A stretch of DNA of 64,000 nucleotides, taken from Flagellimonas alvinocaridis (GTDB lineage Bacteria; Bacteroidota; Bacteroidia; Flavobacteriales; Flavobacteriaceae). The translations under genes and the position numbers were made by a program. The stretch's first letter is position 1. The number at the start of each line of letters is the position of its first letter. Below, piece by piece: positions 1 through 64,000 of the stretch. The notes beneath the pieces were generated by a model, which saw only the letters and a program-made list of their open reading frames with translations, had not been told where the DNA came from and did not search any database. The stretch lies in contig NZ_SNTZ01000004.1 of NCBI RefSeq assembly GCF_004916895.1, positions 1 to 64,000 on the forward strand. Reading direction: 5' to 3'.

Positions 1-1679
1 GCATTGGTCGGGTCAGTAACGTTCGTAATGGATGTGCCCGCGCTGTTGCCCTCTCCCAGCACGCTCGCCAAATTTTGTATCTCGTTGGTGATGCTTCCGT
101 CCACCTCCGTGAAGGTGCTGTTCACGATATAGGGGTCGCCGGTGGTGCCTGTGCCGCTCACACTGATGTCCGTACCGGCGTTCACGATGGTCTCCGAGCC
201 ATCGGCCGCGTTGGCCGTGATCTGCGTGTCCACGTAGTTCTTCGTGGCGGCGTCCTGGGCATTGGTCGGGTCCGTCACATTGGTGATGGAAGTGCCCGCG
301 CTGTTGCCCTCGGAGAGCACCTCCGACAAGGTCTGGTCGTCGCTGCCCAAGTTGGCCAAAGGTACCTGTAACGTACCGTTGCTGTCCTCTATCTCTAGGT
401 TCGCCCCACTTACCTCGAAGCGGGTGTTCACCTCATTGGTCACGCTTCCATCGACCTCAGTGAAGGTGCTGTTCACGATATAGGGGTCGCCAGTGGTACC
501 TGTGCCGCTCACGCTGATGTCCGTGCCGGCGTTGACGATCGTCTCCGAGCCATCGGCCGCGTTGGCCGTGATCTGTGTGTCCACATAGTTCTTCGTGGCG
601 GCGTCCTGCGCGTTGGTCGGGTCAGTAACGTTCGTTATGGATGTGCCCGCGCTGTTGCCCTCGGAGAGCACGCTGGCCAAATTTTGTATCTCGTTGGTGA
701 TGCTGCCGTCCACCTCGGTGAAGGTGCTGTTCACGATATAGGGGTCGCCGGTGGTGCCTGTGCCGCTGACACTGATGTCCGTACCGGCGTTCACGATGGT
801 CTCCGAGCCATCGGCCGCGTTGGCCGTGATCTGCGTGTCCACGTAGTTCTTCGTGGCGGCGTCCTGCGCGTTGGTCGGGTCAGTAACGTTCGTAATGGAT
901 GTGCCCGCGCTGTTGCCCTCGCCGAGCACGCTGGCCAAATTTTGTATCTCGTTGGTCACGCTGCCGTCCACCTCCGTGAAGGTGCTGTTCACGATATAGG
1001 GGTCGCCAGTGGTGCCTGTGCCGCTCACACTGATGTCCGTACCGGCGTTGACGATCGTCTCCGAGCCATCGGCCGCGTTGGCCGTGATCTGTGTGTCCAC
1101 ATAGTTCTTCGTGGCGGCGTCCTGCGCATTGGTCGGGTCAGTAACGTTCGTTATGGATGTGCCCGCGCTGTTGCCCTCGGAGAGTACCTCCGACAAGGTC
1201 TGGTTATCTGTATCAATCAAGGCCGCAATATCCGCTAGTGATACGGCATATGTGTTCGTATCAGAATCTGTAATAACCAAATTGGTATTGGTCCCATCAA
1301 TTCCAAAAGAAGTAATCGTCGTATTGGTATCGGTAAGGCTATCGCTTAAACTACTTAAATCAACATTGACACTACCCCCATTCTCCAATGTCAATGTTAA
1401 AGTATTGGTTGCATCGTTAAACGTGAAACCTGTAAGCTGTTGGTCATCTGAAGAAGTTAGTTCCCAAGTATCACCATCCCAAAAGTAAATGGTTCCAGTA
1501 TTGGTATTGACATAAATGTCTCCAGTGTCGGCGCCGCTTGGAACTATCGCTCCTGGGCTTGACACATCGGTTCCTTTTAGAACTTCACAATTGCACTGGT
1601 CTTGCAGGGTTACTGTGGTTTGAGAAAAGGCAATTCCTGTAGAAAGTAGCAGGATTAAAACTAATATGCTCTTTTTCAT
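1..1679 (-). CDS. Secreted repeat protein with tail-fibre-like 86-residue units (partial, 3' end off window)
   Basis: Open reading frame read by reverse-complementing the sequence; it starts with ATG at 1679 and stays open to base 1. The N-terminus MKKSILVLILLLSTGIAFSQ is a clear signal peptide. About 140 residues of low-similarity Thr/Asp/Asn-rich sequence follow, then near-identical 86-residue units containing DPTNAQDAATKNYVD and GTDISVSGTGTTGDPY. The DPTNAQDxATKxYVD motif is familiar from phage tail fibres and bacteroidete surface repeat proteins. Likely an exported surface or adhesin-like fibre; any C-terminal T9SS sorting domain would lie outside the window. Function not recognised. The repeat part is visibly richer in G+C than the N-terminal part. 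Confidence 0.85.
   Translation of the reverse strand, partial: MKKSILVLILLLSTGIAFSQTTVTLQDQCNCEVLKGTDVSSPGAIVPSGADTGDIYVNTNTGTIYFWDGDTWELTSSDDQQLTGFTFNDATNTLTLTLENGGSVNVDLSSLSDSLTDTNTTITSFGIDGTNTNLVITDSDTNTYAVSLADIAALIDTDNQTLSEVLSEGNSAGTSITNVTDPTNAQDAATKNYVDTQITANAADGSETIVNAGTDISVSGTGTTGDPYIVNSTFTEVDGSVTNEIQNLASVLGEGNSAGTSITNVTDPTNAQDAATKNYVDTQITANAADGSETIVNAGTDISVSGTGTTGDPYIVNSTFTEVDGSITNEIQNLASVLSEGNSAGTSITNVTDPTNAQDAATKNYVDTQITANAADGSETIVNAGTDISVSGTGTTGDPYIVNSTFTEVDGSVTNEVNTRFEVSGANLEIEDSNGTLQVPLANLGSDDQTLSEVLSEGNSAGTSITNVTDPTNAQDAATKNYVDTQITANAADGSETIVNAGTDISVSGTGTTGDPYIVNSTFTEVDGSITNEIQNLASVLGEGNSAGTSITNVTDPTN
3..1185 (-). repeat. Tandem 258-bp coding repeat (86 aa), one unit 351 bp
   Basis: The landmark TTGGTCGGGTC recurs at about 3, 261, 612, 870 and 1128. 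Spacings are 258, 351, 258 and 258 bp, all multiples of three. The 351-bp unit carries an extra 93 bp (31 residues, including a TLQVPLANLG stretch). Units differ at only scattered bases, which implies recent duplication or gene conversion. Confidence 0.92.
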
Positions 1680-2088
1680 GGGGTTATTATTAGTTGAGGG
1701 TTCTGTAATTGTATTTTTTTTTGCAATTTTACTAGCTTAGTTTTCGTGTTGGTTGCAAGAATCAACACTTGGCATTTTAATACATGCTACAAAATTACCT
1801 TTACTTATAGGGGGGGAAAATATTTGTTGTGTATGCCCTGAATCTTACGGTATAGTCTTGAATTTTTGAGGTGATTGTCCGAATACCTCCTTGTTTCTTA
1901 GGACCGTTTATCGATAAATCCAGCAATATCAACGGTTAAGAATGCTTCAAAAATTGAAGACCATTTTATGAATCTAATCGTAAGAAATATCCTTCACTTT
2001 ATTTTTTAAACCTTTTTATGTGTTTAAATGATGTATTTGAGGTAATAATTTTCTCGAGGGAAGATTGTAAAATCAGGTTACTCCAAAC
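1680..2088. other. AT-rich intergenic region without recognised gene
   Basis: Separates the repeat-protein gene, transcribed leftwards from 1679, from the terminator of the T9SS operon. It must hold the promoter of the repeat protein, but no convincing TAnnTTTG box with a matching TTG was found (TAAAATTG near 1725-1732 on the minus strand is one base off). No RNA gene or ORF of note is seen. Confidence 0.6.
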
Positions 2089-2124
2089 AAAAAGCACCTC
2101 TTGAAATTTCAAGAGGTGCTTTTT
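2089..2124 (-). terminator. Rho-independent terminator of the T9SS operon
   Basis: Perfect 36-bp inverted repeat, AAAAAGCACCTCTTGAAA followed by its exact reverse complement, 20 bp beyond the stop codon of the OmpA-family gene. The A/T ends give a U-tract on either strand. Confidence 0.93.
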
Positions 2125-2144
2125 ATTCTTATTCAGTGGTAGAA

Positions 2145-4091
2145 TCAGTCAAATATGATGAATTCGGACCTTCTGTTTAGCTGGTGTTGCTCGCTGGAGC
2201 ATGGTACTCCATTAGCACATTCGTTGACCAATCTTGATTCTCCAAATCCTTCGCTTTGTAGTCTGTCGGCAGCAATCCCTTTGGAAATCATATAATTTAT
2301 TGTAGACTCCGCTCTTTTCTGCGATAACCAGAGGTTATATGCGTCGTTTCCACGGCTATCGGTGTGTGAGTTCACCTTAATTTTTAAGCTTGGGTACTTT
2401 TCCATGGCTACAATTACCTTTTGGATTTCGATTTCGGCATCTGGACGGATGTTGTATTTGTTCAAATCAAAATAAATGGTACTCAGCTGGAGTAGTTTGG
2501 CCAAATCATCGCCAAACCCACCGGTCACGACATCGCGTTCCAAATAAAAATCTATAATTCTTGGTTTGCCATCGGACTTATTCAGGTACTCCTCTGCAGG
2601 AACATACCCATCTCGTGATGCCCGTACAAAATTACCCTTGGAGCAATCCAACTGCAAAACATAATTGCCTTTGGAATCTGTAATTGTTGAAGAAATTTCT
2701 TTATTTTCCTCATCAATGACCATAACTGTGGCTCCTGCCAACACTTCATTGGATATCCGGTCTCTAACCGTTCCCGAAACTTCTTGTATGCAATCGAGCA
2801 CCAAAGGGTCATTTTCAACAAACTCGTAAATATCATCTTCTCCCATTCCACCTTCTCTATTTGAGGAAAAGTAGCCCTTCTTGCTCTCTGAATCGAAAAT
2901 AAAGGAAAAGTCATCTAGAGGTCCATTGATGGGCCTACCTACGTTAACAACAGGTTGATCGTAATCATTGAAGGCAATTTTGGTGGCAAAGACATCCAAA
3001 CCACCCAAACCTTGATGGCCGTCCGATGAAAAATATAATACACCATCTTTAGTGATAAACGGAAAGGTCTCACGCCCTATGGTATTAATGTTCTTCCCTA
3101 AATTTATGATTGGCCCATAGGTTCCGTCTCCAATAATTTCTGTCATGAATATATCCGATTCCCCTGCACTTCCGGTCATATCAGAAACAAAATACAACCT
3201 CTTCTCATCTGGACTCAAGACAGGGTGTGCCACCGAATAGGAATCATTGTTGAAAGGGAGCTCCGTGATGTTTGTCCAAACTCCATTGACCCGTTCTGCG
3301 CTATAGATCTTTAAACGGATGATACCCTCCTCATCTTTTTTCTTTTTTCCATCCAAAAAATTGTTTCGGGTAAAGTACATGGTGGTTCCATCCTTGGTTA
3401 CTACCGAAGTTGATTCATGTAGTCGGGTATTCACATCTCCCTCCAGTTTTATGGCTCTTCCATTGGAAGCACTATCAGCATCGACCTTATATAGGTCCAG
3501 AAAGTCTTTTGAGTTCCATGTATGCCTATAGCGGGCCAAATTTCCCGTGTCCCTATCCGAAGCAAAAATGAGACCTTTCTCATAAAAGGATGCGGCAAAA
3601 TCTGAATACTTACTATTATATTCGAAGGGCTTTACACCATATCTTCCTGAGTTTTCCTCTATTTTGGCCAGATAGTCTTCATCAAAATCAACATCAACCG
3701 CGGTCATCGTCTTGAACTTTTCCATCAATTGGCCAGCTTCATCGTAATTCCCCAACGATTTCAAGCTTTGGGCATATCTAAAAATGAAGTCCACTCCCAT
3801 TTCATCTGGATAGGATTCTTCCAGTTTCTTATAGATATTGGCTGCCTCTTGGTACTTCGCATTGAAATAGTAGGCATTTCCAAGGCGTTTCAGCAAATCT
3901 GACGACACGTATCCTTTGTCCAATACCTTCTTGTAAATGTCGATGGCCGGACTAAAGGAATATTCTTCATAACGTTGGTCTGCCTTTGCTTTTCTTTTGG
4001 CTTGCTGCTTATCTGGAATGCTATCCTGTGCCAGCATGTTCGCTATGCATCCAAAAAACATGAGAAGGAGTATGGGTATTCTTTTTAGCAT
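2145..4091 (-). CDS. OmpA family protein with TPR, WD40-like (PD40) and carboxypeptidase-regulatory-like domains
   Basis: 648 residues. A signal peptide (1-21) is followed by TPR-type repeats (about 35-165), PD40 beta-propeller strands (about 190-420; for example LSPDEKRLYFVSD), a carboxypeptidase-regulatory-like fold (about 430-515) and a C-terminal OmpA peptidoglycan-binding domain (about 535-648; NSHTDSRGNDAYN). This is the PorE-like architecture common among T9SS-associated envelope proteins. It likely anchors an outer-membrane assembly to peptidoglycan. It lies 11 bp after the PorP/SprF-like gene and is the last gene of a three-gene operon. It is probably a paralogue devoted to the adjacent cargo rather than core PorE; that is inference. 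Confidence 0.92.
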   Translation of the reverse strand: MLKRIPILLLMFFGCIANMLAQDSIPDKQQAKRKAKADQRYEEYSFSPAIDIYKKVLDKGYVSSDLLKRLGNAYYFNAKYQEAANIYKKLEESYPDEMGVDFIFRYAQSLKSLGNYDEAGQLMEKFKTMTAVDVDFDEDYLAKIEENSGRYGVKPFEYNSKYSDFAASFYEKGLIFASDRDTGNLARYRHTWNSKDFLDLYKVDADSASNGRAIKLEGDVNTRLHESTSVVTKDGTTMYFTRNNFLDGKKKKDEEGIIRLKIYSAERVNGVWTNITELPFNNDSYSVAHPVLSPDEKRLYFVSDMTGSAGESDIFMTEIIGDGTYGPIINLGKNINTIGRETFPFITKDGVLYFSSDGHQGLGGLDVFATKIAFNDYDQPVVNVGRPINGPLDDFSFIFDSESKKGYFSSNREGGMGEDDIYEFVENDPLVLDCIQEVSGTVRDRISNEVLAGATVMVIDEENKEISSTITDSKGNYVLQLDCSKGNFVRASRDGYVPAEEYLNKSDGKPRIIDFYLERDVVTGGFGDDLAKLLQLSTIYFDLNKYNIRPDAEIEIQKVIVAMEKYPSLKIKVNSHTDSRGNDAYNLWLSQKRAESTINYMISKGIAADRLQSEGFGESRLVNECANGVPCSSEQHQLNRRSEFIIFD

Positions 4092-4102
4092 CCTAACCTG
4101 TA

Positions 4103-5050
4103 TTAAAAGAATCTTGGTGATACCGTTCTTTGAAACGATTTAAGCAACTCCAATCTGAGGAATATCTCAAAAGAGCCGTCGTTGAATTGGGTCCCTCCCA
4201 ATTCGGTTACTTCCCTGTCATAGGCCAGACCTATCATTATCTGGTCCGTAATCTGAAATCCTGCCAAGGCACTTACCGCAGCATCCAATCTGTATGCGGC
4301 GCCAAAACTGAACTTGTCTGCATACAGGAAATTTGCCGATAGGTCAACTTGCAAAGGTGCCCCTCCAACAGCTTTTGTCAAAAGAGCCGGTTTAAATTTC
4401 AAATCGGCCCCAATATCAAAAACATACCCTGTAATCAAATAAAAATTGATACGCTCGGCCGACAAAAAGTTCACCGAGCCATCATCATTATTATTGTCGA
4501 AATACTCGCTTTCCAAAATATTTGGTGCTGAAGCCCCAACATAGAATTTGTCAGTATGATAATAAATTCCCAGTCCAAAATTAGGATTGAACTTGTTATC
4601 GATGTTGTCTTGACTGACCACTTCTTGATCAAAATTTCGAAGTCCGTTGAAATCCAAGCTGAGCATATTTCCTCCTGCTTTCAACCCAAATGACAATTTA
4701 GCATCCCTTGCGAATTGGATGGTATATGAAACGACGGCATCCAAGTAAGTTTCTTGAACCACTCCATCCCCAATATTGTCATTAACAATGGAAACTCCAT
4801 AACCCAACCTACTGTTTCGGATGGGTGAATGAAGGTTTAAGGTGAACGTTTCTGGGGCACCATCCAACCCTACCCATTGGGAACGGTACAATCCGGCAAA
4901 ACTCAATTGGCCTCGAGACCCGGCGTAAGCAGGGTTTACGCTCAAAGTATTGAACATGTATTGCGTATATTGCGCGTCTTGTTGGGCAAAAAGCCCCATG
5001 GACATCATTCCCAATACAGCAAACGGAACTAAAAAATGTTTTTTTATCAT
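4103..5050 (-). CDS. PorP/SprF family type IX secretion membrane protein
   Basis: 315 residues with a signal peptide (MIKKHFLVPFAVLGMMSMGLFAQ) and the family hallmark DAQYTQYMFNTLSVNPAYAG directly after it. Alternating beta-strands through the rest fit an outer-membrane barrel. In Flavobacterium johnsoniae, SprF is needed for secretion of the adhesin SprB, and PorP/SprF paralogues typically sit next to type B sorting-domain cargo. Here the gene lies 11 bp downstream of a type B cargo and 11 bp upstream of an OmpA protein, so it probably serves that cargo. Confidence 0.95.
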   Translation of the reverse strand: MIKKHFLVPFAVLGMMSMGLFAQQDAQYTQYMFNTLSVNPAYAGSRGQLSFAGLYRSQWVGLDGAPETFTLNLHSPIRNSRLGYGVSIVNDNIGDGVVQETYLDAVVSYTIQFARDAKLSFGLKAGGNMLSLDFNGLRNFDQEVVSQDNIDNKFNPNFGLGIYYHTDKFYVGASAPNILESEYFDNNNDDGSVNFLSAERINFYLITGYVFDIGADLKFKPALLTKAVGGAPLQVDLSANFLYADKFSFGAAYRLDAAVSALAGFQITDQIMIGLAYDREVTELGGTQFNDGSFEIFLRLELLKSFQRTVSPRFF

Positions 5051-5061
5051 TCTAACTATTG

Positions 5062-8000
5062 TTACCTGCTTATATAAATGTAATCGGTGTCCGTGAAACT
5101 TCCTTTTTCGGTTTCATAATTAAAGATATAAAAATATACCCCGGCCGGAAGATAGTCGTTCACACTCAATGAGGACCTTCCTCTGGAACGACCGTCAAAA
5201 ACATTCCTCACATTGTCATAGTTTTTGCCCTCATAAACGGCCACACCCCATCTATTAAAAATCTGTAATGTGCTGGATTTTATCTTGCTCACCCCACGGA
5301 TAAATAGGAAATCATTCTTTAAATCCCCATTTGGAGTCACCATCTGGTTTACTTCTATCTCCTCTATGATCACGGTAACCGTTGCCGTATCACAATTTTC
5401 AGGGTTGCCTGCCTCGCAAATGGTATACTCTATGGTATACTCCCCAGCCGTAATTTCTGAAGCAACAGTAATTGTTCCATCGTCATTGATCATGAGTGAG
5501 TTTGTTGGATCTGAAGTCAAAATGACATCGACCAAGTTAACTTCCTCCCCATCAAGTCTGTCATTCAACAACACATTGGCATTTGGAATAACACCGCCTC
5601 CTGCTTCTTCATTATAAAAATCATCCACGGCATCGATGACGTTGGCCATACCCTCGGTTACCTCCACGGTGACCGTGGCCGTATCGCAATTTTCCACATT
5701 ATCGATTTCACAGATGGTATAGGTGATGGAATATATACCCTCGGCTGTACCAGGGTTCACACTCACGCTTCCATCAGGATTGATGGTAAGCTCGTCCGTT
5801 GGGGTCGAGGTCAAAATAACATCGGCCAAAGTAACTGCCTCTCCATTCAATGTATCGTTGGAAAGTACATCACTGTCAGCAATGTCTCCATTTCCAGTAT
5901 AGGAATCATCCACGGCATCAATGGCATTGGCCATGCCGTCCGCGACCTCCACGGTGACCGTGGCCGTATCGCAATTGTCCACATTGGCGATTTCACATAT
6001 CGTGTACGTTATAGTGTACGTGCCCTCGGCTGTACCAGGGTTCACACTCACGCTTCCATCGGGATTGATGGTAAGCTCGTCCGTAGAGGTAGAGGTCAAA
6101 ATCACATTCAACAAAGTAGCGGGCTCCCCGTTCAATGTATCGTTGGAAAGCACATCACTGTCAGCAATGTCCCCATTTCCGGTATATGAATCATCCACAG
6201 CATCAATGGTGTTGGCCCCCACTTCAATGGTAACCGTAGCTGTAGCACAAACATTTGGGTCCGGCAAGACATTACATACTTGATACACAACCGTAACCGT
6301 AGAATTGGATTCCAATTCCGTAGGGGTATAGGTCATAAACCCAGTTTCTGGATCAAAGGAAACAACACCGGCCGCAGTCCCTCCAATTCTCGACAAACTG
6401 GTAACACCCACATTATTTTCATTATTGTTAGGGAGATAATCATCATTCTCCAAAATATTTATGGCCACTTCCGTCAAGGCTGGGGTTGATCCAGAATCAT
6501 CAGCTGCTGAAGCTTCCAAAGGATTGGGATCCGTACCATTTGGATTTCCGTCTCCATCACAATCCAGTTCTTTCCACTCTGGAGATGGCTCCAACGTGAT
6601 ACTCTCTGGATTATAATCACAAGGGTCCAATGGATCAGTACCATCTTCTATCTCGTCTTCATTGGTAACCCCATCACCATCGCAATCAGCAGTATTCCAT
6701 GTAGAGCTTGGGTCCACGGTCTGGCTATCCAGTACAAAGTCACATGCATCGTTCGGATCTGTTCCGTCTTCCTCTTCATCTTCGTTCGTCACTCCATCAC
6801 CGTCGCAGTCAGCGGTCAAATAATCCCCACTCTGTGGCAAGGTCACATGGTCAGGATTGTAGTCGCAGGGATCCAATGGGTCGGTACCATCTTCCTTCTC
6901 ATCCTCATTTGTCACTCCATCACCATCACAATCAGAAGTATTCCATGTAGAGCTTGGGTCCAGGGTCTGGCTATCCAATACAAAATCACAGGCATCGTTC
7001 GGATCTGTTCCGTCTTCCTCTTCATCTTCGTTCGTCACTCCATCACCGTCGCAGTCAGCGGTCAAATAATCCCCACTCTGCGGCAAGGTGACATGATCAG
7101 GGTTATAATCACAGGGATCCAAGGGATCCGTGCCATCTTCTTTCTCGTCCTCGTTGGTCACACCGTCTCCATCACAATCCGATGTCTTCCATTCAGACGA
7201 AGGTTCCACGGTCTGGTTGGCCAATATAAAATCACAGGCATCGCTAGGATCCGTTCCGTCTTCCTCTTCATCATCATCAGTGACTCCATCACCATCCGTA
7301 TCATCACCTCCGCCACTGTCGGGGTCAAGGTAGTCCGGGGTGCCATCTTCATCAGTATCATCATTTGTAGGGTCACCGTCCTCATTTGCGTCCTCGTCAG
7401 GGGTGTCGATCCCGTCGCCATCATCATCAATATCTCGGTAGTTTACATCTTCAGTACCATCTGTGTCGGGAAGGTCCGTTGCAGGGTCCTCTATCTCGTC
7501 GTTCACGTCATAACCGTCGTTGACATCGCTGCCCTCGTAGCCGTCGTCAAGACCGTCGTTGTCCGTATCCGTCCCTGTGTATGTCCAGTCCGGGATACCG
7601 TCATAGTTGAAGTCGTTACCTTCGTTGTTGTCCGCCACCAAATCGTCATCACTGTCTTCGTCAAGGTAGTCCGGCGTGCCGTCACCATCGGTGTCCTCCG
7701 GGTCTAAGCCACCAAGGTAGGCGCTGTTCAAACCGTCGTTCGACTCGTAGGTTGCAGCGTCGTCGTTGTTCGGGAGAATATAGCCTGCAGTGCTCTGCGC
7801 CTCAACGTTGTCTGGAATCCCGTCATCGTCACTATCGATATCTCTAAAATCTGGCAGTGAATCTGCATCAGAATTGATGGGATCAATGCCTCCAAGACCA
7901 TATACATCATCCATTCCGTCTCCATTATCATCGATTCCGCTTGGCGCCACATAATCTTGGATTGTCTGGCTTTCAACATTGTCCAATATGCCATCATTAT

Positions 8001-8856
8001 CACTATCGATATCCCTATAATCAGGAATGGAATCGGAATCCGTATCAATAGGATTTAATCCATCTTCATAGGCATCATCAATATCATTGCAGTTTTTGTC
8101 ATCAGATGGTGGAATGTACCCTTCTGATGTTTGTGCTTCCACCTTATCTTTTATTCCATCATTATCTGAATCGAAATCCCTGTAGTCCGGTATGCCATCT
8201 TCATCTGAATCCAAAGGGATAATCCCAAATCCGTATGCCCCTTCATATGCATCGTCCAATCCATTTGCATTTGAATCCGTTCCAGAGGGCCCAACATAGT
8301 CTTTAAACGACTGAGCCTCTACATTGTCCCTAATGCCATCGATGTCAGAATCCACATCCAGATAATCTGGCAAAAACCCATTTCCCCCATTATATCTATC
8401 CGTATTTATGGGTTCGATTCCCAGCTTACCATCATTTTCATAAGCATCATCCAAACCATTATTGTTGGCATCTATTCCCGACGGTGCTATATAATTTGAG
8501 GATGACTGCCCCTCAATGTTATCCAAAATACCATCACCATCTGAATCTATGTCCAGATGATTGGGAATACCATCGGAGTCTTTATCATAAGGATTGGTCA
8601 GGGGGTCGTTATCGCCATCAAGGTTATTATCCTCTACCGAATCCAAAATTCCGTCATTATCGTCATCAATATCTATGTAATCTGGAACACCATCTCCATC
8701 TGCGTCAGTGTACATATCTACAACGACCAAGGATTTGGTTGTGGATGCGGGTGCCCCATCAAAAGAGGTCATGATCAGGAATATGGCAAGTCCCAGAACA
8801 GGAAATAGACCATAAAGTATCCTTCTCCCAAAATCCAAGAAAGTATTTTTTTCCAT
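5062..8856 (-). CDS. Large surface protein: thrombospondin type 3 repeats, Ig/cadherin-like repeats, T9SS type B C-terminal sorting domain
   Basis: 1264 residues. An N-terminal hydrophobic export segment (about 11-30) precedes roughly 730 residues of Asp-rich calcium-binding thrombospondin type 3 repeats ([38 protein letters not shown]). Next comes a cadherin/Ig-like segment (about 785-880), then three near-identical units with [20 protein letters not shown] (about 885-1160). The C-terminus (about 1163-1264: [43 protein letters not shown]) is the gliding-motility-associated type B domain that directs T9SS export and surface attachment. Likely a long, calcium-stiffened adhesin or surface stalk. 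First gene of the operon; the following PorP/SprF protein is its probable secretion partner. Confidence 0.95.
5620..6215 (-). repeat. About 290-bp coding repeat of the Ig-like units
   Basis: Blocks around 5640-5925 and 5935-6215 share long identical stretches (for example CTCCACGGTGACCGTGGCCG) and encode the second and first [20 protein letters not shown] units. A diverged third unit lies at about 5350-5620. Confidence 0.85.
6665..7170 (-). repeat. 246-bp coding tandem repeat (82 aa) in the TSP3 region
   Basis: The stretch TTCCATGTAGAGCTTGGGTC occurs at 6695 and again at 6941, 246 bp apart. The encoded 82-residue unit pairs two calcium-loop modules and is near-identical in both copies. A more diverged third copy begins around 7180. 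Confidence 0.88.
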
Positions 8857-9247
8857 AAATGATAAGTTTTGGTCAACTAATCACCATGGCATGTAGTTCT
8901 CGTAAGTGTAAGAAAATTGGGGCTTTCTTATTTTTTCGTGCTTTGGTCATTCCGACACATACAAACACAATCCGGTCACATAATTAATGTATTTGACGCT
9001 CACCTCCTATTTTTCTCGATAAAAGGCGTATTCATCATCATTATTTACCTCATACTTTACATTAAATCAAAATAAACCGAAGCTCAAACTTTACGCTTGA
9101 GCAATGCGGAGCGAAAATTACTCTACTTTTTGCTACCATAACCCAAGGCCGGCTTCCTTTTTTTCCGAAAATATCAACAATGGGGTATCTTTTAACAAAT
9201 TGATGACAAAAGCTATAATTACCCTATTTTTGCCCAAATTTTTGTTG
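8857..9247. other. Divergent intergenic region between the T9SS operon and prfC
   Basis: 391 bp upstream of both the T9SS operon (minus) and prfC (plus). It holds the prfC promoter (see 9201-9232) and a weak stem-loop at 9082-9102 (GCTCAA/TTGAGC). The promoter of the T9SS operon could not be placed with confidence. Confidence 0.6.
9201..9232 (+). promoter_or_regulatory. prfC promoter (TTG-N22-TATTTTTG)
   Basis: TATTTTTG at 9225-9232 fits the Bacteroidota -7 consensus TAnnTTTG exactly, with a TTG 22 bp upstream. It lies 15 bp before ATG 9248 and therefore supports that start over the longer frame beginning at 9104. Confidence 0.7.
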
Positions 9248-10837
9248 ATGAGTTTTGAAAAGGAAATAGCGCGACGAAGAACTTTTGGTATTATCTCTCA
9301 CCCTGATGCGGGAAAAACCACCTTGACGGAAAAATTACTTTTGTTTGGAGGTGCAATACAAGAGGCTGGGGCCGTAAAGAGCAATAAAATTAAAAAGTCC
9401 GCCACGAGCGACTTCATGGAGATTGAGCGACAGCGAGGTATCTCAGTAGCTACTTCGGTTCTGGCATTTATTTACAACAATAAGAAAATCAACATATTAG
9501 ATACACCAGGACACAAGGATTTTGCCGAAGACACCTTTAGAACCTTGACTGCTGTTGACAGTGTAATTGTAGTAATCGATGTTGCCAAGGGTGTAGAGGA
9601 ACAGACCGAAAAATTGGTTGAAGTTTGCCGGATGCGCAATATTCCCATGATTGTCTTTATCAACAAGTTAGATCGGGAGGGAAAAGATGCCTTTGACCTA
9701 TTGGACGAAGTGGAACAAAAATTGGGACTATCTGTTACTCCCCTTAGTTTTCCCATAGGAATGGGGTACGATTTTAAGGGTATTTACAATATTTACGAGA
9801 GAAACATCAATCTATTTAGCGGCAACAGTAAAAAGAATATTGAAGAGACTATTGCCTTTGATGATATCAACAGCCCAGAGCTCGAAAAAATTATAGGTGC
9901 CAGTGCCGCTGAAAACCTTCGTGACAATCTGGAATTGGTAAATGGAGTATATCCTGATTTTGACAAAGAAGCATATCTAAAAGGAGAGTTACAACCTGTT
10001 TTCTTTGGTTCAGCCCTAAATAATTTTGGGGTTCGGGAATTGCTAGACTGTTTTGTGGACATTGCTCCTCCCCCAAGAGCCAAAATGGCCGAGGAACGTT
10101 TAGTAAAAGCCAATGAGAAGGATTTTTCAGGCTTTGTGTTTAAAATCCATGCGAATATGGACCCCAAACACCGAGATAGATTGGCATTTATAAAGGTAGT
10201 TTCGGGAACTTTTGAGCGTAATACACCTTATTTACACGTTCGTCATGACAAAAAGTTAAAATTTTCCAGCCCTAATGCATTCTTTGCGGAAAAAAAGGAA
10301 ATCGTTGATGTTTCATACCCCGGTGATATTGTTGGACTGCATGATACTGGGAATTTTAAGATCGGAGATACGTTAACCAGTGGCGAAAAGCTACATTACA
10401 AAGGTATCCCAAGCTTTTCACCAGAGCATTTCAGATATATCAACAATGCAGACCCCATGAAGGCCAAGCAGTTGTATAAAGGAATTGACCAGCTTATGGA
10501 TGAGGGTGTAGCCCAGTTATTTACCTTGGAAATGAATGGCAGAAAGATTATTGGTACGGTGGGAGCTCTGCAATATGAGGTAATCCAATACCGATTGGAG
10601 CACGAATATGGCGCCAAATGCACTTATGAGAACTTTCCAGTGTACAAAGCCTGTTGGGTAGAACCTGAGGATAAAAATAATGAGGAATTTGCCGAATTTA
10701 AACGGGTAAAACAGAAGTTTTTGGCTACTGATAAACGTGGAAAACTTGTCTTTTTGGCCGATTCTCCATTTTCACTTCAGATGACACAGCAAAAATACCC
10801 TTCTGTAAAACTACATTATACTTCAGAGTTTGAATAA
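9248..10837 (+). CDS. prfC: Peptide chain release factor 3
   Basis: 529 residues from ATG 9248 ([20 protein letters not shown]), the same length as E. coli RF3. RF3 is a GTPase that removes RF1/RF2 from the ribosome after peptide release. GTP-binding motifs are visible: SHPDAGKTT (G1), ERQRGISV (G2 region), DTPGHKDF (G3) and NKLDRE (G4). An in-frame extension to 9104 exists but would have to be transcribed from upstream of the promoter at 9201-9232 and adds an unrelated N-terminus, so it was not used. Monocistronic. Confidence 0.97.
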
Positions 10838-10910
10838 CAGCCAATCCACGTAATCTAGAAGTCAAAAAGTAGTTTCACAATAGAAACAGTAAGCGTTAAA
10901 ACATGCTAAA

Positions 10911-10929
10911 TGCTGTGGAGTTCACAGCA
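10911..10929 (+). terminator. Weak stem-loop after prfC
   Basis: TGCTGTG, five-base loop, CACAGCA: a perfect 7-bp stem 74 bp after the prfC stop. No U-tract follows, so it may not be a true intrinsic terminator. The rest of 10838-11023 shows nothing else. Confidence 0.3.
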
Positions 10930-11023
10930 ACAATTGACACACTTACTTTATTGTAAAATAACGTCTTAGCCATTCTTTGTTGTCATTTTTGTACATTGTA
11001 TCCACAACCAAAAAATAACTATT

Positions 11024-11455
11024 ATGACAACAACCGTAAAACCACCAGTTTGGTTCTGGGTGGTAAGCACTATCGCACTTTTGTGGAATTTGATGGGTGT
11101 TTTTAACTATCTCAATCAAGCCTTTAACCAACAGGCCATTCTGGAATCTTTGGACCAGGCACAACGTGAGGTTTTTGAAGGAATACCAGCTTGGGCAACT
11201 GCTGCATTTGCCATTGCAGTCTTTTCCGGGCTTATTGGATCAATCGGGCTTTTGCTCCGAAAAAAATGGGCGCGGCCTTTCTTCATTATTTCATTGATAA
11301 CTGCCGTGGCACAGTTTATCCATTGGCTTTTTATTTCCAATGCGGTAGAAGCATTTGGCACTTCCACTTATGGGATGCCCATAATTGTTATAATCATTGG
11401 GCTTTACCTAGTTTTCTTTTCAAAAAAAGGAATCGATAAAGGCTGGCTGAAATGA
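11024..11455 (+). CDS. Small four-helix integral membrane protein
   Basis: 143 residues, not firmly assigned. Four hydrophobic segments are visible: about 10-30 (VWFWVVSTIALLWNLMGVFNY), 55-78, 83-103 and 110-132, with a short soluble tail. The conserved-looking start PPVWFWVVSTIALLWNLMG is common in Bacteroidota proteins sometimes labelled sugar transporter, but the protein is far too short for a classical transporter. A bidirectional terminator follows immediately. Function unknown. Confidence 0.85.
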   Translation: MTTTVKPPVWFWVVSTIALLWNLMGVFNYLNQAFNQQAILESLDQAQREVFEGIPAWATAAFAIAVFSGLIGSIGLLLRKKWARPFFIISLITAVAQFIHWLFISNAVEAFGTSTYGMPIIVIIIGLYLVFFSKKGIDKGWLK

Positions 11456-11456
11456 T

Positions 11457-11490
11457 AAAAAAGGCCCTGATTTAAATCAGGGCCTTTTTT
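11457..11490. terminator. Bidirectional terminator
   Basis: Perfect 34-bp inverted repeat, AAAAAAGGCCCTGATTT plus its reverse complement, with A/T ends on both sides. It sits between the convergent membrane-protein gene (stop 11453-11455) and the DUF3467 gene (stop 11490-11492), and serves both. Confidence 0.93.
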
Positions 11491-11801
11491 TAAGCTTCTC
11501 CCGTAGGTCCAAAATTCAATGGAATGGAAGGTTGCTCATAATCTTTTATAGGGCCGTGTGCTTTTTCAAAACGGGCCACATTATCGTTTAAAGCCTTTAA
11601 AAACTTCTTGGCATGTTGGGGTGTCAGCACAATTCTGCTCTTCACTTTAGCCTTAGGAGCCCCTGGCATCATACTGATAAAGTCCACCACAAACTCCGAT
11701 ACGGAATGATTGATAATGGCCAAGTTGGAATAAATTCCCTCTGCCGTTTTCTCATCCAGTTCAATATTAATCTGCTTTTGGTTCTGATTTTTTTCAGCCA
11801 T
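11490..11801 (-). CDS. DUF3467 family protein
   Basis: 103 residues. The stretch QINIELDEKTAEGIYSNLAI and the later SRIVLTPQHAKKFLKALNDN match the small DUF3467 family, which is common next to rpoC in Bacteroidota. No catalytic motif or membrane segment; biochemical role unknown. It lies 64 bp beyond the rpoC stop on the same strand, but a terminator hairpin intervenes, so its expression may depend on read-through or its own promoter. Confidence 0.88.
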   Translation of the reverse strand: MAEKNQNQKQINIELDEKTAEGIYSNLAIINHSVSEFVVDFISMMPGAPKAKVKSRIVLTPQHAKKFLKALNDNVARFEKAHGPIKDYEQPSIPLNFGPTGEA

Positions 11802-11822
11802 ACTTTACTTTCTTTCAAAAAT

Positions 11823-11853
11823 GAAAAAGAAAACCCTGACGGTTAGGTCAGGG
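11823..11853 (-). terminator. Terminator of the rpoBC operon
   Basis: On the minus strand CCCTGAC, loop CTAACC, GTCAGGG is followed by TTTTCTTTTT. It starts 13 bp beyond the rpoC stop codon. Confidence 0.85.
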
Positions 11854-11865
11854 CTTGCTCATTAT

Positions 11866-14800
11866 CTAGAATTTAAATTCCTCTTTTCGGGCCATGATCT
11901 CATCATATTCCTCTTTGGAACCTACAATGATACTGTCATAATCCCTCATACCGGTACCGGCAGGAATCTTGTGTCCAACAATTACGTTTTCCTTCAATCC
12001 TTCCAAAGTATCTACCTTACCATTAACGGCAGCTTCATTCAACACTTTGGTGGTTTCCTGGAACGATGCCGCAGAGATAAAGGATTTGGTCTGCAACGAC
12101 GCTCTTGTAATTCCCTGAAGAATTGGTGTCGCAGTAGCAGCAACGGCATCCCTTGCGGTAACCAAGGTCTTGTCCTCTCTTCGAAGAATAGAGTTCTCAT
12201 CCCTTAATTGACGTGCCGTAACTATCTGACCTGGTTTTAACCTCTCGGAATCACCTGCATCCTCTACCACTTTCTTACCAAAGATTTCATCATTTTCGTT
12301 GATGAAGTCATCTTTGTGTACCAATTGGTTCTCCAAGAAGGTAGTGTCTCCCGAATCCTGGATCTGTACTTTACGCATCATCTGCCTAACGACAACCTCA
12401 AAGTGCTTATCGTTGATTTTTACACCTTGTAAACGGTATACCTCCTGAACCTCGTTCACTAAATACTGCTGAACAGCAGATGGTCCTTTGATGGCCAAAA
12501 TGTCTTCTGGAGTAATAGATCCATCAGACAATGGCATACCGGCACGTACATAGTCATTTTCCTGAACCAAAATTTGGTTGGAAAGTTTAACCAAGTACTT
12601 CTTGATCTCACCTGTCTTTGATTCGATGATGATTTCACGGTTACCTCTTTTGATCTTACCAAAAGAAACCACACCATCTATTTCAGATACAACAGCTGGG
12701 TTAGACGGGTTTCTTGCTTCGAATAACTCGGTTACTCTTGGAAGACCACCAGTAATATCCCCTGTTTTAGCAGATTTACGTGGAATCTTGACCAGAATCT
12801 TTCCTTCTTTGATTTTCTCCCCATCGTTCACCATAATGTGGGAACCAACAGGCAAGTTGTAAGAACGCAAGGTTTCACCTTTACCATCCTTGATCAATAA
12901 GGTAGGAATCAACTTTTTGTTTCTCGATTCAGAGATTACTTTTTCTTGGAAACCGGTCTGTTCATCAATCTCCACTTGGTAGGTAACCCCTTGCTCAATA
13001 TTCTCATAGGCAATCTGTCCTGTAAACTCGGACACAATAACACCATTATAAGGATCCCACTGACAAATCACGGTTCCCTTGGAAATCTTCTCTCCATCCT
13101 TCACAAACAATTGTGAACCGTAAGGAATGTTATTGGTACTCAAGGTAATTCCTGTCTTGGCATCCATTATCTTGATTTCGGTAGTCCTGGAGATAACAAT
13201 ATTGGTCTTTTCACCTTCACTGTTTTCACCTTCAACAACCCTCAAATCTTCGATTTCTGCAACACCATCGAACTTGGACTCCAATTTGTTGTCCTCAGAA
13301 ATGTTACCTGCAATACCCCCTACGTGGAACGTACGCAAGGTCAACTGAGTACCTGGCTCTCCAATGGATTGTGCTGCAACCACACCAACGGCCTCACCAC
13401 GTTGCACCATTTTATTGGTAGCTAGGTTTCTTCCGTAGCATTTTGCACAGATTCCCTGAGGCGCCTCACAAGTCAATGGTGAACGTACTTCAATTTTTTC
13501 AATTGGAGCGGCTTCCACCTTCTTCACATCAGCTTCAGTAATATCTTGGCCTGCTCTAAGGATCAACTCCTCAGTCAATGGGTTGTATACATCATGTAAA
13601 GAAACCCTACCCAAGATTCGTTCTCCGAGGGTTTCCACGATTTCCTCATTCTTCTTCAATGCTTCCACTTCAATTCCTCGAAGTGTACCACAATCTTCTA
13701 TGTTGATGATCACATCTTGGGAAACATCCACCAAACGACGGGTCAAGTATCCAGCATCCGCAGTTTTCAAAGCGGTATCAGCAAGACCCTTACGCGCACC
13801 GTGGGTAGAGATAAAGTATTCCAAGATGGATAGACCTTCCTTAAAGTTGGAAAGAATCGGGTTTTCAATAATTTCACCACCACCAGCGGTAGATTTTTTA
13901 GGCTTGGCCATCAATCCACGCATACCGGTCAACTGACGAATCTGCTCTTTGGAACCCCTCGCACCGGAATCCAACATCATATATACCGAGTTGAATCCTT
14001 GCTTGTCCTCACGGATTCGCTTCATGGCCAATTCGGTCAACATGGCGTTGGTGGAAGTCCAAACATCAATAACCTGGTTATATCGCTCATTGTTGGTGAT
14101 AAGACCCATGTTATAGTTCATCATAATACCATCAACCTGCTCGTTGGCCTCGTTGATCATGTCTTGTTTTTCCGCTGGAATAATAATATCTCCCAAGCTG
14201 AAGGACAAACCTCCCTTGAAAGCGAAATCATATCCCATGGATTTTATCTTATCCAAGAATTCGGCCGTTGTAGGTACATCGGTCACGGCAAGAATATCCC
14301 CAATAATGTTCCTTAGGGCCTTCTTGTTCAATACTTGGTTGATAAATCCTGCTTGTTCTGGTACTTCAGAGTTGAACAATACACGACCTACCGTAGTTTC
14401 AATAATTTGATTGACCAATTCTCCATTTTCATTGAAGTCTTTGGTCCTTACCTTGATTGCTGCATTAAGATCTACTTTCTTTTCGTTAAAGGCAATCTCA
14501 ACCTCTTCAGCGGAATAGAACGTCAAGCCTTCCCCTTTTACAGGAACTTCTTTGGTAGACCTTCTTTCCTTGGTCATATAGTACAATCCCAAAACCATAT
14601 CCTGTGATGGTACCGTAATTGGCGAACCATTTGCAGGGTTCAAGATATTTTGGGAAGCCAACATCAACAATTGGGCCTCCAAAATGGCCTCTGGCCCCAA
14701 TGGCAAGTGAACCGCCATCTGATCCCCATCGAAATCCGCGTTGAATGCGGTACACGCCAAGGGGTGCAAACGAATCGCCTTACCTTCAATAAGTTTGGGC

Positions 14801-16164
14801 TGGAACGCTTGGATACCCAATCGGTGTAATGTGGGGGCCCGGTTCAATAGAACTGGATGTCCTTTAAGGACATTTTCCAGAATATCCCAAACCACAGGCT
14901 CTTTCTTGTCTATGATCTTCTTGGCAGACTTTACTGTCTTTACAATACCTCTTTCTATTAACTTACGGATAACAAAAGGCTTGTACAGCTCGGCCGCCAT
15001 ATCTTTTGGCAGACCACATTCGTACAATTTCAATTCCGGACCAACAACAATTACGGAACGAGCGGAGTAATCCACACGTTTACCCAAAAGGTTTTGACGG
15101 AAACGACCTTGTTTACCTTTCAAGGAATCTGAAAGGGATTTCAATGGTCTGTTTGATTCTGTTTTTACCGCAGAGGCTTTTCTTGTGTTGTCGAAAAGGG
15201 AATCCACAGCTTCTTGAAGCATACGTTTCTCATTTCGCAAGATTACCTCAGGGGCTTTGATCTCCATCAACCGCTTTAGACGGTTGTTACGGATGATCAC
15301 CCTACGGTATAGATCGTTCAAATCCGAAGTGGCAAAACGACCACCATCCAATGGCACCAATGGGCGCAATTCTGGTGGAATCACGGGAATGACCTTCATG
15401 ATCATCCACTCAGGGTTGTTCTCCCTGTTGTCCTGTGATTCACGCAAGGCCTCAACCACTTGAAGACGTTTCAAGGCTTCGGTCTTACGTTGTTTTGATG
15501 TTTCGGTGTTTGCCTTGTGACGAAGTTCGTAGGACAATTGTTCCAAATCGATTCTGGACAATAAATCGATCAAACATTCGGCACCCATTTTGGCGATGAA
15601 CTTGTTGGGGTCGGTATCTTCCAAGTACTGGTTCTCAGAAGGGATGGACTCCAAGATGTTCAAATATTCCTCTTCGGTCAAGAAATCCATTTTGTGGATT
15701 TCCTCTCCTTCGGGACCTTTGGCAATACCGGGTTGGATGACCACATACCTTTCGTAGTAAATGATCATATCCAACTTTTTGGAAGGCAATCCCAAAAGGT
15801 ATCCGATTTTATTTGGCAATGAACGGAAGTACCAGATGTGTGCTACGGGAACCACTAGGTTGATGTGCCCTACACGGTCCCTACGTACTTTTTTCTCGGT
15901 TACTTCAACACCACAACGATCACAAACGATTCCACGGTAACGGATACGCTTATACTTTCCACAGGCACACTCATAATCCTTTACGGGACCAAAGATACGC
16001 TCGCAGAACAATCCATCACGCTCGGGCTTGTGCGTTCTATAGTTAATGGTTTCAGGCTTCAATACTTCGCCACGGGACTCAGCCAAAATGGACTCTGGAG
16101 AGGCCAATCCTATGGAAATCTTATTGAACCTTTTTGGTGCGTTATTGTCTTTTATTCTAGCCAT
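11866..16164 (-). CDS. rpoC: DNA-directed RNA polymerase subunit beta'
   Basis: 1432 residues, normal for Bacteroidota. Catalytic motif [12 protein letters not shown] (about residue 475) holds the three Mg-binding aspartates. The N-terminal zinc site uses [19 protein letters not shown], and the second zinc site [11 protein letters not shown] is near residue 900. The clamp helices and trigger-loop region are intact. Follows rpoB by 39 bp. Confidence 0.99.
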
Positions 16165-16203
16165 AACAATATGGTGATGATATAATTAATGTAATATAGT
16201 GTT

Positions 16204-19200
16204 CTACTCCTCCAAACGGATATCCAAGCCCAAACCTTTAAGTTCGTGCATCAATACGTTGAAAGATTCTGGCAATCCAGGTTCTGGCATGGTCTCGCCT
16301 TTCACGATGGATTCATAGGTCTTGGCCCTTCCGATAACGTCATCCGACTTAACGGTCAGGATTTCCCTTAGGGTTGATGAAGCACCGTAGGCTTCCAATG
16401 CCCATACTTCCATCTCTCCAAAACGCTGACCACCAAACTGGGCCTTACCACCCAATGGTTGTTGTGTGATCAATGAGTATGGTCCAATGGAACGTGCGTG
16501 CATCTTGTCGTCTACCATGTGACCCAATTTCAACATATAAATCACCCCAACGGTGGCAGCCTGGTCAAAACGCTGACCTGTTCCACCATCATAAAGGTGT
16601 GTATGTCCGAAACGTGGCACACCGGCCTCATCAGTCAATGCATTGATCTCGTCCAAAGTGGCACCATCAAAAATTGGTGTAGCAAACTTTTTACCCAATT
16701 TCAATCCGGCCCAACCCAAAACGGTTTCGTAGATCTGACCAATGTTCATCCTTGAAGGTACACCCAGTGGGTTCAATACGATGTCCACAGGAGTTCCATC
16801 TTCCAAGAACGGCATGTCTTCCTGACGAACGATACGGGCAACAATACCTTTGTTACCGTGACGACCCGCCATTTTATCACCCACTTTCAACTTGCGTTTT
16901 TTGGCGATGTAGACCTTGGCCAACTTCATGATTCCCGCAGGAAGCTCATCCCCAACGGAGATGGTGAACTTGTCCCTTCTTAGGTTCCCTTGAATGTCGT
17001 TCAATTTGATCTTGTAGTTGTGCAACAAATCGGCCACCAAAGCATTGGTATCCTCATCTGTTGTCCAGCTACCTCCAACCAAGTGGGCAAAATCGTCAAC
17101 AGCGTTCAACATTTTAATGGTGTATTTCTTTCCTTTTGGAAGTACTTCCTCACCCAAATCGTTGATGACACCTTGAGATGTTTTACCATTGATCAAGCCA
17201 AATAATTTCTCGATCAATACATCTTTCAATTGCTGGAATTTCACCTCGTAATCCATCTCCAATCTTGAGATGGCTTCTTTGTCCTCGGAACGCTTGCGCT
17301 TGTCCTTGATGGAACGAGAGAACAATTTTTTGTCAATAACCACACCTCTCAACGATGGTGAAGCTTTCAAGGAAGCATCTTTTACGTCACCGGCCTTGTC
17401 ACCAAAGATGGCACGCAACAATTTTTCCTCTGGGGTTGGGTCTGATTCTCCTTTTGGAGTGATCTTACCAATAAGGATGTCACCAGGTTTTACCTCGGCA
17501 CCGATACGGATCATACCGTACTCGTCCAAGTCCTTGGTAGCTTCCTCGGATACGTTTGGAATATCGTTGGTCAATTCCTCTGCACCCAATTTGGTATCCC
17601 TAACCTCAAGAGCGTACTCATCAATGTGGATGGAGGTAAAGATATCCTCACGAACCACTTTTTCAGAGATTACGATCGCATCCTCAAAGTTATATCCTTT
17701 CCAAGGCATAAAGGCTACTTTCATGTTTCTACCCAAGGCCAATTCACCTTTTTCGGTAGCATATCCTTCACAAAGTACTTGACCTTTTTTCACCTTGTCA
17801 CCTTTCTTCACGATAGGCTTCAAGTTGATGCTGGTCCCTTGGTTGGTCTTTCTAAATTTCACCAATTCGTAGGTCTTGGAGTCTTCTTCGAAGCTTACCA
17901 AGCGCTCTTCATCGGTTCTATCGTATTTGATAGTGACTTTTTGGGCATCCACATACTCCACGGTTCCATTGCCTTCGGCATTGATCAATACCCTGGAGTC
18001 GGTAGCTACTTGTCTTTCAAGACCTGTACCCACGATAGGTGAATCAGGACGCAACAATGGTACGGCCTGGCGCATCATGTTGGAGCCCATCAACGCACGG
18101 TTCGCATCATCATGTTCCAAGAACGGAATCAAGGAAGCAGAGATGGATGCAATCTGGTTGGGGGCAACGTCCGTGTACTGGATTTCAGCAGGATCAACCA
18201 CTGGGAAATCCCCTTCTTCACGGGCAATTACCTTATCCCTGTCAATGGTGCCGTCATCTTTCAAAGGAATGTTCGCCTGGGCAATTTTCATTCCTTCTTC
18301 CTCCTCTGCACTCAAGTAGATGTGATCTTTCACGTCTACTTTTCCATCGGCAACTTTACGGTAAGGAGTTTCCAAGAAGCCCATGCTGTTCACTTTCGCA
18401 AATACGGAAAGTGAAGAGATCAAACCAATGTTTGGTCCTTCAGGGGTTTCAATGGGACACAATCTACCGTAGTGGGTATAGTGAACGTCACGCACCTCGA
18501 AACCAGCTCTTTCACGGGAAAGACCACCTGGCCCCAATGCGGACAATCTTCTTTTGTGTGTAATTTCAGCCAATGGGTTGGTCTGGTCCATGAACTGAGA
18601 CAACTGGTTGGTCCCGAAGAACGAGTTGATCACGGAAGACAAGGTCTTGGCGTTGATCAAATCGATTGGGGTAAACACCTCGTTGTCACGAACGTTCATA
18701 CGCTCACGGATGGTACGTGCCATACGTGCCAAACCTACTCCAAACTGCTGGGACAATTGCTCACCCACGGTACGTACACGACGGTTGGACAAGTGGTCGA
18801 TATCATCAATCTCCGCTTTGGAGTTGATCAACTCGATCAAATACTTGATGATGGTAATGATATCTTCCTTGGTCAAGACTTCTTTGTCCATACCAATGTC
18901 CAAGCCCAATTTCTTGTTCATTCTGTAACGACCTACCTCACCCAAAGAGTAACGTTGATCGGAGAAGAACAATTTATCGATAATACCACGAGCGGTTTCC
19001 TCATCGGGTGGCTCGGCATTACGCAATTGTCTGTAAATATGTTCTACCGCTTCCTTTTCAGAGTTGGTAGGGTCCTTTTGCAAGGTGTTGTGGATAATGG
19101 CGTAATCTGACTGTGCATTGTTTTCCTTGTGAAGTAGGATGGTCTTCACATCGGCATCAATGATTTCATCGATATGCTCCTTTTCCAAAATGGTATCACG

Positions 19201-20013
19201 GTCAAGGATGATTTCATTACGCTCAATGGAAACCACTTCTCCGGTATCCTCGTCCACAAAATCCTCATGCCATGTATTCAACACCCTTGCGGCCAATTTG
19301 CGGCCCAATACTTTTTTAAGACCAGCCTTGGAAACTTTTACTTCTTCGGATAGATCGAAGATTTCCAAGATATCCTTATCCCTTTCAAAACCAATGGCCC
19401 TGAATAGGGTGGTTACCGGTAATTTTTTCTTTCTATCGATATAGGCGTACATAACACCATTGATATCGGTAGCAAATTCAATCCAAGATCCTTTGAAAGG
19501 AATTACCCTGGCTGAATACAATTTTGTTCCGTTTGCGTGAAAAGATTGTCCAAAGAAAACCCCCGGAGATCTGTGCAACTGGGAAACAACCACACGCTCT
19601 GCACCATTGATCACAAAGGTCCCACTCGGAGTCATATACGGGATGGTACCCAAGTATACATCCTGTACAATGGTCTCAAAGTCTTCGTGCTCAGGATCGG
19701 TACAGTATAATTTAAGACGTGCCTTTAATGGAACACTGTAAGTAAGTCCACGCTCGATACATTCTTGGATGGAATATCTGGGTGGATCTATGAAGTAATC
19801 CAAAAACTCTAGTACAAACTGGTTTCTGGTATCTGTGATTGGAAAATTCTCCATGAAGGTGTTGTAGAGACCTTCGTTCCCTCTTTCGTCAGATTTGGTT
19901 TCAAGTTGAAAAAAGTCTTGAAATGATTTTATCTGAATGTCCAAGAAATCCGGGTATTCCGGTATGTTCTTAGCGGATGCGAAATTAACTCTTTCAATAG
20001 TGTTTGTGAACAT
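16204..20013 (-). CDS. rpoB: DNA-directed RNA polymerase subunit beta
   Basis: 1269 residues. It includes the rifampicin-pocket region [20 protein letters not shown] with [13 protein letters not shown], and the C-terminal [17 protein letters not shown]. The start [20 protein letters not shown] is typical of the phylum. It lies 126 bp after rplL, with two stem-loops in the spacer that may tune expression relative to the ribosomal proteins. No anomaly seen. Confidence 0.99.
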
Positions 20014-20050
20014 CTATGGACAAATTTTGATCGTGAATACTATGGGGGCC

Positions 20051-20114
20051 GTGTATGACTTTATACACTCCTTATTAAAATAGGCTAAGGTCTAACCAAA
20101 AATGGAAAGACCTT
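20051..20114 (-). promoter_or_regulatory. Two stem-loops in the rplL-rpoB spacer
   Basis: Transcribed leftwards, AAGGTCT pairs with AGACCTT across a 14-base loop (20087-20114), and GTGTAT pairs with ATACAC across 6 bases (20051-20068). In E. coli this spacer carries a partial terminator and an RNase III site. A similar attenuating or processing role here is inference; neither hairpin has a strong U-tract. Confidence 0.45.
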
Positions 20115-20139
20115 AACCAAACCTTTATGGTATAAGCTA

Positions 20140-20523
20140 TTATTTAAGCTCAACTTCTGCTCCTGCTTCTTCCAATGATTTTTTGATACCTTCTGCCTCA
20201 TCTTTAGAAACAGCTTCCTTAACAGCTTTTGGTGCGCTGTCAACAATGTCTTTAGCATCTTTCAGTCCAAGACCGGTCAATTCCTTAACCAATTTTACAA
20301 CTGCCAATTTAGAAGCACCAGCTGCTTTAAGGATTACATCGAATTCTGATTTTTCCTCAGCAGCCTCAGCATCACCACCAGCGGCTCCACCACCAGCAGC
20401 AACAGCTACTGCAGCAGCAGCAGGCTCAATACCGTATTCTTCTTTCAATATGTCGGCCAATTCATTTACCTCTTTTACTGTAAGGTTAACCAACTGTTCT
20501 GCAAAATCTTTTAAATCTGCCAT
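20140..20523 (-). CDS. rplL: 50S ribosomal protein bL12 (L7/L12)
   Basis: 127 residues. An N-terminal dimerisation helix ([20 protein letters not shown]), an Ala/Gly-rich hinge (about 34-56) and the C-terminal factor-binding domain ([33 protein letters not shown]) make up the ribosomal stalk that recruits translational GTPases. 54 bp after rplJ in the operon. Confidence 0.99.
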
Positions 20524-20577
20524 TTTTCTATCGTTTAATAAAAATTTTAAAAATATACTTAGTTTATTGTGCGCGAA

Positions 20578-21096
20578 TTATTCTTTTTCAGATAATGTCT
20601 TAAGGATACCGGCCAACTTGCCTCCACCTGATTTAAGACCAGAAATAACATTCTTGGCCGGTGATTGCAATAATCCGATAATATCTCCGATGACTTCTTC
20701 TTTGGACTTGATGTTTACAAGTGCCTCAAGGTTTTCGTCCCCGATGTATATGGCCTCAGCTATAAAGGCTCCCTTCAACAAAGGTTTATCTGATTTTTTT
20801 CTAAAGTCCTTGATAAGTTTCGCAGGTGCATTTCCGGTTTCGGACAACATCATGGATGTATTGCCTTTCAACACGCCGGGAAGTTCACCAAATTCCTTAT
20901 CAGAAGCTTCCATTGCTTTTGCAAGCAAGGTGTTCTTAACCACTGCAAGTTTAATATTGGCCTTGAAACATGCCCTTCTAAGGTTAGAAGTGGCAACGGC
21001 ATCCAATCCTGAAATATCTGCCAAGTAAATATTGGCGGTTTCAGCTAACTGTGCAGTCAAATCTTCTATTACTGTTGCTTTTTCTTCTCTTGTCAT
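20578..21096 (-). CDS. rplJ: 50S ribosomal protein uL10
   Basis: 172 residues, normal length. The base of the L7/L12 stalk, with an rRNA-binding N-terminal domain (TREEKATVIEDLTAQLAE; LRRACFKANIKLAVVKNTLL) and a C-terminal helix for bL12 dimers. 26 bp after rplA; no long L10-type leader is present in that gap. Confidence 0.98.
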   Translation of the reverse strand: MTREEKATVIEDLTAQLAETANIYLADISGLDAVATSNLRRACFKANIKLAVVKNTLLAKAMEASDKEFGELPGVLKGNTSMMLSETGNAPAKLIKDFRKKSDKPLLKGAFIAEAIYIGDENLEALVNIKSKEEVIGDIIGLLQSPAKNVISGLKSGGGKLAGILKTLSEKE

Positions 21097-21122
21097 AGTT
21101 AAAATATTGAACTACCAGTTAC

Positions 21123-21812
21123 TTAAACTGCTTTTGGATCCAATTGAACACTGGGACTCATAGTACTGGACAAGTAGATACTTTTCATGTATACTCCTTT
21201 TGCTGCGGCAGGCTTCAACTTCACCAAAGTATCAATCAATTCCTTGGCATTTCCTGCAATTTTATCTGCAGAAAATGAAGCTTTACCGATAGCGGCATGT
21301 ACAATTCCCGTTTTATCCACTTTAAAGTCTATCTTACCAGCCTTTACCTCAGATACAGCCTTGGCCACATCCATGGTAACGGTTCCGGTCTTTGGATTGG
21401 GCATTAATCCCCTTGGCCCCAAAACGCGACCTAATGGACCTAATTTTCCCATAACGCTTGGCATGGTGATGATAACATCAACATCGGTCCAACCGCCTTT
21501 AATTTTATCCAAATATTCGTCTAACCCTACATAGTCGGCACCAGCTTCTTGAGCTTCGGCTTCTTTATCAGGGGTCACCAGTGCCAAAACCTTAACGTCC
21601 TTACCAGTTCCATGGGGAAGGGTAACCACGCCACGCACCATTTGATTTGCTTTTCTTGGATCTACACCCAAACGAACCGCCAAATCAATGGAAGCGTCAA
21701 ATTTTACATTGGTTATTTCTTTTACCAAAGCAGAGGCCTCTTCCAAGGAATAGAGTTTATTCTTATCTATTTTGGCTTGGGCTTCTTTTTGCTTTTTTGT
21801 CAATCTTGCCAT
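21123..21812 (-). CDS. rplA: 50S ribosomal protein uL1
   Basis: 229 residues. Family motifs [20 protein letters not shown] and [10 protein letters not shown] are visible. Forms the L1 stalk and, in other bacteria, represses its own operon by binding a 23S-like hairpin in the mRNA. 20 bp after rplK. Confidence 0.99.
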
Positions 21813-21832
21813 TCTAAATTGCTTTTAAGATT

Positions 21833-22270
21833 TTAAAAAGGTCTTTTACCGGCTATTTTAAGGCCCATAGATCTAGCAGTACCTGCAACCATACTCATTG
21901 CAGACTCTACTGTAAAAGCATTCAAATCTACCATTTTGTCTTCGGCGATTTGCTTTACTTGATCCCAAGAGACCGAACCGTTCTTAACCCTGTTAGGTTC
22001 GCCAGATCCTTTTTTAATCTTAGCTGCTTCCATCAATTGAACTGCCGCAGGTGGTGTCTTTACAACAAACTCGAAAGATTTGTCTTTGTAAACGGTGATA
22101 ACAACCGGCAATACTTTGCCTTGTTTGTCCTGTGTACGCGCATTAAACTGCTTACAGAACTCCATGATGTTAACACCAGCAGCACCTAAGGCGGGTCCAA
22201 CCGGTGGCGATGGGTTCGCAGCACCTCCCCTAACTTGTAATTTAACTACCTTATCTACTTCTTTTGCCAT
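21833..22270 (-). CDS. rplK: 50S ribosomal protein uL11
   Basis: 145 residues. Contains [20 protein letters not shown] and the C-terminal rRNA-binding domain ending [12 protein letters not shown]. Part of the GTPase-associated centre. Preceded by a 155-bp leader after nusG, the longest gap inside the secE-rpoC gene block. Confidence 0.99.
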
Positions 22271-22425
22271 TGTTTCTAATTAAATTTAAAGTGTGTCAAT
22301 TGGAAGCAACACAGCTTTATATATGTAACAGCTCAATTTAATTCTTAACTTTTCTGATTCAAAACTTATAGAACCATGAGTCAAGACATTCATCGTCTTT
22401 TATCTTGTTTCTCCCGGTCTTGAGT
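22271..22425 (-). promoter_or_regulatory. nusG-rplK leader with a long-range stem-loop
   Basis: On the transcribed strand TCAAGAC (22417-22423) can pair with GTCTTGA (22381-22387) around a 29-base purine-rich insert containing CGGGAGAAACAAG. In many bacteria uL1 binds a leader hairpin just upstream of rplK. This is a candidate for such a site, or for an internal promoter region; no clear TAnnTTTG box was seen. Confidence 0.35.
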
Positions 22426-22977
22426 CTATACTTTCTCGACTTGCATATAGCTAAGTTCCAATGGTGTTTTTCTGCCAAAAATCTTAACCATTACCTCTAG
22501 CTTACGCTTTTCTTCATTGACTTTTTCAACAGTTCCATTGAATCCGTTGAAAGGACCATCAATAACTTTTACCGTTTCACCCAACACAAATGGAATGGCC
22601 ACATTGTCTGTATTGACAGCCAGTTCATCCACTTTCCCAAGCATTCGGTTCACCTCTGATTTTCTCAAAGGCACGGGATCACCACCTTTGGTTTCACCCA
22701 AAAATCCAATCACATTGGTTATGGAACGTATAATATGCACCATTTCACCACCAAGATTGGCTTTGATCATTATATATCCCGGAAAGTAAACCCTTTCTTT
22801 ATTGATTTTCTTTCCGTTTCTGATTTGTACAACTTTCTCGGTAGGCACAAGGACTTCTTCAAGATAGTCGCCAAAACCATTGCGCTCTACCTCACTCTCT
22901 ATGTAGCCCTTGATCTTATTTTCTTGACCACTGACAGCCCGTACCACGTACCATTTTTTCTCAAGAACTTCAGACAT
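22426..22977 (-). CDS. nusG: Transcription termination/antitermination factor NusG
   Basis: 183 residues. The NGN domain starts KKWYVVRAVSGQENKIKGYI, and a C-terminal KOW domain (about 125-183) contains VKVIDGPFNGFNGTVEKVNE. NusG couples RNA polymerase elongation to translation and Rho. Directly follows secE (6 bp). Confidence 0.98.
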   Translation of the reverse strand: MSEVLEKKWYVVRAVSGQENKIKGYIESEVERNGFGDYLEEVLVPTEKVVQIRNGKKINKERVYFPGYIMIKANLGGEMVHIIRSITNVIGFLGETKGGDPVPLRKSEVNRMLGKVDELAVNTDNVAIPFVLGETVKVIDGPFNGFNGTVEKVNEEKRKLEVMVKIFGRKTPLELSYMQVEKV

Positions 22978-22983
22978 ACCGAC

Positions 22984-23172
22984 TTAACCTATTATTTGTT
23001 CAAAATACAATCCTACCAACTTGCTAAAAAGTTCATCCACACCCCATGTTGCCAAGGCAAAGATGATTGAGAATACAGCCACAACCACCATTAGGTTAGA
23101 GGCCTTGTCCCTATCCAACCAAGTAACATTATTCTTTAATTCCTCGAAGGATTCCTTAATATAAGTCAACAT
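22984..23172 (-). CDS. secE: Preprotein translocase subunit SecE
   Basis: 62 residues from ATG 23172 (MLTYIKESFEELKNNVTWLD), the short single-span form typical of Bacteroidota, with one membrane helix (about 24-45). The frame continues upstream to 23223, but that extension reads into the tRNA-Trp gene, so the internal ATG is the true start. Clamps SecY in the Sec channel. Confidence 0.95.
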   Translation of the reverse strand: MLTYIKESFEELKNNVTWLDRDKASNLMVVVAVFSIIFALATWGVDELFSKLVGLYFEQIIG

Positions 23173-23193
23173 AGTACTGCTTGTATTTTCTTG

Positions 23194-23266
23194 CACGGGA
23201 GGAGAGACTCGAACTCCCGACACCTGGTTTTGGAGACCAGTGCTCTACCAACTGAGCTACACCCGT
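23194..23266 (-). tRNA. tRNA-Trp (anticodon CCA)
   Basis: 73 nt with D stem GCTC/GAGC, anticodon stem CTGGT/ACCAG around loop CTCCAAA (anticodon CCA) and T loop TTCGAGT. The 3' CCA is not encoded. The acceptor stem ACGGGTG/CTCCCGT has a U-U mismatch at position 6-67. Located between tuf and secE. Confidence 0.96.
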
Positions 23267-23333
23267 TTATAATTACACTGAAAGGTATCCCGAGAATCCG
23301 GGACACCCTTTAGTGCATTATTTTCAAAAATGA

Positions 23334-24521
23334 TTAATCTAAAATTTCAGTAACCTGACCAGCTCCAACAGTTCTACCACCTTCACGGATAGCGAAACGT
23401 AGACCTACGTTCAATGCGATTGGCTGAATCAAATCAACAGTGATTGTCAAGTTATCACCTGGCATAACCATTTCAACTCCATCAGGAAGCACAATGTTTC
23501 CAGTTACGTCAGTTGTACGAACGTAGAACTGAGGACGGTAGTTGTTGTGGAATGGAGTGTGACGACCACCTTCTTCTTTCTTAAGGATATAGACCTCAGC
23601 TTTGAATTTAGCGTGTGGCTTAACGGAACCTGGCTTACAGATTACCATACCTCTTTTGATATCGGATTTTTCGATACCTCTCAAAAGAAGACCTACGTTA
23701 TCACCAGCTTCACCTCTATCCAAAATCTTACGGAACATCTCAACCCCAGTGATAGTAGAAGACAATTTCTCAGCACCCATACCGATAATATCAACAGCAT
23801 CACCAGTGTTGGCAACACCTGTTTCGATACGACCAGTAGCTACGGTACCACGACCAGTAATGGTAAATACGTCTTCAATAGGCATCAAGAAAGGCTTATC
23901 AACATCTCTCTCAGGAAGCTCGATCCACTCATCAACAGCTTTCATCAACTCCATTACGGTATCAACCCATTTTTGCTCACCGTTCAAAGCACCAAGTGCA
24001 GAACCAGCAATAACAGGTCCATTGTCACCATCGTACTCATAGAAAGAAAGCAATTCCCTTACTTCCATTTCAACAAGTTCCAAAAGCTCCTCATCATCAA
24101 CCATGTCAACTTTGTTCAAGAAAACAACGATACGAGGAATACCTACCTGACGACCCAAAAGGATGTGCTCACGAGTCTGAGGCATAGGACCATCAGTTGC
24201 AGCAACAACCAAAATAGCACCGTCCATCTGAGCAGCACCAGTTACCATGTTCTTTACGTAATCCGCGTGACCAGGACAGTCAACGTGTGCGTAGTGACGG
24301 TTTTCAGTTTGATACTCTACGTGAGAAGTGTTAATGGTAATACCTCTTTCTTTTTCCTCGGGAGCGTTATCAATAGAATCAAAGCTTCTAAGCTCTGACA
24401 ATCCCGCGTTAGCCAATACGGTAGTGATGGCAGCAGTCAAGGTAGTTTTACCGTGATCCACGTGACCAATGGTACCAATATTTAAGTGGGGTTTGGAACG
24501 ATCAAAAGTTTCCTTTGCCAT
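23334..24521 (-). CDS. tuf: Elongation factor Tu
   Basis: 395 residues. GTPase motifs [21 protein letters not shown] and NKVDMVD, domain II ([13 protein letters not shown]) and the C-terminal [15 protein letters not shown] are all present. Delivers aminoacyl-tRNA to the ribosome. It lies between tRNA-Thr(GGT) and tRNA-Trp, presumably cotranscribed with both. Confidence 0.99.
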
Positions 24522-24569
24522 TTTAAAATGATTTTAATCTTAGTTTATATTAGTGTACAAATCGTTTTG

Positions 24570-24641
24570 AGCCAATGAGGGGATTTGAACCCCTGACCTC
24601 TTCCTTACCAAGGAAACGCTCTACCCCTGAGCTACACCGGC
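24570..24641 (-). tRNA. tRNA-Thr (anticodon GGT)
   Basis: 72 nt. Acceptor GCCGGTG/CATTGGC, anticodon loop TTGGTAA, T arm AGGGGTTCAAATCCCCT. The last tRNA before tuf, as thrT is in E. coli. Confidence 0.96.
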
Positions 24642-24739
24642 TTATTGCGTTTTCAGGTTTAGCGTTTAAAGTTGCAAGTCCAGCATGTTAAACTTCAACC
24701 TACACAATTTTGAAATCTTTTGTTCCAAAATCGGTTTAG

Positions 24740-24812
24740 AGCGGGAGACCGGGTTCGAACCGGCGACATTCAGCTTGGAAGGCTGACGCTCTACCAACTG
24801 AGCTACTCCCGC
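24740..24812 (-). tRNA. tRNA-Gly (anticodon TCC)
   Basis: 73 nt. Acceptor GCGGGAG/CTCCCGC, anticodon loop CTTCCAA flanked by TCAGC/GCTGA, T loop TTCGAAC. Corresponds in order to E. coli glyT. Confidence 0.97.
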
Positions 24813-24892
24813 ATTTTTATTTGGGACTTACACCCAAAAAACTTCAACATTTCAAAAAACTTTCCACGTCCTGTTGTTCGCTAACAACTTCG

Positions 24893-24975
24893 TGGGGAGA
24901 GCAGGATTCGAACCTGCGAAGGTGAAAACCAACAGATTTACAGTCTGTCCTCGTTGGCCGCTTGAGTATCTCCCC
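24893..24975 (-). tRNA. tRNA-Tyr (anticodon GTA)
   Basis: 83 nt class II tRNA with a long variable arm. Acceptor GGGGAGA/TCTCCCC, anticodon loop CTGTAAA. Corresponds in order to E. coli tyrU. Confidence 0.96.
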
Positions 24976-24997
24976 GCCTTATTTTCAGTATCTTACG

Positions 24998-25071
24998 AGC
25001 CGATAGAGGGACTCGAACCCACGACCTGCTGATTACAAATCAGCTGCTCTAGCCAGCTGAGCTATATCGGC
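24998..25071 (-). tRNA. tRNA-Thr (anticodon TGT)
   Basis: 74 nt. Acceptor GCCGATA/TATCGGC, anticodon loop TTTGTAA flanked by GCTGA/TCAGC, T loop TTCGAGT. First gene of the tRNA-tuf transcript, as thrU is in E. coli. Confidence 0.97.
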
Positions 25072-25093
25072 ATTTTTACCGCTTTTTTGAACA

Positions 25094-25122
25094 TAAAAAA
25101 GTCCGCTATTTCTAACGGACTG
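25094..25122 (-). terminator. Terminator of hpf, at the head of the tRNA-tuf transcript
   Basis: Minus strand AGTCCGTTA, GAAA tetraloop, TAGCGGACT followed by TTTTT. A 9-bp stem (one G-U pair) with a U-tract, 51 bp beyond the hpf stop and 23 bp before tRNA-Thr. It lies just downstream of the promoter at 25123-25153. Confidence 0.82.
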
Positions 25123-25153
25123 CAAATGTAGAGATTTATTTTTTTATTCAAAA
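25123..25153 (-). promoter_or_regulatory. Promoter of the tRNA-tuf-sec-rpl-rpo gene block
   Basis: TACATTTG (25123-25130) is an exact TAnnTTTG -7 element, with TTTTG (25149-25153) 18 bp upstream on the minus strand. It is the best promoter-like sequence between hpf and the tRNA cluster. Confidence 0.75.
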
Positions 25154-25173
25154 TAAAATTTGAAAAATTTTGA

Positions 25174-25476
25174 TCAAACCTTGGCCCTGAGTTTTTCCTT
25201 TCGCCTTACCAACTGTCTTTCCAAGGAACTACAGGCTGAATCGACCGCCTCCTCAAAGGACTTACATTGCTTTTTAACCATCATCTTATCCCCTGGGACA
25301 GATACCATGATTTCCACTATCTTATTCTCTTTTGCACTGGTGTTCTCCACCTTTAAATAAACATCCGAGTCAATGACCTTGTCATAGAACAATTCCATTT
25401 TATCCATTCTCTTTTGGATAAAGTCCAGAAGCTTACCATCAGCTACAAAATTTACCGATTGCGCATTTACTTTCAT
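25174..25476 (-). CDS. hpf: Ribosome hibernation promoting factor (HPF/RaiA family), short form
   Basis: 100 residues from MKVNAQSVNFVADGKLLDFI; an upstream in-frame ATG at 25500 would add eight atypical residues. The beta-alpha fold and the basic end RQLVRRKEKLRAK fit the short HPF/YfiA family, which binds the 30S decoding site and silences ribosomes in stationary phase. 54 bp after xerC and probably cotranscribed with it. Confidence 0.93.
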   Translation of the reverse strand: MKVNAQSVNFVADGKLLDFIQKRMDKMELFYDKVIDSDVYLKVENTSAKENKIVEIMVSVPGDKMMVKKQCKSFEEAVDSACSSLERQLVRRKEKLRAKV

Positions 25477-25530
25477 AAGATATGATTTTAGTGCTGTCAA
25501 GCGACAGCGAAGTTAAACAATACAAGAATT

Positions 25531-26421
25531 TCACTTCTTGTTCCTAGGGTGGGCCTTTTGGTGAACCTTTTTTAGTTCTGCTATACTGTTGTGCGTATAG
25601 ACTTGTGTCGAAGCCAAACTTGAATGGCCCAATAATTCTTTAACCGAATTTAAATCCGCCCCCCCGTTAAGCAAGTGTGTTGCAAAGGTGTGCCTTAATA
25701 TATGTGGACTCTTTTTTACCTTGGGGGACACTAAACTAAAATACTTATTTATGATACGATAAACAAGTGTTTCATAAATTTTAGCTCCTTCTTTGGTAAG
25801 AAAAATAAATGCAGGATTTTCTATTTTCTGCAATCTGGAACGGTATATCAGGTATTCCTTAATAAGTTCAACTGTGGCAGGCAGTAACGGGAGAATCCGT
25901 TCTTTGTTTCTTTTCCCCAAAACCTTTAATGTTGCATTGGAAAAATCCACTGCCCCGAGGTTCAGGTTCACAAGCTCTGTCCTACGCATCCCGGTCGTAT
26001 ACAAAAGCTCAATGATGAGTTTATCCCGCATCCCCTCAAAATTATCCTCAAAAGGTATTTCCGACAAGATTTCATCCATTTCCTGTTCCGAAAAGGGTAC
26101 TTCCACTTTTTTCTCTGTTTTGAGCGCCTTGTGCTTGGCCAATGGGGTGCTCTTTATTTCACCTATTTTCATTAAAAACTTGTAATAGGCTTGGAGTGAG
26201 GATATTTTTCTGTTGATAGACCTGTTGGATAGCCCTGTATTGGATAAGGATACAATCCAATTTCTGATAATGGGGTAGTCCATGGAGTCTATGGATTCCA
26301 CTTGATGATCTTGCTTACAAAACATGGAAAATTCTTCAATATCCCGTTCATAAGCCTTGACCGTATGTTCGGAATAATTCTTTTCCAAACGTAGATAGGA
26401 TGTGAAAGCTACAACAGACAT
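25531..26421 (-). CDS. xerC: Tyrosine recombinase XerC-type
   Basis: 296 residues. The N-terminal SAM-like core-binding domain (FTSYLRLEKNYSEHTVKAYE) precedes a catalytic domain with Arg in YTTGMRRTELVNLN, HILRHTFATHLL (H-x-x-R), LGHSSLASTQVYTH (His and nucleophilic Tyr). Resolves chromosome dimers at dif, usually together with XerD. No neighbouring att site or mobile element is seen, which argues for the housekeeping role. Its start codon lies 4 bp from a TACCTTTG box. Confidence 0.95.
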   Translation of the reverse strand: MSVVAFTSYLRLEKNYSEHTVKAYERDIEEFSMFCKQDHQVESIDSMDYPIIRNWIVSLSNTGLSNRSINRKISSLQAYYKFLMKIGEIKSTPLAKHKALKTEKKVEVPFSEQEMDEILSEIPFEDNFEGMRDKLIIELLYTTGMRRTELVNLNLGAVDFSNATLKVLGKRNKERILPLLPATVELIKEYLIYRSRLQKIENPAFIFLTKEGAKIYETLVYRIINKYFSLVSPKVKKSPHILRHTFATHLLNGGADLNSVKELLGHSSLASTQVYTHNSIAELKKVHQKAHPRNKK

Positions 26422-26425
26422 ACCT

Positions 26426-26433
26426 CAAAGGTA
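26426..26433 (-). promoter_or_regulatory. Candidate -7 box very close to the xerC start
   Basis: TACCTTTG on the minus strand, an exact TAnnTTTG match ending 4 bp before ATG 26421. No TTG lies at the usual distance. If used, the xerC mRNA would be nearly leaderless. Confidence 0.4.
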
Positions 26434-26457
26434 TACCAAATACATTTGCGAAGTCCC

Positions 26458-26494
26458 TAAAAACAAAAATCCCGTTCCAAAAATGAAACGGGAT
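26458..26494 (-). terminator. rpsU terminator
   Basis: Minus strand ATCCCGTTTC, loop, GGAACGGGAT followed by TTTTGTTTTT, 25 bp past the rpsU stop. Confidence 0.88.
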
Positions 26495-26518
26495 ACTTTA
26501 TATGTTCTATTCAAGAGC

Positions 26519-26713
26519 CTATACTTCCTCTTGGTCCCTCAAGCCTTGAATGTACTGTGCTTTCTGAATCTCAGCTCTACGCTGTACGGAAGGTTTAGTG
26601 AACTGCTGTCTGCTTCTCAACTGACGCATGGTCCCGGTCTTATCAAACTTACGCTTGAAACGCTTTAAAGCTCTATCGATGTTTTCTCCTTCTTTTACTG
26701 GTATAATTAACAT
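26519..26713 (-). CDS. rpsU: 30S ribosomal protein bS21
   Basis: 64 residues, MLIIPVKEGENIDRALKRFK followed by the basic C-terminus typical of bacteroidete bS21. In Flavobacterium johnsoniae ribosomes bS21, with bS18 and bS6, holds the 3' tail of 16S rRNA so that the anti-Shine-Dalgarno is occluded. The gene has its own promoter, an unusually strong Shine-Dalgarno sequence and a terminator, so it is a free-standing regulated unit. Confidence 0.98.
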   Translation of the reverse strand: MLIIPVKEGENIDRALKRFKRKFDKTGTMRQLRSRQQFTKPSVQRRAEIQKAQYIQGLRDQEEV

Positions 26714-26720
26714 GGGCTAC

Positions 26721-26729
26721 AACCTCCTT
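26721..26729 (-). promoter_or_regulatory. Strong Shine-Dalgarno of rpsU
   Basis: AAGGAGGTT on the minus strand, seven bases before ATG 26713. It matches the anti-Shine-Dalgarno over nine bases, whereas tuf, rpoB and most other genes here show no such site. Confidence 0.93.
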
Positions 26730-26749
26730 TCTTTTAGAATTTTGGAGTG

Positions 26750-26778
26750 CAAATATACACCTAAATACTATTAACAAA
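26750..26778 (-). promoter_or_regulatory. rpsU promoter (TTTG-N17-TATATTTG)
   Basis: TATATTTG at 26750-26757 and TTTG at 26775-26778 on the minus strand, 17 bp apart, 36 bp upstream of the start codon. Confidence 0.8.
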
Positions 26779-26782
26779 CAAA

Positions 26783-27922
26783 TTACTTTAGAATATTTCT
26801 GGAAATCACCACTTTTTGGATTTCCGTGGTACCTTCCCCTATGGTACAAAGCTTGGAGTCACGATAAAACTTCTCCACTGGGAAATCTTTCGTATACCCA
26901 TAACCTCCATGGATTTGAACCGCCTCATTGGCCACTTTGACACACACTTCCGATGCGTACATTTTGCACATGGCCCCGAGTTTGGTCATAGGCCGACCCT
27001 CATTTTTCAGGAACGCTGCTTTATGGAGCAATAGTTCCGAAGCCTCAATTTCCGTGACCATATCTGCCAATTTAAAGGATATACCTTGAAATTCACAAAT
27101 GGGCTTGCCAAATTGGGTTCGTTCTTTGGAATACTTCAAAGCAGCCTCATATGCACCTTTGGCCACTCCCAAGGATAGTGCTCCAATGGAAATCCTTCCT
27201 CCATCCAACACCTTCATGGATTGGATAAAACCATCCCCTACTGCTCCCAACCTGTTTGCATCGGGTATCCTACAATCTGAAAATATAAGTTCTGCGGTTT
27301 CACTGGCCCGCATTCCCAACTTGTCTTCTTTTTTACCACTGGTGAATCCTTTGGTTCCCTTTTCCACGACAAAGGCTGTCATTCCATGGCTATCCCCTTT
27401 TTCTCCAGTACGTGCTATCACTACGGCAATATCACCACTCTTTCCATGGGTAATAAAATTTTTGGAACCATTTAAAATCCAATGATCTCCATCTTTCACT
27501 GCCGTGGTGTTCATACCACCGGCATCAGAACCTGTATTGTGTTCCGTTAGTCCCCAAGCTCCCAACCATTCGGCAGTTGCCAATTTAGGAATCCACCTTT
27601 GTTTTTGCTCTTCGTCACCAAAACTCAAGATATGGTTGGTACATAGCGAATTATGAGCTGCAACCGACAAGCCAATAGACGGGTCGACTTTGGAAATTTC
27701 TTCCAAAATGGCAATATATTCATGATATCCCAGTCCAGAACCTCCCAATTCCTCTGGAACCAAAATCCCCATAAATCCCATTTCGCCAGCTTTTTTAAAA
27801 ACCTCAATAGGAAAAGTTTGGGTTTCGTCCCATTCCATGACATGTGGAAAAATATACTGCTGGGCAAACTCCCGGGCAGACTCAGCAACCATTTTTTGGG
27901 TCTCCGAATAATCAAAGTTCAT
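26783..27922 (-). CDS. Acyl-CoA dehydrogenase
   Basis: 379 residues from [20 protein letters not shown]; an alternative ATG at 27946 adds eight residues. FAD/substrate motifs include [17 protein letters not shown] and [15 protein letters not shown]-terminal signatures are [20 protein letters not shown] and the catalytic-base region [17 protein letters not shown]. Oxidises acyl-CoA to trans-2-enoyl-CoA, passing electrons to ETF; chain-length specificity (short-chain/butyryl type likely) is inferred from size. Follows the HhH gene by 34 bp. Confidence 0.95.
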
Positions 27923-27956
27923 AGTATACAAGGTATCTGTAACCATTCGTGCAATT

Positions 27957-28814
27957 TTATAGGGTCAAATATAGCTTAATTCTCCCAATCCTTTCCGCAG
28001 GCAATACCTTTAGGTTGCTTAATTCGTCCAATGCACCAAATGCCCCGTTCTCCTCCCGATACCGAACAATGGCATGGGCCATATCAGTAGTTATATAGAC
28101 CAGTTTTGACAATTCTTCTACTGTGGCGGTGTTTATGCTGATTTTTTTGACGGCAGGCGGTTGATGCACTTGAAAACGCTCCATGGCACGCTGTACCACT
28201 TCCGGCTCCAAGCCATATACATCATAAAGCTGTTCAGTGACCAAAAATCCACCCAGCCTGTCCCGAAACTTGACAATTCTCTGGGAAAGTTTTGGCCCTA
28301 TACCATTTACGTCCATTAATTCTTCAGGAGTTGCCCTGTTAAGGTCAGTAACCTCAACAGGTTTCTCTTCAATAGGATGAAAGTGCTTTTTCGAATCATC
28401 CTTTTTATCCCAATTGGGAAACTTAAAGTATGGCGACATGGTTTCCAACAGGGAATCTGAAACTTGGGTCACTTGTTGAAACTCTTGCGCCGAATTCACA
28501 AACCTTCCCTTGGCCCGGAAGGCAAATAATTTATCCAATTCTTTTGACGACATTCCCAAAACATACCCTTTGTGGTCGGTGATATAATTTGGATTGAACG
28601 GAAAAATTTTCAAGGCGCTGATTTGACTTTCCTGCTTTAAGCTATCCAGTCTGGATTGGGCATCGGTATTGATCGCAATCCTTTTATTGCCGTTAAACGG
28701 TTTCGCTTTTATGTAGAAAAATATCCCTTGAAGGATAAAAATAATTAGCAACAAAAAAAAGATTCCACTTCGTTCTTGCTTGTTGAACCGGAAGTGGAAT
28801 CCTTTTTTTTCCAA
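27957..28814 (-). CDS. Helix-hairpin-helix (ComEA-like) membrane-anchored protein
   Basis: 285 residues. A basic N-terminus and one membrane helix (about 17-35) precede three modules with helix-hairpin-helix character: FPFNPNYITDHKGYVLGMSS, DLNRATPEELMDVNGIGPKL (about 158-177) and ISINTATVEELSKLVYITTD (about 225-244). The domain suggests DNA binding, as in ComEA, but three-unit versions in Bacteroidota are uncharacterised. 11 bp after the symporter gene. Confidence 0.85.
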   Translation of the reverse strand: MEKKGFHFRFNKQERSGIFFLLLIIFILQGIFFYIKAKPFNGNKRIAINTDAQSRLDSLKQESQISALKIFPFNPNYITDHKGYVLGMSSKELDKLFAFRAKGRFVNSAQEFQQVTQVSDSLLETMSPYFKFPNWDKKDDSKKHFHPIEEKPVEVTDLNRATPEELMDVNGIGPKLSQRIVKFRDRLGGFLVTEQLYDVYGLEPEVVQRAMERFQVHQPPAVKKISINTATVEELSKLVYITTDMAHAIVRYREENGAFGALDELSNLKVLPAERIGRIKLYLTL

Positions 28815-28825
28815 TTGAAATAGTA

Positions 28826-30445
28826 TCAGTAGACCTTATTAATGGCCTTCGTATATCTTTTTAATTCATCTTTCACCCTTGGGAACAGGATAAGTAGCCC
28901 CACCATATTTGGGAATACAAGTGCCAAAATCATGGCATCGGAGAATTTAATGACCGCATCCAAAGTAGCTGCAGCTCCAATCACCACGAACAACAAGAAC
29001 AGTATTTTGTAAGCTATATCCGCGGTCTTGCCCCTTCCAAAGAGATACTTCCAGGATTGGAGTCCATAGTAAGACCATGAAATCATAGTTGAGAAGGCAA
29101 ACAAGACGATAGCAATAGTAAGCACATATCTAAATCCAGGTATTACAGAATCATAGGCCATTGAGGTCAAATCCACACCTCCAATATAAGTGCCGGACTC
29201 ATTGATCAAAACTGTACTTCCAACTGCATTTCCATAATCGAAAGCCCCAGCATCCATATTAAAAAAGATAATCACCAAAGCGGTCATTGTACAGATAACA
29301 ACCGTATCAATAAAAGGCTCCATAAGCGCCACCAATCCTTCAGAAGCAGCATACTTGGTTTTTACCGCGGAGTGGGCAATAGATGCAGAACCAGCACCTG
29401 CCTCATTGGAAAAAGCCGCTCGTTGAAATCCAACTATGATTACTCCCAAAATACCTCCCAAACCTGCTTCTGGCGTAAATGCTCCAGCAAAAATCATGGA
29501 AACCGCATCTCCGATGTACTTGATGTTGGCAAAAATGATAATCAAGGAAGCAATTACATAAATCACAGCCATAAACGGAACAATCTTCTCAGTGACACTG
29601 GCAATCTTTTTGATACCTCCAATAATCACAATTCCTACCAAAACAGCCAATACAATCCCTATGACCACACCAACTGCTCCACCTTCTAAATTAAACATGG
29701 TGGACAACTGTACCGCAGCTTGGTTGGATTGAAATGCGTTTCCTCCTCCGAAGGAGGCACCAACGCACAATATGGCAAAAATGACAGCCAATATTTTCCC
29801 TAGGCTTTTAAGCCCCTTTTTCTCAAGACCTCTTGACAAGTAGTACATAGGACCACCATGAACCACTCCATTATCGTCAACATCCCTGTATTTTACCCCA
29901 AGAGTACATTCCACAAATTTGGTTGACATCCCGATTAATCCACAGACAATCATCCAAAAGGTAGCCCCGGGACCACCAAGTGCAATAGCTACGGCAACAC
30001 CAGCTATGTTTCCTAAGCCAACTGTTCCTGAAACCGCAGTTGCCAGTGCCTGAAAATGGCTTACCTCCCCTTCTTCGCTTTCATCGCGAATGGTATCAGG
30101 GATATCACCATCATCAGTCATGTGCAATTCCACTTTTTCAAGACCGTACATTTCAACTTCCTCATATTTGCCCCGCACCACGTTGATGGCCAACGGAAAC
30201 TTTAAAATGTTGGGGAATTTGAAATAAATTGTAAAAAATGTCGCTCCAAAAACCAACAAAATAAGAACAATGGGCACGTTGTACTGTCCTACTGGTATCG
30301 ATGTAAGGACGAATCCTTCCCACCAAACAGCAAAAGGCATGAATGCGTCGTTTACACGCTCATCCAAGCCTTTCTTTGTAGCTTCTTGTGCAAAAGTTGA
30401 TAGTGGCAACAATAAGGTTAAAACTGAAAGAAGTTTATACTTCAT
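28826..30445 (-). CDS. Alanine/Na+:amino acid symporter (AGCS family)
   Basis: 539 residues with a signal-like N-terminus and about 11 membrane segments. Family motifs include GTVGLGNIAGVAVAIALGGP (about 139-158), FWMIVCGLIGMSTKFVECTL and RAAFSNEAGAGSASIAHSAV. Sodium-driven alanine/glycine uptake is the known family activity. The N-terminal 40 residues before the first core helix are longer than in Gram-positive members. Confidence 0.95.
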   Translation of the reverse strand: MKYKLLSVLTLLLPLSTFAQEATKKGLDERVNDAFMPFAVWWEGFVLTSIPVGQYNVPIVLILLVFGATFFTIYFKFPNILKFPLAINVVRGKYEEVEMYGLEKVELHMTDDGDIPDTIRDESEEGEVSHFQALATAVSGTVGLGNIAGVAVAIALGGPGATFWMIVCGLIGMSTKFVECTLGVKYRDVDDNGVVHGGPMYYLSRGLEKKGLKSLGKILAVIFAILCVGASFGGGNAFQSNQAAVQLSTMFNLEGGAVGVVIGIVLAVLVGIVIIGGIKKIASVTEKIVPFMAVIYVIASLIIIFANIKYIGDAVSMIFAGAFTPEAGLGGILGVIIVGFQRAAFSNEAGAGSASIAHSAVKTKYAASEGLVALMEPFIDTVVICTMTALVIIFFNMDAGAFDYGNAVGSTVLINESGTYIGGVDLTSMAYDSVIPGFRYVLTIAIVLFAFSTMISWSYYGLQSWKYLFGRGKTADIAYKILFLLFVVIGAAATLDAVIKFSDAMILALVFPNMVGLLILFPRVKDELKRYTKAINKVY

Positions 30446-30530
30446 AAATGAGTTTTTGATTATTTGATTTGATGTAATTCGGGCAATATCATAAAAAAAA
30501 TTTACGCAGAAAAATTTAATGATCTTTTAA

Positions 30531-31538
30531 CTATCCTATTCGAAACATTTGGTTGAGTTTTCGTATTTGTTCCGGCCTACCCAATACAATCACCTTGCTT
30601 TTGGGTTGAAGTACCACATCTGCTTCTGGGTTGATAATATATTCACCATCGGGAGCTATGTACCCTATTATAGTGCAACCTGTTTTTCTACGCAGATCCA
30701 AATCACGTATGGAACTGCAATCTATTTGGTTGGTAAACTCCTCGATCTCCACTTCTTCCAAATTGGTGGTATGTTCGCCTTCCACGGATAGTTTATCCAT
30801 AAAAGTGATCAAATCGGGCATGACCACCAGCGATGCCATATGGTCTCCCCCTATCTTATCGGGCATGATTACCTTGTCCGCTCCCGCAAACTCCAATTTT
30901 TTTAACGAGGTCACCTGGGAAGCCCTACTTATAATGAAGAGTTGTTTGTTCAATTGCCGGGCAGAAAGTACAATGAACAAGTTGGCAGCATCATCGGGTA
31001 CGGCGGTGATCAAGTATTGGGCCTTTTCTATGCCTGCTTGCAGTAAGATATCGTCCTCATTGGCATCGCCTTCCACGAACAAGATCTCATTTTCGTAACG
31101 CTCAATAACTTCCTTGTCCCGTTCTATTACCACAAAAGGTTTGTTGTAAGCCATCAGCTTTTCTGCCGCCTGCATACCATTTCTACCAAAACCGCAGACC
31201 ACTACATGTTTTGAGAGACTTTCTATCTGTTTTCTCACTTTTTTCTTTTTTAACAGCTCCAAGGAGCTTCTTCCCAAAATATATTCCGTGACCACCGATA
31301 TGGCAAAAGCAAAAATGAAAACACTGGTCACAATTAAAATTACAGTAAAAATCTTTGCTTCGGCATCCAATGGCCTAACTTCCGAAAAACCCACAGTAGT
31401 AACCGTGATTATGGTCATGTAGAGGGCTTCAATCCAAGTATAATCGGATATTAACCGATAGCCCACTACGCCGAACAATAGAACCAACACCATTAAAGAC
31501 AGGGCCAATACTATTTTTGAGCGCAGGAGTCGTATCAT
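30531..31538 (-). CDS. Single-pore potassium channel with RCK (TrkA-N/TrkA-C) domains
   Basis: 335 residues. Two membrane helices (about 9-27 and 64-85) flank a pore helix and filter TVTTVGFSEVRP, then an RCK Rossmann domain (HVVVCGFGRNGMQAAEKLMA) and a TrkA-C domain. MthK-like ligand-gated K+ channel architecture. The filter reads VGFS rather than the usual VGYG or VGFG. Lies 3 bp before the pspC-like gene on the same strand. Confidence 0.92.
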   Translation of the reverse strand: MIRLLRSKIVLALSLMVLVLLFGVVGYRLISDYTWIEALYMTIITVTTVGFSEVRPLDAEAKIFTVILIVTSVFIFAFAISVVTEYILGRSSLELLKKKKVRKQIESLSKHVVVCGFGRNGMQAAEKLMAYNKPFVVIERDKEVIERYENEILFVEGDANEDDILLQAGIEKAQYLITAVPDDAANLFIVLSARQLNKQLFIISRASQVTSLKKLEFAGADKVIMPDKIGGDHMASLVVMPDLITFMDKLSVEGEHTTNLEEVEIEEFTNQIDCSSIRDLDLRRKTGCTIIGYIAPDGEYIINPEADVVLQPKSKVIVLGRPEQIRKLNQMFRIG

Positions 31539-31541
31539 ATT

Positions 31542-31769
31542 TTACAGATCAAAAACCGAGGTTCTCTTGGTGTAGACCAAATCCTTGATCTTTAACCAAA
31601 ATGCAATAAAGAGGTAGAGGGCAAAACCAAATCCTAGGGTAACAAAGGTGAGATATATAAAAGTAGTACGCACCACTCTTGCACGAATGCCCAAGCGTTC
31701 CGCTATGCGCCTGCAGACCTCAAAACCCCTTTTTTGGAAATAGTACAGCGTATCGTAGAATAAAGCCAT
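31542..31769 (-). CDS. PspC domain protein
   Basis: 75 residues from MALFYDTLYYFQKRGFEVCR. The segment GFEVCRRIAERLGIRARVVR plus a hydrophobic stretch (TTFIYLTFVTLGFGFALYLF) matches the PspC family of membrane stress proteins. An ATG at 31826 would lengthen it by 19 residues but overlap the preceding DUF2851 gene, so the internal start is preferred. Confidence 0.85.
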   Translation of the reverse strand: MALFYDTLYYFQKRGFEVCRRIAERLGIRARVVRTTFIYLTFVTLGFGFALYLFIAFWLKIKDLVYTKRTSVFDL

Positions 31770-31777
31770 GGCTAAAA

Positions 31778-33058
31778 TTATGTATTTCTGTTCAATAAAT
31801 GGACGCCCAATGCGCATTGAAGACATTTATTTTTTGAGCAGTATTGGGTGTGTAGTTGAATTTTGGCCTGACTTTCGAGTGCATTTTTTGTGGGGGAACC
31901 CAAACTTGTGAATCCATCCACAATGGTGTTTTTTTCCTTTCCAATTTGCGAAACCAAAGAAATTAGCTCATCGTTTACATCTTTGCCCATATGTTTTGCA
32001 TGACAAAATTTGAGGGGAATCACGGTGTTTATAACCAACAAATCGATAAAACTTTTGGAAAGCCTTTTTTGACTCTTCTTGGATTCTTTACCAAAGGTAT
32101 AATGGTTTTCCCAGTAGGTGGCTACACCTATATGGAAGCTCTTATAAAAATCCTGCAAATCTTCAAGCTCCATGAGATGGGAGAAAAGATGTTGCTGTTT
32201 TACGTAAAGATGCGCCAATTGTGATATTCTTATGGTAGGAAAATTGGCAGGACGCAATCCATAAAAATCAGGCTTTCCCAAAGCTGATGACAAGCCAAAT
32301 TTTCTGGTCAGATATTGATACTCCTTTTTGAGATGCAAATAATATTGGTCCGGGAAATCATCCATGTGCAAAAGTCCAAAGTGCCCAAATAGCAGGCTTT
32401 CAAGTTGCCACCATTCACCACTTGCTTTTCTGACTATGGAAAAATCCAGCTTTTGGGCTTGCTCCAGAAAATATTTACCATTGACCTTGGTCCCAAAATT
32501 CTTGGCCAATAGGGTAAACAGTACCCCTTCCCAATCGCTGTTGGACTTTTGAAGAAGTTCAAAAATGAAATTGGATTTTTGTTCTAGGCGTTCAATATAG
32601 AGCCTGTGGAGCCAATTTTCTACCAAGAACGTATCAATTCCACCAAAATCCTTTTCGCAATTGATAAATTTTGGCCTTGCATTTTCCAATAGATTCCTGT
32701 ACCGACCCAGCAATCCGGTAGATACATAGTTTTTAACCTCCAAAGTGCAAATTGGCGATCCATCTTTCCGAAAAATGGAAATATCATCTTCCCAAACCAC
32801 ATGTAGAATAACATTATCGTAGTTGGGGTCAATCTCATGATGATGGGCATACCAATCCGAGGATTTCAGATGGATTTCCACATTGCCCACCCAGGTTTGC
32901 GAACCGATTTCCACTCTGGCATTGAAAAAATCTGGACCTGCATACTGATTTGGGACTCCCGGGGCCTTAATGTATATGGCTTCGTTGGCAGTTGAGGTAA
33001 GTTGTCTTCCATGAAGCTTTTTTTGCCCCCATATAAAATGGAGCAAGTCTTCCTTCAT
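31778..33058 (-). CDS. DUF2851 family protein
   Basis: 426 residues. The N-terminus MKEDLLHFIWGQKKLHGRQL and the block QYAGPDFFNARVEIGSQTWV (about 37-56) with GNVEIHLKSSDWYAHHH are the DUF2851 signature, a family widespread in Bacteroidota. The C-terminus carries a cysteine-rich pattern (YCSKNKCLQCALG). No function is established. It heads the pspC-K+ channel gene string. Confidence 0.93.
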   Translation of the reverse strand: MKEDLLHFIWGQKKLHGRQLTSTANEAIYIKAPGVPNQYAGPDFFNARVEIGSQTWVGNVEIHLKSSDWYAHHHEIDPNYDNVILHVVWEDDISIFRKDGSPICTLEVKNYVSTGLLGRYRNLLENARPKFINCEKDFGGIDTFLVENWLHRLYIERLEQKSNFIFELLQKSNSDWEGVLFTLLAKNFGTKVNGKYFLEQAQKLDFSIVRKASGEWWQLESLLFGHFGLLHMDDFPDQYYLHLKKEYQYLTRKFGLSSALGKPDFYGLRPANFPTIRISQLAHLYVKQQHLFSHLMELEDLQDFYKSFHIGVATYWENHYTFGKESKKSQKRLSKSFIDLLVINTVIPLKFCHAKHMGKDVNDELISLVSQIGKEKNTIVDGFTSLGSPTKNALESQAKIQLHTQYCSKNKCLQCALGVHLLNRNT

Positions 33059-33128
33059 GCCGACAATATACTAAATTGGCCAACATTTTTGGAACAATCT
33101 AAAAAATAGGTGATTTTGTCAGCCTTGG

Positions 33129-33437
33129 TTACTCGGCCACCTCACCTTCCCAGTTCATGAATCCTCCTTCAAGGTTATAGGTGTTTTCAAAGCCAATGCT
33201 GTTCATGATCGCGCAGGCCTGTCCGCTTCGGTTACCCGACCTACAATAAACGTAGTAATTCTTGGATTTGTCCAATTCCTCCAGCTCATCAATAAACTCC
33301 TGACCTAAATAAATGTCTATTTTGATGGCATTTGGAATATACCCTTCTTCAATTTCTTCTGGGGTCCTGACATCCAAAATAACGGCATTGTCATCATTTT
33401 CCAATTGCTCTGTCCACTCTTCTTGTGATAAATCCAT
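33129..33437 (-). CDS. Rhodanese-like sulfurtransferase
   Basis: 102 residues from MDLSQEEWTEQLENDDNAVI. Single rhodanese domain with active-site loop YCRSGNRSGQA (nucleophilic Cys) and the LDVRTPEEIEEGYIPNAI motif. The frame extends to 33497, but that segment is the terminator of the preceding gene, so the internal ATG is used. Probably sulfur or persulfide handling; the substrate is unknown. Confidence 0.9.
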   Translation of the reverse strand: MDLSQEEWTEQLENDDNAVILDVRTPEEIEEGYIPNAIKIDIYLGQEFIDELEELDKSKNYYVYCRSGNRSGQACAIMNSIGFENTYNLEGGFMNWEGEVAE

Positions 33438-33460
33438 AATTGCTATAGGTTTAGATTCTG

Positions 33461-33493
33461 CAAAAATAAAAATCCGAAGCGTTACTCCGGATT
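33461..33493 (-). terminator. Terminator after the thioredoxin-fold operon
   Basis: Minus strand AATCCGGAG, short loop, CTTCGGATT followed by TTTATTTTTG. It separates the two redox genes (33519-34696) from the rhodanese gene. Confidence 0.85.
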
Positions 33494-33518
33494 TCAATAC
33501 TATAAATTTTATCTGTTC

Positions 33519-34133
33519 CTATCGAATGCCACACCCAATGGCCTTTGTGGTCTTGGTTTTGATTTCCTTTCCAGCCAACAGGGCATCCACGGCATTCTCA
33601 ACAAATTTTTCCTCTACCTGGGACGCATCACGATAGTTGTCGTCAATGGCACCAATATATTTCACCACATTACCACGGTCTGTTTTTTCCAGTAAAAAAA
33701 CATGTGGCGTTCGTGTGGCGCCGTATTGAGGGTATATGGTTTGGCCTTTATCAAACAAGTATGGGAATGAAAAATTCTTTTCCGCAGCACGGGCCTTCAT
33801 TTTCTCAAAACTATCACCCGGTTTGGCTGCCGGATTATTTGGGTTGATTGCAATTACAGGTATTCCTTGGGGTTTGTACTTGGCGTCCAAAGCATTTATA
33901 CGATCTTCGTAAGCCACTGAATAGGGGCAGGTGTTACAGGTGAAAATGACCAAATAGCCCTTCGCTTCTTTAAAATCTGAGAGGGAGACCATGTTTCCGT
34001 CTATATTCTTGAGCGAGAAATCTGTTGCAACGTCACCAATCCCATATCCATCAACATCAAGGTTGGAAGATACTGTAAAGGCTCCCAAGGACAGAACCAA
34101 CACAAACAATCCAAACATCTTAATTGTTCTCAT
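33519..34133 (-). CDS. Thioredoxin-fold redoxin (AhpC/TSA-like), exported
   Basis: 204 residues with a signal peptide (MRTIKMFGLFVLVLSLGAFT). The thioredoxin-like fold has the dithiol CNTCPYSVAYEDR (about residues 69-81), later GDSFEKMKARAAEKNFSFPY and the cis-Pro region GATRTPHVFLLEK. Probably a periplasmic thiol-disulfide or peroxide-related protein. 5 bp after the TlpA-like lipoprotein gene, so the two are likely translationally coupled. Confidence 0.9.
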   Translation of the reverse strand: MRTIKMFGLFVLVLSLGAFTVSSNLDVDGYGIGDVATDFSLKNIDGNMVSLSDFKEAKGYLVIFTCNTCPYSVAYEDRINALDAKYKPQGIPVIAINPNNPAAKPGDSFEKMKARAAEKNFSFPYLFDKGQTIYPQYGATRTPHVFLLEKTDRGNVVKYIGAIDDNYRDASQVEEKFVENAVDALLAGKEIKTKTTKAIGCGIR

Positions 34134-34138
34134 GACGT

Positions 34139-34696
34139 TTAGTTTAAAAATTTGTCCAACTCTTGATTTAATTCCTCGTAGGTGAAACCTTTTTCATAAA
34201 AGTTTCTTTTCTCCTTATTATATATTAAGGTAGCCGGTATGCCTCCTCCCCACTCTTCAGATACTTTGGGAATCCATTCGTTTTGTTTGGGATCGTCCAA
34301 AATGACCACTTTGGATTTCATGCCCTTCTTTTCCACAAAGGGCTCCAATCTGGACTTCCACATATTGGGCATATCCAAACTGACCAACAACACTTCCACA
34401 TTGTTATCTTTTTGCTCTGCATTGATTCGTTCAAAATAGGGCAGTTCCACTATACAGGGTTTGCACCAGGTAGCCCAAAAGTTTATAATATAGGTCTTAC
34501 CATCGTCTTTATGTAAAAGTGGTTCAAACTCTTCAAAATCATAGACAGGAAATTTTACATCCTCATTCTTGTTAGTTTGCACCAACGCATAATCCTGTGG
34601 CTCAGAAAGATTTTCTGCGGACCCTTTTTCCGTTTTGTTTCCACACCCCAGAGCAATAGACAACACCAATACAATCATCAATACCAAGTTCTTCAT
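34139..34696 (-). CDS. TlpA-like thioredoxin lipoprotein
   Basis: 185 residues. The signal peptide ends in a lipobox (SIALGCGN; Cys19). The thioredoxin domain has WATWCKPCIVELPYF (CxxC motif WCKPC) and cis-Pro in GGGIPATLIYNK. Membrane-anchored periplasmic reductase, a TlpA/ResA-like role in disulfide reduction being likely. Transcribed divergently from the MarR gene. Confidence 0.92.
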   Translation of the reverse strand: MKNLVLMIVLVLSIALGCGNKTEKGSAENLSEPQDYALVQTNKNEDVKFPVYDFEEFEPLLHKDDGKTYIINFWATWCKPCIVELPYFERINAEQKDNNVEVLLVSLDMPNMWKSRLEPFVEKKGMKSKVVILDDPKQNEWIPKVSEEWGGGIPATLIYNKEKRNFYEKGFTYEELNQELDKFLN

Positions 34697-34799
34697 TATC
34701 TGAATTTTAACCTATTAAATTTACAAATTGTAACTGCCTTCATTTCTGTTTTAACAAAAATTTATCTGTCAAGTCAAAGGTAGAAACAAAAATTCAACA

Positions 34800-34818
34800 T
34801 ACATTTGTATATACAAAT
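34800..34818 (+). promoter_or_regulatory. marR promoter box with overlapping palindromic operator
   Basis: TACATTTG (34800-34807) fits the -7 consensus. ATTTGTATATACAAAT (34803-34818) is a perfect 16-bp palindrome overlapping it, 12 bp before the MarR start. The size and symmetry fit a MarR dimer site, implying autorepression of the marR-nitroreductase-yceI unit. Confidence 0.75.
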
Positions 34819-34829
34819 ATTGTTTATAC

Positions 34830-35276
34830 ATGAATGTTGAGGAAATCATAAAGACAACTAAGAAAATGCCGTTGGAGACGCGAACGTTGATTCACATCAC
34901 CCTGATTCACAACAAAATCTATGAACATGTGGGAAATGCTTTAAAGCCTTTTGAGGTTTCGCTCCAACAATTTAACGTATTGCGCATTCTTAGAGGACAG
35001 AAAGGCAAGCCGGCCAACTTGTCCACACTAAACGAACGGATGGTGACCAAGATGAGCAATACCACCCGGTTGGTTGACAAACTTTTGGCCAAGGGATATG
35101 TTGATCGCTGCGTGTGTCCATCAAACCGACGAAAGGTCGAAATTTTGATTACCGAAAGTGGTTCCCAAGCTTTGACCCAAATGGATAAAGTAGTGGCCGA
35201 GACCGAAAATGAAATCGTTCAACATTTCTCAAAACAAGAATTGGAACAATTAAACCTCTTATTGGATAAATTTTAA
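34830..35276 (+). CDS. MarR family transcriptional regulator
   Basis: 148 residues. Winged helix-turn-helix: QFNVLRILRGQKGKPANLST (helix-turn-helix region) followed by MVTKMSNTTRLVDKLLAKGY and the wing CPSNRRKVEILITESG. A Cys in DRCVCPSN could be redox-sensitive. It probably represses itself and the nitroreductase 4 bp downstream, and is released by a small ligand or oxidant (inference). Confidence 0.95.
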   Translation: MNVEEIIKTTKKMPLETRTLIHITLIHNKIYEHVGNALKPFEVSLQQFNVLRILRGQKGKPANLSTLNERMVTKMSNTTRLVDKLLAKGYVDRCVCPSNRRKVEILITESGSQALTQMDKVVAETENEIVQHFSKQELEQLNLLLDKF

Positions 35277-35280
35277 TACA

Positions 35281-35913
35281 ATGAACAACATTTTAGAACA
35301 TAGAACATGGCGGTACGCCACCAAAAAATTTGATGCATCAAAAAAAATATCGCATCAAGATCTTGAGACACTATTGGAAGCAACGCGTTTGAGTGCCTCT
35401 TCCTATGGTTTGCAACCGTATCACGTATTTGTGATCACCGATCCCGAAATCAGGGAAAAACTAAAACCCGTTTCTTGGAACCAGACTCAAATCAAGGATG
35501 CATCGCACCTTATCGTGTTTGCCCATGCAACGGATTTTGGCGAGGAGTTGGTAGATGATTTCATTACCAATCTGAGTGATACAAGAGATATTCCTTTGGA
35601 TGGCCTCAATGGCTATGCCGAGATGATGAAATCCAACTTGTTGGGCCTACCCACCGATGTGAAAGCAAGCTGGGCGGGAAAACAAGTGTACATCGCTTTA
35701 GGCAACGCCTTGCAGGCTGCCGCGGAACTGCAAATAGACACCTGTCCCATGGAAGGTTTTCAACCGGAAGAATACAACAGAATCTTGGGCCTTACCGATA
35801 AAAATCTAAATGCGGCTGTAGTATTGGCAGTAGGCTACCGATCCCAAGAGGATGAAACCCAACATTTGCCAAAGGTCAGAAAATCAAAAGAGGAATTATT
35901 CACCCATATATAA
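35281..35913 (+). CDS. NAD(P)H-dependent oxidoreductase (nitroreductase family)
   Basis: 210 residues. FMN-binding nitroreductase fold: the start HRTWRYATKKFDASKKIS and SASSYGLQPYHVFVI (about 39-53), the central WAGKQVYIALGNALQAAAEL, and the C-terminal FQPEEYNRILGLTDKN with VLAVGYRSQED. NfsB-like reduction of quinones or nitro compounds is expected. Coupled to marR (4-bp gap) and followed by yceI after 34 bp. Confidence 0.95.
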   Translation: MNNILEHRTWRYATKKFDASKKISHQDLETLLEATRLSASSYGLQPYHVFVITDPEIREKLKPVSWNQTQIKDASHLIVFAHATDFGEELVDDFITNLSDTRDIPLDGLNGYAEMMKSNLLGLPTDVKASWAGKQVYIALGNALQAAAELQIDTCPMEGFQPEEYNRILGLTDKNLNAAVVLAVGYRSQEDETQHLPKVRKSKEELFTHI

Positions 35914-35947
35914 TCGTAACATTTAAAAACAAAAATTAAACACAATC

Positions 35948-36520
35948 ATGAAAAAGACAATTTTAAGCTTGGTATTGACCACGTTCATTGGTGCTTCCAC
36001 AATGGCAAATCCTATTGAAAAAGAAACCAAAACCGTTAAGGCCGAAGAAAGCAAAGTAACCTGGAAAGCATACAAGGTTGCCGGTTCCCATACCGGAACC
36101 GTAAAATTGCAATCCGGTGCCTTGGAATTTGACGGCGACAAACTGGTAGGCGGTGAGTTTGTAGTGGACATGACCTCTATAAATACCACTGACCTGGAAG
36201 GCGACTATAAGAACAAATTGGACGGACACTTAAGTTCGGCTGATTTCTTTTCCACTGAAAATAATCCAACATCAAAATTAGTGTTCACCAAAGTAAAATC
36301 CTCGGGAAAAAATAGCTATGAAGTTACTGGTGACCTAACCATAAAAGGCATTACAAAGCCTGTTACTTTTGATGTATCTGTTTATGGAAGCAAAGCCACT
36401 GCCACTTTGAAAGTAGATAGGACCAAGTACGACATCAAGTACAGCTCTGGTCTTATTGGCACAGCAAAGGACAAATTGATTTATGATGAATTTGATTTGG
36501 TAGTTGATTTGCAGATGTAA
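35948..36520 (+). CDS. YceI family periplasmic lipid-binding protein
   Basis: 190 residues with a signal peptide (MKKTILSLVLTTFIGASTMA). The YceI lipocalin-like fold is shown by KVTWKAYKVAGSHTGTVKLQ, MTSINTTDLEGDYKNKLDGH, LTIKGITKPVTFDVSV and TLKVDRTKYDIKYSSG. Family members bind isoprenoid or quinone-like lipids. Its place after a nitroreductase suggests a shared quinone or stress role under MarR control. Confidence 0.94.
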   Translation: MKKTILSLVLTTFIGASTMANPIEKETKTVKAEESKVTWKAYKVAGSHTGTVKLQSGALEFDGDKLVGGEFVVDMTSINTTDLEGDYKNKLDGHLSSADFFSTENNPTSKLVFTKVKSSGKNSYEVTGDLTIKGITKPVTFDVSVYGSKATATLKVDRTKYDIKYSSGLIGTAKDKLIYDEFDLVVDLQM

Positions 36521-36540
36521 TCAGCTCCTGTTTAGTGTGT

Positions 36541-36577
36541 GGGAATCCCGTTTAAGACTGTCTTGGACGGGATTTCC
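36541..36577 (+). terminator. Terminator-like long hairpin after yceI
   Basis: GGGAATCCCGTTTAAGAC pairs with GTCTTGGACGGGATTTCC over up to 18 bp, with two or three G-U pairs and an AT-rich trailer. It insulates the trp promoter from the marR unit. Confidence 0.75.
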
Positions 36578-36597
36578 AATTTTAAAACAAATCTTTG

Positions 36598-36628
36598 TTT
36601 GCTGGTTAAATTTTCCTTTCTATATTTG
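36598..36628 (+). promoter_or_regulatory. trp operon promoter (TTTG-N19-TATATTTG)
   Basis: TTTG (36598-36601), a 19-bp spacer and TATATTTG (36621-36628): an exact consensus match in both boxes and spacing. The -7 box ends 5 bp before the leader-peptide ATG, so transcription should start at or next to that ATG. Confidence 0.85.
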
Positions 36629-36633
36629 AAGCA

Positions 36634-36690
36634 ATGAATCACAGAATTGCAAATACTTGGTGGTGGATCAACTTACTTCGAAAGTCGTGA
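36634..36690 (+). CDS. trpL: trp operon leader peptide (three consecutive Trp codons)
   Basis: 18 codons, MNHRIANTWWWINLLRKS, stop TGA at 36688-36690. Three adjacent TGG codons (36658-36666), extreme shortness, a perfect promoter before it and a terminator after it identify a tryptophan attenuation leader. Charged tRNA-Trp lets the ribosome reach the stop and mask 36684-36690, so the terminator forms; Trp starvation stalls it at TGG and lets that segment form the antiterminator. No Shine-Dalgarno is present, and the mRNA may start at this AUG. Confidence 0.9.
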   Translation: MNHRIANTWWWINLLRKS

Positions 36691-36745
36691 GCTAAGTCCC
36701 CATTATAACCATACAAGAGGCTTGTCATCACGACAGGCCTTTTTT
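36684..36745 (+). terminator. trp attenuator: antiterminator arm and intrinsic terminator
   Basis: Terminator: AGGCTTGTC (36718-36726), loop ATCAC, GACAGGCCT (36732-36740), then T5. Antiterminator: GTCGTGA at 36684-36690, overlapping the leader stop codon, is fully complementary to TCACGAC at 36728-36734. That segment covers the loop and the 3' arm, so the two structures exclude each other. Confidence 0.88.
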
Positions 36746-36763
36746 AATTTATAACAGTTTAAG

Positions 36764-38158
36764 ATGTATAAACTTCAAACCCATTACAAAAAAATCCTGG
36801 CAGACACCATTACCCCGGTGAGCGTCTACCTGAAAATTCGGGACAAGTTCCCCAACAGCATCCTTTTGGAAAGTAGCGATTACCATGCCAACGACAACAG
36901 TTTTTCATATATCTGCTGCAATCCCATTGCCTACATCAAAGTGGAAAATGAAACCATTACCCAAAGGTTTCCTGACGGTTCCAAAGATATTACCCCGATC
37001 ACACCCGAAACCGATGTCACCGAGGTGATACACCACTTCGGACAGCAATTTTCGGTGACCCAAAACGGGTTCAAGTTTATATACAATGGTCTTTTTGGCT
37101 ATATGGCCTACGATGCAGTCCGCTATTTTGAGGATGTAGAGATCTCGAAAAAGGAGGATTCTGTCAGCATCCCGGATATTTACTACGCCGTATATCAGAA
37201 CATCATTGCCATAAACCACTTTAAGAACGAAGCCTATCTTTTTGCCCATTGCTACAATACCCAAAGCAATGTGGATGAGATAGAACAGCTTTTCAATGTT
37301 CGGAACTTCGCCTCCTACAATTTCACCAAGGAAGGCGAACCCAAATCCAACCTAAAGGACGAAGAGTATAAGGCCCATGTGGAGCTGGCCAAAAAGCACT
37401 GTCAGCGTGGGGATGTGTTCCAATTGGTATTGTCCCGAAGGTTCACCCAAAAATTCAAAGGGGACGAATTCAATGTATACCGGGCACTACGTTCCATTAA
37501 CCCCTCCCCTTACCTCTTCTATTTTGATTATGGCAACTTTAAGATCTTTGGCAGCTCGCCCGAAGCACAATTGATCGTAAAGGACGGCAAAGCCGAAATC
37601 CATCCCATTGCCGGCACCTACAAACGAACCGGAAATGATGAAAAAGACGCCGAACTGGCCAAACAATTGGCCCAGGACAATAAGGAAAATAGCGAGCATG
37701 TGATGTTGGTAGATTTGGCCCGTAACGATCTCAGTCGCAATGGAAATACCGTAAATGTGGACACGTATCGGGAGGTGCAGTATTTCTCACATGTAATCCA
37801 TTTGGTGTCGAAGGTCACCGCGGAAAAAAAACAGGACATCACCACCATGAAAGTAGTGGCCGATACCTTCCCTGCGGGAACCTTGAGTGGTGCGCCCAAA
37901 CATATGGCCATGCAACTCATTGAAAAATATGAAAAAACAAGTAGGGCCTATTATGGTGGTGCCATTGGCTTTATGGATTTCAAGGGCAATTTTAACCATG
38001 CCATCATGATCCGCACCTTTTTGAGCAAAAACCATGAACTGCACTACCAGGCTGGTGCAGGATTGGTAGCTGCTTCCAACCCGGACGACGAATTACAAGA
38101 GACCTATAACAAATTGGGCGCATTGAACAAAGCCCTTGAAATTGCAGAAACCATCTGA
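36764..38158 (+). CDS. trpE: Anthranilate synthase component I
   Basis: 464 residues. Motifs: LLESSDYH (about 34-41, the LLES element that binds feedback-inhibiting Trp), GDVFQLVLSRRF, IHPIAGTYKRTG, LVDLARNDLSR, FPAGTLSGAPK and GGAIGFMDFKGNFNHAIMIR. It makes anthranilate from chorismate using ammonia or TrpG-supplied glutamine nitrogen. First structural gene after the attenuator; trpG follows after 2 bp. Confidence 0.97.
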   Translation: MYKLQTHYKKILADTITPVSVYLKIRDKFPNSILLESSDYHANDNSFSYICCNPIAYIKVENETITQRFPDGSKDITPITPETDVTEVIHHFGQQFSVTQNGFKFIYNGLFGYMAYDAVRYFEDVEISKKEDSVSIPDIYYAVYQNIIAINHFKNEAYLFAHCYNTQSNVDEIEQLFNVRNFASYNFTKEGEPKSNLKDEEYKAHVELAKKHCQRGDVFQLVLSRRFTQKFKGDEFNVYRALRSINPSPYLFYFDYGNFKIFGSSPEAQLIVKDGKAEIHPIAGTYKRTGNDEKDAELAKQLAQDNKENSEHVMLVDLARNDLSRNGNTVNVDTYREVQYFSHVIHLVSKVTAEKKQDITTMKVVADTFPAGTLSGAPKHMAMQLIEKYEKTSRAYYGGAIGFMDFKGNFNHAIMIRTFLSKNHELHYQAGAGLVAASNPDDELQETYNKLGALNKALEIAETI

Positions 38159-38160
38159 TC

Positions 38161-38730
38161 ATGGGAAGAAAGATTTTAATGATAGACAACTACGATAGCT
38201 TCACCTATAACTTGGTGCACTATCTTGAAGATTTGGATTGTGAGGTCACTGTAAAACGGAACGATCAGCTCACTTTGGAGGAAGTGGAACCCTTTGACCT
38301 TATAGTATTGTCTCCTGGACCCGGGATTCCAGATGAAGCCGGACTGCTCAAGGAAATTATCAAGACCTACTCCCCTACCAAACGGATTTTTGGGGTGTGT
38401 CTGGGGCAACAGGCCATCGGTGAAGTGTTTGGAGGAAGCTTGATCAACCTCGATCAAGTTTACCACGGAGTGGCCACCACCATCACGGTGACCCAAGACG
38501 ACCCAATTTATAAAGGATTGCCCAAAGAACTCCAAGTAGGGAGGTACCATTCTTGGGTAGTGGACCCCAATCTACCCGAGGAACTGGAAACCACATCGGT
38601 GGATGAAAACGGACAAATCATGTCGCTTCGTCATAAAAAGTACGATGTGACCGCCGTACAGTTTCACCCGGAGTCCGTACTGACACCAGAAGGAAAACAA
38701 ATGCTAAAAAATTGGTTGGATAGCAAATAG
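38161..38730 (+). CDS. trpG: Anthranilate synthase component II (glutamine amidotransferase)
   Basis: 189 residues. Class I glutamine amidotransferase triad: Cys80 in FGVCLGQQAIGE and His/Glu in QFHPESVLT (about 168-171). Oxyanion motif SPGPGIPDE. Supplies ammonia to TrpE; the 2-bp gap suggests coupled translation for a 1:1 complex. Confidence 0.97.
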   Translation: MGRKILMIDNYDSFTYNLVHYLEDLDCEVTVKRNDQLTLEEVEPFDLIVLSPGPGIPDEAGLLKEIIKTYSPTKRIFGVCLGQQAIGEVFGGSLINLDQVYHGVATTITVTQDDPIYKGLPKELQVGRYHSWVVDPNLPEELETTSVDENGQIMSLRHKKYDVTAVQFHPESVLTPEGKQMLKNWLDSK

Positions 38731-38800
38731 ATTTGAGATATGGGATTTTGGTAGTGAGAAGCATTTCAATACTCACTTCTAATATCTAAATACTAAAAGA
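38731..38800 (+). repeat. AT-rich imperfect inverted repeat in the trpG-trpD spacer
   Basis: AGTGAG (38753-38758) pairs with CTCACT (38772-38777), and AGATAT pairs with ATATCT outside it. It ends in the tract TAATATCTAAATACTAAAAG just before trpD. It resembles the TCTCACATCTCAAATCTC tract before trpA. Confidence 0.5.
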
Positions 38801-39796
38801 ATGAAAGAGACATTAAATAAACTTATCAATCACGAGATACTGCCCAAGGAAGAGGCCAAACAGATTTTGGTGAATATTGCCAAAGGCGATTACAACACCT
38901 CTCAAATTGCGGCATTCCTTACCGTGTATATGATGCGAAGCATCACCATTGAAGAACTGGAAGGCTTCCGGGATGCCCTCTTGGAACTTTGTCTGGCCGT
39001 GGATTTATCCGATTACGACCCCATCGACCTTTGTGGAACTGGCGGTGATGGTAAGGACACCTTCAACATCTCCACACTGGCTTCATTTGTAACAGCCGGA
39101 GCCAGCGTAAAAGTGACCAAGCATGGCAATTATGGAGTTTCCTCAAAATGCGGGAGCAGTAATGTGATGGAATTCCTGGGCATCAAGTTCAGTAATGAGG
39201 CCGATTTCTTGAAGAAATCCATTGAGGAAGCGGGTATTTGTGTGCTGCATGCCCCTTTGTTCCACCCCGCCATGAAAAATGTGGCCCCCATCCGAAGGGA
39301 ACTGGCCGTAAAGACCTTTTTCAATATGTTGGGCCCCATGGTGAATCCCGCTTTTCCAAAAAATCAAATGGTGGGTGTGTTTAATTTAGAGTTGGCCAGA
39401 ATGTACGGATACCTTTATCAGAATACTGATAAAAAATTCACGGTACTCCATGCCTTGGACGGGTATGACGAAATTTCCTTGACTGGAGACACCAAAACCA
39501 TTTCCAACAACACCGAGGCCATGCTAAGCCCAAGTGACTTTGGGGTTGATAAAATTTCCCAAAAAGACATCACCGGAGGTGAGGACATTGCGGCATCAGC
39601 ACAGATATTTTTGAATGTATTGAATGGCAAGGGCACCGAAGCACAGAACAATGTGGTCTGCGCCAATGCCGGAGTGGCCATTGCCACCGTGGAAAGTATT
39701 ACCCCAAAAGCCGGCTTTGAAAAAGCCAAGGAAGCTCTGTTGGGTGGTAAGGGATTGGAAGCTTTGAAAAAATTGCAGGAATTGAGTAAAAACTAG
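38801..39796 (+). CDS. trpD: Anthranilate phosphoribosyltransferase
   Basis: 331 residues. PRPP-binding GTGGDGKDTFNIST (about 79-92) and KHGNYGVSSKCGSSNVMEFLG are typical. Transfers phosphoribose to anthranilate, the second pathway step. Flanked on both sides by repeat-like spacers. Confidence 0.97.
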   Translation: MKETLNKLINHEILPKEEAKQILVNIAKGDYNTSQIAAFLTVYMMRSITIEELEGFRDALLELCLAVDLSDYDPIDLCGTGGDGKDTFNISTLASFVTAGASVKVTKHGNYGVSSKCGSSNVMEFLGIKFSNEADFLKKSIEEAGICVLHAPLFHPAMKNVAPIRRELAVKTFFNMLGPMVNPAFPKNQMVGVFNLELARMYGYLYQNTDKKFTVLHALDGYDEISLTGDTKTISNNTEAMLSPSDFGVDKISQKDITGGEDIAASAQIFLNVLNGKGTEAQNNVVCANAGVAIATVESITPKAGFEKAKEALLGGKGLEALKKLQELSKN

Positions 39797-39798
39797 CT

Positions 39799-39869
39799 GT
39801 CATTTCGAATGAATGTGAGACATCTCTACAAAAAAGATTTCTCAATCGCTTTGCTCATTTCGAAATGAC
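39799..39869 (+). repeat. Palindromic repeat element, trpD-trpC spacer
   Basis: 71 bp bounded by GTCATTTCGA and its exact reverse complement TCGAAATGAC; the interior includes GAGACATCTCT and AAGATTTCTCAATCGCTTTG. Same family as the elements at 40669-40760 and 41047-41118. Confidence 0.8.
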
Positions 39870-39881
39870 AAATAACAACTT

Positions 39882-40667
39882 ATGAACATTCTAGATAAAA
39901 TAGTAGCCGATAAACGCAAGGAGGTCGATTTGAAAAGATCATTGATCACCCCTTCACAATTAGAGCAATCCGTATTGATGGAACGCACTTCTGCCTCCTT
40001 GGCCACAGCCTTGCGAAACAGTACCACAGGCATCATCGCGGAACACAAACGACGTTCCCCTTCCAAATCGGTCATCAACCAAGGTCTGAATGTACAGGAC
40101 GTGGCCACGGGATATGAAATGGCCGGTGTATGCGGCATGTCGGTTTTGACCGATGGCAAATATTTTGGGGGCTCCTTGGACGACTTGATCTTGGCCCGTG
40201 CTGCGGTGAACATCCCCCTGCTTCGCAAAGAGTTCATTATTGACGAATACCAGATATTGGAGGCCAAGGCCCATGGTGCCGACGTGATTTTGCTGATTGC
40301 GGCCATTTTAGACCGGAAAGAAATCAAAACCTTTTCGGAAATGGCAAAAAGTTTCGGCTTGGATGTACTATTGGAAGTACACAATGAAGAAGAACTGCAA
40401 AAATCCATCATGCCCAGCTTGGACATGCTTGGGGTAAACAATCGGAACCTAAAAACCTTTGAAGTAAGCTTGGAAACCAGCAAATCCCTTTCGGAACAGA
40501 TTCCCAGTGATTTTGTAAAGGTTTCTGAAAGCGGCATCAGTTCTGTGGAAGCCATAAAGGACCTGCAAACCTATGGTTACCAAGGTTTTTTAATTGGGGA
40601 GAATTTCATGAAAACGGATGATCCTGGAAAGAGTGCAAAGGAATTTATAAATGAATTAAATAGATAA
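39882..40667 (+). CDS. trpC: Indole-3-glycerol-phosphate synthase
   Basis: 261 residues, free-standing (not fused to TrpF). TIM-barrel motifs: IIAEHKRRSPSKSVIN (catalytic Lys), SVLTDGKYFGGS, LLRKEFIIDEYQILEAKAHG (catalytic Lys/Glu region), LGVNNRNLKTFEV and VSESGISS. Ring closure and decarboxylation of CdRP. Confidence 0.97.
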   Translation: MNILDKIVADKRKEVDLKRSLITPSQLEQSVLMERTSASLATALRNSTTGIIAEHKRRSPSKSVINQGLNVQDVATGYEMAGVCGMSVLTDGKYFGGSLDDLILARAAVNIPLLRKEFIIDEYQILEAKAHGADVILLIAAILDRKEIKTFSEMAKSFGLDVLLEVHNEEELQKSIMPSLDMLGVNNRNLKTFEVSLETSKSLSEQIPSDFVKVSESGISSVEAIKDLQTYGYQGFLIGENFMKTDDPGKSAKEFINELNR

Positions 40668-40668
40668 G

Positions 40669-40760
40669 GTTATTTCGAACTGTCAGATTGAGCGCAGTCG
40701 AAATCAAAGTGAGAAGTCTGATCTGAGATTCCTCCATCACTTCGCTGATATCGGAATGAC
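40669..40760 (+). repeat. Palindromic repeat element, trpC-trpF spacer
   Basis: 92 bp bounded by GTTATTTCGA and TCGGAATGAC (near-perfect inverted ends). The interior contains TTGAGCGCAGTCGAAAT, the same core as the element inside trpF, and a degraded partner CACTTCGCTGATATC. Confidence 0.8.
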
Positions 40761-40774
40761 AAAAAAATTGAACT

Positions 40775-41470
40775 ATGAAACTAAAGGTCTGCGGCATGAA
40801 CCAAAATCCCCTTGAGGTGGCCCAATTGCAACCCGACTATCTGGGTTTCATTTTTTGGGAACCTTCCTCGCGCGCCTTTGAAGGTGAACTGCCAAACCTG
40901 TCCAAGTCCATCAAAAAAGTAGGGGTTTTTGTGGATGCACCTTTGGAGGAAGTTTTGGAAAAAGTTGCACAATATCAATTGGATGCCGTACAACTTCATG
41001 GCAAGGAAAGTGTTGCTTATTGCGAGGAATTAAAATCCAACTTTTTGTCATTTCGAGCGCAGTCGAGAAATAAAAAAGTATCCGATAAAAATGAGGTCTC
41101 GACTGCGCTCGACCTGACAGGTATGGACATCATCAAGGTTTTTTCCATCAAGGACAATTTTGATTTCTCCATTTTGAAAGCGTACGAAGCGGTATGCGAT
41201 TATTTCCTGTTCGACACCAAAGGAAAGCTTCCCGGTGGGAACGGTTATACCTTTGACTGGTCCATCTTGGAAAACTATCCATCTACCCAACCTTTCTTTT
41301 TAAGTGGAGGCATTGGTTTGGAATCCGTTGAAAAATTGAAAGAATTCATGAACAGTCCGGCCTCAACATACTGTTACGCCATCGATGTCAACAGTAAATT
41401 TGAATTGGAACCCGGACGAAAAGATATCACAACATTGAAAGTGTTTCAAGAATCACTTTCTGAATTTTAA
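40775..41470 (+). CDS. trpF: Phosphoribosylanthranilate isomerase carrying an in-frame repeat insertion
   Basis: 231 residues; family members are usually about 200-215. Catalytic Cys6 in KVCGMN and Asp in AIDVNSKFELEPGRKD are kept, as are LGFIFWEPSSRAF and VQLHGKES. Residues 91-115, LSFRAQSRNKKVSDKNEVST plus ALDLT, come from a 72-bp palindromic element (41047-41118). The insertion falls between the helix after VQLHG and the strand DIIKVFSI, a surface loop in the TIM barrel. The frame is intact, so the enzyme is probably active. Confidence 0.94.
   Translation: MKLKVCGMNQNPLEVAQLQPDYLGFIFWEPSSRAFEGELPNLSKSIKKVGVFVDAPLEEVLEKVAQYQLDAVQLHGKESVAYCEELKSNFLSFRAQSRNKKVSDKNEVSTALDLTGMDIIKVFSIKDNFDFSILKAYEAVCDYFLFDTKGKLPGGNGYTFDWSILENYPSTQPFFLSGGIGLESVEKLKEFMNSPASTYCYAIDVNSKFELEPGRKDITTLKVFQESLSEF
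41047..41118 (+). repeat. Palindromic repeat element inserted in frame in trpF
   Basis: 72 bp (24 codons) from GTCATTTCGA to CGACCTGAC. TCGAGCGCAGTCGAGA (41053-41068) is the exact reverse complement of TCTCGACTGCGCTCGA (41097-41112), a 16-bp perfect stem with an A-rich 28-base loop. Confidence 0.9.
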
Positions 41471-41532
41471 CCAAATAAACAATTGCCTAAAACAGGTAAT
41501 TGAGAATTGATAACTGATAATTGTAAATTGAT
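41471..41532 (+). repeat. AT-rich repeat-like trpF-trpB spacer
   Basis: CAATTGCCT and AGGTAATTG form an imperfect hairpin, followed by degenerate copies of AATTGATAACT up to the trpB start. No coding potential. Confidence 0.45.
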
Positions 41533-42714
41533 ATGAGCTATCACGCTGATGAAAGGGGTTATTACGGTGAGTTTGGGGGTGCCTATATCCCAGAAATGCT
41601 CTACCCCAATTGTGAGGAACTCCGGCAAAACTACCTCCGTATCATGGCGGAGCCTTCCTTTCAGGAAGAATTCCATCAATTGTTGAAGGATTATGTGGGC
41701 CGGCCAACCCCACTCTATTTTGCCAAACGCCTTTCCGAAAAATACAACACCAAAATCTACCTAAAACGGGAAGATTTATGCCATACTGGGGCACACAAAG
41801 TCAACAATACCATTGGTCAGATTTTGATGGCCAAAAAATTGGGCAAAAACCGAATCATTGCCGAGACCGGCGCAGGTCAGCATGGAGTGGCCACGGCCAC
41901 CGTCTGTGCACTGATGGGCATCAAGTGTGTGGTATACATGGGTGAGATTGATATTGCCCGACAAGCGCCCAATGTGGCTCGTATGAAAATGCTTGGGGCC
42001 GAAGTACGCCCCGCTCTATCAGGCAGCAGGACCCTTAAGGATGCCACCAACGAGGCTATCCGCGATTGGATCAACAACCCGGTGGACACCCATTACATCA
42101 TTGGTTCGGTGGTGGGACCCCACCCCTACCCAGATATGGTGGCCCGGTTTCAGTCCGTGATTTCCGAAGAGGTCAAATCCCAGCTTCTGGAAAAAGAAGG
42201 TCGTAAAAATCCAGACTATGTAGTGGCTTGTGTGGGCGGTGGAAGCAACGCCGCGGGGGCTTTCTATCATTACTTAGATGAGGCCGAGGTAGGTATCATT
42301 GCGGTTGAGGCCGCCGGTAAAGGCATCCATTCCGGGGAAAGTGCCGCCACCTCAGCACTTGGCAAAGTGGGTATCATCCATGGCAGTAAGACCTTACTGA
42401 TGCAAACCGCGGATGGACAGATTACCGAACCGTATTCCATTTCCGCTGGACTGGACTATCCGGGTGTTGGACCTCTGCATGCCCATTTATATGTTTCGGG
42501 AAGAGGTGAGTTTATTTCCATTACCGATGATGAGGCCATGAAGGCAGGATTGGGGCTCTGTGAGCTGGAAGGTATCATTCCTGCTATCGAGTCATCCCAC
42601 GCACTCGCCATTTTTGAGGATAGGAAGTTCAAAGAAGATGATGTTGTGGTGGTAAACCTATCTGGACGAGGCGATAAGGACCTACAGAATTACATAGATT
42701 ATTTTGGACTTTAG
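41533..42714 (+). CDS. trpB: Tryptophan synthase beta subunit
   Basis: 393 residues. PLP lysine Lys89 in [16 protein letters not shown], phosphate-binding loop [12 protein letters not shown], and [19 protein letters not shown]. Condenses indole with serine. Standard catalytic TrpB1 form. Confidence 0.98.
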
Positions 42715-42779
42715 ATGATAGACAGTAGAACCAAGACCTATTTTCACAATCTTATGTCTCACATCTCAAATCTCATTTT
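42715..42779 (+). repeat. AT-rich trpB-trpA spacer with TCTCACATCTCAAATCTC tract
   Basis: 65 bp after the trpB stop. It ends in GTCTCACATCTCAAATCTCA immediately before trpA, similar in style to the trpG-trpD spacer tail. No hairpin as strong as in the palindromic elements. Confidence 0.4.
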
Positions 42780-43541
42780 ATGAACAGAATCAAACAAAAA
42801 CTACAAGAGGATAAAAAGATTCTCTCCATCTATTTCACTGCAGGTTATCCCAAACTGGATGATACCGTAAAAATCATCCAAGATCTGGAGAAAAACGGGG
42901 TGGACCTTATTGAAATTGGATTGCCCTTTAGCGATCCCTTGGCGGATGGCCCTACCATTCAGGAAAGTTCAACCATTGCCCTTAAAAATGGCATGCATAC
43001 CGAACTACTCTTTGAGCAACTCAAGGATATAAGGGAAACCGTTTCCATCCCCTTGATCATCATGGGCTATTTCAATCCAATATTTCAATACGGCGTGGAG
43101 GCCTTTTGCCAAAAATGTAAGGACATAGGTATTGATGGGCTTATTTTGCCCGACCTACCGTTGGATGTGTACCAAGAGGAATACGAGACCATCTTTAAAA
43201 AATATGGATTGATCAATGTGTTTTTGATCACCCCCCAAACCGGTGAAGCACGGATCAGGGCCATTGACAAGGCTTCGGACGGATTTATTTATATGGTCAG
43301 TTCTGCCAGTACAACTGGGGCCAAATCGGGTTTTGGAGCTGAACAGACCCAATATTTTGACCGTGTCGCTGCAATGGAACTGAACAATCCCCAAATTGTG
43401 GGCTTTGGCATCAGCAATGCAGAAACCTTTGATCAGGCCACAAAAAACACCAAAGGAGCGATTATTGGTTCGGCCTTCATCAAACACTTGACCCAAAATG
43501 GAGTGGATCATATAAGTGATTTTGTAAATCAAATTCGTTAA
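42780..43541 (+). CDS. trpA: Tryptophan synthase alpha subunit
   Basis: 253 residues. Catalytic Glu45 in LIEIGLPFSDPLADGPTIQ and Asp56 in the same motif; phosphate-binding GFGISNAETF. Releases indole from indole-3-glycerol phosphate. Last gene of the trp operon. Confidence 0.97.
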   Translation: MNRIKQKLQEDKKILSIYFTAGYPKLDDTVKIIQDLEKNGVDLIEIGLPFSDPLADGPTIQESSTIALKNGMHTELLFEQLKDIRETVSIPLIIMGYFNPIFQYGVEAFCQKCKDIGIDGLILPDLPLDVYQEEYETIFKKYGLINVFLITPQTGEARIRAIDKASDGFIYMVSSASTTGAKSGFGAEQTQYFDRVAAMELNNPQIVGFGISNAETFDQATKNTKGAIIGSAFIKHLTQNGVDHISDFVNQIR

Positions 43542-43574
43542 TTTTCGTGTTCAAAAAACAACCTGAAAATCACT

Positions 43575-45071
43575 ATGAAAAAAGCTGTCTTTTTCCTTTT
43601 CACCATATGCACCTTTTCTATTTTTGCCCAAGATGAAGTAGCCATAAAAAGTCAAGTAGCCCATGCCATTACAGAGCTTAGGGAATTTATTGCTATTCCC
43701 AACGACGCCCTTAATGCCGATGATATTGATGACAATGTGCTTTGGCTCAAACGTAAATTCAGTGAGCGTGGTTTTAACACCGCTGTTTTGGAAACGGAAA
43801 ACATGCCCTTGTTTTTTGCGGCTTTACCTGTTGAAGACGACAAGCCTACCATGCTCATCTATATGCATTTTGATGGGCAGTCCGTAGACCCTTCCAAATG
43901 GGACCAACCCAATCCGTACCAAGTTGTGCTAAAGGCCCCGGAGGGGGATGGATTCAAAACAGTCTCTTTTGATGAACTGGATGATGACATCAACTATGAC
44001 TGGCGACTTTTCGGGCGTTCCACATCGGATGACAAATCACCCATTGTTATGTTGTTGAATACCATTGACTTGCTTAAAAAAGAAGGGGCTGAAATTCCAT
44101 TTAACGTCAAGGTCATTCTGGATGGTGAGGAAGAAAAAAGCAGTCAACCTTTGCCCAAAGCGGTAAAGCAATACCGTGAATTGTTGGAGGCCGACTTTTT
44201 GGTCATTGCCGACGGCCCTGTACATCCATCGGGAGACCCTACTGTTGTCTTTGGATGTCGCGGCATAACCACACTTACCCTAACTACCTATGGCCCGGTA
44301 AAGCCACAACATAGTGGCCATTATGGGAATTATGCCCCCAATCCAGGGTTTCAGTTGGCCCAGTTGTTGGCCAGTATGAAAGATGCGGATGGCAAAGTGA
44401 CCATTTCAGGGTATTATGATGGCATTTCCATAGATGAGCCCACCATGGCCATATTAAAGAGTGTACCGGACAGTGATGCGGAGATTTCGGACAAATTGCA
44501 GTTCAAGTCTGCCGAACAAGTAGGCGGCTTTTATCAAGAAGCCTTGCAGTATCCTTCTTTGAACATTCGTGGAATGGGTTCTGGTTGGATCGGGGAAAAG
44601 GCTCGAACCATTGTACCGGAAAGTGCCACCGCCGAGCTTGACCTTCGTTTGGTGGTAGAAACCGATGGCAATCGTCTTAAAAAATTGGTGAAGGACCATA
44701 TTACCCAACAAGGATATCAGGTTTATGACCATGTACCGACCAAAGCGGAGCGATTGGCCCATGAAAAAGTGGTCACGATGACCGAGGAAAGTGTCACCGA
44801 TGCCTTCCGAACGGATTTGAATAATCCTTATGGCCAGTTTTTGGTGAAAACCTTGAAAGATACGTTTGGAAAGGATGTCATTCAAATCCGAACCACTGGA
44901 GGAACTGTGCCTATTGCACCGTTCATCAACGAGTTGAAGATTCCTGCATTCATTGTTCCCATGGTAAACCCCGACAACAACCAGCATAGTCCCAATGAAA
45001 ACTTGAAAATTGGGCAACTGGCATATGGCATAAAAACATTTTATGGAATGTTGACTTCTAAATTGAACTAG
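43575..45071 (+). CDS. M20 family metallopeptidase, exported
   Basis: 498 residues with a signal peptide (MKKAVFFLFTICTFSIFAQ). Zinc-binding motifs: LIYMHFDGQSVDPSKWDQ, GRSTSDDKSPIVM (bridging Asp), LDGEEEKSSQ (catalytic Glu) and the C-terminal His in NPDNNQHSPNENL; a dimerisation insert lies between. Likely a periplasmic di/oligopeptidase. 33 bp after trpA with no terminator seen between, so partial cotranscription is possible. Its stop codon overlaps that of the convergent gene by 4 bp. Confidence 0.92.
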   Translation: MKKAVFFLFTICTFSIFAQDEVAIKSQVAHAITELREFIAIPNDALNADDIDDNVLWLKRKFSERGFNTAVLETENMPLFFAALPVEDDKPTMLIYMHFDGQSVDPSKWDQPNPYQVVLKAPEGDGFKTVSFDELDDDINYDWRLFGRSTSDDKSPIVMLLNTIDLLKKEGAEIPFNVKVILDGEEEKSSQPLPKAVKQYRELLEADFLVIADGPVHPSGDPTVVFGCRGITTLTLTTYGPVKPQHSGHYGNYAPNPGFQLAQLLASMKDADGKVTISGYYDGISIDEPTMAILKSVPDSDAEISDKLQFKSAEQVGGFYQEALQYPSLNIRGMGSGWIGEKARTIVPESATAELDLRLVVETDGNRLKKLVKDHITQQGYQVYDHVPTKAERLAHEKVVTMTEESVTDAFRTDLNNPYGQFLVKTLKDTFGKDVIQIRTTGGTVPIAPFINELKIPAFIVPMVNPDNNQHSPNENLKIGQLAYGIKTFYGMLTSKLN

Positions 45072-45745
45072 AAAAACTCCCTGTACTGCATTACCCTGAA
45101 ATCAACCGTACTGAATTCAGGGTTTTTGCTTTTGAGCTGTTTGTACAGAGGTAAGCTACCCACTGCTCTATTGGCAGCCCCGGAAGGTGCAGTGAGGGAA
45201 ACTGTCCTTATCATTCTTAACTTCTCGACTGCGCTCGAAGTGAGAGGCAATTCCAACTCATGGATTCTTGGCACCTCATTGGATATTACTTTCAATTTCA
45301 AATTGTGTTCTTTCAATAGCCTCCTGAAAAAGTATTCAGGTCCATTTTTGCTATTCCCTCCCGTAAACAAAAGAGTTTCAATATTGGGGTATTGTCGTAA
45401 ATACCCCAGTAAATCCCGAAGCACCACATTCTGCATTCCCAAATCCGAGGCATCTATTTTTTCCCGTTCGGCGCTTTGGACAATATCGCAGACCCCGATT
45501 TTTTGTTCCAACAAAAAGTCTTTGCGCTGTTTGGCGGCTTCATTGGTAGTTTCATACTTGAGTCCCAAATTGAAAATACGATCTAAAATGGGCCACAATT
45601 GTCCATTGCAACTTCCGTAACAAAAATCTACATCCTCTGGCTTTAACTCGCCTGTGGTAAATCGAGGTGGTGGTAAGGTCCCTACAATCAGTTTTGTGGC
45701 CGCCGGAAATAGGAAAGGTTCATAGGGATGTGTATGCAAAAACAT
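45068..45745 (-). CDS. Uracil-DNA glycosylase family protein
   Basis: 225 residues. KLIVGTLPPPRF and DVDFCYGSCNGQLWPILDRI (about 38-57), then KIGVCDIVQSAEREKIDASD, TLLFTGGNS and the C-terminal SLTAPSGAANRAVGSLPLYK match the MUG/UDG-like fold family. Role in base excision is inferred, not shown. The palindromic 20-mer at 45221-45240 is read in frame here (TSSAVEK, about residues 169-175). Begins 1 bp after the stop of the preceding TPR gene. Confidence 0.85.
   Translation of the reverse strand: MFLHTHPYEPFLFPAATKLIVGTLPPPRFTTGELKPEDVDFCYGSCNGQLWPILDRIFNLGLKYETTNEAAKQRKDFLLEQKIGVCDIVQSAEREKIDASDLGMQNVVLRDLLGYLRQYPNIETLLFTGGNSKNGPEYFFRRLLKEHNLKLKVISNEVPRIHELELPLTSSAVEKLRMIRTVSLTAPSGAANRAVGSLPLYKQLKSKNPEFSTVDFRVMQYREFF
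45221..45240 (-). repeat. Half palindromic element inside the glycosylase-like gene
   Basis: CTTCTCGACTGCGCTCGAAG, sharing the core TCTCGACTGCGCTCGA with the trpF element (16 of 16 bases). It is followed by GTGAGA. No second arm is found nearby. Confidence 0.75.
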
Positions 45746-46470
45746 TATTGAAGACCTGCGAATTCCTCCTTTATTTTCTTGACCAATTCCCGGTTCATCC
45801 GATAGCTTTGCTTTGACATACTTTCAGATTCAGATATCATTTCTTGATAAACCAGCTTTCCATCTGCCATTCTATCCTGTCGAATCAAAAACCTTGCGAG
45901 CTCCAAGCGTTCCCTGTAATTTGAATAGGGAGCATCAAATGCTCTCAAGTACTCTTCGGCCGATATGGGATCATTCCTCTTTTCCAATGCCATTCCGTAT
46001 AAAAAGGAGGATTTGGACTTCCTAAACCTTGAATCATTCTCTATTCGTTTTGCAGTCTGGATCGCATTGTCAAAATCATCCGAAAAATAATAGGCTTCCA
46101 CCAATTTTGAAATGACATAAAAATCATTGGCGAAAACATCCTTGAGTGAGGCTTTGTAATTTTCTATGGCCCCCATATTCATACCTTCATTCAAATAGGC
46201 GTCCGCAAGTGCAACTCGATTTTCAAAAGTTTCAGAAAATCTAAGCTTCTTTTCCAAATCCTTGATTTTCTTGGAAGGATTGATCACGGTCACCAGACTT
46301 TCCTGTACTTTTTCAATATCCCTTCTCTGAAATACATTCATAAAGAGATATAAAATAGAGCCGACTAGGGGAAGAAATATAATGGCAAGAATCCAATAAT
46401 AGTTATTTCTATTTGCATAACAATGATATACGCAAAAGCCCTGCAATGCAATTATTAAATAATAACCCAT
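45745..46470 (-). CDS. Two-helix membrane protein with TPR-like domain
   Basis: 241 residues. Two N-terminal hydrophobic segments (about 2-17 and 24-43; YYWILAIIFLPLVGSILYLF) are followed by a soluble helical region with TPR spacing (ENRVALADAYLNEGMNMGAI; YGMALEKRNDPISAEEYLRA). Found in many Flavobacteriaceae; function not known. It probably faces the cytoplasm. Overlaps the glycosylase-like gene by 1 bp. Confidence 0.85.
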   Translation of the reverse strand: MGYYLIIALQGFCVYHCYANRNNYYWILAIIFLPLVGSILYLFMNVFQRRDIEKVQESLVTVINPSKKIKDLEKKLRFSETFENRVALADAYLNEGMNMGAIENYKASLKDVFANDFYVISKLVEAYYFSDDFDNAIQTAKRIENDSRFRKSKSSFLYGMALEKRNDPISAEEYLRAFDAPYSNYRERLELARFLIRQDRMADGKLVYQEMISESESMSKQSYRMNRELVKKIKEEFAGLQ

Positions 46471-46541
46471 TGTCTAAAAATAGCAACAATTTTCAAAAAA
46501 CCAATAGTTTGTATTGGCACATTGATCCTACAACATAGGAC

Positions 46542-49148
46542 CTAGGCTGAGTTCCTACTGGCGTTAATGTTACCGTACAGGGATCGTGTCACTATCTTTT
46601 CGTACAACTCCTTGAATTCCGAGTTTTGGGTGATATGGTACAAGGCATTTTGTTGGATGACCAACAGAGGCAGTACAATCTTTTCCCTAATTTTCACGGA
46701 TTCCCGGGACACCTCCTCGTCTTCCATCAAAATCTTTTGTCCAGAAATCTGGAGCAGCATTTTTTTGGAGAGTAGAAACTCATTGTGCAAAATTTCCCAA
46801 AATTTACCAAACTCAGGATCTTCCTTCATATAGCTTGTCAAATCAAAATTGGTTTTGGCCAAGGACATCATACTGTTGTGCATCAAGGCCCTAAAAAAAG
46901 GCACTTCTTTGTACAATTTTTTGACTTCGTTGAGTTTCCCTTCCTGTTTCAACTGTTGGATTGCCGTTCCCAATCCAAAATACCCAGGGACATTTTGTTT
47001 CAACTGGCTCCACGACCCTACAAAGGAAATGGCGCGTAAATCGGATAAGGTGAGTTGTTTTTTATTCCCTCGCTTGCCCGGTCTACTGCCAATATTGGCC
47101 TTGGTATAATATTTTAGGGTGCTTCGATGCTCCAAATACGGAATAAACTTTTCATGCTGTTTCAATGCATCGTATTTACTGAAACTCAATTCTGAAAGTT
47201 CCTCTATCAATTTGCGTTGTGCCACAGTAATGGTATGCTCTTTTCCAAAAAGATTGTTGCGGAGTCCGGCAGTGAGCAATTGTTCGGAATTGTGCTTGAA
47301 CTGTTCTTTGGTGCCATAGGTGCTGGTTATGGTCTGCCCCTGAATGGTAAGCTGTATCTCGTGGTTGGCCACATCCTTGGTCTGGGCGGCATAGAACCTA
47401 TGGGTCTTTCCTCCTCCACGGGCTGGTGGTCCTCCCCTACCATCAAAGAAAATGGCTTTGATCCCATTCTTCTTACATACCTTGCTCAGGGTTTCCTTGG
47501 TCTTGAGTATAGACCAGTTGGCCTTAAGATACCCTCCATCCTTTGTGCCGTCCGAAAAGCCCAACATAATGGTATGGGTCTCATTTCTTCGCTCCAAGTG
47601 TTTCCTATATTTTGGAATATCGAAAAGTGTTTGCATGACACTTTCTGAAGCTTCCATTCCTTTCATGGTCTCGAACAGAGGGATGATATCAAAAGTGATG
47701 TCCTTTTCTTCCCAACCACTCCAGCGGAACAGGCCGTACACAAAAAGAACGGCAAAAATATCCTCAGAATTACTGATGATGTATCGATTGCAGCCTTCCT
47801 CCCCATTTCTCTTCTGGATTTCCTTCAATTGTTGGATATTGACAATGGTATCCTTTACAATCTCCTCATCGTAGTCATTCGGATTCAGCTTCAAGTCTTT
47901 TTGAAGCAACCACTGCGTCAGTTCTTTTTCCGAGAGTTCATCTAGGCTCTCTTTGATGGCTCCCTGCCGTTTTAAAATGGTTTCCACTACCAACGCATGT
48001 TTGCTATGATCTTGGCGAATATCCAAGGTAGCAAAATGGGTCCTGAAGATGTGAACTTTATCAATCAAAAGATCCAAGCGTTCCAAGTACAATTCGTGGT
48101 AATTTCCCACCAATTTTTCCCGAATACTGTGAAGGCTCTTTATGATTTCATCGTACGTAATCTCTACATCAGCATTGAACATGGCATTGTAAAGTCTATC
48201 GCTTAGCTGATTGATGTCTTCTTGCAGTCCTTTGAAGGTAAGTTTTTTTCGAAGCTCCTTCAATTCATTGTAGTAACACTTCATTAAAGTAAGCCGAAGC
48301 TCATCGGCCACTTTTTTAGTGACCTCAGCGGTAACATACGGATTTCCATCACGGTCGCCTCCTGGCCAAAATCCAAGTTTAATGATGTTGTAATTTTCAA
48401 ACTCGGCATCCCTAATATTACGCTTCACATATTGGTACAACTCTCCAACGGCATCATAATAGGTGTTCCGTAAAATATAAATGATGTTCTTGGCTTCATC
48501 CAAAGGAGTGGGTTTCTTGGCATTCACCAAAGATGTCAGTCCCAGTTGTTGCAAGGTCACATCAATATCATAAAGTCGATCATTGTCTATGAGCGACCGC
48601 AGTTCAGCAATGATATCCAGAACCGAAGGAGTATAGAACTGTGTTGGGTGTGCCGTGAGCACAATCCTAGCACTGAATGTTGAGAGCTTTTTAGAGGCCT
48701 TGTCCCAGTTCTTGGTCCGATTGACCAATTCAAAATAATCTTTGATGGTCAATGAATTACTGTATTTCTGCAGCTCTGGAAATGCAGAGTCCTCTACACT
48801 ATCGTACAACACCACTTGGCGCTCTACGTACTGGATGATGCGAAACATCAAATCCAACCGCTCACGCTCATCTTTTATGTCCGCAAAATTGGTAAAAAAA
48901 ACGTCTAAAATCTCTTGGGGATCTTTACCAGCTTTGAGTCCTTTCTCGCATTGATCTAACAAAAGCGGAATAAGCATACCCACATTTTCCACATTCTTGT
49001 AGGGTAGGCTCAAAAAGAGACTATTATAGATGTTGAACTTATTGGTTACCGATTTTTTAAACTCTTCTAACCGTTTGGACTGCTGCATGTAATTTCGGTA
49101 TTTTCTGTTTTGTTTGACTGAACTCCCAAAGGTCGTGATAAATGCCAA
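46542..49148 (-). CDS. ppc: Phosphoenolpyruvate carboxylase
   Basis: 868 residues. Active-site motifs: VLTAHPTQFYTPSVL (catalytic His), FWPGGDRDGNPYVTAEV, MLGFSDGTKDGGYLKANW, FDGRGGPPARGG (bicarbonate/PEP loop) and QGQTITSTYG. Carboxylates PEP to oxaloacetate to refill the TCA cycle. About the normal length. The C-terminal residues diverge from the classic NTG ending: the protein ends RNSA. Confidence 0.94.
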   Translation of the reverse strand: MAFITTFGSSVKQNRKYRNYMQQSKRLEEFKKSVTNKFNIYNSLFLSLPYKNVENVGMLIPLLLDQCEKGLKAGKDPQEILDVFFTNFADIKDERERLDLMFRIIQYVERQVVLYDSVEDSAFPELQKYSNSLTIKDYFELVNRTKNWDKASKKLSTFSARIVLTAHPTQFYTPSVLDIIAELRSLIDNDRLYDIDVTLQQLGLTSLVNAKKPTPLDEAKNIIYILRNTYYDAVGELYQYVKRNIRDAEFENYNIIKLGFWPGGDRDGNPYVTAEVTKKVADELRLTLMKCYYNELKELRKKLTFKGLQEDINQLSDRLYNAMFNADVEITYDEIIKSLHSIREKLVGNYHELYLERLDLLIDKVHIFRTHFATLDIRQDHSKHALVVETILKRQGAIKESLDELSEKELTQWLLQKDLKLNPNDYDEEIVKDTIVNIQQLKEIQKRNGEEGCNRYIISNSEDIFAVLFVYGLFRWSGWEEKDITFDIIPLFETMKGMEASESVMQTLFDIPKYRKHLERRNETHTIMLGFSDGTKDGGYLKANWSILKTKETLSKVCKKNGIKAIFFDGRGGPPARGGGKTHRFYAAQTKDVANHEIQLTIQGQTITSTYGTKEQFKHNSEQLLTAGLRNNLFGKEHTITVAQRKLIEELSELSFSKYDALKQHEKFIPYLEHRSTLKYYTKANIGSRPGKRGNKKQLTLSDLRAISFVGSWSQLKQNVPGYFGLGTAIQQLKQEGKLNEVKKLYKEVPFFRALMHNSMMSLAKTNFDLTSYMKEDPEFGKFWEILHNEFLLSKKMLLQISGQKILMEDEEVSRESVKIREKIVLPLLVIQQNALYHITQNSEFKELYEKIVTRSLYGNINASRNSA

Positions 49149-49220
49149 ACCTTGGGATTAATTTTAAAGGTATCACAATTTAGGAGGTGGGTTTCATAAA
49201 CCTAACACCCCACCTTTCTC

Positions 49221-49255
49221 AAAAAAACGCATTTTTTAAAGGCTTCGCAAGCCTT
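49221..49255 (-). terminator. Probable terminator after yaaA
   Basis: Minus strand AAGGCTTGCGAAGCCTT (7-bp stem, 3-base loop) overlaps the yaaA stop codon. It is followed by AAAAAATGCGTTTTTTT, which itself can form an A/T hairpin with a U-tract. Confidence 0.55.
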
Positions 49256-50015
49256 ATCGCACAAATACGGGCTGATTTTCCTTGAGGGTATGTTCCTTGC
49301 TGAACATATAACCGTCATAATCAAAGCCTTTGAGGTCTTCCAAGTTTTTGGCATTGGTATCCAAAATATATCGTACCATGGAACCCCGGGCCTTTTTGGC
49401 AAAAAAGCTAATGACCTTTAGCTTGTCGTTTTTCCAATCCTTAAAGATTGGGGTGATGACCGGCACTTTAAGTTTTTTTTCATCCACGGCCCCAAAATAT
49501 TCGTTACTGGCCAGATTGATGAACAATTCGCCATCCTGTAGTTCGGCATTCAGATGATCGGTAAGTTGTTTTTGCCAAAACTCGTACAGATTCTTTTTCC
49601 GACCTATTTTCAATTGGGTTCCCATTTCCAATCGGTAAGGTTGAATCAAATCCAAAGGCCTTAAAACTCCGTAGAGTCCAGATAGAATCCGTAGGGTATC
49701 TTGCAATTTGTCCAACTTGTTTTCGGGAAGTGTGTAAACATCCAATCCTTGGTAGACATCCCCGTTGAAAGCATAGACTGCTGGTCTTGAATTGTCAGGG
49801 GTGAATGGCAATGAAAATTGTTGGTTTCGCTCCCAATTCAGTTGGGCCAAATTATCCGAAATGGACATCAATTGTGATAAAGCCTTTGGCTTTTTCTTTT
49901 TCAGAACCGCATTCAACTTTTCGGACTGCTCCAAAAATTGGGCCTGTGTATATTTGGAGGTGGGCAAAGCCGTATCAAAATCAAGTGACTTGGCCGGGGA
50001 AATAACAATTTTCAT
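49254..50015 (-). CDS. yaaA: Peroxide stress protein YaaA (DUF328)
   Basis: 253 residues from [20 protein letters not shown]; an upstream in-frame ATG at 50060 adds an atypical 15-residue tail. Signature segments: [40 protein letters not shown] and [13 protein letters not shown]. In E. coli YaaA limits intracellular iron during H2O2 stress. Monocistronic by appearance. Confidence 0.95.
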
Positions 50016-50103
50016 GGGCATCAATTTTCTGTAAAAATAACGAGGATTTTCCTTTTTCAAACGCTTACCCCATGAGGTTTATCAATCTTAATATTGACGC
50101 AAC

Positions 50104-51132
50104 CTATGATTCATGGTGTTTGGCATATCCCCGCCATTTTTCAATACAGTTGACCATGTCCTGGGGCAATTCGGAACTAAAGCGCATAAACTCACCTGTG
50201 GTTGGGTGTTCAAACCCCAAAGTCTTGGCATGTAGTGCCTGTCTGGGCAGAATTTTAAAGGCATTGTCCACAAACTGTTTGTACTTGGTGAAAGTGGTTC
50301 CCTTTAAAATCTGGTCGCCTCCATAGCGTTCATCGTTGAACAGCGTATGGCCAATATATTTCATATGGACCCGTATCTGATGGGTTCTACCTGTTTCCAG
50401 TTTGCATGAAATCAAGGTAACATAGCCCAAACGCTCCAGAACCTTGTAATGGGTCACCGCTTCTTTTCCTTCATCACCTTCTGGGAAAACCACCATTTGA
50501 AGGCGATTCTTTGGATTCCGGCCAATATGCCCCTCCACAGTGCCCTCATCTTCTTCCACATTGCCCCAGACCAAAGCCACATATTCCCGTTCGCTTGACT
50601 TTTCAAAAAACTGTTGCGCCAAATGTGTCATGGCCAAGTCTGTCTTGGCAATGACCAATAACCCTGAGGTATCTTTATCGATACGGTGCACCAATCCAGG
50701 GCGTTCCGAACTATTGTTGGGGAGGTTATCAAAATGATGGACCAAGGCGTTGATCAGGGTCCCGGAATAATTGCCATGACCGGGATGTACCACCATACCG
50801 GCCGGCTTGTTCACCACCAAAAGGGCATCATCTTCATAAACAATATCCAACGGAATGTCTTCTGGGGTAAGGAGAAATTCATAAGGCGGGTGTTCAAACA
50901 TTACCTTGACCTCGTCCCCTGCCTTTACTTTGTAATTTTGCTTAACAATGGTACCATTTACCCAAATATGGCCCTGCTTAGCTGCCTGCTGAATCTTATT
51001 TCTTGTGGCATTCTCAATGAAATTCATCAAAAACTTGTCCACACGAAGAGGATCCTGTCCTTTTGAGGCTACAAACCTGTAATGCTCAAAGAGGTCTTCT
51101 TGAGAAAGCTCCTGATTGTCCGAAGTATCCAT
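50104..51132 (-). CDS. rluD: RluA/RluD family pseudouridine synthase
   Basis: 342 residues. An N-terminal S4 domain (LRVDKFLMNFIENATRNKIQ; IWVNGTIVKQNYKVKAGDEV) precedes a catalytic domain with LVHRIDKDTSGLLVIAKT (catalytic Asp), KPAGMVVHPGHGN and GRTHQIRVHMKYIGHTL. Modifies large-subunit rRNA; the RluD symbol is inferred from the domain layout. 2 bp after the PASTA-protein gene. Confidence 0.9.
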   Translation of the reverse strand: MDTSDNQELSQEDLFEHYRFVASKGQDPLRVDKFLMNFIENATRNKIQQAAKQGHIWVNGTIVKQNYKVKAGDEVKVMFEHPPYEFLLTPEDIPLDIVYEDDALLVVNKPAGMVVHPGHGNYSGTLINALVHHFDNLPNNSSERPGLVHRIDKDTSGLLVIAKTDLAMTHLAQQFFEKSSEREYVALVWGNVEEDEGTVEGHIGRNPKNRLQMVVFPEGDEGKEAVTHYKVLERLGYVTLISCKLETGRTHQIRVHMKYIGHTLFNDERYGGDQILKGTTFTKYKQFVDNAFKILPRQALHAKTLGFEHPTTGEFMRFSSELPQDMVNCIEKWRGYAKHHES

Positions 51133-51134
51133 GA

Positions 51135-51722
51135 TTACTCTGAATCTGCCCGTACCTGAGCACTTCCGGGAATGGTTCCGTTACCGCAGATAAGCTCAAC
51201 CTTGGAAGTTTTGGGCAACTTATCCCCAGGTTTAACATACTTTCCTTTGTGCTTCATATTGTAGACCATGTCCTTTCCCAACTCATCAATGTAAGTGACC
51301 CGCTCCACATCCAGTCCAACGGCTCTTAACATTGAAGTGGCATTGCGTTGCGTAACTTGGATGATATCGGGAACACTAACCTTTTTATATCCAGATGGAT
51401 TTACCGTAAAATAGATTTTTCGGTTAGATTTGACTTTGTTTCCGGCGGGAGGGTCTTGATCTAAAATGGAAAACCTTGGGTAGTCTGGATCATAATTGGA
51501 TGAATCCAACACCTGATAACGTAGTCCGGCTTCCTCGACTGCTTTGCGCATTTCCATGACCGACATTCTAGAAAAGTCCGGTACCTCCACAAACTCACCA
51601 TGATTGGTTGTTCCCTTGAGCCATTGCAATGCTAAAAACACCAAGAGCACCAAAGCCACGACCGCAAGGCCCAATTGAATCAGGAACGTCTTGCTTTTCA
51701 AAAAACCAAAAAAATGTTTCAT
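51135..51722 (-). CDS. PASTA domain membrane protein
   Basis: 195 residues. A short cytoplasmic tail and one membrane helix (about 13-34: FLIQLGLAVVALVLLVFLAL) precede about two PASTA domains: VEVPDFSRMSVMEMRKAVEE and VSVPDIIQVTQRNATSMLRA. PASTA modules usually sense peptidoglycan fragments. No kinase or transpeptidase domain is attached. The position next to ddl (divergent) hints at a cell-wall link. Confidence 0.9.
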   Translation of the reverse strand: MKHFFGFLKSKTFLIQLGLAVVALVLLVFLALQWLKGTTNHGEFVEVPDFSRMSVMEMRKAVEEAGLRYQVLDSSNYDPDYPRFSILDQDPPAGNKVKSNRKIYFTVNPSGYKKVSVPDIIQVTQRNATSMLRAVGLDVERVTYIDELGKDMVYNMKHKGKYVKPGDKLPKTSKVELICGNGTIPGSAQVRADSE

Positions 51723-51740
51723 GTGAAATCCTTATGTGGA

Positions 51741-51748
51741 CAAATATA
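51741..51748 (-). promoter_or_regulatory. Candidate -7 box for the PASTA-rluD operon
   Basis: TATATTTG on the minus strand, 18 bp before ATG 51722. Exact TAnnTTTG match; no TTG at the ideal upstream distance. Confidence 0.5.
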
Positions 51749-51800
51749 GGAAAGCCAGTGCTTTTTTCTTTACTTTGGCGCTCCGATATTCGACAAGCTG

Positions 51801-52775
51801 ATGAAAAAAAACATTGCCATTATTATGGGTGGTTACTCCAGCGAGTATGGCATTTCCATAAAGAGCGGTAACGTAGTCCACAAATATTTGGACAGAGAAC
51901 AATACAATTCCTATCGTATAGTGGTTACGAAGGAAAAATGGGTGTATTTGGATGATTCCGACCAGGAGTTTCCGGTAAACAAATCGGATTTTAGTATTCA
52001 ACCCGCTGCGGAAAAGATCACGTTTGACTGTGTTTTCAATGCCATTCATGGTACACCTGGTGAAGATGGACTGCTCCAAGCCTATTTTGAACTACTTGGG
52101 ATTCCCCAGACTTCCTGCAATCACTATCAGTCAGCCCTAACCTTCAACAAAAGAGACTTACTGAGCACGCTTAAGCCGTATGGCGTACAATGTGCCACCT
52201 CTTTCTACTTGAACAAGGGACAAACCATTGACAAAGATGCCATTGTAGACAAAGTGGGACTACCTTGCTTTGTAAAAGCCAATAGAGCGGGCAGTAGCTA
52301 TGGGGTATCCAAGGTCTATCAAAAAGAAGAACTGGAAAATGCACTTACGGCAGCTTTCAAAGAAGATAGTGAGGTAATTATTGAATCTTTTCTGGACGGA
52401 ACTGAAGTTTCGGTTGGGGTGATTACCTACAACAGCGAAATTACTGTACTGCCCATCACAGAAATTATTTCAGAAAATGATTTTTTTGATTATGAGGCCA
52501 AATACATGGGAAAATCCCAAGAGATAACCCCTGCAAGGCTTTCGGAAATCCAAGAAACCAAAGTAAGGGACTTGGCAGAATTTATATACAGAACCTTGGA
52601 TTTAAAGGGCTATACTCGAAGTGAATTTATTTTCATAGGAGATATTCCCCATCTTTTGGAGGTAAACACCACTCCGGGGCTTACTGAGGAAAGTCTTCTT
52701 CCCCAACAGGCAAAAACCGCAGGCATTTCATTGGAAGAATTATTTGCCAGCGCCATTGAAGAAGCATTGCGATAG
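51801..52775 (+). CDS. ddl: D-alanine--D-alanine ligase
   Basis: 324 residues. ATP-grasp enzyme: IIMGGYSSEYGISIKSGNVV, FNAIHGTPGEDGLLQAYFEL, PCFVKANRAGSSYGVSKVY, and EVNTTPGLTEESLLPQQAKT at the metal site. Makes the D-Ala-D-Ala dipeptide of peptidoglycan. Divergent from the PASTA gene. Confidence 0.96.
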   Translation: MKKNIAIIMGGYSSEYGISIKSGNVVHKYLDREQYNSYRIVVTKEKWVYLDDSDQEFPVNKSDFSIQPAAEKITFDCVFNAIHGTPGEDGLLQAYFELLGIPQTSCNHYQSALTFNKRDLLSTLKPYGVQCATSFYLNKGQTIDKDAIVDKVGLPCFVKANRAGSSYGVSKVYQKEELENALTAAFKEDSEVIIESFLDGTEVSVGVITYNSEITVLPITEIISENDFFDYEAKYMGKSQEITPARLSEIQETKVRDLAEFIYRTLDLKGYTRSEFIFIGDIPHLLEVNTTPGLTEESLLPQQAKTAGISLEELFASAIEEALR

Positions 52776-52807
52776 AAATTCTGTATTTTTAAAAAAACAT
52801 TCCACTC

Positions 52808-53266
52808 ATGAGGCGCGCAATTTTTCCAGGATCTTTTGACCCACTTACTCTTGGGCATTATGACATCATTAAGCGAGGGATCACTCTTTTTGATGAATTG
52901 GTCATTGCCATAGGTATCAATGCGGAAAAAAAATACATGTTCACCTTGGAGGAACGCACCACTTTCATCAAAGAGGCGTTTAAAGATGAGCCCAAGATCA
53001 CTGTACTGACCTACGAAGGGCTTACCGTTGACTTCTGCAAGAAAATTGGTGCTGATTTTATATTGAGGGGACTAAGAAACCCTGCCGACTTTGAGTTTGA
53101 AAAAGCCATTGCCCATACCAACAGAAAGCTTTCCGAAATAGAAACGGTTTTTTTATTGACTTCTTCAGGCAAATCCTACATAAGTTCGTCCATAGTTCGG
53201 GATGTTATCCGAAATGGCGGCGATTATTCCGGTTTGGTTCCGGATACTGTGGTAGTTAAGTCTTAA
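52808..53266 (+). CDS. coaD: Phosphopantetheine adenylyltransferase
   Basis: 152 residues. Nucleotidyltransferase motif FPGSFDPLTLGHYDII (T/HxGH type), GLRNPADFEFEKAIAHTN and SGKSYISSSIVRD. Penultimate step of CoA synthesis. 32 bp after ddl, likely cotranscribed. Confidence 0.97.
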   Translation: MRRAIFPGSFDPLTLGHYDIIKRGITLFDELVIAIGINAEKKYMFTLEERTTFIKEAFKDEPKITVLTYEGLTVDFCKKIGADFILRGLRNPADFEFEKAIAHTNRKLSEIETVFLLTSSGKSYISSSIVRDVIRNGGDYSGLVPDTVVVKS

Positions 53267-53461
53267 TTTTCAAAAAAACGCAAGTTTTTTGCCCGTTTCT
53301 TGCCTGTTGGATCACACATAAATGCTTTCAAACCCTGCTTTTTTTTCAAAAAACCACATTTTCGCAACTTTTCACAACAAATACTTATTGATATATGTCA
53401 ATACTTATAAATTGGTCAGAAATTTCTTAACTACGAGAAGTTCCCCTAACGACCACGTATT

Positions 53462-55300
53462 TTGAAAGCAGTTGAAAGAATCGCCCAACATTATCTATTG
53501 AAACAGTTGCCAAGAGCCACCGCATTTGTCGGTAAGGATGGCATGTTGGTAGATGCCTCTGATTCGTGGCTCCACATCTTCAATATTAGCCCTAAGGCTT
53601 TTTTCACCACCAATATTTTTGATTTGTTCCGAGAGGTAGTGGAAAACATTGATATACAGGATTTTTTAAAAAACAGTGAGGCCAGCACTATTCGCCATCA
53701 TGAAATTGGCCATACCAACAAGCAATGGTATGAAAGTACTTTTGCTCCTTGGTTTGATGAAAAGGAAAACCTTGTGGGAACCATCATTCAAACGGATGAC
53801 ATTACCGCGTTGGTGGAAAAGGAACTGGAATTGGAACGTGTGAATGCCATATTGCAAGCACAATCCGAGGTTTTAAAAGTTGGAAATTGGGAATACGATA
53901 TAGAATCTGAAAAACTTTTTTGGAGTGAAGAGACCAAGAAGATACACCATGTTCCAATATCGTATACTCCTGAAGTTTCTGAAGCGATAGGTTTTTACAA
54001 GCAAGGTTACTACCAGAATAAGATTTCGATGCTTTTCCATCAAGTCATGACCAAAGGAACCCCCTTTAGCCAAAAACTTATCATTGTTACCGCCACAGGT
54101 GAGGAAAGATGGGTACAAGCCGCAGGAAAGCCAATTCTAAAGGATGGCAAGATCATTAAGGTGTTTGGAACCTTTCAGGACATTCATGAAAAAGTAATGG
54201 CCGAAACAAAGACCAAGGAAAACGAACAACTGCTCTATACCTTGATCAATAATATTCCCCTGAACATCTATGTTAAAAATTTAGATTCCAAAAAGATTTT
54301 GGTGAACAAGGCGGAATGTGAACATATGGGCAAGAGTTCCAAAGAACTGATTGGGAAGTCGGATTTTGACCTTTATGACACTGAAATAGCAAAAATTTCC
54401 CGTGATGAAGACCTCGAGGTTATCCGCACACTGAAGCCAATTTTAGGCAAGGAAACCATCAGCATTAAAAAAAATGGGGAAACCACTAATTTTCTGACTT
54501 CAAAGATTCCTCTATTCAATTATGATGGCAATGTAAATGGACTTATTGGCATCAGTATGGACATTACTGCGTTAAAGAAGAAAGAGGACCAGCTGAGAAA
54601 CTTGATCAATATTACCTCGGTGCAGAATAAGAAGCTCATCAATTTTGCCCATATTGTTTCCCACAATTTAAGATCACATTCTGCCAATTTTTCCATGTTA
54701 TTGGAGTTTCTGATCAACGAAAAAGATGAAACCGAGAAAGAGAACATCGTAAAAATGCTTTCACAAGCATCAGATCGTCTGTTGGAAACCTTGGACAACC
54801 TGAACGAGGTGGTAGACATCAACACCAACATGGATTTAGAAAAGAAGCCACTAAACCTTCATGAAAGTCTTACCAAAGTGCTGCAAAGTCTCGCTGCCCT
54901 TTTGGACAAAAACCAAGTGAAAATTGTGAATCATGTGGATAAAGAGCTATGTGTTTCAGCCAACAGTTCTTATCTGAATAGCATTATCATAAACTTGATA
55001 ACCAATGCCATAAAGTATCGGAGCCCAAAACGCAATCCCATCATCACCCTAAATGCCCAAAAACATGAAAGACAGGTGGTGTTCAGTGTTTCGGACAATG
55101 GTCTTGGAATAGATATGGAAAGGTATGGCGGGAAAATATTTGGGCTATATAAAACGTTTCATGATAATAAGGATGCCAAAGGCCTTGGTTTGTATATCAT
55201 CAGAAACCAAATTGAAGCCATGGGCGGCAGCATAACTGCCAATAGTGAAGTAGATAAGGGTACAATATTTAATGTGTATTTTAATGAAGAAAGTCAATAG
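53462..55300 (+). CDS. PAS-domain sensor histidine kinase
   Basis: 612 residues if started at TTG 53462; the first in-frame ATG is at residue 28. Three PAS-like regions (about 10-125, 135-250, 255-370) are followed by an H-box (NFAHIVSHNLRSHSANFSML; phospho-accepting His) and an ATPase domain with SVSDNGLGIDMERYGGKIFG and KGLGLYIIRNQIEAMGG. No transmembrane helix, so it senses a cytoplasmic signal. It overlaps the response regulator by 17 bp, a cognate pair. Confidence 0.92.
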   Translation: MKAVERIAQHYLLKQLPRATAFVGKDGMLVDASDSWLHIFNISPKAFFTTNIFDLFREVVENIDIQDFLKNSEASTIRHHEIGHTNKQWYESTFAPWFDEKENLVGTIIQTDDITALVEKELELERVNAILQAQSEVLKVGNWEYDIESEKLFWSEETKKIHHVPISYTPEVSEAIGFYKQGYYQNKISMLFHQVMTKGTPFSQKLIIVTATGEERWVQAAGKPILKDGKIIKVFGTFQDIHEKVMAETKTKENEQLLYTLINNIPLNIYVKNLDSKKILVNKAECEHMGKSSKELIGKSDFDLYDTEIAKISRDEDLEVIRTLKPILGKETISIKKNGETTNFLTSKIPLFNYDGNVNGLIGISMDITALKKKEDQLRNLINITSVQNKKLINFAHIVSHNLRSHSANFSMLLEFLINEKDETEKENIVKMLSQASDRLLETLDNLNEVVDINTNMDLEKKPLNLHESLTKVLQSLAALLDKNQVKIVNHVDKELCVSANSSYLNSIIINLITNAIKYRSPKRNPIITLNAQKHERQVVFSVSDNGLGIDMERYGGKIFGLYKTFHDNKDAKGLGLYIIRNQIEAMGGSITANSEVDKGTIFNVYFNEESQ

Positions 55301-55697
55301 TTTGTTCATTGTGGATGATGATCCCATAACAGTTTTCGGTATCAAAAAAATGCTGAAACCCATCTGTGATTGTGATGACATTCAAATATTTGAAAATGGG
55401 AAGGAGGCCATTGACGCCCTTAAAAACAGAATTGAGCTTGGAGACACCATCCCTGAAGTAATATTTTTGGACATAAACATGCCCATCATGGACGGTTGGG
55501 ATTTCTTGGAAGAATTTATTTTATTGGACCTTCAAGAACGGGTTACCATTAATATGATCACGTCTTCCATAGACCCTTTGGATTATCAAAAATGGAACGA
55601 GTTTAAGGTGAAATGCCCGCACAGTCTCAACTACAGGAACAAACCCATTTTTAAAATTGAGATTTCTGACCTGGAGAGCATAGATTTGGCATCATGA
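55284..55697 (+). CDS. Response regulator receiver protein
   Basis: 137 residues, single receiver domain. Acidic pocket FIVDDDPITVFGIKKML, phosphoacceptor Asp in EVIFLDINMPIMDGWDF, Thr/Ser switch in NMITSSIDPLD and Lys in NYRNKPI. No output domain, so it probably acts by protein contact or as a phosphorelay carrier. Start chosen as MKKVNSLFIVDDD (55284). Confidence 0.92.
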   Translation: MKKVNSLFIVDDDPITVFGIKKMLKPICDCDDIQIFENGKEAIDALKNRIELGDTIPEVIFLDINMPIMDGWDFLEEFILLDLQERVTINMITSSIDPLDYQKWNEFKVKCPHSLNYRNKPIFKIEISDLESIDLAS

Positions 55698-55721
55698 CCA
55701 TAATATTCTGTACATTTATGT

Positions 55722-57545
55722 TTGCAAACAGAGTTGTTATCCGTGTTGATCTATAAAGAACGTGCCATAGTACCAAAGTACTTTGTCTTTTTTACCCTAC
55801 TAATTCTTTTCATGTCCTGTGAGACCAAGAAACAGGACAAGGTAGCCTCTTACCAAACTTTTTTTGAAACTTCTGGAGGCGAGGAAACTTCCACATACCA
55901 AGAAACCATTGCCTTTTACATGAAATTGGCTCGGGATTTTCCTGAAATCAATATCCACACCATTGGCAAAACGGACAGTGGCTATCCCCTTCACATGGTA
56001 ACCTTTAATCCTGATGGAGATTTCAATTTGGAAAATGTACGAAAGGAAAAAGCCATAATCCTTATCAACAATGGCATACATCCTGGTGAAAGCGATGGCA
56101 TTGATGCCACTATGCTACTTTATAGGGATTTGGCCACCAAAATGCTACCAAGTCCTAAAAACACTGTGCTGGTCACCATACCTGTTTACAATATTGGTGG
56201 AGCCCTCAACCGAAATTCCACTTCAAGAGCCAACCAAAATGGGCCCAAGGAATATGGGTTTCGTGGAAATGCCCGAAACTATGACCTGAATCGGGATTTT
56301 ATTAAGATGGACACCAAAAACGCACAAAGTTTTGCCAACATTTTTCATAGGGTAAAACCCGATGTATTCGTGGACAACCATGTGAGCAATGGGGCCGATT
56401 ATCAGTACACGCTGACACACCTTTTCACGCAACACAACAAACTGGGCGGAAATTTGGGAAAATACCTGCACCAAGAGTTTATGCCCGGATTGGAAAAATC
56501 CTTGGCAGATAAAAAATGGGACATAACGCCCTATGTCAACGTTTTTAATGTTCCTCCAGAAATGGGCTTCAATCAATTTATTGACCATCCTAGATATTCC
56601 ACTGGCTATACCACATTATGGAACACCTTGGGCCTGATGGTGGAAACCCATATGCTTAAACCCTATGACCAACGGGTAGAAGGCACCTACCAACTTATGG
56701 AAAGTCTTGTACAACTTGTTGAAAAGGAATACGAATCCATTAAAAAACTGAGAAGGGAAGCACAAGAAAAAACGCTTGCGCTTACAGAGTATCATTTCTC
56801 ATGGCAGGTGGATACTACCCAACATTCCCTGTTACAGTTTAAAGGTTATGAAGCAGAGCGTCTCTTGAGCGAAGTTACCGGCCTTCCCCGCTTAAAGTAT
56901 GATCGCGACAAACCTTTTACCAAAGAGACCATATATCGAGATTATTATCTTCCGTTGGATACCATTACCATTCCAGACGCTTATATCATTAATCAAAGTT
57001 GGCAAAGCATCATAGATAAACTGGATGCGAACCACATCCACTATTCAAGACTGGGCAAAGATACCTCCCTGACTGTTGATGGGTATAAAATTCTCGGTTA
57101 CGAAACACGAAAAAGCCCTTACGAAGGACATTATCTGCATTACGACACCAAAGTGGAAAAGTGTACAAAAATAGTCCAGTTTAGGGCAGGTGATGTAGTC
57201 ATTCCAACCCAACAAATAGGCATACGGTACATTTTGGAGACTTTGGAACCCCATGCGGTGGATTCTTTTTTTAATTGGAACTTTTTTGATACCGTCCTCC
57301 AGCAAAAAGAAGGGTTTTCTCCCTATGTCTTTGAGGACGTAGCTTTGGAAATGCTGCAAAATGACTCTATTCTTCGTCAAAATTTTGAAGCTAAAAAGGC
57401 GTTGGACAAAGCATTTTCGGAGAACTGGTACGCTCAACTGGATTGGCTCTTTCAACAGTCAAAATATTTGGAGGATGCCTACCTAACCTATCCCGTATAT
57501 CGTGTTGAAAAGGGCAGCGATGCCGCAGGAATTCTTCCTAAATAG
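55722..57545 (+). CDS. M14 family zinc carboxypeptidase, lipoprotein-like
   Basis: Up to 607 residues. No ATG precedes the signal peptide; TTG 55722, GTG 55743 and TTG 55746 are the in-frame candidates, so the start is uncertain. Signal sequence [17 protein letters not shown] fits a lipobox (Cys). Zinc motif HPGESDG (His, Glu) and the distal His in [16 protein letters not shown] are present; [20 protein letters not shown] is the substrate-carboxylate Arg region. Likely a periplasmic or surface peptidase. Overlaps the convergent NUDIX gene by 8 bp. Confidence 0.88.
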
Positions 57546-58140
57546 GCCATTCAAAATCCTTGAACAAAACTTCAATGTTTGCATAAGAATTCTTCAGGGC
57601 CTTCTCGGTTTTCCTTGGTCCCTTCCACTTCACCTTGGAAATTCCTTCAGATTTTTCGGCCACCAGTTTGCCCTTAAATGGAGTGGTCATCACAAACCAA
57701 TGGGTCTCCTTTAATCGATACTCTCCATTTCTCCTGAAAACATGATAGGTGGTTCGCAGAAACCTTTCAATGGTTAAATTGGTGACTCCAGTTTCTTCCT
57801 CAACCTCCCTTAAAGCAGCATCTTCAATGGATTCCCCCTTATCAACCTTTCCCTTGGGCAAATCCCATTTTCCATTCCTGTAGATAAAGAGCAGTTTTCC
57901 TTTTGGATTGATTACAAAACCTCCCCCTGCCACCACAACCGGGATCTTATGCTTAAAAATTTTTAAAATCTTGGTCTCATCAGGATGGTACAGATATGCC
58001 TTGTCCAACTTTCCCTTGGCAAGTTGGTTTATTGCTTTCATGATGGATTTGCCATCCATGGAAAAGAGATTGCCGTTGGACTTTTCAGGGCGTTGGTTTG
58101 TTAAAATCAGTGGAGATTCATTAACAAAAACTTCATACAT
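57538..58140 (-). CDS. NUDIX hydrolase
   Basis: 200 residues. The Nudix box [20 protein letters not shown] with TGV (about 115-137) is complete. An N-terminal extension of about 65 residues precedes the domain. Hydrolyses a nucleoside-diphosphate-linked substrate; identity unknown. Its start codon is only 7 bp from the divergent pyrE start. Confidence 0.93.
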
Positions 58141-58146
58141 TTGCGC
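58139..58146 (+). promoter_or_regulatory. Candidate pyrE -7 box next to its start codon
   Basis: TACATTTG, an exact TAnnTTTG match, ends within a few bases of pyrE ATG 58148 and overlaps the NUDIX start codon on the other strand. No clear TTG lies at 17-23 bp upstream. Confidence 0.4.
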
Positions 58147-58147
58147 A

Positions 58148-58786
58148 ATGGTTTTAGATAAGGGAATCGCAAAAAAGACAGCAGAGCTGCTATTACAAAT
58201 TAATGCAATTAAGTTGGAACCCGAAAATCCCTTTACATGGGCTTCTGGGTGGAAATCTCCAATTTATTGTGATAACAGGGTCATGCTCTCCTACCCAGAG
58301 ATACGGAATTTTGTAAGGGAAGAAATGGCCAAGCAAGTGGAAAACCTATATGGTAAACCCGATGTAATTGCCGGTGTAGCCACAGGCGCCATTGGAATAG
58401 GAATTTTAGTTGCTGAAGCACTGGGACTCCCCTTTATTTATGTTAGACCGGAACCCAAATCGCACGGAAGACAGAACCAAATTGAAGGCAATTTGGAATC
58501 TGGCCAAAGTGTAGTGGTCATAGAAGACCTGATCAGTACAGGAAAGAGTAGCCTCAATGCCGTAAGGGCCTTAAAGGAACAAGGGGCCAACGTAAAGGGC
58601 ATGGTGGCCATTTTTACGTACGGATTTCCCGTAGCCTCGACCAATTTTGAAGAAGAAAACGTGGAACTACACACCTTATCCGACTATGACCACCTTGTGG
58701 AGCAGGCTTCTGAAACACATTACATTAAAGAATCACAATTAAAAACCTTATTGCAGTGGAGAACAAATCCCCAGCAATGGAAATAA
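58148..58786 (+). CDS. pyrE: Orotate phosphoribosyltransferase
   Basis: 212 residues from [20 protein letters not shown]; the frame is open further upstream but lies across the NUDIX gene. PRPP motif [20 protein letters not shown], flexible loop [14 protein letters not shown] and [20 protein letters not shown]. Makes OMP in pyrimidine synthesis. Confidence 0.96.
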
Positions 58787-58795
58787 CCTCAAAAC

Positions 58796-59194
58796 ATGCA
58801 TATTGAAGTCCCTAAAAAAAAGGTAGCCAAAAGCAACAAGGAAGTATTTGATTTTCTTTCCGACATCAAAAATTTTGAGACCTTGATGCCCGACAATATT
58901 GACAAGTTTGAGGTTTTGGATGATAAAACCTTCAAGTTTGCCCTTAAGGGCATGCCAGAAATCACCTTGCGCTTAAAAGAGCAGGTCCCCCACGAAAAAG
59001 TGGTTTTGGGAGCTGCAAGCGACAAGTTGCCCTTCACGCTTACTGGGGATATTTTGGCTTTGGGTGACAATGAAAGTGAAGTGGGCCTAAGTTTTGAAGG
59101 CGAATTTAACGCTATGATGGCCATGATGATCAAATCGCCCATCACCAATTTTATGCAAACCCTTTCTTCTAATTTGGAAAAAATTGGTCAGTAG
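58796..59194 (+). CDS. SRPBCC (START-like) family protein
   Basis: 132 residues. Start EVPKKKVAKSNKEVFDFLSD and the central PEITLRLKEQVPHEKVVLGA fit the helix-grip START/Bet v1-like fold seen beside pyrE in Flavobacteriaceae. Ligand unknown. 9 bp after pyrE, so cotranscribed; stop overlaps that of birA by 7 bp. Confidence 0.88.
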   Translation: MHIEVPKKKVAKSNKEVFDFLSDIKNFETLMPDNIDKFEVLDDKTFKFALKGMPEITLRLKEQVPHEKVVLGAASDKLPFTLTGDILALGDNESEVGLSFEGEFNAMMAMMIKSPITNFMQTLSSNLEKIGQ

Positions 59195-59931
59195 AGCAAC
59201 GAGATTTCTTTCAAATCAAATTCCTGAAAAACACGATCCTCCAATTCAAGGACAAGTTTTCCCGTGTCTGAAACCCCACGGATAAACCCCATGAACATTG
59301 CTCCTTCGGCATCTTTAAAGGTGGAAGGTTTGTCCTTTCTAAATAAATACTGTTCGTACTCTGGAAGAAGTTGATTCACGGTTTTTTCCTGAATGTTTAA
59401 AAAACGTATTCGGATTCTTTCCAAAATCATTTGTAAAAGCTCATCCAAGTCAAAAGTGCGCCCACTAATCATTTTTAAGGATGCTGCATTGCCCAAATTA
59501 TCAAAAGAAGTTTGGTTAACATTAAGACCGATTCCAATAATGGAATGTTGGACAAGTTGACCTTTAAGAATATTTTCTATCAAAATGCCACATATTTTAG
59601 AAGAACCTGACAGAATGTCGTTGGGCCATTTCACCCTGACATCGGGAAGGGAAAATTGGTTAAGCACATCGCATACCGCCAAGGACACCATGAGGTTCAA
59701 ATTAAACTGATGCTCCACGTGCAATAAATCGAATGATTTTAACACACTGAATGTTAGATTTTTACCATCTTCAGATTCCCAAACAGCGCCCATCTGTCCC
59801 CTTCCCCTGAGCTGTTTCTTGGCCACCACAACCGTAGAATCCACAGCGTTTTTTGTCTGCAATAGATCTTTTAAATACTGATTTGTGGAATCCGTGGCAT
59901 CAAGTTTGATTATCCGTGATAGTTCTCCCAA
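59188..59931 (-). CDS. birA: Biotin--[acetyl-CoA-carboxylase] ligase
   Basis: 247 residues without an N-terminal helix-turn-helix, so ligase only. Motifs: LDATDSTNQYLKDL, KKQLRGRGQMGAVWESEDGK (biotinoyl-AMP loop), VRVKWPNDILSGSSKICGIL and IGIGLNVNQTSF. Attaches biotin to carboxylases. Divergent from rsfS. Confidence 0.95.
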   Translation of the reverse strand: MGELSRIIKLDATDSTNQYLKDLLQTKNAVDSTVVVAKKQLRGRGQMGAVWESEDGKNLTFSVLKSFDLLHVEHQFNLNLMVSLAVCDVLNQFSLPDVRVKWPNDILSGSSKICGILIENILKGQLVQHSIIGIGLNVNQTSFDNLGNAASLKMISGRTFDLDELLQMILERIRIRFLNIQEKTVNQLLPEYEQYLFRKDKPSTFKDAEGAMFMGFIRGVSDTGKLVLELEDRVFQEFDLKEISLLY

Positions 59932-59986
59932 TGTGGTGTAGCTTTATGATATGTTAAAATCTAAGGCTAAGAAAACAAAAAAAATA

Positions 59987-59994
59987 TAACTTTG
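59987..59994 (+). promoter_or_regulatory. Candidate -7 box of the rsfS-ftsH operon
   Basis: TAACTTTG, exact TAnnTTTG match, 19 bp before ATG 60014. No good TTG at the expected distance. Confidence 0.5.
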
Positions 59995-60013
59995 TAAAAA
60001 CTAAAATTTTTGG

Positions 60014-60391
60014 ATGCAGAAAACAAAAACTAGTGCAGATGAACTGATTGCCTTGATTTTACATGGGATTGAAGAAGTTAAAGGTGTTGACATAAATCTA
60101 CTTGATCTTAGGGAAATCGAAAATACAGTCTGCGACTATTTTATCATCTGCAATGGTACTTCCAACACGCATGTAAACGCAATTGTCTCCTCTGTACAGA
60201 AAACTGTTAGTAAGGCTATCCATGATAAACCCTGGCACGTTGAAGGTTCTGAAAACGCAGAATGGGTATTGATGGACTATGTAAATGTTGTAGTACATGT
60301 ATTTCAAAAACACATCAGGGAATTCTATGATATTGAAGGACTTTGGGGAGATGCCAAAGTTACCATGGTGGAGAGCAGTTACAATTCTTAA
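60014..60391 (+). CDS. rsfS: Ribosome silencing factor RsfS
   Basis: 125 residues. IEEVKGVDINLLDLREIENT, DYFIICNGTSNTHVNAIVSS, GSENAEWVLMDYVNVVVHVF and FYDIEGLWGDA are hallmark segments. Binds uL14 and blocks subunit joining. 3 bp before ftsH. Confidence 0.97.
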   Translation: MQKTKTSADELIALILHGIEEVKGVDINLLDLREIENTVCDYFIICNGTSNTHVNAIVSSVQKTVSKAIHDKPWHVEGSENAEWVLMDYVNVVVHVFQKHIREFYDIEGLWGDAKVTMVESSYNS

Positions 60392-60394
60392 AAA

Positions 60395-62347
60395 ATGGCA
60401 AAAGAAAACAATCCAAATACCCCTAAAAAGCCACGTTTTAGCTCGTGGTGGATTTATGGCGTGGTCATAGCATTGATCATCGGCTTCCAATTTTTTGGTG
60501 GAAGTAGTTTCTCCAATACTGAAAAAACCACGACTTCCGAGCTTCAGGAATATTTGCGAAATGGAGACATTTCAAAAATCATAATCATAACCAATACCCG
60601 TCAGGCGAAGGTCTTTCTAACCGAAGAGGCCATGAACAAAGACGTTCACAAAGGTGTTGCTGAAAAACCGCTATTCCCCTCTGCAGGTTTGGTCCCCCAG
60701 TACATATTGGATTATGGGGATCTTCAAATATTCCAGAACGAAATCACAGAAATCAAGAAAGAGAACAACCTTGACACCATAGTGGAGTTCGATACCGAAT
60801 CCAATGTCTTGGGTGATCTCTTGCTTTCTTTATTGCCGTTTGCCTTGATTATAGGTATATGGATTTACTTGATGCGAAGGATGTCCGGCGGCGCAGGTGG
60901 CGGCGCAGGTGGGCAGATTTTCAACATTGGAAAATCCAAAGCAAAGCTTTTCGATGAAAAAACAGATACCAGAACCTCATTTAAAGATGTAGCAGGTCTG
61001 GAAGGTGCCAAAGAAGAGGTACAAGAGATAGTGGAGTTTCTTAAAAACCCGGACAAATACACTTCCTTGGGTGGTAAAATACCAAAAGGTGCACTTTTGG
61101 TAGGCCCTCCAGGTACGGGTAAGACCCTTTTGGCCAAGGCTGTGGCAGGAGAGGCCAAAGTGCCCTTCTTCTCCCTTTCCGGGTCAGACTTTGTTGAAAT
61201 GTTCGTGGGTGTAGGGGCTTCTCGTGTTAGAGACCTTTTCAAACAAGCCAAAGACAAGTCACCAGCCATCATCTTTATCGATGAAATAGATGCCATTGGT
61301 AGAGCTCGTGGAAAAAACAATTTCACTGGCTCCAATGATGAACGCGAAAATACACTGAACCAGCTTTTGACTGAAATGGACGGTTTTGGCACCAACACCA
61401 ATGTTATTGTATTGGCCGCTACCAACCGCGCCGATGTTCTTGACAAGGCCTTGATGCGTGCAGGTCGATTTGATCGTCAAATTTATGTTGACCTCCCCGA
61501 CCTTAACGAACGTAAGGAGATTTTTGAAGTTCATCTTAGGCCCATCAAAACCGCGGAAACCCTTGATTTGGACTTCTTGGCAAAACAAACCCCTGGATTT
61601 TCGGGTGCCGATATAGCCAACGTATGTAACGAGGCTGCCCTTATCGCTGCAAGAAAAGAAAAGAAAGCGGTTACCAAACAAGATTTCTTGGATGCCGTAG
61701 ACCGAATCGTGGGCGGATTGGAAAAGAAAAACAAAATCATTACCCCAGAGGAAAAAAAGACCATTGCATTTCACGAAGCTGGTCATGCCACTGTAAGCTG
61801 GATGCTGGAACACGCAGCACCTTTGGTAAAAGTAACCATTGTACCAAGGGGGCAATCCCTAGGGGCTGCATGGTATTTACCTGAAGAGCGACTTATTGTT
61901 CGTCCTGAGCAGATGTTGGATGAAATGTGTGCCACCATGGGAGGTAGAGCTGCGGAAAAGGTGGTTTTCAATAAAATTTCCACAGGCGCATTGAGCGATT
62001 TGGAAAAAGTTACCAAACAGGCAAGAGCCATGGTCACCATCTATGGTTTGAACGATGAACTGGGAAATATTACCTATTATGATTCCTCGGGCCAAAATGA
62101 GTATGGATTCACTAAACCATATAGTGAAGAAACTGCCCAGAAAATTGATTTGGAAATATCCAAGATAATCGAAGCGCAATACCAAAGGGCCATTAAATTA
62201 TTGGAAGACAATAAGGACAAACTTTCCGAACTTGCTGAAAGGCTCTTGGAAAAAGAAGTTATCTTTAAAGACGATTTGGAAAAAATATTTGGAAGAAGGC
62301 CTTTTGAAAAAGAAGAAGAGGAATTGGAACCCGAACCTGCCAAATAA
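60395..62347 (+). CDS. ftsH: ATP-dependent zinc metalloprotease FtsH
   Basis: 650 residues. Two membrane helices (about 17-36 and 137-158) flank a periplasmic domain. AAA domain with Walker A GPPGTGKT, Walker [12 protein letters not shown] and the second region of homology; pore loop [12 protein letters not shown]; zinc motif [10 protein letters not shown]. The C-terminus is an acidic tail. Degrades membrane and regulatory proteins. Confidence 0.98.
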
Positions 62348-62386
62348 AGCCAAAAACAGGTAAAAAGAATGTACTTGACACAATAA

Positions 62387-62995
62387 ATGGGAGTTTTTAG
62401 CAAACTTTTTGGAGGAGGCAAAAAGGTTTCCAAGGAAACTGCGGAAACCCGTGGCGACCACATGCCCGACCTAAAAATTCCCGTAGATGAAAAGTTTACC
62501 ATCTATTTTAAGAAAAATGGCGGTAAGTTCATTTATTGTGAAGACTTTGCCGAAGTCTCGGAAGCCCTAAAGAGCATTATCTCTGAAAATAATTGGCAGA
62601 ACCACCTGTTCTATACATTGGACCCGCGTTTAGAAACCCGTTTCGCTTCAGAAAATGTGTCTTTCACGGATAATCGCCAAGAGAGTGAGATTTTTTTCAC
62701 TACCTGCGAACATCTTGTGGCACATAATGGGTCCATTTTAGTATGTTCCAATCAAATCAAGGAAAAAAAGTTGGATGAGCTACCATCCAACCTCATCGTC
62801 TTTGCCACCACCAGTCAGTTGGTGGACTCCATCAGCGAAGCACTAAAAGTCATTAAGGAAAAATATCGCAAAAACATACCCAATAACATTACCACTCTAA
62901 AACACTTTCAGCCTACACCAGAGAATAAGGACGATTTTCTGTCATACGGAAGTGCCTCAAAAAATGTCTATCTTTTACTCCTAGAAGACTACTGA
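62387..62995 (+). CDS. LUD domain protein (LutC/YkgG family)
   Basis: 202 residues. Start MGVFSKLFGGGKKVSKETAE, and VSFTDNRQESEIFFTTCEHLVAHNGSI matches the LUD fold. A lone LUD-like protein between ftsH and cdsA is a conserved flavobacterial arrangement; there is no lutAB here, so lactate use is not implied. Function unknown. Confidence 0.85.
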   Translation: MGVFSKLFGGGKKVSKETAETRGDHMPDLKIPVDEKFTIYFKKNGGKFIYCEDFAEVSEALKSIISENNWQNHLFYTLDPRLETRFASENVSFTDNRQESEIFFTTCEHLVAHNGSILVCSNQIKEKKLDELPSNLIVFATTSQLVDSISEALKVIKEKYRKNIPNNITTLKHFQPTPENKDDFLSYGSASKNVYLLLLEDY

Positions 62996-62999
62996 TTAC

Positions 63000-63803
63000 A
63001 TGAAAGAAATTCTAAGGCGTTCCATAACGGGAATCATCTATGTGGTGCTTCTGTTGGGGGCAGTATTTTTAAGTTCAGATGCTTTCGACTTTCTCTTTAT
63101 GGCCTTTGGCTTGGGCTGCCTGTACGAATTTAAGCGTATTGTAAGACTCAAAGGATACTATATTTATACCGCTTATCTGGCCCTGTGGTGGGCTTACATC
63201 TATTTGATACAGGACAATAATCTCATTACCCTTTTGATGTTTCTTACCATTACGGTTGATATCGCTTTGCTCTTCTTTCTTTTTTCTGGAAAGGAGAGAA
63301 AATTCACTGAACTTCAAAAGTTTATCATTGCCGTACTCTATATTGGTGGAGGATGCATTTTCCTGACCATGATCCCTTATAAAAATGATGATTTTGCCCA
63401 ATTTCTCATTATGGGCATCTTTATCTTGATTTGGGTAAACGATACTTTTGCTTATTTGGTGGGACGCGCCTTGGGCCGCACAAAATTATTTCCTTCAGTT
63501 TCTCCTAAAAAAACCATTGAAGGTTCTATTGGAGGTCTTATTTTTGCACTAGTGGCGGCTTACATTTTGTCGTTCTACGAAACTAAACTAACTATTGTGC
63601 AATGGATGGTCCTAGCCACAGTAATTGTGGTGGCAGGAAGTATAGGCGACCTTTTGGAGTCTAAGTTTAAGCGTGTGGCCGGCGTAAAGGACAGCGGAGC
63701 CATTCTACCAGGACACGGAGGTATTTGGGATCGTTTGGACAGCCTTGTATTTGCAGCCCCTTTTGCATATTTGATACTTAACATTTTTTCCTATGTTTCA
63801 TAA
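63000..63803 (+). CDS. cdsA: Phosphatidate cytidylyltransferase
   Basis: 267 residues with about seven membrane helices. C-terminal CdsA signature: SIGDLLESKFKRVAGVKDSG then LPGHGGIWDRLDSLVFA. Makes CDP-diacylglycerol. 4 bp after the LUD gene and overlaps psd by 11 bp. Confidence 0.97.
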   Translation: MKEILRRSITGIIYVVLLLGAVFLSSDAFDFLFMAFGLGCLYEFKRIVRLKGYYIYTAYLALWWAYIYLIQDNNLITLLMFLTITVDIALLFFLFSGKERKFTELQKFIIAVLYIGGGCIFLTMIPYKNDDFAQFLIMGIFILIWVNDTFAYLVGRALGRTKLFPSVSPKKTIEGSIGGLIFALVAAYILSFYETKLTIVQWMVLATVIVVAGSIGDLLESKFKRVAGVKDSGAILPGHGGIWDRLDSLVFAAPFAYLILNIFSYVS

Positions 63804-64000
63804 AGAGGGTCAAAAAATTATTATTATCACTTTTTTTATTGTGGTTGCCGCAATCTTGGCCGCTCAATTTTATATTGATGTGGAATGGGTTCGTTACATC
63901 GTACAGATAGCAGCCTTGGTTATCCTTGTGGCCATTTTACAGTTTTTTAGAAACCCCAAGCGCTTGGTTACACCTACTTTTGATGACATTCTTGCCCCTG
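63793..64000 (+). CDS. psd: Phosphatidylserine decarboxylase family protein (5' part only)
   Basis: 69 codons from ATG 63793 (MFHKEGQKIIIITFFIVVAA) to the window edge. Two hydrophobic segments (about 7-25 and 35-52), then FFRNPKRLVTPTFDDILAP, the typical start of the bacteroidete PSD-related family. Directly coupled to cdsA, its pathway neighbour. The catalytic LGST/GGST site lies outside the window. Confidence 0.88.
   Translation, partial: MFHKEGQKIIIITFFIVVAAILAAQFYIDVEWVRYIVQIAALVILVAILQFFRNPKRLVTPTFDDILAP

Follow-up and report, generated by a model that had tools for sequence, protein, structure and literature searches.

What ensures that a ribosome loads in time on the leader peptide of an attenuator in a phylum without Shine-Dalgarno sites? 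Attenuation requires the ribosome to start on the leader in the brief interval before RNA polymerase gets to the terminator, and the trp leader of Flagellimonas alvinocaridis belongs to a family that addresses this question. We analyzed a window of 64,000 nt (contig NZ_SNTZ01000004.1, positions 1 to 64,000; all features described here lie on the forward strand), in which seven consecutive ORFs (36764–43541), named from their protein sequences, are presumably trpE, G, D, C, F, B, and A. The first gene of this putatively regulated operon, trpE (anthranilate synthase component I; 36764–38158 in the ORF list, with its ATG at 36764), has its closest named match in Allomuricauda sp. pb2 (99% identical), the nearest named relatives being Allomuricauda/Flagellimonas. 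Upstream of trpE, our analysis bears out what the first-pass annotation had described: a perfect Bacteroidota-type promoter, with a −33 element, TTTG (36598–36601), and, after a 19-nt spacer, the −7 box TATATTTG (36621–36628), both read directly and placed by script, followed by AAGCA and the ATG at 36634; an 18-codon leader peptide ORF, MNHRIANTWWWINLLRKS (36634–36690, TGA at 36688–36690), whose codons 9–11, again by direct reading and script, are three regulatory UGG (Trp) codons (36658–36666); and an intrinsic terminator with a U-tract (36715–36745), recovered by folding and, as 36715–36743 with 12 pairs, by a terminator scan. The trpE gene starts 19 nt past position 36745. Equally as described, GTCGTGA (36684–36690) over the leader stop codon is perfectly complementary to TCACGAC (36728–36734) in the terminator loop and 3′ arm. 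We consider it likely that this locus is a ribosome-mediated trp operon attenuator of the Bacteroid-trp type and that its leader peptide is read from an RNA with almost no 5′ leader. Comparison supports the leader, the pairing, the terminator, and the spacing; start site, stalling, ribosome footprint, timing, and regulatory outcome are what we infer.

The trp element itself is an already catalogued family. Rfam Bacteroid-trp (RF01692), which dates from Weinberg et al. 2010 (PMC2864571), matches positions 36614–36726 at 61.1 bits, over the curated gathering cut-off of 49, and the matched site lies upstream of Trp biosynthesis genes in a member of the Bacteroidota; the Trp-run leader ORF and the 1:2 hairpin are likewise common to family and locus. 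The model differs in that it opens with 20 positions that fall on the −7 box and spacer, DNA predicted to be untranscribed here, and in that it ends within the terminator 5′ arm, at AGGCUUGUC, without the terminator 3′ arm and the covarying antiterminator pair. Within the genus, 57 of 60 genomes have a match to RF01692, 50 of them over the cut-off; the corresponding figures are 109 of 149 for the family (95 over the cut-off) and 30 of 296 for genomes sampled across the phylum, 28 of these 30 belonging to the same family. A TrpE match was present in 148 of the 149 family genomes, some of these matches being merely distant paralogues.

Is it the leader peptide that senses tryptophan? Should a Trp-binding protein or a riboswitch read the RNA, the ORF would be incidental, a scenario that we regard as very improbable. 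The TGGTGG run is present in all 130 RF01692-match loci outside the genus (only two codons long in several) despite changing flanking residues, a count to be read in the light of the model having been built from sequences with a TGG run, so that its matches are biased towards such a run. A relative that keeps the hairpin and lacks the TGG run, the case that the first-pass annotation had named as speaking against attenuation, was not found among these 130 loci. Beyond the model's matches, 27 family genomes hold a good trpE match and no RF01692 match; in three of them trpE lies at a contig end, and 23 of the 24 upstream stretches that were read contain a short ORF in which two or more Trp codons follow one another (with exact TCGTGA near the ORF end in 12 of the 23, by eye), the remaining one, L311, having no Trp-run leader ORF upstream of trpE. 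Within the genus, Trp-run leaders occur in 57 of 57 loci. Moreover, hisG, pheA, and ilvD are preceded in many of the same genomes by leaders that carry runs of His, Phe, and Ile/Val codons, respectively, which likewise argues for reading by a ribosome.

The second pillar of the attenuator is the complementarity between leader end and terminator. For this region, the first-pass annotation had suggested an alignment to check for covariation of the two hairpins. We aligned 152 distinct loci with MAFFT (three from the genus retained). Of the 1063 cells in the seven GUCGUGA:UCACGAC columns, 922 hold standard pairs, a number that none of 1000 shuffles reached, and 13 cells are changed on both sides as compared to a shuffle mean of 2.45 (again reached by none of the 1000), while the 12 extra pair types were equalled by 12 of 1000 shuffles. 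The pairing thus covaries, and sliding the partner strand by one to three columns lets the paired cells fall to 9–52%. Might the complementarity nonetheless simply follow from conservation of the terminator or of the codons, rather than mark an antiterminator? Most rows are identical at the pairing positions, so that a minority of rows carries the covariation, and the 5′ arm, too, places a constraint on the terminator 3′ arm. In addition, a slide by −2 shows 19 double changes versus 13 in the true register, which weighs against the double-change measure, yet 34.6% of the cells pair in that register. Since many deviant rows pair in another register, we tested 34 such deviant rows independently of the columns: their own leader–terminator helices have an average score of 15.17, as compared to 13.02 for permuted partners (maximum 14.35 in 1000 permutations). 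Compensated changes yield helices in L134 (GUCGCAAU:AUUGCGAC), L289 (UCGCGA:UCGCGA), L293 (GGAUUCAG:CUGAAUCC), and L307 (ACCGGAU:AUCCGGU); L296, L085, and L315 were the deviant rows in which no good leader–terminator helix was found. Besides, TCGTGA is retained where the ORF ends earlier (L040, L051, and L143) or reads through in another frame (L035 and L048) and therefore appears to be kept as RNA, not as codons. In the face of these compensated and frame-independent cases, a by-product of conservation is decidedly unlikely, and an antiterminator is our preferred reading of the pairing.

Thermodynamic comparisons point in the same direction. Counting folds with at least six cross pairs in the stalled state did not discriminate real loci (152/152) from mononucleotide shuffles (519/760), so we used duplex energy instead. 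The leader–terminator duplex averages −13.25 kcal/mol over the 152 loci versus −7.21 for dinucleotide shuffles, and the real duplex is better than all 20 of its own shuffles in 105 of the 152. For the element of F. alvinocaridis, the RNA fold has a z-score of −3.41, with one of 200 shuffles equally good. In the minimum free energy fold, the UGG region pairs with GUCCCCAUUA to form the 1:2 (pause, or anti-antiterminator) hairpin (36658–36705), which corresponds to the consensus hairpin of RF01692 and whose inner arm, CUUAC, sequesters GUGAG. The stalled state was represented by a fold that begins at 36673, corresponding to a ribosome on the first Trp codon with an assumed footprint. With RNA up to 36738, the minimum of this fold is the antiterminator (−14.4 kcal/mol), whose 5′ strand (region 2; 36684–36700), composed of GUCGUGAG and UAAGUC, overlaps the leader stop codon, and whose 3′ strand (36717–36734) comprises the terminator 5′ arm, the loop, and the first three bases of the 3′ arm; covariation, folding, and duplex energy all place both strands here. 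An antiterminator consisting of the 7-bp GUCGUGA:UCACGAC helix alone was rejected, since in the fold for the stalled state this helix is joined by UAAGUC:GGCUUG pairs that involve the terminator 5′ arm. The covarying leader–terminator pairing as part of a larger antiterminator that includes this arm is hence supported, with the UAAGUC:GGCUUG portion predicted from folding. At the L002 locus, a GC-rich palindrome, TTTCCGCGAAGGCGGAAATC, lies 3′ of the terminator.

A run of Trp codons within a short ORF, and a terminator ahead of the first structural gene together with a mutually exclusive antiterminator, are what characterizes a ribosome-mediated attenuator, and all of these were found here, at the level of sequence and folding. 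The conserved Trp-run leader, the covarying antiterminator, and the terminator before trpE thereby lend support to ribosome-coupled Trp attenuation, which the first-pass annotation had proposed and which probably operates at this locus.

How would the element work? In our model, its working is the classical 1:2/2:3/3:4 logic, with region 2 placed over the leader stop codon. RNA polymerase would start at about 36633, and with the AUG at the RNA 5′ end, the first ribosome would have to load by a leaderless route. With ample charged tRNA-Trp, the ribosome would reach the UGA and cover region 2, allowing the terminator to form; in the folds, a ribosome at the stop codon leaves the terminator alone (−15.1 kcal/mol at 36741). 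When Trp is short, the ribosome would stall on the three UGG codons and block the 1:2 hairpin, and both segments of region 2 could pair with the terminator 5′ arm, the loop, and the start of the 3′ arm before the terminator is complete, upon which the polymerase would continue into trpE. In the stalled state at 36741, however, the finished terminator (−16.2) is slightly more stable than the antiterminator (−14.4), so that readthrough would have to be kinetic. Without any ribosome, the 1:2 hairpin would lock region 2 and termination would ensue; here, the folds show 1:2 hairpin and terminator to coexist (−29.8 at 36741). In the trp attenuator of E. coli (trpL), the ribosome stalls on Trp codons and thereby selects between alternative 1:2, 2:3, and 3:4 pairings. 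The flavobacterial element would resemble trpL in this mode of working, Trp-codon stall and alternative pairings alike. Unlike trpL, it has no room for a Shine-Dalgarno leader, its leader stop codon lies within one antiterminator strand, and the partner strand extends to the terminator loop and the start of the 3′ arm.

Where does the transcript begin? In F. psychrophilum, the −7 box is reported to span −12 to −5 (PMC9723704). Applied to the trp leader, this rule yields A36633 as the predicted transcription start, 1 base 5′ of the AUG, and hence a transcript 5′-A-AUG with a predicted 1-nt leader, a length that uses the box-to-start distance of another genus and may be in error by 2–3 nt. The first-pass annotation had RNA begin at about the AUG; the part that is supported is the very short predicted leader, whereas the predicted start is not the AUG itself. 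The same attenuator could, however, sit on a leadered transcript, if the start were shifted or lay at some other promoter more to the 5′ side, or if polymerase read through from the preceding gene, and TATATTTG were not the main box. This deserves some weight, as most mapped F. psychrophilum mRNAs are described as having leaders, with a median of 24 nt (PMC9723704), and gaps between box and AUG of 14–22 nt occur in 70 of 149 other loci, yet we consider it unlikely at the present locus. In 57 of 57 same-genus loci (30 best-scoring and 27 lower-scoring ones, seven of the latter below the Rfam cut-off), the best-scoring box lies 5 nt from the AUG, and these 5 nt take the form of 16 different 5-mers, indicating that gap length is kept while the bases drift. 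The box itself reads TATATTTG in 38 and TATCTTTG in 19 of the 57. An E. coli-type sigma-70 scan found no site within 36400–36900, a result of little weight in this phylum. An inverted repeat, GGAATCCCGT...ACGGGATTTCC (36541–36585), lies between the trp promoter and the gene before it; this repeat is a possible terminator by eye, absent from the terminator-scan output, and its stem might insulate the trp promoter from that gene. We conclude that the short predicted leader is constant in the genus and that near-leaderlessness is probably real.

Such a layout is unusual in the surrounding genome. On 324 kb of the same contig (both strands), there are 317 TAnnTTTG sites and ten perfect TTTG-N18–21-TAnnTTTG sites, the trp promoter being one of the ten, and from this background the chance of a TAnnTTTG box ending 4–8 nt before a given ATG is ~0.0024. 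Because perfect promoters gave only four matches upstream of 280 ORFs in the 324 kb, we adopted a looser, hand-made promoter score. A score of at least 9 was reached by 75 of the 280 ORFs, seven of which had a gap of 8 nt or less. This marks the near-leaderless layout as a minority type and matches published proportions, namely 5.5% leaderless mRNAs reported for F. psychrophilum (PMC9723704) and about 3.7% of 5′ UTRs shorter than 10 nt reported for B. thetaiotaomicron (PMC7366714).

Outside the genus, the gap varies. Among 149 loci, which include several of one genus, it measures 4–8 nt in 49, 9–12 nt in 21, 14–22 nt in 70, and other values in nine, some of the latter being mis-called starts. 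Left out of this count were L088 (second copy of a genome), L319 (not a trp locus), L311 (no leader), L320 (a short contig end, the second piece of the L060 genome), and L060, L101, L147, and L135. These last four have the TGG run and no in-frame ATG; by eye, their possible starts are TTG (gaps of 17, 22, and 17 nt) and GTG (gap of 5 nt), respectively. Of 80 named relatives chosen by trpE similarity, a set overlapping the main one, 71 carry the leader inside the 420 nt searched, with gaps of 4–8 nt in 69 and of 28 and 30 nt in two; in the remaining nine the leader lies further upstream, with gaps of 5 nt (eight) or 7 nt (one), by eye. Several named same-genus relatives (within L322–L363) have their Trp codons ~470–500 nt upstream of trpE.

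On a FastTree trpE phylogeny, both gap states are clustered (0 of 500 shuffles as low), and at least nine changes separate gaps of 4–8 from gaps of at least 13 nt. This tree holds 127 rows, after 22 of the 149 offered (three from the genus and 146 others) were dropped for having less than 150 aa of trpE; 55 of its 124 inner branches are weakly supported, and the change count leaves out 15 rows at gaps 9–12. With at least nine changes, a single origin of the near-leaderless state was rejected. Leadered loci often encode MNTILNNTWWW-like peptides, and near-leaderless ones are mostly without ILNN (L031–L147); N-terminal coding bases of trp leaders may differ by initiation mode.

Do other amino-acid leaders of the same genomes share the layout? 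We called his, phe, and ilv leaders by a rule blind to the box–AUG distance. In a first scan, His leader peptides (e.g., MRNKNVHHHFYTCSQAR) and a terminator precede hisG in 28 of 30 loci (L148–L177, with L160 from the genome studied here), and no His leader was found in the other two, L149 and L153. By eye, complementarity to the terminator 5′ arm is seen at the end of the his leader (CTCAAGCG with CGTTTGAG), and the pheA leader end likewise looks complementary to its own terminator 5′ arm. Gaps of 8 nt or less precede the his leader in six of 11 genomes with a trp gap of 4–8 nt versus none of 12 with a trp gap of at least 14 nt (Fisher p 0.0046, a guide only as the genomes are related). The his gaps of G089, G067, and G068, whose trp gap is 8 nt, were called at 19, 18, and 26 nt, respectively. 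In G070 the his gap was called at 35 nt, with the second-best box at 8 nt, and in G060 at 27 nt, measured to an AUG further upstream; by eye, the AUG that follows has a box 7 nt before it.

Phe leader peptides (e.g., MTTTYFWNRFYFYFFFQGGTGLL) and terminators precede pheA in many of 30 loci (L178–L207, with L178 from the genome studied here), their −7 box often being TACTTTAG-like. The phe gap is at least 12 nt in 10 of the 11 genomes with a trp gap of 4–8 nt (17–19 nt in nine), the exception being G063 at 7 nt. His leaders in genomes with a near-leaderless trp leader thus tend to be near-leaderless too, and phe leaders do not. In a candidate Ile/Val leader, MKRTILVNGVVIIVPNLE, upstream of ilvD in the genome studied here (L213), 4 nt separate the box TAACATTG from the AUG, and a terminator-like hairpin follows. 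The ilvD gaps measure 2–5 nt in five of nine genomes with a trp gap of 4–8 nt and a called ORF, several of these ORFs being doubtful, and 7 nt in two genomes with a trp gap of 18 nt; near-leaderless ilv leaders alongside trp are suggestive only.

These comparisons bear on the suggestion of the first-pass annotation that a leaderless leader peptide would be a way to guarantee ribosome loading in this phylum. We reject the view that a leaderless start is required for loading, given the gaps of 14–22 nt in the 70 loci and the mostly leadered phe leaders in the same genomes. Rather, the spread of trp gaps and the his/phe pattern characterize the near-leaderless layout as a clade trait common to some attenuators and dispensable for attenuation.

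Leaderless attenuator peptides have precedents in other phyla. In the Alphaproteobacterium Sinorhizobium meliloti, the rnTrpL RNA is reported to begin with the ATG of the 14-aa leader peptide peTrpL (PMC7298713); its 5′ end is a reported one, whereas that of the flavobacterial leader is predicted. In Actinobacteria, and thus in another phylum and for other amino acids, the short attenuator ORF of Corynebacterium glutamicum ilvBNC is treated as leaderless (PMC11857589), and polycysteine sORFs of mycobacteria have been described as leaderless attenuator ORFs. Predicted leaderless genes are reported to be frequent in Actinobacteria and rare in Bacteroidota. Closer to the present organism, leader-peptide attenuation in F. 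psychrophilum, of the same bacterial family, was raised by two papers after the original family description (PMC6414381, PMC9723704), the latter reporting strong clues for it upstream of amino-acid operons and describing 5′ elements of pheA and hisG as conserved. The genus g128, taken to be Flavobacterium, differs from the present one in having trp gaps mostly of 16–18 nt as compared to 5 nt here. Among the literature matches listed, titles and abstract openings contain no description of a leaderless attenuator leader peptide in Bacteroidota. With the family known, and leaderless leader peptides known in Sinorhizobium and Actinobacteria, what is new is probably the near-leaderless layout in this phylum, as predicted from genome comparison.

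What does this mean for the family? We tentatively propose, as a possibility that we rate somewhat below even, that in several Flavobacteriaceae lineages the trp, his, and perhaps ilv leader peptides, and not the phe ones, start at the RNA 5′ end, tying ribosome loading to promoter escape, and that orthologous trp attenuators have repeatedly gained or lost this arrangement. A further point concerns RF01692: both the antiterminator, which covaries, and the overlap with the promoter suggest that this model needs re-bounding. If our proposal is true, the family represents a natural experiment in a phylum without Shine-Dalgarno sites, one that asks whether the timing of ribosome–polymerase coupling is set by leaderless initiation. 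Orthologous near-leaderless and leadered attenuators, with the leadered phe attenuator as a control within the same cell, would make this testable by leader swapping.
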